Positions 1-33,793 of a DNA stretch of 33,793 nucleotides are shown one piece after another. Position 1 is the stretch's first letter; each line of letters starts with the position of its first letter. Origin of the DNA: an uncultured Deferribacteraceae bacterium (GTDB lineage Bacteria; Chrysiogenota; Deferribacteres; CAMZNJ01); assembly GCA_947313825.1 (NCBI GenBank), contig CAMZNJ010000020.1, positions 1-33,793 of the forward strand, given 5' to 3'. Below the pieces are notes generated by a model. That model did no database searches, was not told where the DNA came from, and worked only from the letters and a program-made list of their open reading frames with translations. The position numbers and the translations under genes are program-made.

Positions 1-79
1 ACAGCACAACTGAGGACAACGTTTGCCCCAACCTAGTACTCTCATTATGGGCAATAATAGCAACACTCAATGGTAACAT
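1..79 (-). CDS. Family 2 glycosyltransferase, N-terminus only (cut by window edge)
   Basis: Only the first 26 codons are in the window; the gene continues past base 1. The product begins MLPLSVAIIAHNESTRLGQT, nearly identical to the start of the neighbouring glycosyltransferase (MLPLSVAIITHNEGSRLEQT), so it is a tandem paralogue with the GT-A nucleotide-sugar binding start (VAIIxHNE). The start is supported by AAGGAG eight bases upstream, inside the end of the preceding gene. Its ATG shares one base with that gene's stop (TAATG), which suggests translational coupling. The sugar donor and acceptor cannot be judged. Confidence 0.8.
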   Translation of the reverse strand, partial: MLPLSVAIIAHNESTRLGQTLSSVVL

Positions 80-2436
80 TAATACAACTCCTTCAAGACC
101 CTTTCACAGTACGACACAACTGTGCTGGATAGGTAATTCACGTGGGAAGTATACGGCATCGCCCGCTCCCTGTTGGGGATAAGTACGTGGCGGCTGTAGG
201 TGTACTTACTGCCCCATGTACGCATCTCTGTAGGGTTATTGCGAAACACGATGACCGACGGAACATCTAATGCATTCGCCATATGAGTAGGACCGGTGGA
301 CGAACCAACATAAAGCTTTGCAGCATCAATAATCGCAACCGTACGAAGTATGTTTGCAGCATCACTAAATATGTGAACACCATCCATGCCACCAAAATAG
401 ATATTAGCAATACGAGCATTGTAAATGCGGGGCTCGTAGGGTACAGCAATGATTACCACTTGATGACCACCAGCAACCAAACTCGATACTATTTTGCGGT
501 AAGTCAACAACGACGCATTGTTGGACGACCCACCATGGAAAACATTAATAACAACATAACCCTGCTCAGGGGGAGACTCATCGCGGGGAACACCATCCCT
601 ACGCGAATCAGAAACCATGGCTGAAGGTATCGCCGTGGGAGCACCGATGGCACCACCAGCCGAAATAGGGATACCCGTAATGGAGGCTATGCCCAGTATT
701 TCCGAAAGGGTAGAAGGCGAATCACTACTACTCGACGTTGAAGCAGGCTCAACTTCGGGAACGGTGTCAGATACACCTGACGCTCCCAACGTACCCAACG
801 TACCCGACGTACCCAAAGGGCTACCACCCTGCAACATACCCACCGCAAAATCACTAACAACAGGGAACTGACTAGACTTCGCACGAGTATAGCACGGTTG
901 CAACCCACGCTCAGACAAAAAGTCCGCAACAGCAGATTTATCAGCATCTGAGTAGTGTATCGCCCTGTCCAATTGGAAGACTTCGTCATAGCGACGAGGA
1001 TTCGTGTGGCGTACAAGGAGAAGGGCGTATTCACCTTCGTGTTGGTGACGATACAGCTCCGTTCTGCGTATGCGGAACCCGTGGCGATAAACACGAAGGT
1101 GCTTACCCGACACCTTGTACGGTACCTCAAGGTTGGACACAAACTTGGTCAGATCAGGGGAGGTCATGGTCATGATTATCACATCGTATTTGTTGGCGTT
1201 CAAGGTTTTCAGCAGGTCAGCATCCCGTACCGCCGCCTTACCAGGAAGCTCCGAACCGAGGGCACCACGCGTATAAACAGCATCCACGTAAGGCAGGTTC
1301 TGAGGGATATCGCTGTTGTATGGCGACGCTAACACGTCTATTTGTGCGTCAGGGTACATATTCCGCAACATCTTGATGGCCGGGATACAAACAATCATAT
1401 CGCCAAGCTTGTCTACGCGAGAAACAAGGATACGACGCAACACAAGCCTGCCACTAGCCTCGTCGTAAACACGATCGCTAGGCGTATCACTAGGAACATC
1501 AAACGCTTCAATATCGTACATACTAGCGTAATCGGAATAAAGCCTGTCGGTCTTCGCCCTAGCAATCACCGGAACAAGTGCATAACTAAAACACAGCGAC
1601 ACCAAACTTCTCGAATTCAAAAACGCACCCTGAATAACATAGTGGTACAGAAACAATACCACAAACATAAAACCGTACTTTAAGTAACGAAGCCCCTGAA
1701 AAAAATGCCGCCAACTAGTTTGTACACCCCTAAGGGCATACATCCCTTGCCCATGATAGTATTCCGCAACAACATCGCTATGGCGATTCATGCGATCAAC
1801 GTAGGAATCAACAGTCGGGGCAAGGTGGCGTAGAACAGGATCGGTAATCTTCCCCCCCTCCACTGAAGTGGACGTATCAATAATCGTGGGAGGCGAATCG
1901 AACTTATCCAACGCAAAACCAACGGAACCAGCACTGAAAAAACGGTACTCATACTTAGGACGCAAAACACCGTGGCGAACCTTCCGACGAAGGATGAAGG
2001 ACTCAACGCGAACCTTGTACGCAATGGGGGACGAAATGGTAACATCCGCAACACTATCGGTGCCAGCATCGGCAACACGAACAACACCTGCAACGCCCGT
2101 CTCAACAACGCCTGCAATGCCACCCGCATCCATACTTGCAACAATAATACGCTGCAAATGAATACGTAAGTCAACGCTAATGGAGTCCCCAGCATTAAGG
2201 TACAGCACCCAAGGCTGAGTACATTGGCTCAGAGCGTAGTTGCGTTGCTCATTGTACGTTGTGAAGCTTTTTCGTATCACCCTAGCACCAAAACTTTCTG
2301 CAATGGCGATGGTATCGTCAGTGGAGCCACTATCCACGATAACAATATCTGAGGCAATGGAGGCGACGAAGGAGAGTGTTTGCTCTAAACGCGAACCCTC
2401 GTTGTGAGTAATAATGGCAACACTTAACGGCAACAT
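79..2436 (-). CDS. Fused glycosyltransferase: WaaE-like GT2 domain plus heptosyltransferase-like GT9 domain
   Basis: This 785-residue protein appears to join two glycosyltransferases. Residues 1 to about 300 resemble WaaE/KdtX-type family 2 enzymes (VAIITHNE at 7-13, IVDSGSTDDT at 33-42, YNEQRNYAL at 61-69) and include a hydrophobic segment near 255-275. Residues 335-785 resemble the family 9 heptosyltransferases (ILVSRVDKLGDMIVCIPA near 336-353, VGSSTGPTHMANALDVPS near 710-727). Such enzymes add sugars to lipopolysaccharide core or similar glycolipids at the inner face of the cytoplasmic membrane. Two things are odd. The position where WaaE-type enzymes carry an Asp-Ala-Asp metal motif reads LNAGD (80-84). 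A low-complexity segment rich in Ser, Gly, Thr and Pro (about 530-625) also interrupts the GT9 part. AAGGAG lies 11 bases before the ATG. Substrates are not inferable. Confidence 0.82.
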   Translation of the reverse strand: MLPLSVAIITHNEGSRLEQTLSFVASIASDIVIVDSGSTDDTIAIAESFGARVIRKSFTTYNEQRNYALSQCTQPWVLYLNAGDSISVDLRIHLQRIIVASMDAGGIAGVVETGVAGVVRVADAGTDSVADVTISSPIAYKVRVESFILRRKVRHGVLRPKYEYRFFSAGSVGFALDKFDSPPTIIDTSTSVEGGKITDPVLRHLAPTVDSYVDRMNRHSDVVAEYYHGQGMYALRGVQTSWRHFFQGLRYLKYGFMFVVLFLYHYVIQGAFLNSRSLVSLCFSYALVPVIARAKTDRLYSDYASMYDIEAFDVPSDTPSDRVYDEASGRLVLRRILVSRVDKLGDMIVCIPAIKMLRNMYPDAQIDVLASPYNSDIPQNLPYVDAVYTRGALGSELPGKAAVRDADLLKTLNANKYDVIIMTMTSPDLTKFVSNLEVPYKVSGKHLRVYRHGFRIRRTELYRHQHEGEYALLLVRHTNPRRYDEVFQLDRAIHYSDADKSAVADFLSERGLQPCYTRAKSSQFPVVSDFAVGMLQGGSPLGTSGTLGTLGASGVSDTVPEVEPASTSSSSDSPSTLSEILGIASITGIPISAGGAIGAPTAIPSAMVSDSRRDGVPRDESPPEQGYVVINVFHGGSSNNASLLTYRKIVSSLVAGGHQVVIIAVPYEPRIYNARIANIYFGGMDGVHIFSDAANILRTVAIIDAAKLYVGSSTGPTHMANALDVPSVIVFRNNPTEMRTWGSKYTYSRHVLIPNRERAMPYTSHVNYLSSTVVSYCERVLKELY
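785..811. repeat. Three copies of a 9-bp direct repeat inside the glycosyltransferase gene
   Basis: The unit CCCAACGTA occurs three times, the third as CCCGACGTA, followed by a partial copy. On the coding strand it encodes Thr-Leu-Gly type triplets in the low-complexity insert of the GT9 domain. The 9-bp period keeps the frame, so copy number can change without a frameshift. Confidence 0.85.
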
Positions 2437-2515
2437 AATAGTAATAACTCCTTAAATGAAAACTTTAGTGTGCAGTATTTTGCACCCCTGCACCCCTGCA
2501 CCTAGTGTTTAGTGC

Positions 2516-4252
2516 CTAGGCACCCTCTTTGCTAGCGGTGGACTCGTAGAGGTTTTTGTACAAACTGCACGACTTCAGCAATTCGCTATGCACCCCCGAG
2601 GCTTCCACATGGTTGTTGCTGATGACAAATATTTTGCTAGCGTTGATAATGGTGGAGAGCCTGTGTGCAATGACTATTGTTGTTCTGTTCCCCATGAGGT
2701 TGTCGATGGCTTGTTGCACTACTCGTTCGGATTCTTGATCCAGTGCGGATGTTGCTTCGTCAAGCACCAGTATGGGGAAATCGGAATACATGGCACGGGC
2801 AATGGTTAGGCGTTGGCGTTGTCCACCACTAACACGCAAGCCACGTTCGCCAATAACGGTTTCATAACCGTCGGGGAACTCCATGATAAAATCGTGTGCG
2901 TACGCCTTTTTGGCAACATCAACAACCCTATCCATGTCCATGTTTGCTTCACCAACTGAGTAGGCGATATTTTTGGCGATGGTGGTGTTGAATAGGAAGT
3001 TGTCTTGGGAAACGTACCCAACATTACGACGTATGGAGTCTATGCTGCAGTCCAGTATGCTTTCGCCGCCAATCAGAATATCCCCTGAGTTCGGACGGTA
3101 AAACATGCCGAGAAGGTTGCCGATGGTGGTTTTGCCCCCACCCGACGGACCCACAAGGGCAACGGTTTCGCCATGGTTTATCGTCATGTTGAGGTTTTTG
3201 AGCACAGGCACCTCGCCATCGTAGGAGAAGTCCACGTTGCGAAACTCTATCCCTTTGTTGGTGGCGTCTAGGGTTTTGCTACCCAGCGACAGGTGTGATT
3301 CCTCGGCTTGGGAGAGAACGTCGTTGATGCGATCAACAGCCGCAAACGATATTTGTATGCGTGCATTGGCGGCACCAAGAACACGTACGGAGGGGAGAAT
3401 GTTTATCAATGCCAAAACATACGCCAGCAGTGAGCCGTAAGAGATATCCCCCTGCATCACTCGCACGCCCCCAAAATAAAGGAGCACGGCCATACCTAGC
3501 ACACCAACAAACTCAAGGAACGGACCGTTTAGCTCGGCTACCCAAGTTTGTCGTAACCCTATTTTTGTGAGGCGTTTGTTGGCATTCTTGAAGCGATCCT
3601 CCTCATACTGCTCGCGGGTAAACGCCTTCACAACCGTTACACCGGCAAATATCTCTTGGAGGGTATTGGTCAGAATACCCATACGTTTTTGCCCTTCTTC
3701 GCTGTAACCACGGATGATTTTGCCGATTTTGACCACAAACCAAATAACAAAAGGGTAAAGGATGAACGTCATCAGGGCAAGCTGATAGTCGAAGTAAAAT
3801 AGGAGCGAAACCATCACCAACACTCGAGTTGCATGGGAAAATATGTCGGTAACAACGTTGAGAGCATCCGCCATAATACCTGTGTCGTAAGTAACACGGC
3901 TCAACAACTCACCTGTGGAATGGTTCGACAGGTAACTCATGGACAGACGCACTAGTTTGCCCAAAAGTATGTTACGAAGCTCCATAACATACTGGAACGC
4001 AACATAACGCATGAGGATTGTTTGACCAAACTTGACGAGTAGCTTGATAAAGTTCGCCAAAACAATGGCAGCAGCAATGAGTATTAATGCCTTGGTGTTA
4101 TCTGCTGAAATAGCTGTGTCGGTGAGAGCCTTGATGCCGTACACCGTTGCACCATCGATGGCAGATGCAAACATCGCCGCAACCATCGCAATAATTAAGT
4201 AGTACCTATATTTTATAATATAACTTCTGAGGGTTAATTTCTGGGGCGACAT
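2516..4252 (-). CDS. msbA: MsbA-like lipid flippase, ABC transporter with fused membrane and ATPase domains
   Basis: The 578-residue half-transporter has a six-helix exporter domain (about 1-310) and a nucleotide-binding domain (about 335-578). Visible motifs are Walker A GPSGGGKT (368-375), the Q-loop Gln416, the signature VSGGQ (474-478), Walker B ILVLDE (494-499) and the switch His530. Length and layout match the MsbA family, homodimers that flip lipid A-core across the inner membrane. Two lipopolysaccharide-type glycosyltransferases lie just downstream, which supports a role in glycolipid export. The related multidrug (LmrA-like) or other lipid exporters of the same subfamily cannot be excluded. 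GAGGAGGAG lies just upstream of the ATG. The gene is divergent from the capsid gene, with 202 bp between them. Confidence 0.82.
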   Translation of the reverse strand: MSPQKLTLRSYIIKYRYYLIIAMVAAMFASAIDGATVYGIKALTDTAISADNTKALILIAAAIVLANFIKLLVKFGQTILMRYVAFQYVMELRNILLGKLVRLSMSYLSNHSTGELLSRVTYDTGIMADALNVVTDIFSHATRVLVMVSLLFYFDYQLALMTFILYPFVIWFVVKIGKIIRGYSEEGQKRMGILTNTLQEIFAGVTVVKAFTREQYEEDRFKNANKRLTKIGLRQTWVAELNGPFLEFVGVLGMAVLLYFGGVRVMQGDISYGSLLAYVLALINILPSVRVLGAANARIQISFAAVDRINDVLSQAEESHLSLGSKTLDATNKGIEFRNVDFSYDGEVPVLKNLNMTINHGETVALVGPSGGGKTTIGNLLGMFYRPNSGDILIGGESILDCSIDSIRRNVGYVSQDNFLFNTTIAKNIAYSVGEANMDMDRVVDVAKKAYAHDFIMEFPDGYETVIGERGLRVSGGQRQRLTIARAMYSDFPILVLDEATSALDQESERVVQQAIDNLMGNRTTIVIAHRLSTIINASKIFVISNNHVEASGVHSELLKSCSLYKNLYESTASKEGA

Positions 4253-4454
4253 CCGCTCCTCCTCTTTCGTAAACCAATCAGGAAATCAGACCAATCATGC
4301 AATCAGGCAATCATAGCCCGTTTTCAAACACCAAATTATATCACCATTGCATAGTTTTTGCAAAAAAACTTTCCCTGTCCATGCCTGTGCTTATCTTTGG
4401 ACAGCAACAACTGTAACATGCTCACACACCACCAATAACAAGGAGACTTAAATT
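4253..4454. promoter_or_regulatory. Divergent intergenic region between msbA-like gene and capsid gene
   Basis: The 202-bp region must hold the promoters of both divergent genes. It contains four CAATCA repeats (within 4275-4314), a perfect 7-bp palindrome AGTTTTT/AAAAACT with a 4-base centre (4353-4370), and 6-bp arms CTGTCC/GGACAG (about 4375-4404). No clear sigma-70 promoter was found for the capsid gene. AAGGAGA precedes its ATG. No attachment-site repeat matching the far end of the cassette was seen. Confidence 0.5.
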
Positions 4455-5435
4455 ATGGCGATAACTAGCACATCATACCCACAGGCAAACCTCCCCTCAA
4501 CAGGAACTAAACCATCCGTTTACGAAGGGATTATCCTCGTGGGAAGCGACGAAACACCCATGCTCAAAGCAATGGGAACATCCGAAGTAACAAACACATC
4601 CCACTCCTGGGTAATCGACAAAATCGGAGACCCTGAACGTACGCCCGAAAACGAAATATCATCCCTCAACACAACCCAAGTAAACCACAAACAAAATAAC
4701 AGCAACGCTGTGGAAATATTCAAAACCGAACTGTTCGTATCAAAAACAATGACCCAAATCAAAGCTTACGGCGGAAACGAACTCGAACACGAAGTAGCAA
4801 AAAAAGCCAAAGAACACAAAAAACTACTCGAACAGATGATTCTAGGACTCAACAGAGACAACGACCCAAAAACATCTCTACTCAAAGAACCGATTCACCG
4901 TAGCGAAAACCAACCTGGGGAAGCAGCAGGAATGTTCTACTTCATCGCAAAAGGGGAAACAACTTTCACCAACGGCAAAAAAGGGAACATATCCGCTTAC
5001 GACAGCTCAAAAGACTGGACCGGTACAAAATCCACGATGGACTGGAACAAATTCAACACAATTCTACAACAAACATACAACGCTGGCGAAACTGTCAAAG
5101 ATGTTTTCGTCGGCACAACCCTAAAAGCACGAATAAACTCCTTCGTAAACAGAAACTACAGCGACCAAACAACTTACGTCGGAAGGCTAGTCGCACTCGA
5201 AACCGACTTCGGCACAGTAAACATACACCTATCAAGATTCATGAACGAAGCAAACGCACTGGATGACACTATCATTGCAGGAAACTTCGACTATGCCAAA
5301 GTAGGACTACTCTACCCAACAGAACTCGCGGAAGTACACACCGACAAAACTGGTGTAGCCAAAAGGTACTACACTGAAGCAACACTGGAGCTACGTAACG
5401 CTGACGCGTTCTCCATAGGCGTCGGTCTGAAGTAA
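4455..5435 (+). CDS. Major capsid protein, SU10 type (DUF5309-like)
   Basis: The 326-residue protein has the pattern of the SU10 major capsid family, an HK97-fold shell protein of short-tailed phages. An N-terminal segment has the expected ETPMLKAMGTSEVTN region, followed by SWVIDKIGDP. A central helix-rich stretch reads LFVSKTMTQIKAYGGNELE (about 93-111) followed by charged helices. A Gly-containing beta segment around DFGTVNIHLSRFM follows, and the C-terminus has the family-typical TEATLELRNADAFSIGVGL. The length of about 300-330 residues fits. AAGGAGA precedes the ATG. It is the first gene of the plus-strand cassette. It should form the shell of a capsid if expressed. No protease gene is nearby. 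The call rests on remembered family patterns, not on a search. Confidence 0.85.
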   Translation: MAITSTSYPQANLPSTGTKPSVYEGIILVGSDETPMLKAMGTSEVTNTSHSWVIDKIGDPERTPENEISSLNTTQVNHKQNNSNAVEIFKTELFVSKTMTQIKAYGGNELEHEVAKKAKEHKKLLEQMILGLNRDNDPKTSLLKEPIHRSENQPGEAAGMFYFIAKGETTFTNGKKGNISAYDSSKDWTGTKSTMDWNKFNTILQQTYNAGETVKDVFVGTTLKARINSFVNRNYSDQTTYVGRLVALETDFGTVNIHLSRFMNEANALDDTIIAGNFDYAKVGLLYPTELAEVHTDKTGVAKRYYTEATLELRNADAFSIGVGLK

Positions 5436-5453
5436 GCAACTGAAACAATAATC

Positions 5454-5519
5454 TGCCCCCCCCACAACACACAACACACAACAACAAAACACACCTCGAT
5501 TAACACCAAAGGGGGGGCA
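5454..5519 (+). promoter_or_regulatory. Long-range C7/G7 hairpin with unstructured CA-rich loop after the capsid gene
   Basis: TGCCCCCCC (5454-5462) is perfectly complementary to GGGGGGGCA (5511-5519). The 48-base loop is almost purely C and A and should not pair with itself. It lies between capsid and the next gene and is not followed by a U-run. It is therefore more likely a partial terminator, processing or stability element that lowers downstream expression than a full intrinsic terminator. The function is inferred. Confidence 0.5.
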
Positions 5520-5553
5520 AAATCCTAACACAGGAACGAAACAGGAGTTAACA

Positions 5554-6255
5554 ATGAGAAACTACTCGGAGGAATTCGACCACTTCGACATGCTCATGCT
5601 ACGCGGTCGCCTCGACTCTATCCTACCGAACAAAACCGAAATAGGTGAACGACCGTTCATATTCTTCCCCCGTGCCCTAAACGCTTTCCACGATATGTGC
5701 GTTAGCATCATCCCTGCACGATTTGTACGAACCGACCCCATAAACAATGTGAAATACAAAACACTCACCAATACATTTTTCCTAACATACGAACCCTTTA
5801 CTCGACGACTCTCATACATGACACAACGCGATACCACACTACTAATGGACGACTACACACTGGATATCTTCCTCTACTTTGTCGCAATGGAGATGACCCA
5901 AACAGAAAAAAGCAGGCGATACCTTAGGGAAGAGATGAGTGGCGTCATCGAAAATCGCAACTGGGAATTTTACAACTACCTTGAAGAGCAGGGTTTCACC
6001 GATTACGACAGCAAAGACGCCCTCATTCGTGCAAGAATCGAATTCGAAAATAACCCCGCTGTTTTTGAAGCCAACTTCAACGGCGTTGTCAAAGTGTTTG
6101 CACCCAAATACCTAAATTTCCTCAGAAAATACCTTGATGATCGAACAATGGAAATACCATTCGAATACAAAACGTACACACTCAACTTCGTAAACAAACA
6201 GGACAACAACCTACCAATGAATCAGGACGAACTACTGCTACAATCCTCAATCTAG
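5554..6255 (+). CDS. Unknown protein of the phage cassette, possible head-completion or adaptor protein
   Basis: I do not recognise this 233-residue protein. It has no signal peptide or membrane segment, is mixed helical/beta in appearance, and is rich in aromatic residues (for example FLTYEPFTRRLSYM and YLNFLRKYLDD). CAGGAG precedes the ATG. It sits directly after the capsid gene, where head-completion or neck proteins are usual in phages, which is the only basis for the suggested role. Confidence 0.6.
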   Translation: MRNYSEEFDHFDMLMLRGRLDSILPNKTEIGERPFIFFPRALNAFHDMCVSIIPARFVRTDPINNVKYKTLTNTFFLTYEPFTRRLSYMTQRDTTLLMDDYTLDIFLYFVAMEMTQTEKSRRYLREEMSGVIENRNWEFYNYLEEQGFTDYDSKDALIRARIEFENNPAVFEANFNGVVKVFAPKYLNFLRKYLDDRTMEIPFEYKTYTLNFVNKQDNNLPMNQDELLLQSSI

Positions 6256-6304
6256 CAGCAACCTCACTGAAGAAACAAAGGTGAAAAAACGAACAGGAGC
6301 AAAC

Positions 6305-6862
6305 ATGCAAACTTACACACCTCGCAACGGGTACGCCATAAGATACGTGGACTACGCCCGAACAATCAACACATACCTACAATCCTCAGACTACTTCTTC
6401 GTCATCGCCGAAAGGCAAGCCGGAACCATGGGACTCAACGACATGGAACCCGAAAAACGAATGGAAGCTCTTTTCCGCTTCGCCGGGAAATACTTCGCCG
6501 ACATGCAACGACTAGCCCATGACGCTGCCCTCGCTCTAATGAAAATGGCCATCGACAACGAACAGCATGATGCCAAACTCGCCATCCAAACATTGAACGA
6601 GGTGGGCAAAAACAGTGCAAGCGTACTGGAAAGCTACATAGCCGCCGCTACAAAAGTTAACAGCTACGCACTCACTACCGACAGATTTGTTGCCTCCCAA
6701 CAGAGCTTTATCTCCCTGAGCAGTGCAACCATAGAGCAGTGCTACGACCTCATGTCTAAAGCTGGGCGGAAGTATTATACGAAGGGAAGGATGTATCGAA
6801 GCAGTACCGACTGGAACGCTAGATACACAGTAACGAGCATGACAAACAACATACCGGTGTAG
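6305..6862 (+). CDS. Unknown helical protein of the phage cassette
   Basis: The 185-residue product is not recognised. The middle (about 45-130) is strongly alpha-helical and rich in Ala, Met, Glu and Lys, with no membrane segment. The ATG at 6305 was chosen because AGGAG lies six bases upstream. An in-frame GTG at 6281 would add eight residues but has no ribosome binding site. It follows the previous gene by 49 bp and is probably co-transcribed with it and the capsid gene. A minor structural or neck role is possible from context only. Confidence 0.6.
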   Translation: MQTYTPRNGYAIRYVDYARTINTYLQSSDYFFVIAERQAGTMGLNDMEPEKRMEALFRFAGKYFADMQRLAHDAALALMKMAIDNEQHDAKLAIQTLNEVGKNSASVLESYIAAATKVNSYALTTDRFVASQQSFISLSSATIEQCYDLMSKAGRKYYTKGRMYRSSTDWNARYTVTSMTNNIPV

Positions 6863-6968
6863 GGGTGCTGGTCAGTCAACAACTGAAGGCACAGCGATAC
6901 GGGAACAGTAGGGTTTGGGAGGGGAGCAGTTCAACTTTCAGTATGGTGAACTTAGTTTCTGATTATTT

Positions 6969-6997
6969 CAATAAGTTGACAATTGGTAAACTTATTG
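6969..6997. promoter_or_regulatory. Perfect 9-bp inverted repeat, likely operator
   Basis: CAATAAGTT (6969-6977) and AACTTATTG (6989-6997) are perfect inverted copies separated by 11 bases, so equivalent bases lie about two helical turns apart (20 bp arm centre to centre). The left arm overlaps the -35 box and the right arm fills the spacer of the promoter below. This is the classic placement for a dimeric repressor. The binding protein is unknown. Confidence 0.6.
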
Positions 6998-7004
6998 CTA
7001 TATT
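6976..7004 (+). promoter_or_regulatory. Near-consensus sigma-70 promoter
   Basis: The -35 box is TTGACA (6976-6981), the spacer is 17 bp, and the -10 box is TATATT (6999-7004). Transcription would begin near 7011 and read into the helix-turn-helix and portal genes after a leader of about 265 bases. It is the strongest promoter match I found in the window. Confidence 0.65.
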
Positions 7005-7205
7005 CTTAATTGAAATTCATATTTAAGCAATATGTTCCCATGCAACAGGTGCTATACACTAAAAACCTTTATGCATAGTGGTTTTAACGCTTTTAATTAT
7101 TACTCCATCGTTGCTGCTTGCCTACTCAAATTGTGCACGAAAAAGCACTGTATTGCAAGCACAACAACGCTCTTAGTGTGCTTACTGTTACATTAGTCCA
7201 ACGTT

Positions 7206-7230
7206 AACTATTTGTATACTTTTAATAGTT
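7206..7230. promoter_or_regulatory. Second dyad with 11-bp spacing around a TATACT box
   Basis: AACTATT (7206-7212) and AATAGTT (7224-7230) are perfect inverted copies, again 11 bases apart. The centre contains TATACT (7215-7220), which could be a -10 box, but no good -35 box lies upstream. A promoter needing an activator, or an autoregulatory site 47 bases before the helix-turn-helix gene, are both possible. Confidence 0.4.
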
Positions 7231-7276
7231 TTACCAAAATAAAACTTTTGTATTTTAACTACACTTGGAGGGATAT

Positions 7277-7645
7277 ATGACAAAACAAAGTAATGCCACA
7301 GAGTTCCACGATGAATCCAACACATTTGATACCATTGTAGAGGCGTTGGACGGAGACTTCTTGGCTGCGTTTCGCCTATGCGAATACTTGAGCGGATTGG
7401 TGATACGCATACCATCCAAAATGCACCGCATGAAGCTTGCACGCGTACTAATTGAGATAGACTGCAGCCAAAACGATGTGCGGGAAAGTACTGGCATTAG
7501 CCGTGCTAGCTACTACAACCTTGCCCGATCGTATCGCGAAGAGTGTCGTGAAGATTTGGATTATACCGGCGACTACGACGCGACTAAAATGGTACGACAA
7601 CACACTACTACCTCATCGCACCTGAAAAACAATCAACTACTTTAA
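7277..7645 (+). CDS. Helix-turn-helix protein, Mor-activator-like or small-terminase-like
   Basis: The 122-residue product has a short beta-prone segment GLVIRIPS (about 40-47), then helices, then a helix-turn-helix (about 65-88, QNDVRESTGISRASYYNLAR). This order recalls the Mor/C activator family of Mu-like phages: a dimerisation strand followed by a C-terminal DNA-binding unit. Its place immediately before the portal gene is also where a small terminase subunit, which has a DNA-binding helix-turn-helix, might sit. The ATG at 7277 is chosen over an in-frame TTG at 7265 because the TTGGAGGG ribosome binding site overlaps the latter. It may bind one of the dyads upstream of it. Assignment between the two families is open. 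Confidence 0.6.
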   Translation: MTKQSNATEFHDESNTFDTIVEALDGDFLAAFRLCEYLSGLVIRIPSKMHRMKLARVLIEIDCSQNDVRESTGISRASYYNLARSYREECREDLDYTGDYDATKMVRQHTTTSSHLKNNQLL

Positions 7646-7661
7646 ACTAAAGGACATCATA

Positions 7662-9194
7662 ATGAATAACCTAAACGATTTACGCGGAATCATTGAGGAC
7701 GCCCAACGTGGTTACGCCAGATATAAACCCACCTTTGACAAGATTACTGATAATTATATCGGTCGATTTGACAAGGAATCTCGCCGAAATATGCAGGAGC
7801 GTGGCAAGTCTCATATCTTTTTCCCCATCATCAACACAAAGGTCAAGCGTATTGCAGCGGCATTCCAAGCAACGTACTTCAACCTCGAATCCCTAGCACT
7901 TATCGCTCCCGAAAACCCTCAGGACGCACAAAAAGCGAAAACCCTCGAGCGTGTGCTAAACACTCACCTCCAGCGTAGTGCTTTGCTGACGAGGCTTACG
8001 CCAACATTCTATCAGGGGATACTCTACGGTACTGTTGCTGCAAAATGCTTTTGGGACAACGGCATCGTCATCGAGCATATCCCGTTGGAGGACATCTACT
8101 TTGATCCGAACGCCAAAACATTCCAAGACTCAACATACGTGGTCAACAGAGTGTATCTCTCTGAAATGAAGTTCAAAGAGTTAGGACGCAAGGGGGTGTT
8201 TGCCTCAAAGGAGTTCCAAAAAGCTTTGAGCGAAATCACAAATAATGAGAGCAAAAAACATAAGGTCAATAAACGACTAAGTAGCAAAGTAGAGCTCATG
8301 GACGTTTACACACGATACAGCCTCAAAGATAGAAACAGCACAAGTGGAGACATGTGGTACATCTCAACCGTAATGGGGGGGAAATATGTGCTCCGATCGT
8401 TTGTGCCACTGAAAGACGGGCTACCAATCTTCTCAGGCACACTCCTACCACAAATAACACCTTCATACGAAACCGACGCCGTTGCATGTTACGGCGACTC
8501 ACCTATTGCCGGACTCATACCACTGCAAACTGAGATTAACATCAAGAAAAACCAGCAGATAGACAGCATTGCCGAAGCACTAAACCCAAAAATGATTGCT
8601 GCAATAGGATCAGGTATCAACCCAATGGATATAAAGCGGGGACCCGGAAGCATTATTCGAGTTAACGCACTAAACGCCATACAAGTTATGAAAGCACCAT
8701 CGGTGGGCATTACCGAAAACCAAATCGACGAACTCAAAAAAGATATCGACGAAGCACTGGGTATCGATCCGCTCATAAGCTTGCAAAAATCTGACGGCAA
8801 ATACCAAACAGCTCAAGGACTATCAATACTAGCGTCAGAGGCGGCAACAAGGCTCCAAAGCATGATCCGATCCTACAACGAAACTTTCTTTGAAGAGATG
8901 CTAGGACACGCTACAAGACTAATTTACCTACACAGCAAACACGACGCTCTAAAAGAGATGCTAAAAGAAGACGTTTTCCGATTCTCAACAATAATATCGT
9001 CAGGACTAAGTGGTGCAAACGTCAACGTACAAGCCTCACTGATGGAAAAAGCATTCAAAATGTACCTCGAATCTGAAGACAAAGAAGGGGCACAACAGAT
9101 GCTCAAAACACTGGTGCACACCATGGGCATAAAAGCCTCGGAAAGCTCCGAACACCTTGAAACAAACAACAACAATAACCAAAACCAAACTTAA
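7662..9194 (+). CDS. Phage portal protein
   Basis: This 510-residue protein looks like a P22-type portal of short-tailed phages, the dodecameric ring through which DNA enters and leaves the head. Supporting features are an N-terminus with a GRFDKESRRNMQERGKSHIF segment followed by INTKVKRIAAAFQATYF, and the central IEHIPLEDIYFDPNAKTFQD. Next comes the stem/clip-like LIPLQTEINIKKNQQIDSIA, and then the C-terminal helical part with KSDGKYQTAQGLSILASEA. An Asn/Gln-rich tail ends the protein. AAAGGA precedes the ATG. A packaging motor (large terminase) would be required for use but is not in the window. Confidence 0.83.
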   Translation: MNNLNDLRGIIEDAQRGYARYKPTFDKITDNYIGRFDKESRRNMQERGKSHIFFPIINTKVKRIAAAFQATYFNLESLALIAPENPQDAQKAKTLERVLNTHLQRSALLTRLTPTFYQGILYGTVAAKCFWDNGIVIEHIPLEDIYFDPNAKTFQDSTYVVNRVYLSEMKFKELGRKGVFASKEFQKALSEITNNESKKHKVNKRLSSKVELMDVYTRYSLKDRNSTSGDMWYISTVMGGKYVLRSFVPLKDGLPIFSGTLLPQITPSYETDAVACYGDSPIAGLIPLQTEINIKKNQQIDSIAEALNPKMIAAIGSGINPMDIKRGPGSIIRVNALNAIQVMKAPSVGITENQIDELKKDIDEALGIDPLISLQKSDGKYQTAQGLSILASEAATRLQSMIRSYNETFFEEMLGHATRLIYLHSKHDALKEMLKEDVFRFSTIISSGLSGANVNVQASLMEKAFKMYLESEDKEGAQQMLKTLVHTMGIKASESSEHLETNNNNNQNQT

Positions 9195-9217
9195 TATCAA
9201 ACTAGGAGGAGAAAAAA

Positions 9218-9727
9218 ATGTTTACTAAAGAACAGAGGGACGCACTAGAACTAATGATTAACGCACAAGGGTGGGAAGTCCTGTCGAAAGTAATAAACGA
9301 AAGCAGGCTCGCACTCTACCAAGAAGCACTACACGGTGTCGCCATTTTCGACGGCAAATCAGAAAAACTGTCCCCAACAGAAAGAACTGAACGACTCGGA
9401 CAAATCGGCTGGCTCGACTATATTCTCAACCTACCAAAACATATCATACAAGAACACAACGAATACGACTCGCAAACAGAAGATATCGCTGACACAGAAA
9501 ATAACGACGACAACACCGAAGAACAACTCTTCAACAGCCTGCAAAAAAGCCTAGCCAATCAGTACAACGAAGCTCTAAACCTGAAACACAAAAACGAAAC
9601 AGAAATGATGCCTAACGAACAGATAAAAAATATGGCAAAAGGTATCGAAGAACAACTCTTAGCAAACGCTGAACTAAACATGAACATGAACATGAACACT
9701 CATGACGGAGAACACCAAAATGTTTGA
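9218..9727 (+). CDS. Unknown acidic protein downstream of portal
   Basis: I do not recognise this 169-residue protein. The N-terminal 80 residues are helical, a very acidic stretch follows (about 84-105, with DIADTENNDDNTEEQ), and the C-terminus carries an Asn-Met repeat encoded by a 6-bp tandem repeat. AGGAGGAG precedes the ATG. Its end overlaps the start of the next gene by eight bases. A position between portal and capsid is typical for scaffolding or accessory head proteins, but there is no direct sign of either. Confidence 0.55.
   Translation: MFTKEQRDALELMINAQGWEVLSKVINESRLALYQEALHGVAIFDGKSEKLSPTERTERLGQIGWLDYILNLPKHIIQEHNEYDSQTEDIADTENNDDNTEEQLFNSLQKSLANQYNEALNLKHKNETEMMPNEQIKNMAKGIEEQLLANAELNMNMNMNTHDGEHQNV
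9675..9696. repeat. 6-bp tandem repeat encoding Asn-Met
   Basis: About three and a half copies of the 6-bp unit AACATG lie near the 3-prime end of the acidic protein gene and encode alternating Asn and Met. The period keeps the reading frame. Confidence 0.7.
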
Positions 9728-10184
9728 TTTCAAAAAAAGCAAAAACAAACTCAACAAAGAAATAATTGAACTGAAAAAAACCATAGCCGCCAAAGAAAAT
9801 ATACTCGTACAAGAGGGACGAAAAGACGGCGACTTCGTACTCACAACAGCCGAAAGAACCCTCATCGATAGCGAACTCAAACGCATCAAAGAACGAAACC
9901 CAAGGCTATCCACATCTCTAGACTGCCTCGAGGGATGGAAACTAATTCTACAAGCGAAAGGGAGCGGACTCCCAAACACCAACATGCCATACGGAAACCT
10001 GAACAGCAAGGTCGCCAACTACAACCCCCAAGAAGAGGATAGCAACACATACACTCCAGACGTAATTCTTAGCGGGACGTCGAACTCCTCGGGGATAAAA
10101 ACAAGGGCAGACGCATTACGTGCAGGGCAACTCTCTGAGGACAAAGATACGGGAGCAGCAATACTCGAAATAGCAGCAACATAG
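9720..10184 (+). CDS. Small coiled-coil protein, possible scaffold of the phage cassette
   Basis: The 154-residue product begins with a Lys/Glu-rich helix of coiled-coil character (about 4-32, with NKLNKEIIELKKTIAAKEN) and continues with polar, probably flexible sequence ending in an Ala-rich tail. The start at 9720 is preferred to an in-frame ATG at 9702 because ACGGAG lies eight bases before it. The gene overlaps the previous one by eight bases. If the cassette is read as circularly permuted, this gene would precede the capsid gene, where scaffolding proteins usually lie. That role is inference only. Confidence 0.5.
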   Translation: MFDFKKSKNKLNKEIIELKKTIAAKENILVQEGRKDGDFVLTTAERTLIDSELKRIKERNPRLSTSLDCLEGWKLILQAKGSGLPNTNMPYGNLNSKVANYNPQEEDSNTYTPDVILSGTSNSSGIKTRADALRAGQLSEDKDTGAAILEIAAT

Positions 10185-10192
10185 TCGAACCG

Positions 10193-10229
10193 AGCACCAC
10201 CGTGCAACGCCAAGCACCACCGTGCAACG
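10193..10229. repeat. 17-bp direct repeat at the right edge of the phage cassette
   Basis: AGCACCACCGTGCAACG occurs at 10193-10209 and again at 10213-10229, with a 20-bp period. It begins nine bases after the stop of the last cassette gene. It is a possible protein-binding or recombination site; no copy was seen at the left edge. Confidence 0.75.
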
Positions 10230-10231
10230 TA

Positions 10232-10272
10232 CCGCCTACCGTAGCATACTTATTGCCTATCACGGTAGGCGG
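10232..10272. terminator. Perfect 11-bp stem between convergent genes, possible bidirectional terminator
   Basis: CCGCCTACCGT (10232-10242) pairs perfectly with ACGGTAGGCGG (10262-10272) around a 19-base loop. It lies between the convergent ends of the cassette and the glycerol-3-phosphate dehydrogenase gene. That position favours termination in both directions, but no U-run follows on either strand. Confidence 0.45.
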
Positions 10273-10291
10273 CACACATCTCGGCAGCGAA

Positions 10292-11905
10292 CTACAACGC
10301 TGTATCCAGAATATTGGATGCGTATTCTAGTTCGCTTTTAGCCATTTTTGCAGTCCAGCCGAGCTCTTCCCCCATGAGTTTCACAACTTTTGGGAGTGCC
10401 TCTTTTGCTGCGTCAAGGTCTTGCAGTGCCAGCGGTATACGCCTTACGATGGCGTCGTTACCATGCTGAGCCAGTTCGTACCGTGTGGCATACACCACTT
10501 CTGCTTCCACATACGGATACCCTTCTGCCAGTCTGTTCCCTAGCCCCTTCTCTTTTATGATGTCGCATACGAGGTGTGCATTGCCTGCGTAAAAACTGTT
10601 GAGGTGTTTTGCAACGTCTTCGTCTAGGTTGTAGGTATTTTGCAGTGTAGCGTACCCTTCGGGATCGAATTTGCCCCCTTCGTAAAGTTTGACGGATTCG
10701 GTTACGCAATCGTGTTGTTGTATGAGATTTGCGTGTTCTAGTGTGAAGTTAACTAGGTCGTACGCCATTCGTCTTACGGCTGTCCATTTTCCACCGGCCA
10801 TTGTGATGAGCCCAGATGGTGCAGTGTAGATTGTGTGGTCTCGCACAAGTTCTGCTGTGCTTTCGGATTTGGATGCTATGAGCGGTCTGAGTCCGCTCCA
10901 GTACGATTTTACATCTTTTAGAGTTGCGTGTTTTGATGAGTATCGGTTGTAGTATGAGAGTAGGTATTCGATGTCTTTTTCGCTTACAACGGGTCTGTCT
11001 GTTACTTCGTCCACCAATTCGTCGGTTGTTCCGACCATTGTTTGTCCGAGCCATGGCAGTACGAATATAACGCGTCCGTCGTCGGTTTTGGGTATGAGGA
11101 AGCCGCTTTGTGGCGGTTCGAACGATTTGTTGAGGACAAGGTGTATCCCTGAGCTTGGTTCCATTAGTGCTTCTGCTTGTTCGTCGTCTAGGTGTCGTAT
11201 TTTGTCGATGAACACACCGCCGGCATTGACGAAAGCCTTGGCACGCACGGTGAATATTTCCCCTGTGAGTTTGTCTTCCACTTGAGCGGCGACAATTTTG
11301 TCATTTTCTTTGTTAAACCCTACAACTTCCATGTAGTTTGCAATGGTGGCGTTGTATTTTGATGCAGTACGCACGATATCGATGTTCATGCGTGTGTCGA
11401 CAAACTGTCCGTCGTAGTATCTCACACCGGCACGCAACCCTTCAGGGCTAAGGAAGGAGCATTCTTGTAGTGTTTTTGATTTTGAGAGGATACGGCTTTT
11501 GCCCACACTTCGTCTCCCTGAGACTTTTTCGTACACAAGCATTCCAAAGCCGAAATATATGGTTTGGAACCGTGAGTATGTGGGGATAATGGTTGCTTTG
11601 GGTTCGCTAATGTGTTCCGCATTTTTGATAAGGAAGTGTCTTTCGAAAAGTGCATCTTTGACAACTTTGAATTGGGCAAAGTCGAGTTTTGTGAAGACTT
11701 TTTCCAAGTACCTAACACCACCGTGAATTAGTTTTGTGCTTTTGCCCGATGTACCTTCGGCAAAGTCCATTTTGTCAACACAGGCAACCTTTATACCTCT
11801 GCTGGCAAAATCTAGTGTGGTGTAGGATCCTGTGGCACCACCACCTATTACTAACACATCAAACTCTTCATTTTTTAGACGCTCAAGCATCTCCGATCTT
11901 TTCAT
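10292..11905 (-). CDS. glpD: FAD-dependent glycerol-3-phosphate dehydrogenase, aerobic type
   Basis: The 537-residue enzyme oxidises sn-glycerol-3-phosphate to dihydroxyacetone phosphate and passes electrons to quinone at the inner membrane. The N-terminal FAD-binding motif is VIGGGATGSYTTLDFASRG (about 19-37), followed by the family signature TSGKSTKLIHGGVRYLE (about 53-69). ITMAGGKWTAVRRMA in the second half is the typical GGKxT segment. The length fits GlpD/GlpA-type enzymes. AAGGAG lies seven bases before the ATG. No glpF or glpK is adjacent. It is convergent with the phage cassette. Confidence 0.93.
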   Translation of the reverse strand: MKRSEMLERLKNEEFDVLVIGGGATGSYTTLDFASRGIKVACVDKMDFAEGTSGKSTKLIHGGVRYLEKVFTKLDFAQFKVVKDALFERHFLIKNAEHISEPKATIIPTYSRFQTIYFGFGMLVYEKVSGRRSVGKSRILSKSKTLQECSFLSPEGLRAGVRYYDGQFVDTRMNIDIVRTASKYNATIANYMEVVGFNKENDKIVAAQVEDKLTGEIFTVRAKAFVNAGGVFIDKIRHLDDEQAEALMEPSSGIHLVLNKSFEPPQSGFLIPKTDDGRVIFVLPWLGQTMVGTTDELVDEVTDRPVVSEKDIEYLLSYYNRYSSKHATLKDVKSYWSGLRPLIASKSESTAELVRDHTIYTAPSGLITMAGGKWTAVRRMAYDLVNFTLEHANLIQQHDCVTESVKLYEGGKFDPEGYATLQNTYNLDEDVAKHLNSFYAGNAHLVCDIIKEKGLGNRLAEGYPYVEAEVVYATRYELAQHGNDAIVRRIPLALQDLDAAKEALPKVVKLMGEELGWTAKMAKSELEYASNILDTAL

Positions 11906-11963
11906 AAAAGTACTCCTTACTGCTTATATATAATAATATGCTGATAACTTGTACGGCAAAATC

Positions 11964-12422
11964 TTACTCAAAAAAGTCTAACCTAGCTGTGTGAAAGTAG
12001 GGTCCAACAACTTGTTGGCAGGCATCGGATATAATATAAAACTTATTGCCAACGCCATCAAAAGTTTCGTAGCGGTAAAATATTTCCCCTTTGTATTCCA
12101 ACGCTGTGTAGTCGCCAATGGAGAACCCTATGAGGTTTTCGTTAACGTACCGTATAACATTGCTCGTGATAGCGGGGGGCAGTTCGTAGTCATCGGGCAA
12201 GCATACGCGATTGTTAATATAAACGACGGTATCGGACATACCTCGTAGTGCATAGGCACTAGGGTTAGCCATAACTATTGCAGCAATAAGCATGGCGAGA
12301 GAAGCAGTTATTCTGATATATTTGTTGGCGGCTTCGCTCCCCTTGGGCTTCTTATTGGGGTAAGTTTTCGCAAAGAACCCTTCCCCTCTGGATAAAATAT
12401 AATTTCTCATAGGATTACACAC
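11964..12422 (-). CDS. Small single-pass membrane protein of unknown function
   Basis: The 152-residue product is not recognised. It has a basic N-terminus of about 35 residues, one hydrophobic segment (about 38-57, TASLAMLIAAIVMANPSAYA) and a polar domain of about 95 residues containing two cysteines (Cys73 and Cys132). This suggests an anchored or exported protein with the domain outside the cytoplasm. The listed start is GTG. An in-frame ATG at 12410 is equally possible, and neither has a good ribosome binding site, so the start is uncertain. It is followed by glpD 58 bp downstream. Confidence 0.55.
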   Translation of the reverse strand: MCNPMRNYILSRGEGFFAKTYPNKKPKGSEAANKYIRITASLAMLIAAIVMANPSAYALRGMSDTVVYINNRVCLPDDYELPPAITSNVIRYVNENLIGFSIGDYTALEYKGEIFYRYETFDGVGNKFYIISDACQQVVGPYFHTARLDFFE

Positions 12423-12513
12423 ACATCACAGACCCCAGAACACCCTCTTCTTATTATCCACTAAAACTTTCGAAATATAAAGTTTTTTCGTACTCTTATG
12501 CAGAAAATTTATT

Positions 12514-12612
12514 GCAACACTTTGGGCAACACTTTGGGCAACACTTTGGGCAACACTTTGGGCAACACTTTGGGCAACACTTTGGGCAACACTTTGGGCA
12601 ACACTTTGGGCA
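12514..12612. repeat. 12-bp tandem repeat, eight perfect copies
   Basis: GCAACACTTTGG is repeated eight times without a mismatch (12514-12609), followed by three bases of a ninth copy. It lies in the 249-bp space between glmU and the small membrane protein gene. Because 12 is a multiple of three, frames stay open through it on both strands (Ala-Gln-Ser-Val on the minus strand), but no start with a ribosome binding site supports a gene. Perfect identity suggests recent expansion. Confidence 0.97.
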
Positions 12613-12671
12613 CTCGGGTATACTGTGTTAATATGGTGCAAGGGTTGAGTATCTCAAGTGCTCAGCAGGTT

Positions 12672-14108
12672 TTATTTATGAACCTTGCGTGGGGATTTTG
12701 TTGAGTTCGATGTTTTCGCTTTGCGGTATTTCGTTACGAAGTTGTCGATATTGCGTTGTGGCGTCCTCGAGATACCGAGTGCCTCCGTGGGCACATCTTG
12801 GGTAACAGTCGTACCGGCGGCAACCATTGTGTGGTCGTCAACGTCCACAGGTGCTACAAGTGTTACGCCACTGCCCACGAAGCTGTTGTTTCCGATTTTG
12901 GTGGTGTGTTTGTTGAATCCGTCGTAGTTGGCAGTTATTGTTCCGCACCCTATGTTGGTGTTGCTTCCCACTATGGTATCGCCTATGTATGAGAGGTGTG
13001 GCACCTTGGTGTTGTTCCCTAGGGTTGATTTTTTCATTTCGACAAACGTTCCTACTTTGGATTTTTCTCCTAGCGTGTTTCCGGGTCTTAGGTAGGCGTA
13101 CGGTCCTATTGTTGCCCCTTCGCCTACAGTGCTGTCTATGATTATTGATCCGTCTAGCAGGGTTACGTTTTCGGCGATGATGGAGTTTTGCACCCTACTT
13201 CCGGAGTGAATGATCGTCCCTTCGCCGATACTTGTTGTTCCTTGCAGGGTAACGTTTGGGTATACGGTTACGTCTTTTGCCCCTTGAACATCGTGGTCGA
13301 TGTACACGTTGTCCATGTCCATTACAATTGCACCGAAATTTCTTGTAAACATAACGGCATTGCGTTTGTAGTATATTTTGAGTGCAAGTGCGAGGTCTTC
13401 TTTGGTGTTTATGCCTGTGAACTGCCCTGCATCGTCAAAGGTTAGGGCTTTGCTTCCGGGCGTAACAATATCGGTTAGGTAGTATTCGTTGCTGCTGTTG
13501 GCAGTGCCCACCTTTGCTAGTAGTTTGCTGAGTGTTTGTATGTTTGAGGCGTACACTCCTGTGTTGATTTCGGTGATTTTGAGTTCGTTTGCGGAGGCGT
13601 CTTTGTGTTCCACTATTTTGTCCACACTACCACTTAGGTTTCTGACTACCCTTCCGTAACCGAATGGGTTGGCTAGGTTTGTGGAGGCTATTACCACGTC
13701 TACCCCTTTGTTTGTGTAGAAGTCCAGAACTTTGTTGTATGTGTCGCTGTTGATGAGGGGCATGTCGCCACAGGTAATGAGTATGGGTGTTGCCTCGGAG
13801 TGGTTGAGTTTGTGGTTGCCATTTTTGAGGAAGTCTATGCCTGCTACAACTGCTCCTGCCGTACCTTTCATGGTGGTTTGGTATGCGACATGAACGCCGT
13901 CTTTTTGTGTGAGGTACTCTTCCAAATGTGCAAGGTTTGGGTTTAGCACAACAATAACTGCTCCGACGCCAGCGTTTTGCAGTGCGTCCACAGAGTGTTG
14001 CACCAGTATTTTGGAGCCGAGCATGTATTCCTGTTTGTAGTAGTTTGAGTTCATGCGTGTACTGTTTCCAGCAGCAATAATAATCCCGATTGTGTCCTGT
14101 TTCAGCAT
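12672..14108 (-). CDS. glmU: Bifunctional GlmU: N-acetylglucosamine-1-phosphate uridyltransferase and glucosamine-1-phosphate acetyltransferase
   Basis: The 478-residue enzyme makes UDP-GlcNAc, the precursor of peptidoglycan and lipid A. The uridyltransferase half begins IIIAAGNSTRM (9-19) and has CGDMPLI with the metal-binding Asp. The C-terminal left-handed beta helix carries the acetyltransferase residues in YLRPG, FVEMKKSTLG, HLSYIGD and TANYDG. The loop that is usually LGTGHA reads KGTAGA, a modest departure in the nucleotide site. Length is slightly above the usual 450-460 because of a basic Ser/Lys-rich tail. It lies 56 bp after the M23 peptidase gene on the same strand, so a wall-related operon is plausible. 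Confidence 0.93.
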   Translation of the reverse strand: MLKQDTIGIIIAAGNSTRMNSNYYKQEYMLGSKILVQHSVDALQNAGVGAVIVVLNPNLAHLEEYLTQKDGVHVAYQTTMKGTAGAVVAGIDFLKNGNHKLNHSEATPILITCGDMPLINSDTYNKVLDFYTNKGVDVVIASTNLANPFGYGRVVRNLSGSVDKIVEHKDASANELKITEINTGVYASNIQTLSKLLAKVGTANSSNEYYLTDIVTPGSKALTFDDAGQFTGINTKEDLALALKIYYKRNAVMFTRNFGAIVMDMDNVYIDHDVQGAKDVTVYPNVTLQGTTSIGEGTIIHSGSRVQNSIIAENVTLLDGSIIIDSTVGEGATIGPYAYLRPGNTLGEKSKVGTFVEMKKSTLGNNTKVPHLSYIGDTIVGSNTNIGCGTITANYDGFNKHTTKIGNNSFVGSGVTLVAPVDVDDHTMVAAGTTVTQDVPTEALGISRTPQRNIDNFVTKYRKAKTSNSTKSPRKVHK

Positions 14109-14164
14109 ACCCTGCTCCGTTTTTTCTTTGTTGTACCCCTGTCCTTCCCCATGTTCTGTTGGTG

Positions 14165-15106
14165 TTAGAATGACTTTGAGATTAAGAACGGCACAGGATC
14201 AACAGGCATGCCGTTAATGAGTACTTCATAATGTGTATGTGGTCCGGTGCTTCGTCCTGATGATCCGATGAGAGCGATAACGTCGCCTTTTTTTACAAAA
14301 TCGCCTTCAGCCACCGTGAGTTTGCTGTTGTGTCCGTATCGTGTTGTGTAACCGTAACCGTGATCGACAACCACCAGATTACCATAACCAACGCGATAGC
14401 CAGCATAGATGATAATGCCATCAGCAGTGGAGTACACACCGCTACCGTAAGGTGAGCCGATGTCGATACCTTCATGGAATGTACGTCTTGTGCTGAAGGA
14501 GGTTATTCGATATCCAAAACGGGACGTTAGCCATCCCCTAGCAGGATAGAGTGTTGGTGTGGAGGCGACGAGTAGTTTTAGGGAGAGGATATCGCCGTAA
14601 ACACCGTTTACGTAGGATTCGGAGAAGGAGAGTGCACTTGTAATATTGTCTATTTTGGAGTTAACATCGCTTATGAGCATCTCAGCGGTAACGTCGCCTA
14701 AGAGTGAGAGGGATTGATTTGAGCGGTGCAACGCATCTTCGGGGATAAGGAGGGAGTCGGTTAGAGGTGGAACAATACCGAGGGCTTTACGAACATCCGC
14801 TTCTAGCCCCTTGATACTGTTTAATTCAACCTCAATGGTGCTCAGTTTTCTGTCGTAATCTTTGAGTTGCGTCAGTAGCCTACTGTTCTCCTCTTTGTAG
14901 TCATACGCTGTGCGTACTGTTGAGTTGAACATGAAGAAGAATGCCACACCTAGCAAAACAAGGGTAACAAGTAGGACGAGGGAGAAAATAATAATATTAA
15001 TAAACCGCAAGGACAGAGTAATATTGTAAACCCTGCCGATTTCGGAGTTCTCAAATATCATCAGTGTGTATTTGCGTCGTTCTTTATTTTGTGTACGAAA
15101 TTTCAT
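14165..15106 (-). CDS. Membrane-anchored M23 (LytM-type) peptidoglycan endopeptidase
   Basis: This 313-residue protein has a basic cytoplasmic N-terminus, one membrane helix (about 36-60), a helical probably coiled-coil stretch (about 65-180) and a C-terminal M23 domain (about 190-305). The zinc and catalytic residues are present: His211 and Asp215 (FHEGIDIG), His259 (RYGHNS), and His290/His292 (GPHTHYE). It should therefore be an active endopeptidase cutting peptide cross-links in the periplasm rather than a LytM activator lacking zinc ligands. It starts 25 bp after proS, with AGAGGA upstream. The cellular role (growth, division or shape) cannot be told. Confidence 0.88.
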   Translation of the reverse strand: MKFRTQNKERRKYTLMIFENSEIGRVYNITLSLRFINIIIFSLVLLVTLVLLGVAFFFMFNSTVRTAYDYKEENSRLLTQLKDYDRKLSTIEVELNSIKGLEADVRKALGIVPPLTDSLLIPEDALHRSNQSLSLLGDVTAEMLISDVNSKIDNITSALSFSESYVNGVYGDILSLKLLVASTPTLYPARGWLTSRFGYRITSFSTRRTFHEGIDIGSPYGSGVYSTADGIIIYAGYRVGYGNLVVVDHGYGYTTRYGHNSKLTVAEGDFVKKGDVIALIGSSGRSTGPHTHYEVLINGMPVDPVPFLISKSF

Positions 15107-15131
15107 AATCAGTAACTATCCTCTAATTAGC

Positions 15132-16496
15132 CTAAGGGCGTGCCCTATCTAGTATCTTTTGCATCTCAGCAGGGAAGTCTGAAATGGGGAGAGATACAGT
15201 AGCGTTATCGGTATCGTTATCAGTATCGGTATCAGTTGTGTTGTTAGTTGCGGTACGTGCCTTTACCTCCACAGTGCCAGAGGCAAGACCACGCTTGCCA
15301 ACCACAACTAAAAACGGGTAACCGATAAGCTCAGCATCAGCAAATTTTACGCCAGCACGCACATCGCGATCGTCATAAATAACATCAATGCCAGCCTCAA
15401 CACACTGTTGATAAAGGGTGTCCGCTGTGTTTACAACTTCAACATCCCGCGTCGTGGCGGAAGCGATACACACCTCAAACGGTGCAATATTAATGGGGAG
15501 TTGTAGCCCAGCTTCATCGCTGTGTATTTGTGAGGCAACAGCCAGAATACGACCAACACCGATACCATAGGATCCCATGTGCACCGGTCTATCCTTGCCA
15601 TCCTTCCCCTTGTAGGTGAGGTTTGCACCAACTGAGTACTTGGTGCCAATGTTGAAAATATGACCAAGCTCCAGCACTCGCCAAACGTCGTTGGTGCCCG
15701 TTGTGCAACGTGTGCACTTTGTGCCTTTGAGGGACTCTGAAAGTGCCTCCACGTCTAGGGAGTCAGCCTCCACACCGAACGCTTCCGCTGCTACTTCGGC
15801 GTTGCTAGTGTATCCGCAAGAGGTGCAACTCACAGCAATATCCTCACCGATATCAGAGAGCACAACAAACTCCTGCGACAACGAACCACCAATCTCCCCA
15901 GAATCTGCCTCTATCTCGCGAACGTCAAGCCCCATGTGGCGGAATAACTTAACATACGCCTGACGCATTACTTCGTAAGATACCAGCGACGACTCCTCAT
16001 CCATGTCGAATGAGTAGGCATCCTTCATGATAAATTCACGACCACGGATTAGCCCGAAACGGGGGCGAACTTCATCGCGAAATTTTGTTTGTATCTGATA
16101 CAGGTTAAATGGTAGCTGACTGTAGGAGTTTACCAGAGTACGCAACATATCTGCAAGAAGATCTTCATGGGTGGGTGCAAGGCAGTAGTCCCGACCGGAT
16201 CGGTCTTGGAAACGGAGCATCTCTTTGCCGTACACCTCCCAGCGACCGCTTCGAATCCATACATCTGAGGACTGAACCATGGGGAGGAGCACCTCAACAG
16301 AGCATGCTTCATCCATATATTTACGAATAATCCCCTCTATCTTGCGGATAGAGCGAAGCCCAAGGGGGAGGTAGGAGTATATCCCTGAGGTTGACTGTTT
16401 TAGGAAGCCAGCACGCGTCATAAGGGCATGACCGCGTGTGTCTGCATCTTTTGGTGCGTCCCTCAGCGTTATGGTAAAGTATTTTGTATATCGCAT
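15132..16496 (-). CDS. proS: Prolyl-tRNA synthetase lacking the inserted editing domain
   Basis: The enzyme charges tRNA-Pro. From the chosen start it has 454 residues: class II motif 2 near 139-164 (KFRDEVRPRFGLIRGREF), motif 3 near 307-320 (MGSYGIGVGRILAV) and a C-terminal anticodon-binding domain. Full-length bacterial ProRS is about 570 residues, with an editing insert between motifs 2 and 3. Here only about 55 residues remain between CTSC (224-227) and GHIFNIG (278-284), with a second pair CTRC (261-264). The anticodon domain has a Thr/Asp/Asn low-complexity insert (about 416-432). The ATG at 16496 is chosen because AAAGGA lies upstream and family homology begins there. The frame stays open 97 codons further, only because of the 9-bp repeat array. 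Confidence 0.92.
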   Translation of the reverse strand: MRYTKYFTITLRDAPKDADTRGHALMTRAGFLKQSTSGIYSYLPLGLRSIRKIEGIIRKYMDEACSVEVLLPMVQSSDVWIRSGRWEVYGKEMLRFQDRSGRDYCLAPTHEDLLADMLRTLVNSYSQLPFNLYQIQTKFRDEVRPRFGLIRGREFIMKDAYSFDMDEESSLVSYEVMRQAYVKLFRHMGLDVREIEADSGEIGGSLSQEFVVLSDIGEDIAVSCTSCGYTSNAEVAAEAFGVEADSLDVEALSESLKGTKCTRCTTGTNDVWRVLELGHIFNIGTKYSVGANLTYKGKDGKDRPVHMGSYGIGVGRILAVASQIHSDEAGLQLPINIAPFEVCIASATTRDVEVVNTADTLYQQCVEAGIDVIYDDRDVRAGVKFADAELIGYPFLVVVGKRGLASGTVEVKARTATNNTTDTDTDNDTDNATVSLPISDFPAEMQKILDRARP

Positions 16497-16533
16497 AAAA
16501 TCGTGTCCTTTTAATAATACATGTTGGTGGTGC

Positions 16534-18474
16534 CTAGGTATTTTTGCCAGCGTTACCAGTGTCCCCAGTGTCCCCAGCGTTGCCAGCGTCCCCAGCGTCC
16601 CCAGCGTTACCAGTGTTGCCAGCGTTGCCAGCGTTACCAGCGTCCCCAGCGTTACCAGCGTTGCCAGCGTTGCCAGCGTTACCAGTGTCCCCCTGAAGGC
16701 GTGGCTTCGAGCTACCAAAAATAGACGGGTGCTCCGATCCAGATAACCCACCCACAAAGCTATCCTCATCCATGTCCCCACGAACATCGGCCAAAAACTT
16801 TAGATGATCGTCGTTCTCGGGGCTGAAAAGGGTATACTTATTGCGTCCTGAGCGTTTTGACAGGTAAAGCATGCCGTCAGCAAGGATAACCATCTCCAAG
16901 TATGAAAAATCATCCCCAGGTGTAACAGTTATGCCACCAATGCTCACAGTCATGTAGGGTGCTGCCGCTGAGTAGTCATGGGGCAAGTTCGCCTTCTCGA
17001 AACGAGACATAAGTCGTCGTGCAATGGTGTGCACACCAACCCTATCCACACGCGGAAGAATAATCGCGAACTCCTCGCCACCGTAACGAGTTACAATATC
17101 GCCACTACGCAAGAACGATGTGCTAAGAATATTCGCAACCGCTCGCAAAGCCTCATCACCGCGAGTATGCCCATAGTTGTCGTTGTAGTCCTTGAAGTGG
17201 TCGATATCAACAATCAAAAGGGTAATATTCGTGGTTAAACGCCGAGCAAGACTCAGCTCCGAGTCGATGGATATGTCGAAGAAACGTCGATTGTAGAGCC
17301 CCGTCAACCCATCACGAAACGATAGCTCTTCAAGGCGTCGATTGTCGTCCTGAATAACACGCGTTTTCGCACCAACAAGATCATCCAACCTTGCATAAGT
17401 ACGCCACAAAAGACCCAACAAAAACAAAACCAGTGCCGATATGATGAAATTCACAAATATGGAAGTTACATAAACACCAAACATGGGGCTACTGAAAATA
17501 TACCGGTATGTTGCTCGAAAACGGTAAGTGTAACCGGATGAATCATAAAGAGCAACAGGAGTAATAAGAAAACTAGGAACAATGCTGTCGAAAAAACCCT
17601 GAGGGGGTGCTGACCAAAAAATATTCTGAAAATTCGACATACCCTCAGCATAACTAACATCACCAAGAAGACTATTTCTGTTGGGGAAAAGGAACGACGA
17701 ATCCGCATAAACTAGGAGGTAACCAGCTATTTGAGACGAAAGAGCAACTTCAGGTGATCCCGAAGGTGAATCAAGCTTTTTCAAAGTGTAAATCGGCTTA
17801 AATATGGGGATGTAAGTGCTAGAGCCAACATCTGAGCCAACAGCAACAATACCACCACACAGGGGCATCACAACATCAGCAAGCTTGTATGAATATGAGT
17901 ATTGAAGACAATCCGTATCGGAAGACAACGCCTGATCACGCAAATCTTGGGCACTACGACCGTAACTTGAATACAAAACATGGTAAAGATTATCGCTAGA
18001 CGGCGGACGAAGGGTATAAACGGAGGTGTAAGGTAAGTTTTTGGCAGGAGAGTAGGATATATCCTCGACGGAATAATTCTTTAACGAAAAATAAATATTG
18101 GAATTACTGGAGCCAACAACAGTCCATTCGTCAACCGTAACAAGATCTATGTAAAAAGTTGTAAGATGGGACGACTCACCCAGCAGCGTGTCGTTCAGGA
18201 AGTTTGGGAAAAATTGAGCGTCAGATGCTGTGCCATTTGAAAAACCGTATTCCGCAAAAGACAAGCGACGGGAAACTTCATCAATATCGGAGAGAAGCTC
18301 TTTGGCACGCGAACGATAGGTATCTGTAAAATACTGCACATCCTGTACGAAAGTCCGTTGAACTAGCTTTGTGAAAAACGATGTGGACACAAAGAATGTT
18401 GACAAAAGAAACGTAACGAAAAGAAAAAGAAACACTAGCCTGTGATAAGCCATTTTACGCACTAAACCTAGCAT
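16534..18474 (-). CDS. Membrane-bound diguanylate cyclase with GGEEF domain and repeat-encoded tail
   Basis: The 646-residue protein has a membrane helix (about 12-34), an extracytoplasmic domain of about 300 residues resembling a Cache-type sensor, a second helix (about 335-357) and a GGDEF domain (about 383-553). The active-site motif is GGEEF (465-469), and an inhibitory I-site RSGD (456-459) lies five residues before it, so it should be an active c-di-GMP synthase with product inhibition. The C-terminal 50 residues are an (Asn/Asp/Thr)-(Ala/Thr)-Gly repeat encoded by a 9-bp array, which is unusual for this family. The first ATG is preferred because GGAGGGGG precedes it. It ends 37 bp before proS. 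The ligand is unknown. Confidence 0.9.
16546..16689. repeat. 16 copies of a degenerate 9-bp repeat
   Basis: Units of the form (A/G/C)CCAG(C/T)GT(T/C) run without interruption for 144 bp. On the minus strand they encode the Asn-Ala-Gly tail of the diguanylate cyclase. In another frame they keep open a Thr-Leu-rich extension upstream of proS. Copies differ at only three positions (1, 6 and 9), and the array ends 37 bases before the diguanylate cyclase-proS border region is complete. Confidence 0.95.
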
Positions 18475-18606
18475 TCTACCACCCCCTCCACCTGAGTCCC
18501 CTTAGACATAATAGCATAATAGCCATATGTTGCACAAAGGTGTAAAACCGATGCACAACATAAAGTATACGGAGATGTTTAAAGGCATACTCCCATCTTA
18601 GGGCAC

Positions 18607-19011
18607 TTAAGCATTTATTTCAGTATCTTTTGTAAACTCAATAATTGCTGTTGGCGAGTTATCACCCTTGCGGACACCAGTCCTCATGATACGTGTGTAA
18701 CCACCAGATGTGTCAGCGTAAAGGGGGGAGATATCCTCGAACAGTTTATGGGTAACGTCCGCGTTAGCAAGCTTTGATATTGCTAGGCGTCGTTTGGACA
18801 ATGCTAGACTACTGTCGCCAGCGGCTTCAGCAACCTTAGCATGCTTCCCAAGAGTTACCAAAGGCTCAACAAAAGAACGAAGCTCCTTTGCACGAGCCAA
18901 GGTTGTTTCGATTCGCCCATGCTCAATAAGGGATATTGCCAAATTACGCATCATACTTTTTCTATGAGCAGGTGTTCTGCCCAGTTTTCTTGATTTAACC
19001 TTGTGTCTCAT
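18607..19011 (-). CDS. rplQ: Large ribosomal subunit protein L17
   Basis: The 134-residue protein begins MRHKVKSRKLGRTPAHRKSM, the diagnostic L17 start, and carries the RNLAISLIEHGRIETTLARA segment. L17 binds 23S rRNA near the exit tunnel. It is the last gene of the alpha operon and follows rpoA by 78 bp. The 132-bp space after it, before the diguanylate cyclase gene, has no clear intrinsic terminator. Confidence 0.97.
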   Translation of the reverse strand: MRHKVKSRKLGRTPAHRKSMMRNLAISLIEHGRIETTLARAKELRSFVEPLVTLGKHAKVAEAAGDSSLALSKRRLAISKLANADVTHKLFEDISPLYADTSGGYTRIMRTGVRKGDNSPTAIIEFTKDTEINA

Positions 19012-19089
19012 TCTAAAATAATACTCCTGAAAAGTTTTAACGCCCCAACAAAAACATGCTTCTAAAGGGCTATCTTTACGAGATTTCGA

Positions 19090-20061
19090 CTAAACTTTGG
19101 GATCCTTGAGTGTTAAGTTTAGCTCAGTCAAAATCTCTTTAATTTCGTCTAGGGACTTCTTGCCAAAGTTCTTAATCTTTAGCATTTCAGGCTCTGACAG
19201 CTCTACCAACGCACCGATAGTTTTAATCTCTGCAAATTGTAAGCAGTTGTTTGCACGAACAGATAGATCTAGCTCCTCAATGCTTTTGCTCAGAATATCA
19301 GAACCAGCACCACCAGCAGTGTCAGACGCTTCAAGTGCGTCGAGTTCTTCTTTTGGCTCTTCAAAGTTTACGAAAAGCTCAAAGTGATCTTTGACAACTT
19401 TAGCCGCAAACCCCATGGCATCCTCAGGTTTGATTGAGCCGTCCGTGGTGATGGATATTACTAGTTTTTCGTAGTCAGTAGATTGATCTACCCTAGCACT
19501 TTCCACGTCGTAAGCTACTCGGATAATGGGTGAGAAGGAGGCGTCAACAACAATTGTTCCCACTTCATCGCTCAAACGATCCTGCATCTCCTCACTAGGA
19601 ACATACCCGATACTACGTTCAACAATTAGCTCCATGCGAATCTCTTTGTTAGGATCGGTAACGCTCATGATGTGTTGAGTTGGATCGAGGGCAACAACAT
19701 TTGCGTCCCCGCGAATATCTCCTGCAACAATAGCTCCCGCACCTTTTTTCTCAATGTAAACCCTTGCTTGTTCATGGGTATCCAGATTGAGCCTCAGCTG
19801 CTTCACATTTAGAACGATATCAACAACATCTTCTAAAACGCCATCGAGAGCTGAGAATTCGTTGGTTACGCCGTCAATTTTGATGGCAACAACGGCCGTT
19901 CCTTCAATAGAGGAGAGGAGAACACGTCGCAACGCATTACCAACGGTCAGAGCAAACCCTGTTGTGTAGGGTTCGATAGCGAATTTGCTAAAGTTTGGCT
20001 CCGATTCAATACGTTTTATTTTCTTAGGTTTGATAACCTCATTAAATTTCATCAATAGCAT
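19090..20061 (-). CDS. rpoA: RNA polymerase alpha subunit
   Basis: The 323-residue subunit has the N-terminal assembly domain (EPYTTGFALTVGNALRRVLL near the start) and the C-terminal domain that binds UP elements and activators (LDLSVRANNCLQFAEIKTIG, with the Arg equivalent to E. coli R265). A linker rich in Glu, Asp, Ala and Ser joins them. The ATG at 20061 is chosen because GGAGG lies nine bases upstream. An in-frame extension to 20121 would overlap rpsD and has no family support. It lies between rpsD and rplQ, the usual order. Confidence 0.97.
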   Translation of the reverse strand: MLLMKFNEVIKPKKIKRIESEPNFSKFAIEPYTTGFALTVGNALRRVLLSSIEGTAVVAIKIDGVTNEFSALDGVLEDVVDIVLNVKQLRLNLDTHEQARVYIEKKGAGAIVAGDIRGDANVVALDPTQHIMSVTDPNKEIRMELIVERSIGYVPSEEMQDRLSDEVGTIVVDASFSPIIRVAYDVESARVDQSTDYEKLVISITTDGSIKPEDAMGFAAKVVKDHFELFVNFEEPKEELDALEASDTAGGAGSDILSKSIEELDLSVRANNCLQFAEIKTIGALVELSEPEMLKIKNFGKKSLDEIKEILTELNLTLKDPKV

Positions 20062-20101
20062 TGCAAAGTTCCTCCGAAGCAATAAGCCCTTGTACCCTGT
20101 A

Positions 20102-20728
20102 TTATCTTGAGTACAGCTCAACTATCAAGTTTTCGGATATTTCGTAACCAACATCAGATCTCTGTGGTTCCCTGTTTACGGTAACCTTGAGTGTTCCTTT
20201 GTCGACAACTAGCCATTCGGGCGTGCCTCTTCCGTCAGAGGTTTCCAGTGATGCTTTGATTTGAGCATTACCGCGACTTTTTTCTCTAACTTCCACAACT
20301 TGCCCAGCTTTTACTAGGTATGAGGGGATGTTCACCTTTTTGCCATCCACAATAAAGTGTGAGTGGTTCACTAGCTGACGAGCTTGTGCTCTGCTTGTGG
20401 CAAAGCCAGCACGATAGACCATGTTGTCCAGTCGGCTTTCGAGCAGGATTAGTAGGTTTTCGCCAGCAATCCCGTCCATGTTGTGGGCTTTTTTGTAATA
20501 GAGCCTAAACTGTTTTTCGAGGATGCCGTAAATTCTTTTAGTTTTTTGTTTTTCTCTCAGCTGTATGCCGTAATCAGTGGGCTTTTTGCGAGATTGTCCG
20601 TGTTGTCCCGGTGCATAGGCTTTTTTCTCCATAGCACACTTATCTTTATAGCAACGCTCACCTTTGAGGTAGAGCTTTGTTCCTTCGCGTCGGCATAATT
20701 TGCAAACTGCATCTGTGTAACGTGCCAA
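20102..20728 (-). CDS. rpsD: Small ribosomal subunit protein S4, zinc-binding form
   Basis: The 208-residue protein begins MARYTDAVCKLCRREG and keeps the zinc-type cysteines (CKLC, then CYKDKC). It has the S4 RNA-binding region (LESRLDNMVYRAGFATSRAQ). S4 nucleates assembly of the 30S body and in many bacteria represses its own operon. It lies 40 bp before rpoA and 24 bp after rpsK. Confidence 0.97.
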   Translation of the reverse strand: MARYTDAVCKLCRREGTKLYLKGERCYKDKCAMEKKAYAPGQHGQSRKKPTDYGIQLREKQKTKRIYGILEKQFRLYYKKAHNMDGIAGENLLILLESRLDNMVYRAGFATSRAQARQLVNHSHFIVDGKKVNIPSYLVKAGQVVEVREKSRGNAQIKASLETSDGRGTPEWLVVDKGTLKVTVNREPQRSDVGYEISENLIVELYSR

Positions 20729-20752
20729 GTGATCCTCCTTTGAAGGCGTTCC

Positions 20753-21133
20753 CTAAGGGTTACGCTTCTTACGTGGTCTGCAACCGTTGTGTGGCACAGG
20801 GGTGATGTCTTTTATCAAAGTAACTTTGATACCAGCGGCAGCGATTGCTCTGATTGCACCCTCTCTACCCGATCCAGGTCCTTTTATGTTTATTTCAGCT
20901 TCGCGAACTCCATTGTTAACGGCCTTACGAGCAGCGGATTCTGCAGCTATCTGAGCAGCGAATGGCGTTCCTTTCCTAGAGTTTTTAAACTCTTCGGTGC
21001 CACAACTTGCCCAACATATTACATTACCCTGCAGGTCAGATACGCTAACGATAGTGTTGTTGAAAGTTGCCCTAACGCTTATTATCGCCTTAGGTACGTT
21101 TCTTTTCTCACGTTTTCCACTACGGACAGCCAT
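20753..21133 (-). CDS. rpsK: Small ribosomal subunit protein S11
   Basis: The 126-residue protein shows the S11 core: [20 protein letters not shown], then [19 protein letters not shown], and the end [12 protein letters not shown]11 lines the platform of the 30S subunit and contacts mRNA near the E site. It lies 22 bp after rpsM in the usual rpsM-rpsK-rpsD order. The start follows a GGAG-containing ribosome binding site. Confidence 0.97.
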
Positions 21134-21155
21134 GACTCCTCCGAATAATTAGTTT

Positions 21156-21524
21156 TTATTTCTTCTTGATACCGCGTTTACCGGCTAGCCCACGCCTTGT
21201 TCTTGCGTTGCTACGGGTAATTTGCCCACGACAGGGCAGCCCCAACCTATGACGCCAGCCACGGTATGAGCCTATTTCTATTAAGCGTTTAATAGCAAGA
21301 CCGCGTTCTTTTCTGAGATCACCTTCCACCATCAGATTATCATCGATATACTGACTGATAGTAGATATCTCTTGTTCGTTCATCTCTCCCACACGCTTGT
21401 CAGGGTTTATTCCTGTTGCGGTAAGAATCTTGTAGGATGTCGAGCGACCAACGCCGAAAATGTACGTTAGACCCACCCAGACTTTTTTGTTATTAGGGAT
21501 ATCAACACCACCCAATCTAGCCAA
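21156..21524 (-). CDS. rpsM: Small ribosomal subunit protein S13
   Basis: The 122-residue protein begins MARLGGVDIPNNKKVWVGLT, as S13 does. It has the helix-two-turns-helix and the basic C-terminal tail (RGQITRSNARTRRGLAGKR) that reaches towards the P-site tRNA. AAAGGAGG precedes the ATG. It follows rpmJ by 15 bp. Confidence 0.97.
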   Translation of the reverse strand: MARLGGVDIPNNKKVWVGLTYIFGVGRSTSYKILTATGINPDKRVGEMNEQEISTISQYIDDNLMVEGDLRKERGLAIKRLIEIGSYRGWRHRLGLPCRGQITRSNARTRRGLAGKRGIKKK

Positions 21525-21539
21525 ATTCAGCCTCCTTTC

Positions 21540-21653
21540 TTAACCTTGTCGTTGTTTGTGCCTAGGGTTTTCGCATATTACACGAAGAACGCCTTTGCGT
21601 TTGACAAGTTTGCACTTGGTGCACCTTTTTTTTACACTTGATTTAACTTTCAT
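21540..21653 (-). CDS. rpmJ: Large ribosomal subunit protein L36
   Basis: This small gene encodes 37 residues beginning [20 protein letters not shown] and ending with [11 protein letters not shown]. It keeps the L36 zinc ligands Cys-x2-Cys, Cys and His. It sits between infA and rpsM, the normal place. L36 binds 23S rRNA late in assembly. Confidence 0.96.
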
Positions 21654-21710
21654 CGTAACTACCTCAACTTCGTTTTTGCATCAGCGTCAATACTTAGGAG
21701 CATTGTGCGA

Positions 21711-21935
21711 CTAGCTTTTGTACCTATAAGTGATGCGACCTTTGGTTAGATCGTATGGTGAAATTTCAACGCTAACTTTATCCCCAACAAGGATTTTGAT
21801 GAAATTCATACGCATCTTGCCCGATAGGTGTGCCGTCATAATATGACCATTATCAAGCTCAACTTTAAAGGTGGCACTAGGAAGCAACTCTAAAACCACG
21901 CCCATAGCTTCAATAACATCCGTTTTACCGCTCAT
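21711..21935 (-). CDS. infA: Translation initiation factor IF-1
   Basis: The 74-residue OB-fold protein reads [20 protein letters not shown] and contains the family core [20 protein letters not shown] and the end of the fold [16 protein letters not shown]-1 binds the A site of the 30S subunit during initiation. The ATG at 21935 has GGAG eight bases upstream. An in-frame GTG three codons earlier lies inside that ribosome binding site and is unlikely. It begins the distal part of the ribosomal cluster after a 378-bp gap. Confidence 0.96.
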
Positions 21936-22313
21936 ATTATGCACTCCAAAATTTACTAATCAGCCTTAAATACACGCCCAAAAGAGGGCACCAGCAAGGC
22001 TAACTACAACCGACACAACTAACTAGCTTCTTAGCCAGCAACCACACAGCTCTCAAGCAGTACGTAAGCTTAGCTAAGTAACCATTAATAGGTTAGTTCC
22101 AATCAGTAACCACCAATACTAACCCATGCAGAAACTAATTGCAAGAACTTTATAAGTAATTATATCTGCAACGCCACACTTTATAACACGTAAGGTCGAT
22201 TTCAAGGTTGTTTACGCCTATTCCACGGACTTAAAATCACCGCCAAACCACCAAGTTGGGAAAATCGAACGGGGGGATGGTGGATGGTGGCTGTAGTAAA
22301 ACGTATTATACTA
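21936..22313. promoter_or_regulatory. 378-bp leader between map and infA
   Basis: No gene or RNA gene is recognisable. The region is unusually long for this cluster and holds the candidate promoter and dyad listed separately. It probably starts a separate transcript for infA-rpmJ-rpsM-rpsK-rpsD-rpoA-rplQ. Confidence 0.55.
22091..22144 (-). promoter_or_regulatory. Candidate sigma-70 promoter with dyad upstream of infA
   Basis: On the minus strand a TTGCAA box (22139-22144) and a TAGTAT box (22116-22121) are 17 bases apart. Inverted 7-bp arms GGTTAGT (22091-22097 on plus) and ACTAACC (22118-22124) overlap the -10 box and flank the likely start point near 22108. This would leave a leader of about 170 bases before infA, room for feedback control. 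Each box matches consensus at only four of six positions. Confidence 0.38.
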
Positions 22314-23054
22314 TCATAACGTCAAAATATCCACACCATTTTCGGTAAGTACTGCTGTATTTTCGTAATGGGCAGACACCTGACCATCAGCCGTAACCAC
22401 TGTCCAGCCATCGTCCAAAACCTTCACAGCGTGCGTGCCCAAATTGACCATGGGCTCAATCGCCAAAACCATGCCACGCTTGAGACGTTTACCAGTATTC
22501 GGGGCACCAAAGTTGGGAACCTCGGGACTCTCATGGAGCTCGCGTCCAACACCATGACCAGTGTATGCCGTAACAACACCAAAACCATGGGACTCAACAT
22601 AACGTTGAATAGCTGACGAAATATCGCCAACTCGACCACCAAGCTTGAACTGCTTAATGCCCTCAAAGTAGGACTGCTCAGTAACTTCAACCAGCTTGCG
22701 AACACTTTTGGGAACATCGCCAATAATAAGAGTTCGGGCAGCATCCCCATGGAATCCGTTTTTGTAGGCACCAACGTCAACGCTCAGAATATCGCCATCT
22801 TTCAGGCTGTAGTCAGTTGGGAGCCCGTGAATGACAACCTCATTTACAGAGGCACAAACAGCACCCGGAAACCCTTTACCACGAAAGGACGCCACAGCAC
22901 CACGTTTGCGTATAATATCTTCTGCAATGCGATTTACCTCGGCAAGGGTTACACCTGCAACACTTTTCTCGCGTAAAACATGGTGTACTTCGCGTACAAT
23001 GTGGCACGCTTCCCGCTGTTTCTCTATTTCGCCAACAGTTCTCAGCTTAGACAT
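22314..23054 (-). CDS. map: Type I methionine aminopeptidase
   Basis: The 246-residue enzyme removes initiator methionine from new proteins. The five metal ligands are visible: Asp in SVDVGAY, Asp in FHGDAART, His in GHGVGRELHE, Glu in AIEPMVN and Glu in SAHYENTAV. Length fits the short bacterial type without an N-terminal extension. Its ATG lies 13 bases inside the end of adk, with GGAAGG upstream, so translation is probably coupled to adk. Confidence 0.97.
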   Translation of the reverse strand: MSKLRTVGEIEKQREACHIVREVHHVLREKSVAGVTLAEVNRIAEDIIRKRGAVASFRGKGFPGAVCASVNEVVIHGLPTDYSLKDGDILSVDVGAYKNGFHGDAARTLIIGDVPKSVRKLVEVTEQSYFEGIKQFKLGGRVGDISSAIQRYVESHGFGVVTAYTGHGVGRELHESPEVPNFGAPNTGKRLKRGMVLAIEPMVNLGTHAVKVLDDGWTVVTADGQVSAHYENTAVLTENGVDILTL

Positions 23055-23707
23055 GAGTCCAACGCCTTCCTGACAGATTTGTACACCTCTTCAGGGGTGC
23101 CAGTTGCGGGGATGTTGTTGTAGCATGATACTGCGGAGTAGTAGCTGTTCAGCACCATGGTTTGTTGTTTGTAAACTTCTAGGCGTTTGGTGATGACCTC
23201 TAGTTTGTCGTCATCGCGTTGGATAAGCTTGGAGCCATCAAGGTCGCAAGTATTTTCCTGCTTAGGTTTCTTGTAAGTGGTGTGGTATGTTGCTCCACAC
23301 TCAGTGCAGTAGAGCCGACCGACCATACGTTCGATAAGCAGTTCCTCAGGGGTGTCCAAGGCGATTATGCAGCTCAGGGAGGTGCTCAACTTGGTGTGCA
23401 ACATGGCATCAAAGGCTGTTGCCTGAACAGTGTTGCGTGGGAAACCGTCCAGCAAAACACCTCGACCGCCAGAAAACTCTCCTGAAATGAGAGCCTCACC
23501 AATGAGTCCGATAATCACTTCGTCGGGAACAAGATCCCCTTTGTCCATGTAGGATTTGGCAAAGAGACCAACCTCTGTTTCGTTGGCAATGGCTTCGCGA
23601 AGAATATTCCCTACAACAAGTGGTTTCAGGTTGTAATCTTCTGTTATCATGGCAGACTGTGTGCCTTTGCCCGATCCGGGGGCACCAAGAATTATTACTA
23701 TGTCCAC
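23042..23707 (-). CDS. adk: Adenylate kinase, long form with zinc-type lid
   Basis: The 221-residue enzyme interconverts ATP, AMP and ADP. The P-loop is GAPGSGKGT (8-16), and DGFPRNTVQA keeps the AMP-binding Arg and Gln. The lid carries Cys-x2-Cys-x16-Cys-x2-Asp (from CTEC to CDLD), a known zinc site. Odd: the AMP-binding loop that is nearly always STGD reads VVGN here, so the usual Thr and Asp are missing although the following Arg is kept. The gene starts six bases after secY and overlaps map, the secY-adk-map order seen in many bacteria. Confidence 0.96.
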   Translation of the reverse strand: MDIVIILGAPGSGKGTQSAMITEDYNLKPLVVGNILREAIANETEVGLFAKSYMDKGDLVPDEVIIGLIGEALISGEFSGGRGVLLDGFPRNTVQATAFDAMLHTKLSTSLSCIIALDTPEELLIERMVGRLYCTECGATYHTTYKKPKQENTCDLDGSKLIQRDDDKLEVITKRLEVYKQQTMVLNSYYSAVSCYNNIPATGTPEEVYKSVRKALDSCLS

Positions 23708-23713
23708 AAGAAC

Positions 23714-25027
23714 CTACCTACCACCAGTGTTGTAACCACGGGAAGAGGACTTCTTGAGGAAGCCAGAGTAGTGGTTGCTCAACATGTGGGATTCTATTTT
23801 GCTGAGGGTATCAAGGGATACGCTCACGAGGATAAGTATTGTTGTGCCCCCCATGTGAATGGGTAGCCCCATGCGGTTCAGTAAGAACTGCGGGATAATG
23901 GCTATGGCAACGGTGTAAATCGCACCGACAAACGTTAAACGCGTAATAACATGGTTGAGGTAGAAAGCCGTACTTTCTCCAGGGCGATAACCCGGAACAA
24001 CACCACCAGATTTCTGTATGTTCTCAGCAAGATCGTCGGGATTGAAGATAATCGCCGTGTAAACAAAGCTGAAGAATATTATCAACGATGCGAAAACAAT
24101 GTAGTAAACGAGTGAGTCGCCATTGAAGTACGCCGCAAGTTTTTGCATGGTCGGGTTGGTGGAGAACGTTGCAACAGTCATGGGGAAGGAGAGGAGTGCC
24201 GAGGAGAAGATGATGGCAATAACACCGGATATGTTCACTTTCAACGGAAGGTATGATGAGTTTGCACGGGAAGCCATACCTGACGCACGTACGTATTGAA
24301 TAGGCACGCGACGTTGACCGCTTTCGATGAATACGACGAATGTTAGAACTAGCAAGAGTAGAACAACTGCTAAGATAATAACGGTAATGCCAAGTTCGCC
24401 TGTGTTTACGATGTTGTAGGTGTTCATGATGTCGCGGGGCAACTGGGAGAGGATACCCGCAAGGATGAGCATGGACATACCGTTACCAACGCCATGAATG
24501 GTGATTTTTTCGCCTAGCCACATGAGGAAGATGGTACCGGTGGTAAGTGTGGTGGCGATTAGTAGTGTGAAGAATAGTCCGTCGTAAAGGAGTATGGACT
24601 GACCGTTGTAAGCACCGAAGCTGGAGAGTCCTGTGGCAACGGCGAACCCTTGGCTAAACGCGAGAACAACTGCAAGGTAGCGAGTGTAGCGAGTGATTAC
24701 TTCACGCCCTTCAGTGCCTGTTTTTTTGAGTTCGGCTAATCGGGGTATGACAACAGACATGAGCTCCATGAGGATGGAGGCTGAGATGTAGGGCATTACT
24801 CCAAGCCCAAAAATGGTCAACTGGCTTAGTGCTCCACCTGTGAATAGGTTGAAGAAGTTGAATAGTGTACCGCCGTTACTTTCGAAAAGTGCCGACAGTG
24901 CTGCGGAGTTTACTCCGGGTGTTGGGATATGTAGCCCAAACGAGAATACGACTAGAAGTGTCAGAGTAAATGCGATTCTACGACGCAACTCTGGTATTTT
25001 AAATATACTTTCAACGGTTTTTAGCAT
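23714..25027 (-). CDS. secY: Protein translocase channel subunit SecY
   Basis: The 437-residue membrane protein has about ten hydrophobic segments and the SecY hallmarks: the first helix and plug region with GLHIPTPGVN, YISASILMELM in the second helix, QRRVPIQY in the cytoplasmic loop, and PGYRPGESTAFYLN. It forms the protein-conducting channel of the inner membrane with SecE and SecG. The start follows an AGAGG ribosome binding site. It is separated from rplO by an unusual 464-bp gap but runs straight into adk. Confidence 0.96.
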   Translation of the reverse strand: MLKTVESIFKIPELRRRIAFTLTLLVVFSFGLHIPTPGVNSAALSALFESNGGTLFNFFNLFTGGALSQLTIFGLGVMPYISASILMELMSVVIPRLAELKKTGTEGREVITRYTRYLAVVLAFSQGFAVATGLSSFGAYNGQSILLYDGLFFTLLIATTLTTGTIFLMWLGEKITIHGVGNGMSMLILAGILSQLPRDIMNTYNIVNTGELGITVIILAVVLLLLVLTFVVFIESGQRRVPIQYVRASGMASRANSSYLPLKVNISGVIAIIFSSALLSFPMTVATFSTNPTMQKLAAYFNGDSLVYYIVFASLIIFFSFVYTAIIFNPDDLAENIQKSGGVVPGYRPGESTAFYLNHVITRLTFVGAIYTVAIAIIPQFLLNRMGLPIHMGGTTILILVSVSLDTLSKIESHMLSNHYSGFLKKSSSRGYNTGGR

Positions 25028-25491
25028 CCCGCACCTCTTCAGATTAATAACTATATTTTTATATTTTAATCAGTAAAACAAGTTGTATTTTTCGTGTAGT
25101 CTTTCGACTAATAATAATTGTACATCATTAAGCCACCTGAATGCTACAACTATTTGGGTAAGTTGTGTTTCTGGGTGGTCGTTTGGCAACCTTGCACAGT
25201 GTGTTCCGTGTGTGTCAGTGTTGCACTGCGTGTGTTCCGTGCGTGTCGGTGTTGCACTGCGTGTGTTCCGTGCGTGTCAGTGTTGCACAGCGTGTCAGTG
25301 TTGCACTGTGTGTCAGTGTTGCACTGTGTGTGTTCCGTGCGTGTCAGTGTTGCACAGCGTGTGTTCCGTGTGTGTCAGTGTTGCACAGCGTGTGTTCCGT
25401 GTGTTCCGTGTGTTCCGTGTGCTGTTCATTGCAATACATGGCACCTGAGACTGTAGCCTCTGGCACCATATATTATGCATAGTTTGTGTGG
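25028..25491. other. 464-bp gap between rplO and secY, mostly minisatellite
   Basis: These two genes are normally close together. The half next to secY is AT-rich and contains a small hairpin (TAGTC, four bases, GACTA at 25097-25110), which on the transcribed strand has a GAAA tetraloop. The other half is the minisatellite listed separately. The AT-rich part could hold a promoter for secY-adk-map, but no clear boxes are seen. Plus-strand frames through the repeat are Cys-rich artefacts. Confidence 0.7.
25202..25419. repeat. Composite minisatellite with 31-, 18- and 9-bp units
   Basis: The array reads as three 31-bp units (25202-25294), two 18-bp units (25295-25330, TCAGTGTTGCACTGTGTG), two more 31-bp units (25331-25392) and three 9-bp units TGTTCCGTG (25393-25419). 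The 31-bp unit is a 13-bp part beginning TGTTCCGTG plus the 18-bp part, so the array shows nested expansion of its own pieces. Copies differ at few positions. Confidence 0.95.
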
Positions 25492-25932
25492 TTAGCCCAC
25501 AGTTCCGCCGGCAGCTTCGATTTTCGCTTTAGCCCCAGCACTAACCTTGTCCACGGATATGGTTAGTTTTTTGTCGAGTTCGCCGTTACCGAGAACTTTG
25601 ACGCGTTTTGTTGATGCGGGTATTAGTCCTACAGCTACTAGTGTTTCTTTGTTGACTACGTCGCCAGCTTGGAACTTGACGTTTAGTATTGTAAGGTTAA
25701 TTTCTGCATAAACTTTGGCGAATCGTTTGTTGTTGAAGCCAAATTTTGGCAAACGCCTGTGTAGAGGCATCTGTCCGCCTTCGAATCCTTTGGGGATGTT
25801 GTGTCCTGAGCGTGATTTTTGCCCTTTGTTGCCGCGTCCTGATGTGGTACCTAGTCCACTACCAGTACCACGACCGACACGCTTTCTCCCTTTTCTGGAG
25901 CCTTCGGCAGGTCTTAAGTCGTGTAATTCCAT
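25492..25932 (-). CDS. rplO: Large ribosomal subunit protein L15
   Basis: The 146-residue protein begins [20 protein letters not shown] and contains the Gly-rich basic L15 start ([20 protein letters not shown]) and [12 protein letters not shown]15 is a late assembly protein of the 50S subunit. It starts 24 bp after rpsE; rpmD, which normally lies between them, is absent. Confidence 0.97.
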
Positions 25933-25956
25933 AATTATAGCCCTCTAAAATACCTT

Positions 25957-26448
25957 TTAACCTATTATTTCTTTAACAGATTTGCCACGAATGTGTGCAA
26001 CTTCGTCCAGTGTTGAGATCCTGTCAAAGCCGTCCATAGCAGCGTACAGAGAGTTGTAGTAGTTTCTGCTACGTAGGGACTTCGTGAGGATATTTTTCAC
26101 TCCAGCAAGTTCTAGTAGGGGACGAATGGATCCACCAGCGATAATACCTGTACCGGGCGATGCAGGTTTCATTAGGATTTCGGATGCTCCGAATTTTCCT
26201 ATTATTTCGTGTGGAATAGTGTCGTTTACTAGTGGAATTGCTACCATGCTTTTTTTAGCACTGTCTAGAGCCTTGCGAATGGCATCGGGCACTTCACGTG
26301 CTTTGCCGTATCCAACGCCTACGTTGCCGTTCATGTCGCCGACTACAACGGTAGCTGTGAATCGGAAGATCCGTCCACCTTTTACAACCTTCACGACCCT
26401 GCCCACATGGACAACCTTGTCGTATAATTCTTGTTGATTATCAATCAT
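25957..26448 (-). CDS. rpsE: Small ribosomal subunit protein S5
   Basis: The 163-residue protein has the double-stranded-RNA-binding-like N-terminal half (VVKGGRIFRFTATVVVGDMN, GVGYGKAREVPDAIRKA) and the C-terminal SPGTGIIAGGSIRPLLELAG. S5 contributes to decoding accuracy and mRNA entry. Its ATG lies 21 bases after rplR. Confidence 0.97.
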   Translation of the reverse strand: MIDNQQELYDKVVHVGRVVKVVKGGRIFRFTATVVVGDMNGNVGVGYGKAREVPDAIRKALDSAKKSMVAIPLVNDTIPHEIIGKFGASEILMKPASPGTGIIAGGSIRPLLELAGVKNILTKSLRSRNYYNSLYAAMDGFDRISTLDEVAHIRGKSVKEIIG

Positions 26449-26469
26449 GTTAAACCATCCCTTCTGCCA

Positions 26470-26838
26470 TTAGAACTGTAGTCCAGCTTCACGAGCAGAG
26501 TCCGCAAGTACTTTAATATTACCGTGATAAAGGTTTCCACCCCTATCGAAAACAACTCGACTAATGCCGTTATCTTTGGCACGTTTTGCAAGATTTGTTC
26601 CCACTTTTTTAGAAACGTCCACGTTGAGGCTTGCAGTCTCTTTGGCGGAGCGAAACCCCTTTTCGAGGGATGACGCACTTGCGAGAGTGATGCCTCGCGA
26701 GTCGTCTATAATTTGAGCATAAATATGCAAGTTGCTTTTAAAGACAGCTAAGCGAGGGCATTCGGGTGTTCCGCTTATTTTGGAACGTATGCGTACCCTG
26801 CGTCTCTGCTTTAGCTTGTAAGATTTGCTAACAGCCAT
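26470..26838 (-). CDS. rplR: Large ribosomal subunit protein L18
   Basis: The 122-residue protein shows the L18 pattern: [20 protein letters not shown], then [14 protein letters not shown], and the C-terminal [20 protein letters not shown]18 brings 5S rRNA into the 50S subunit with L5. It is spaced 22 bp from rplF and from rpsE. Confidence 0.97.
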
Positions 26839-26860
26839 ATCACCTAACTCCTAATAGTTT

Positions 26861-27400
26861 TTATTTCTTCGCGGATTTACCCGCTTTCCTGCGAACATGT
26901 TCGCCAGCATAACGTACGCCTTTGCCCAAGTAGGGTTCAGGTGGGCGAATGGAGCGAATATCCGCTGCAACTTGACCGACCAAAGCTTTGTCAATCCCTG
27001 AAATGGCAACTTTGGTGTTACCGTTTAGGGTAAAGAGTATCCCTTCGGGAGCTTTGAATAGTACAGGGTGCGAGAATCCTAGTGCGAGGTCGAGGTCTTT
27101 CCCTTTTAGGGCAGCCCTGTAACCGACACCGCGTAGTTCGAGTTCTTTGGTGAAGCCAGAGGAAACACCTTGAACCATGTTTGCAACAAGGGTTCTGTAC
27201 AGTCCGTGCATGCTTTTGGCAGGTTTACTGTCATCTTTTCTTGTGAGTACAATTTCGTTTTCTTCAATTTTTACCGTAATCTCTGGTGAAACGCGTTGTT
27301 GAAGTTTCCCTTTTGGTCCTTCTACAACAACTTCGTTACCAGATTGACTTACCCGAACACCAGACGGTATGGCGATGGGCATCTTGCCTATCCTAGACAT
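26861..27400 (-). CDS. rplF: Large ribosomal subunit protein L6
   Basis: The 179-residue protein begins MSRIGKMPIAIPSGVRV and ends with the L6 signature PEPYLGKGVRYAGEHVRRKA. L6 lies near the factor-binding region of the 50S subunit. It starts 16 bp after rpsH. Confidence 0.97.
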   Translation of the reverse strand: MSRIGKMPIAIPSGVRVSQSGNEVVVEGPKGKLQQRVSPEITVKIEENEIVLTRKDDSKPAKSMHGLYRTLVANMVQGVSSGFTKELELRGVGYRAALKGKDLDLALGFSHPVLFKAPEGILFTLNGNTKVAISGIDKALVGQVAADIRSIRPPEPYLGKGVRYAGEHVRRKAGKSAKK

Positions 27401-27416
27401 ATATTATTCCCCCACT

Positions 27417-27815
27417 TTACCATATCTGGCAAACGTATTCGCCACCGATATTTTCTTTTATACAATTTTTGAGAGTTTTGAGTCCTTGGGAGGTGGAAAT
27501 GATTCCGTGTCCAAGTCCGCCCAAAACTGGTTTTAGGGACTTCTTGTCAGAGTAGATACGACAGCCGGGTCGGCTAATGCGTTTCAATCCCTTAATGACT
27601 GGAGCTCCTTCAGTGGAGTACTTCAGCCTGATGATAATAGTTTTATAACTACCTGTAGATATAACTCTAAAATCCTCTATGTAACCTTCCTCTCTAAAAA
27701 TAGAAGCGATACCCTCTTTCATCTTAGAGTGAGGAACTCTAACTTCGAAATGCTTAGCCATGTGAGCATTTCGGATACGACTGAGCATGTCAGCAATAGG
27801 GTCAGTTAATCTCAT
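27417..27815 (-). CDS. rpsH: Small ribosomal subunit protein S8
   Basis: The 132-residue protein begins MRLTDPIADMLSRIRNAHMA and ends with GLKTLKNCIKENIGGEYVCQIW, where the GG-E cluster is the usual S8 end. S8 binds helix 21 of 16S rRNA and in some bacteria represses the spc operon. It is separated from rpsN by a 179-bp gap rather than the few bases typical here. Confidence 0.97.
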   Translation of the reverse strand: MRLTDPIADMLSRIRNAHMAKHFEVRVPHSKMKEGIASIFREEGYIEDFRVISTGSYKTIIIRLKYSTEGAPVIKGLKRISRPGCRIYSDKKSLKPVLGGLGHGIISTSQGLKTLKNCIKENIGGEYVCQIW

Positions 27816-27877
27816 TTTACTCTCCTACTCGTTTTCTAGTTAGTCGTGCATGTGCACGCGTCTGTTAATTCGTCGTA

Positions 27878-27901
27878 TTTCTGCACTTTAGTGTGCAGAA
27901 A
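27878..27901 (-). promoter_or_regulatory. Perfect 9-bp hairpin in the gap between rpsN and rpsH
   Basis: TTTCTGCAC (27878-27886) and GTGCAGAAA (27893-27901) pair perfectly around a six-base loop. No U-run follows on the transcribed strand, so a processing site, partial terminator or S8-binding mimic is more likely than an intrinsic terminator. The rest of the 179-bp gap holds nothing recognisable. Confidence 0.5.
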
Positions 27902-27994
27902 GCTTGCTTTAGTGTGCTCTGTGTTTTGCCAGCTTTGTCAAGTTTTGTTTAGTAGCTGAAGCCACCGTAACATCTTGATTAGCGGGGTAAAACT

Positions 27995-28180
27995 CTACCA
28001 GCTACCTTTGCGAACCCCAGGGATTTCGCCCTTGGATGCGTAGGTTCTGAAACAGATACGGCACATGTTAAAGCGTCTTAAAAAGGCACGGGGTCTGCCA
28101 CAAACGGGGCAACGATTATAATCGCGAACCTTAAACTTATTCTTCTTAAAAATATGATTATACTTAGCTTTAGTAGCCAC
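27995..28180 (-). CDS. rpsN: Small ribosomal subunit protein S14, zinc-binding short type
   Basis: The 61-residue protein has the four zinc ligands as CPVC and CRIC and ends [11 protein letters not shown], the short zinc-type S14. It joins the 30S head late in assembly. The start follows a GGAGG site, 12 bp after rplE. Confidence 0.97.
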
Positions 28181-28192
28181 TACAACCTCCTA

Positions 28193-28741
28193 TTAATCTT
28201 CAGCCTTTGCGAAAGGCATCCCAAGGTATGTCAATAGCGAACGTGCCTCTTCGTCTGTTTTTGCAGAGGTAACGATTGCAACGTCCATACCGCGAACTTT
28301 GTCAATTTTGTCATAATCGATCTCAGGGAAAATAATCTGTTCCTTGAGTCCTAGTGTGTAGTTTCCACGACCGTCGAAAGCGGTATCGCTCACACCTCTG
28401 AAGTCCCTTACTCGGGGCAGGGAGATGTGTATTAGACGTTCGAGGAATTCGTACATAGCATTGCCACGCAGGGTTGTTTTGCAACCGATGGGCATACCTT
28501 CACGGAGTTTGAATCCCGCAATGGAGTTTTTCGCTAGTGTAACAACAGGCTTTTGACCGGCAATGAGCGTCATGTCGCCCACGGCACCGTCAAGGGCTTT
28601 GCGATTTTGCACAGCCTCGCCAACTCCCGTATTGAGCACTATTTTTTCCAACTTGGGAACCATCATAGTGCTTTTGTAGGAGTAATCTTTCATTAGTTGA
28701 GAGACTACTTCTTTTTTGTACTTTTCTTTTAAAAAGCTCAT
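28193..28741 (-). CDS. rplE: Large ribosomal subunit protein L5
   Basis: The 182-residue protein carries L5 signatures: [20 protein letters not shown], then [10 protein letters not shown] and [21 protein letters not shown]5 binds 5S rRNA and contacts S13 across the subunit bridge. The ATG at 28741, eleven bases after GGAG, fits the family start better than an in-frame GTG four codons upstream, which overlaps that site. Confidence 0.96.
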
Positions 28742-28774
28742 ACCCTTAATCACTCCAATATTAAGACGCTTTGC

Positions 28775-29095
28775 TTACTTGATTATAGTTCCGCAAGAGC
28801 GACAAAACCTTTTCTTCGAACCTTTTTCTTCTTTGATGCCCAAGCGAACGCCTTTGCTGCATTTTGAGCAGTAGTACATTGCGTTGGATATGTCTATGGG
28901 GAGGGTTTTTTCGATAATTCCCCCTTCAGTGTGTACTTGGTTAGGTTTTTGGTGGCGTTTTACAACGTTCACCCCTTCCAGCAAAATTTTGCCACGCTCT
29001 TTGAAGATGTGTATAACTTTGCTTTCAACACCTTTGTATTTGCCTGCTGTAACAACAACAGGGTCATCTTTCTTGAACTTGTACTTAACAGCCAT
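28775..29095 (-). CDS. rplX: Large ribosomal subunit protein L24
   Basis: The 106-residue protein has the KOW motif (DPVVVTAGKYKGVESKVIHI) and the L24 segment EGVNVVKRHQKP. The C-terminus adds two Cys pairs (CSKC and CRSC), as in zinc-ribbon-bearing L24 of some lineages. L24 starts assembly of the 50S subunit. Confidence 0.97.
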   Translation of the reverse strand: MAVKYKFKKDDPVVVTAGKYKGVESKVIHIFKERGKILLEGVNVVKRHQKPNQVHTEGGIIEKTLPIDISNAMYYCSKCSKGVRLGIKEEKGSKKRFCRSCGTIIK

Positions 29096-29117
29096 AATTT
29101 CGTAAACCTCGTTTCTC

Positions 29118-29489
29118 TTATATGATTTCCGGAGCCATAGAAACTATTTTCATGGAGCCTGATGCACGCAATTCGCGGGCAACGGGACCGAAAACACGAG
29201 TTCCCACAGGCTCTAAAGTAGTTTTGTTTACTATGACCGCAGCGTTATCGTCAAACTTAACGTAAGACCCATCGCTACGACGGCACTCCTTCACAGTGCG
29301 TACTATAATAGCCTTAACAACGGAACCCTTCTGAACATTGGAGTCGGGGGAAACCTTTTTTACGCTACATACAATAACATCGCCGATGCTAGCAACACGG
29401 CGTTTTGAGCCACCTAGCACTTTGATGCACATTATCTCTTTGGCTCCGGAGTTATCCACAACCTTTAGCCTTGATTGAACCTGAATCAT
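29118..29489 (-). CDS. rplN: Large ribosomal subunit protein L14
   Basis: The 123-residue protein begins [20 protein letters not shown] and contains the L14 segments [20 protein letters not shown] and [15 protein letters not shown]14 forms part of an intersubunit bridge. It lies between rpsQ and rplX with short spacers. Confidence 0.97.
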
Positions 29490-29536
29490 CTTCTAATACT
29501 CCTAGTAAACATAATGAATTTACTAAAACTCTGAAG

Positions 29537-29812
29537 CTATTTAGTAGCTTCTGCTTCAGCAGAGTGGGACAATACATTGAGCAAACGCCAGCATTTGTCT
29601 TTACTTAGTGGTCGTGTTTCAACAATTTCCACAATATCGCCTAAGCGAGCTTTAGAGTTTTCGTCGTGTACTTTGTAACGTTTGCTTACGCGAACATATT
29701 TTTTGTACAACGGGTGTTGTTTTCTGTCTTCGACAAGTACAACAACGGTTTTCTGCATCTTATCACTAACAACAGTACCTTTACGCACTTTGCGTCTATT
29801 CGTTCTTTCCAT
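29537..29812 (-). CDS. rpsQ: Small ribosomal subunit protein S17
   Basis: The 91-residue protein has the S17 OB-fold core: [20 protein letters not shown], then [19 protein letters not shown] and [17 protein letters not shown]. The ATG at 29812 is chosen because GAGG lies upstream, inside the end of rpmC, and because family homology starts here. The frame is open for 30 more codons upstream, but these only overlap rpmC. A short C-terminal tail rich in Ala, Glu and Thr follows the fold. Confidence 0.96.
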
Positions 29813-29816
29813 GAAA

Positions 29817-30011
29817 CTATACCTCAAGCTCTTTCTGACTAATGGCAGTTTTGATACGTGCAATATCTTTACGTGCTTTGCCAAAGAAAGAGACGTCAGC
29901 AAATTCTCCTGAGTGTGCTTTCATGCGATTTTCGAAGATATCTTTACGCAACTTGAGCTCCTCTTTTTTCAAATCTGCTATACTCATTTTTTCAAACTTT
30001 TCAAATGACAT
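29817..30011 (-). CDS. rpmC: Large ribosomal subunit protein L29
   Basis: The 64-residue two-helix protein has the L29 features [20 protein letters not shown] and [19 protein letters not shown]. It sits at the tunnel exit beside L23, where SRP and trigger factor dock. Only four bases separate it from rpsQ and 19 from rplP. Confidence 0.94.
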
Positions 30012-30030
30012 AATTATACCTCAGCCTCGG

Positions 30031-30465
30031 CTAAGAAACTTGAGCCGAACTAGCGTTTGACTCTTTCTTAATGAATTTTGTTTTAACAGGCAGTTTGTGC
30101 GATGCCCTTCTGAAGGCTTCCCTTGCTTGTTCTTCTGTAACTCCGCCGAGTTCGTAAATAACGATACCCTCTTTTACAGGTGCTGCGTACCATTCAACAG
30201 GTCCTTTACCTTTACCCATGCGAACTTCAGCGGGGCGTTTGGTGATAGGTTTGTGGGGGAAAATTCTGATGGTAAGGTTACCGCCACGTTTTAGGTATCT
30301 GTTGATGGTAATACGTGCTGCTTCGATTTGTCGTCCTGTAATCTTAGCTTTGGAGTCGGATATTAAACCGTAATCTCCGTACACAAGGGTATTACCTTTG
30401 GTCGCTTTCCCTTTGATGCGGCCTTTGTGTTGCTTCCTATATTTTGTTCTACTTGGCATCAACAT
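30031..30465 (-). CDS. rplP: Large ribosomal subunit protein L16
   Basis: The 144-residue protein begins [19 protein letters not shown] and has the L16 core [20 protein letters not shown] and [19 protein letters not shown]16 helps organise the A site. GAGGAG precedes the ATG, which lies 17 bases inside the end of rpsC, so the two are translationally coupled. Confidence 0.97.
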
Positions 30466-31147
30466 TTTTAGCTACTCCTCGGGAAGCAGAGTGTTGTTTC
30501 TGCAACCTTTCTTTGTTGTCAAGGATTTCGCCTTTGAAAATCCAAACTTTGATGCCGATGATGCCGTAAGTTGTGAGAGACTCAGCAACGCCGTAGTCAA
30601 CATCAGCACGTAGTGTTTGTAGTGGAACGCGTCCACGAATGTACCATTCGGTACGTGCAATGTCGGCACCAGCGAGGCGACCGGACACCGATACTCGAAT
30701 CCCCTGTGCACCACTTTTGAGGGCTTGCAAAACAGTACGTTTCATCGCACGTCTAAAGGCGATACGGCGTTGAAGCTGTTGTGCTATATTTTCTGCAACG
30801 AGGATAGCGTTAATCTCGGGGCGTTTAACCTCTTTGATTACGAGAATGATTTCGTGGCTAGTGTATTTGCCGACCATGCGTTTGAGCATGTCGATTTCGG
30901 CACCTTTCTTGCCGATAACAAGACCGGGTCGACTGGTGTGAATGGTAATACGGATTCTATTCCCCATGCGTTCGATACCTATCTCAGCAATGCCTGCCGA
31001 GAAGAGATGACCTTTGAGGAATTTTCTTATTCTGATATCTTCTAGAACATTCTTGGCGTAAGTGCGTTTGTTGGAAACGTACCAGTTGGAGCTCCAATTT
31101 TTGTTTACGCCTAAACGGAATGCTGTAGGGTTAACTTTACGTCCCAC
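30449..31147 (-). CDS. rpsC: Small ribosomal subunit protein S3
   Basis: The 232-residue protein begins [20 protein letters not shown] and has a KH domain with the RNA-binding GxxG loop ([11 protein letters not shown]) and the C-terminal S3 segment [20 protein letters not shown]3 lines the mRNA entry channel. The start codon is GTG, overlapping the rplV stop by one base (TAGTG), with GAGG upstream. Confidence 0.97.
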
Positions 31148-31500
31148 TATTGCACCTCACTTTTATCTGAAAGAACGACTCTTACATGAGCAGTAGGTTT
31201 GTGGATTGCACTTGCCCTACCGTAAGCTCTAGGCATGTACCTTTTGAGCGGTGGTCCAGCGTCCACGGTTATTTCGCTAATGTAGAGTCTGTTTGTATCG
31301 TAAAATTTCACATTCTCTTCTGCGTTAGCAACGGCAGAGTGAATAGTTTTTAGGATAATTCCAGCACCTTTGGTCGGAGTGTATTTCAATAGGGCCAATG
31401 CATCTTCGACACCCTTGCCACGAACAGCGTTAGCAACGAGGCGTGCCTTGCGAGGAGAGACTCTTTGATACTTTGTAACAGCTTTAGCTACCATTTTCAT
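31147..31500 (-). CDS. rplV: Large ribosomal subunit protein L22
   Basis: The 117-residue protein has the L22 segment [19 protein letters not shown], the tunnel hairpin region and the end [21 protein letters not shown]22 extends a loop into the exit tunnel, the site of some macrolide resistance changes. The first ATG is listed; a second ATG two codons later is also possible. Confidence 0.97.
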
Positions 31501-31502
31501 AC

Positions 31503-31787
31503 CTACCTTCTCTTCATTTTCTTATCATCTTTCTTGTGTCCACGATAGGTACGGGTTAGGGAGAATTCCCCTAGTTTGTGTCCCACCATGTTTTCGCTGA
31601 TGTAAATAGGGATAAATTTGTGTCCGTTGTGGACAGCAAAGGTAAGTCCTATCATATCAGGGCTAACAGTACTACGTCTTGACCATGTTTTGATAACAGT
31701 TTTGCTATCGCCAGATGCAGCTGCTGCTTCTACTTTTTTCTGCAAGTGTTTGTCAATAAAAGGACCTTTTTTCAACGATCTAGGCAC
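31503..31787 (-). CDS. rpsS: Small ribosomal subunit protein S19
   Basis: The 94-residue protein begins [20 protein letters not shown] and contains [20 protein letters not shown] and the S19 signature [20 protein letters not shown]19 forms a complex with S13 in the 30S head. It follows rplB by 11 bp. Confidence 0.98.
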
Positions 31788-31798
31788 AGTTCCCTCCC

Positions 31799-32626
31799 CT
31801 ACCTTTTCCTAGCAGTAACAATGTACTTGCTGGAAGGTTTGTTCTTTTTACGTGTTTTGTAACCTTTTGTTGGCACTCCCCAAGGTGAAACGGGATGACG
31901 TCCACCAGAGGTCTTACCTTCACCACCACCGTGTGGGTGATCGATTGGGTTCATGGCAACACCACGAACTGTTGGGCGTACACCCATCCAACGTTTGCGT
32001 CCTGCTTTACCAATCTTGACAAGTCCGTGGTCGGAGTTACCAACCTGACCGATGGTTGCACGACATTGCGAAAGTATCAAGCGAACCTCGCCACTAGGTA
32101 GGCGTAGGTAGCAGTAGCGACCCTCTTTCGACAATAGCTGAGCATAGGAGCCAGCGGCACGAACAAGTTGTCCCCCTTTGCCGGGTTTCAGTTCAACATT
32201 GTGAACGATGGTTCCCACAGGGATAGCGTGCAGTGGCAAGCAGTTGCCGGGGCGAATATCTGCCTCTGCACCGTTGCTTACTACATCTCCTACATTTAGG
32301 TTGAGTGGAGCTAGGATGTAGCATTTCTCACCATCTTTGTAGTTGAGTAGTGCGATGAAAGCGGAGCGATTCGGATCGTATTCGACCTGACTTACAACAG
32401 CGGGCACCCCTTCTTTGTTACGTTTAAAGTCGATTATTCTATATTTGCGTTTGTGTCCTCCACCCTGATGGCGAACGGTGATTCTACCGTTGGAGTTACG
32501 TCCTGCCTTCTTGTGGAGCGGAGCCAACAAAGATTTTTCTGGGGTATCAGTTGTTATCTCTTGAAATGAAAGATTTGTTCTGAATCTTACCCCTGGCGAT
32601 GTTGGTTTATAAACTCTTATTCCCAT
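31799..32626 (-). CDS. rplB: Large ribosomal subunit protein L2
   Basis: The 275-residue protein has the L2 hallmarks: [20 protein letters not shown] in the N-terminal half, and [20 protein letters not shown] with the conserved His implicated near the peptidyl transferase centre. The basic end is [12 protein letters not shown]2 is needed for subunit joining. AGAGAGG precedes the ATG. Confidence 0.98.
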
Positions 32627-32642
32627 TCTAAAACCTCTCTAC

Positions 32643-32924
32643 TTAAGGGAGCTCAAAGCTCTCGCCTTCCTTCAAAAATATCACTGCTTTCTTGTAGTCT
32701 TGTCGTCTTCCGACAACTTGACCGAAACGTTTTTTCTTGCCGGCACAATGCATGGTGTGAACTTTGTCAACCTTGACATTGAATAGTTCTTCAACGGCAG
32801 TACGAATCTGATATTTGTTTGCCTTGGGATGAACTTTGAAAATAACCTGTTTCCCATCTTCAGACAGGGCAACACTTTTTTCTGTCAAGTGTGGTGAGCG
32901 TATTACATCATAAACTGTTAACAT
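32643..32924 (-). CDS. rplW: Large ribosomal subunit protein L23
   Basis: The 93-residue protein has the L23 features VIRSPHLTEKSVALSEDG and FKVHPKANKYQIRTAVEELF. L23 is the docking site for trigger factor and SRP at the tunnel exit. Its ATG overlaps the rplD stop by one base (TAATG), with GAGGAGG inside the end of rplD. Confidence 0.97.
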   Translation of the reverse strand: MLTVYDVIRSPHLTEKSVALSEDGKQVIFKVHPKANKYQIRTAVEELFNVKVDKVHTMHCAGKKKRFGQVVGRRQDYKKAVIFLKEGESFELP

Positions 32925-33550
32925 TAAACTAGTACCTCCTCTACCCTTTCAACAACTGTACGGGGCATCAAGATACACCTTGCGTTGATGACATCGTACA
33001 CGTTTAGTCCGTCAACATGGAGGAGGCGAACAAAGGGGATATTTTTCATTGCGCGCAATGTTTCTGCTGAAACAGAGGAATCGTGCACAAGTAAAACTTT
33101 CCTGTCCACGCCAAGGGACTTCAGGAATTCAGCGGCATCCTTTGTTTTGCCACTTGGGACAGATAGGTTGTCGAAAAATCTGAATGCACCGTCAACATGT
33201 TTGGCACTTAGTGCACTACGCAACGCAGAGCGACGCTTCTTTTTGGGTATGCTGTAGGAGTAGTCGCGGGGTTTTGGGCCGAAAGCCACCCCACCAGTTC
33301 TCCATAGGGGCGACGCTTTGGTTCCTGCTCTTGCACGACCAGTACCTTTTTGACGCCATGGTTTTGCACCAGAAAAGCTCACTTCAGAGCGAGTTTTGGC
33401 TGAGTGCGTTCCGCTTCTACGCGATGCTAGCTGCATCACAACAACCTCATGCATTAAATGAGGTTTTATTTCGCAAGAAAATATGCTTTCAGGCAGATCT
33501 AAACTTGCGACTTTGTTGATACTCATATCAACTACATCTACTTTAGCCAT
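32924..33550 (-). CDS. rplD: Large ribosomal subunit protein L4
   Basis: The 208-residue protein has the L4 core: ASRRSGTHSAKTRSEVSFSG, then KPWRQKGTGRARAGTKASPL and FGPKPRDYSYSIPKKKRR. L4 has a loop in the exit tunnel and in some bacteria represses the S10 operon. AAAGGG precedes the ATG. It is the first ribosomal gene of the cluster in this window; rplC does not end within the 243 bp upstream. Confidence 0.97.
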   Translation of the reverse strand: MAKVDVVDMSINKVASLDLPESIFSCEIKPHLMHEVVVMQLASRRSGTHSAKTRSEVSFSGAKPWRQKGTGRARAGTKASPLWRTGGVAFGPKPRDYSYSIPKKKRRSALRSALSAKHVDGAFRFFDNLSVPSGKTKDAAEFLKSLGVDRKVLLVHDSSVSAETLRAMKNIPFVRLLHVDGLNVYDVINARCILMPRTVVERVEEVLV

Positions 33551-33793
33551 AGCTGTTTCCCTTTCTAATAAATTTATGTACTTCTATTCAACCGTCTTCG
33601 TACTTCTTATTTTTATAACATTCACAGGAGAGCAAATCGAAATATTGTAATCGCTTTTAAGGACACCTTGTGTAGGTGATGCTGAGCAAACGCATAGCAA
33701 AAGTAGCACCGGCAACACCTAGCCGTTAGGATGGGTAGTGCGTGTTGCGAATAGGGGCTACAAGTAGCTACGGCACAGGGCTTTGACTAACCA
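33551..33793. other. Non-coding sequence upstream of rplD
   Basis: In most bacteria rplC ends just before rplD, but no L3 C-terminus is readable in any minus-strand frame here. The region has an AT-rich part near rplD and a part with short inverted repeats (GCAACAC near 33711, GTGTTGC near 33742). It could hold a promoter, but I see no convincing boxes. It does not resemble a tRNA, although it ends in CCA. Confidence 0.55.

Follow-up and report, generated by a model that had tools for sequence, protein, structure and literature searches.

A capsid and portal gene block in a reduced Deferribacterota genome is probably part of a dispersed, gene-transfer-agent-like system

Gene transfer agents (GTAs) are often scattered across several loci, a few of them no larger than one or two genes (PMC11841831). 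The first podovirus-like member was reported in 2026 (PMC12946183). This agent, FpGTA of Faecalibacterium prausnitzii, consists of a packaging and head operon encoding TerS, TerL, portal, scaffold and major capsid protein (MCP) and a separate fibre and lysis operon (PMC12946183). It is the closest parallel that we found in the literature to the system described here, and we found none for Deferribacterota. The two are alike in gene content and arrangement, as distinct from any comparison of sequences: podovirus-like head genes lie together, lysis genes occupy a second, unlinked locus, a full prophage is lacking and the host is gut-associated. In FpGTA, however, TerS–TerL stays with the head genes, fibre and baseplate genes are present and particles are proven, whereas here a putative TerS–TerL pair lies apart from them, searches for a tail gave nothing, the host belongs to another phylum and the system is known from its genes alone. 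RcGTA/CcGTA, BaGTA and VSH-1 (PMC11841831) likewise consist of domesticated phage genes that lie at several loci and are retained by the host, and the holin family found here, PF11351, carries a gene-transfer-release name; these agents differ in phage ancestry, in the tail genes of their main cluster and in their demonstrated activity. CJIE-type and Helicobacter pullorum phages (BK070136, PV052265 and IMG/VR contigs L040–L118) share the capsid at 38–55% identity and the portal at about 27–35%, and have counterparts of ORF2, ORF3, ORF4, ORF6 and, weakly, ORF7, with L044 and L045 also sharing the TerL type. Those that are annotated, by contrast, each form one unit of 39 kb, as prophage or phage, and encode integrase, repressor, recombination and fibre functions, in the order TerL-ORF4-portal-ORF6-ORF7...MCP-ORF2-fibre-ORF3. 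SU10 (Kuravirus), a lytic phage with a complete virion gene set, shares the MCP family PF17236 and the portal family PF23899.

The window, meaning the whole stretch analysed here (33,793 nucleotides), is one entire contig (G000:C20) of a Deferribacterota genome that measures 1.26 Mb and falls in the same genus as Rimicarispirillum (M_Rainbow_MAG_00001), a gut symbiont of vent shrimps. Positions 4455–10184 hold seven intact plus-strand ORFs with sensible starts, an SU10-type capsid and a portal among them. These are the sole plus-strand genes in the window; all others, including a glycosyltransferase gene, msbA, glpD, glmU and a ribosomal-protein operon, lie on the minus strand. One further plus-strand ORF, at 25083 (121 aa), is of low complexity and was disregarded. 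The block stands between an msbA-type ABC transporter gene (2516–4252, minus) and glpD (10292–11905, minus), which are outside the system and are its neighbours in the sister genome as well, and no phage gene adjoins it. Genes for a terminase, protease, tail, lysis function or integrase were not seen anywhere in the window.

The first gene encodes the MCP of 326 aa (4455–5435, plus), which is matched by phrog_1328 (E = 1.5e-59) and by PF17236 SU10_MCP (E = 3.5e-51), the latter at 174.9 bits against a curated cut-off of 24.1, placing it in the SU10-type capsid family. The protein is 98% identical to its copy in the sister genome and 55% identical to that of phage contig L040. The upstream region of the capsid operon (4253–4454, plus) is conserved between the two species at 81% identity without gaps, its 3' half being almost invariant, and the ribosome-binding site AAGGAG precedes the MCP start. 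ORF2 (5554–6255, plus) is a probable head–tail adaptor, its family profile matching the phage gene that directly follows the MCP gene (E = 7e-10), and is perhaps T7 gp11-like; its AF2 model has a pLDDT of 65, and matches to tail tubular protein A recur, none of them significant. ORF3 (6305–6862, plus), a helical phage structural protein with a predicted structure of low confidence (pLDDT 42), matches phage cluster 10 (54 phages; E = 3e-6), and its homologues come after ORF2 in genomes G041 and G042.

The intergenic region before ORF4 (6863–7264, plus) contains a conserved candidate promoter of the extended -10, sigma-70-like kind (TTGACA at 6976, TATATT at 7004), and a stretch ahead of ORF4 is identical between the two species at 66 of 67 positions. 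ORF4 (7265–7645, plus) encodes a small HTH-like protein matching phrog_6425 (E = 5.8e-7) and phage cluster 11 (E = 3.5e-7; hhalign, 95.6%), and its phage counterpart sits between TerL and the portal gene. The portal protein itself (7662–9194, plus; 510 aa) is of SU10/T7-like type, with matches to PF23899 SU10_portal (E = 1.2e-19) and phrog_332 (E = 2e-47) and 32% identity to the H. pullorum prophage portal. ORF6 (9218–9727, plus) is the counterpart of a small phage gene at the portal 3' end (profile match to L045 5054–5320, E = 8e-6), and its homologue in G041 likewise comes after the portal. ORF7 (9720–10184, plus), a coiled-coil protein and candidate scaffold, corresponds to the second phage gene after the portal, matching phage cluster 3 by hhalign (probability 81%, E = 1.2e-5) and by HMMER at just 0.057. 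The preliminary description had read these genes as an intact capsid–portal cassette, the only plus-strand block of the window, set between msbA and glpD and devoid of large terminase, protease, tail, lysis and integrase genes, and all of this is borne out. Its seven well-initiated genes are also sound in frame and start, except that the likelier starts of ORF3 and ORF7 are an ATG at 6305 and position 9720, as in the sister genome.

Six of the seven block genes have matches among the genes of complete temperate phages that infect Campylobacterota, and the seventh has a weak one, but the gene order is rearranged. The IMG/VR relatives came from a capsid alignment scan; a single-protein scan of IMG/VR with the portal gave no match. 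In the complete relatives BK070136 and PV052265 the modules stand together in one 39 kb prophage, unlike the loci here, from which the integrase and replication block are absent. There is no contiguous genome with an integrase of the kind that defines a temperate CJIE-type prophage, and, as in GTAs, no self-mobilisation genes lie beside the structural genes. The stretches of the sister genome that were examined gave no further gene cluster of this type of phage, and the searched genomes of the class gave no full prophage of it.

In the sister species (congeneric genome G001) the same block occupies the same site with every frame intact, and indels between the two blocks fall mostly between genes. 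Both genomes are MAGs, which might raise suspicion of an assembly or binning artefact, but the separately assembled species agree on both junctions and on gene order, and host genes share the contig, so that such an error is scarcely credible. The preliminary description had proposed comparing the locus in related genomes and estimating dN/dS (omega) for capsid and portal. With dS between the species at about 0.3–0.7, omega is 0.024 for the capsid (CI 0.008–0.043) and 0.066 for the portal (CI 0.043–0.095), and 0.054, 0.136, 0.163, 0.176 and 0.072 for ORF2, ORF3, ORF4, ORF6 and ORF7; across the seven genes it thus spans 0.024–0.18, with every upper bound below 0.31. Among 264 orthologue pairs the capsid ranks at the 8th percentile of omega, and the endolysin and Gam genes of the lysis cassette described below at the 11th and 14th. 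The head and lysis loci are syntenic in the two species and both are under purifying selection, the stable vertical retention expected of a GTA. Since a second species has homologues of its genes in the same order, also under purifying selection, the block is far beyond chance. That trimmed and scattered prophage remnants survive here by chance, recently split by rearrangement, is improbable, and for the genus largely refuted. Such decay does happen in the class, as the visibly decayed portal of the insect-gut relative G037 attests, and the lack of a tail would fit it; against it stand the open frames of all seven genes in both species, with omega at 0.02–0.18, which bears out the earlier argument against simple decay, together with a common insertion site, conserved lysis genes and a selective pattern of gene loss.

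Terminase and lysis genes lie at other loci. In the sister genome an isolated putative TerS–TerL pair, flanked by Fe-ADH and nagB, stands at a distance of 20 kb from the block; its TerL has intact Walker A/B and nuclease residues and a small gene upstream. Over 459 aa this TerL shares 33% identity with the TerL of phages L044/L045, and the capsid of those phages shares 48% with the MCP of this block; the H. pullorum prophage TerL, considered as a close relative, proved to be of a different type. The terminase region, known from the sister genome only, corresponds to an assembly gap in the window's own genome, so the apparently missing motor may be missing from this contig only. Capsid, portal and, in the sister genome, terminase mark descent from a tailed phage. 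Both genomes also carry a cassette that stands on its own, with feoB on one side and a lipoprotein gene on the other, and encodes an endolysin (PF08291, phrog_894), a holin (PF11351 GTA_holin_3TM, phrog_3427) and Gam (PF07352), in line with the often unlinked lysis functions of GTAs. This cassette may be of another origin than the head genes, since neither its holin nor its Gam was matched in the phage set. No promoter motif that would point to co-regulation was evident between the promoter regions of the block and the other loci. Phage genes are thus spread over at least three loci.

Capsid-forming phage satellites (cfPICI-like) carry capsid, portal and terminase genes, lack a tail and would use that of a helper phage, a gene content like that found here. 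A satellite is nevertheless very unlikely: instead of a single island, the terminase lies 20 kb off amid host genes and the lysis genes at a third site, integrase and replication genes are absent at the block, and no helper phage of matching type was seen in the genome.

Profiles of 98 phage protein clusters, run over the stretches of G001 examined, recovered capsid, ORF4, portal and TerL and yielded no tail nozzle or fibre, a test that is weak for fast-evolving genes and missed ORF2 and ORF3 too. Other matches looked like coiled-coil, Sel1-repeat or chance. A search by eye of strand-switched gene runs in G001, with few candidates fully read, gave none that was phage-like, and single-sequence hhalign was too weak for a tail search across the whole genome. 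The search beyond the window that was proposed earlier turned up terminase (in the sister) and lysis genes (in both), but not a tail. This absence, the very strong selection on the capsid and a genome of the reduced, host-associated type (PMC9636832) would suit a head module domesticated for another job, whether as an empty or protein-filled shell, a phage decoy or competitor, or a lytic bacteriocin-like weapon. We regard such a role as rather unlikely, since a shell or decoy needs neither the portal, nor a TerL with intact catalytic residues, nor the lysis cassette, all of which are kept, and no match to a defence family was convincing.

We consider it probable that the block supplies the head and portal of a podovirus-type phage which its host has domesticated, whose genes are dispersed and which works in the manner of a GTA. 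The preliminary description had listed a domesticated head module, one locus of a split GTA or satellite, and a trimmed prophage as options, and the conserved site, low omega, terminase and lysis genes elsewhere and lack of a full prophage in the genomes searched all favour a split, domesticated system; a split GTA is the best supported reading, short of proven because no tail or receptor-binding module was found. In a subpopulation of cells the head operon would assemble heads, with capsid, the adaptor ORF2 and ORF3 followed by ORF4, portal, ORF6 and ORF7, the latter four presumably expressed from their own candidate promoter. The unlinked putative TerS–TerL pair would load host DNA into the heads through the portal, the unlinked endolysin–holin pair and a Gam-type protector of DNA ends would serve cell lysis and particle release, and the released particles would transfer DNA. 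We infer particle assembly, host-DNA cargo, release and transfer from gene content.

More tentatively, the same temperate podovirus lineage might have been dismantled into unlinked operons more than once in host-associated Deferribacterota, giving rise to GTAs with a tail that is perhaps very short or absent and to a private DNA exchange for reduced-genome gut symbionts. Known GTAs are mostly alphaproteobacterial, and finding a system of this kind in a symbiont with a genome of 1.3 Mb would indicate that phage-derived DNA exchange can survive genome reduction. A motorless capsid cassette on a contig should not be judged a relic before the whole genome and that of a sister have been searched. 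That isolated cassettes of a single phage lineage recur in symbionts of shrimp and insect guts would make repeated domestication testable: the insect-gut relatives carry the same phage type as separate capsid–adaptor–fibre, portal–ORF6–ORF7 and TerS–TerL cassettes, and never as a prophage. In capsid trees the capsid described here groups with a phage (99/98) and not with the insect-gut capsids. It is therefore not clear that the dispersed arrangement descends from one ancestral GTA, and a single such ancestor common to shrimp and insect symbionts is unsupported. A capsid match in G036 was false, the protein being HemA. In G041, MCP-ORF2-ORF3-fibre, with its fibre-like gene, adjoins HicAB while portal-ORF6-ORF7 lies apart amid host genes, and in G044 an HTH–TerL pair adjoins a symporter gene.

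The seven plus-strand ORFs at 4455-10184 (MCP, ORF2, ORF3, ORF4, portal, ORF6 and ORF7) are, as the preliminary description had it, the only plus-strand ORFs in an otherwise minus-strand contig; they lie between msbA and glpD, and their capsid and portal belong clearly to SU10-type families. The window is the whole of contig C20 of genome G000, whose assembly totals 1,256,116 bases over 66 contigs with 86% completeness. ORF4 is preceded by a strong, conserved promoter-like site of its own (6976-7004).

The congeneric sister-species genome G001, from the vent-shrimp gut symbiont group (1.34 Mb, 1072 CDS; PMC12887300), carries the identical seven-gene order between the same neighbours, msbA and glpD. 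MCP, ORF2 and ORF3 align between G000 and G001 without gaps, which are mostly intergenic or fall in portal and ORF6. With a median of about 0.4 synonymous changes per site across 264 orthologue pairs, Nei-Gojobori counts from these two genomes only give omega values of 0.024 (MCP), 0.054 (ORF2), 0.136 (ORF3), 0.163 (ORF4), 0.066 (portal), 0.176 (ORF6) and 0.072 (ORF7), all with bootstrap upper bounds below 0.31. The capsid value is at the 8th percentile of the 264 pairs, the percentiles being drawn from 409 kb of G000; in that set ORF7, with a start 3 bases later, has an omega of 0.083, a difference that carries no weight. Intact frames had been read as arguing against simple decay, and conserved order at the same site together with low omega in all seven genes excludes such simple decay in this genus.

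An IMG/VR scan with the capsid alignment yielded 79 loci, and GenBank phage matches were to temperate phages of Campylobacter and Helicobacter pullorum, full examples being single 39 kb genomes bearing integrase, recombination genes and terminase. Profiles of the smaller ORFs match phage genes adjoining the capsid (ORF2, E 7e-10), 5-6 kb further on (ORF3, E 3e-6), between TerL and portal (ORF4, E 3.5e-7) and at the end of portal (ORF6, E 8e-6); ORF7 corresponds to the second gene after portal (hhalign 81%; weak in HMMER). These matches indicate that the phage order, TerL-ORF4-portal-ORF6-ORF7...MCP-ORF2...ORF3, was rearranged to MCP-ORF2-ORF3-ORF4-portal-ORF6-ORF7, with loss of the large pre-MCP gene and the fibre gene.

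The packaging motor reported as missing is encoded elsewhere, as seen in G001, where a search of four genomes with phage TerL found a matching ORF (484 aa; PF03237, PF17289; phrog_979, E 1.6e-61) in which Walker A, Walker B and the acidic nuclease residues line up with those of the phage enzymes. A 107-aa gene upstream, without a family match, is taken as a putative TerS from its position only. The pair (L013:10048-11869) is on the strand of the block at a distance of about 20 kb, between an iron alcohol dehydrogenase gene and nagB, and no other recognisable phage genes were found adjoining it. The lack of TerL in G000 means nothing, because the equivalent region, neighbouring host genes included, is unassembled there. 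Near the pair are a tRNA-like sequence (Pro type, by eye) and, ahead of TerS?-TerL, a possible further ORF of about 61 aa.

Lysis genes, likewise noted as absent, form a strongly conserved, isolated cassette at a separate site in both genomes (L139:8629-9964, equal to C1:28629-29964, in G001; L217:2316-3623, on C65, in G000), flanked by feoB and a lipoprotein gene. It encodes an endolysin (PF08291; omega 0.030), a holin (PF11351; 0.113) and a Mu Gam homologue (PF07352; 0.035). The H. pullorum prophage has an endolysin with 35% identity to this one; nothing in the phage set corresponds to holin or Gam, so the cassette need not stem from the same phage as the head locus, to which we infer a functional link.

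Profiles of 98 phage protein clusters, run on about 1.25 Mb of G001's 1.34 Mb plus the window, convincingly matched only capsid, ORF4, portal and TerL. They found no tail nozzle or fibre, which is not strong evidence of absence since the same profiles missed ORF2 and ORF3. G001 also holds a lone, phage-repressor-like XRE regulator with a C-terminal extension (L147:758-1552), a possible candidate controller.

The retained genes are those required for head assembly, head filling and cell lysis; the genes that would make a phage were not found, and the retained ones are dispersed over at least three loci, a picture that resembles a gene transfer agent (GTA). GTAs tend toward several loci, some with one or two genes (PMC11841831), and the closest described system, the podovirus-like Faecalibacterium prausnitzii GTA, consists of two operons, the second of which holds the lysis genes (PMC12946183). 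We consider the system somewhat more probably GTA-like than otherwise, and not a proven GTA: no tail was found, and particles, their cargo and its transfer are predictions from the gene content. None of the papers searched described a Deferribacterota GTA, and no mention of capsid genes was found in those on the symbionts.

The capsid occurs in 4 of 48 genomes of the class: G000, G001, and G041 (TD116_bin76) and G042 of family f8, taken as the insect-gut family described in PMC12887300. No full prophage of this type, which the preliminary description held would speak against a split or domesticated system, was seen in the genomes examined. In G041 a HicAB pair (L180:430-995) is followed directly by the capsid and then by ORF2, ORF3 and a tail-fibre-like gene, a stretch divided between two contigs whose junction lies within the capsid gene; portal, ORF6 and ORF7 are on a third contig with host genes on either side. 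G044 has an HTH gene and TerL alone (L251:265-1786; contig start 264 bases upstream) adjoining a sodium/solute symporter gene, its TerL being of Campylobacter phage type (E 2e-143), and the portal of G037, which lies near rpsO/pnp, is broken. Shrimp symbionts group with a phage, apart from the f8 capsids, in the capsid tree, and join G041 and the H. pullorum prophage in the portal tree; both this and the differing TerL types of G001 and G044 point to separate domestications or to mosaic exchange.

Toxin-antitoxin-like pairs lie directly upstream of both G041 cassettes, the one before portal being a nucleotidyltransferase and partner (L197:8054-8780), and the G042 capsid comes after genes for an N6/N4 DNA methylase and a protein of unknown family (L181:1168-2603). 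Short in-frame repeat expansions (AQSV, VADG, HTNT) occur in several symbiont genes (window 12426-12641; L008:2263-3447; L013:10048-11502), one of them within the TerL linker.
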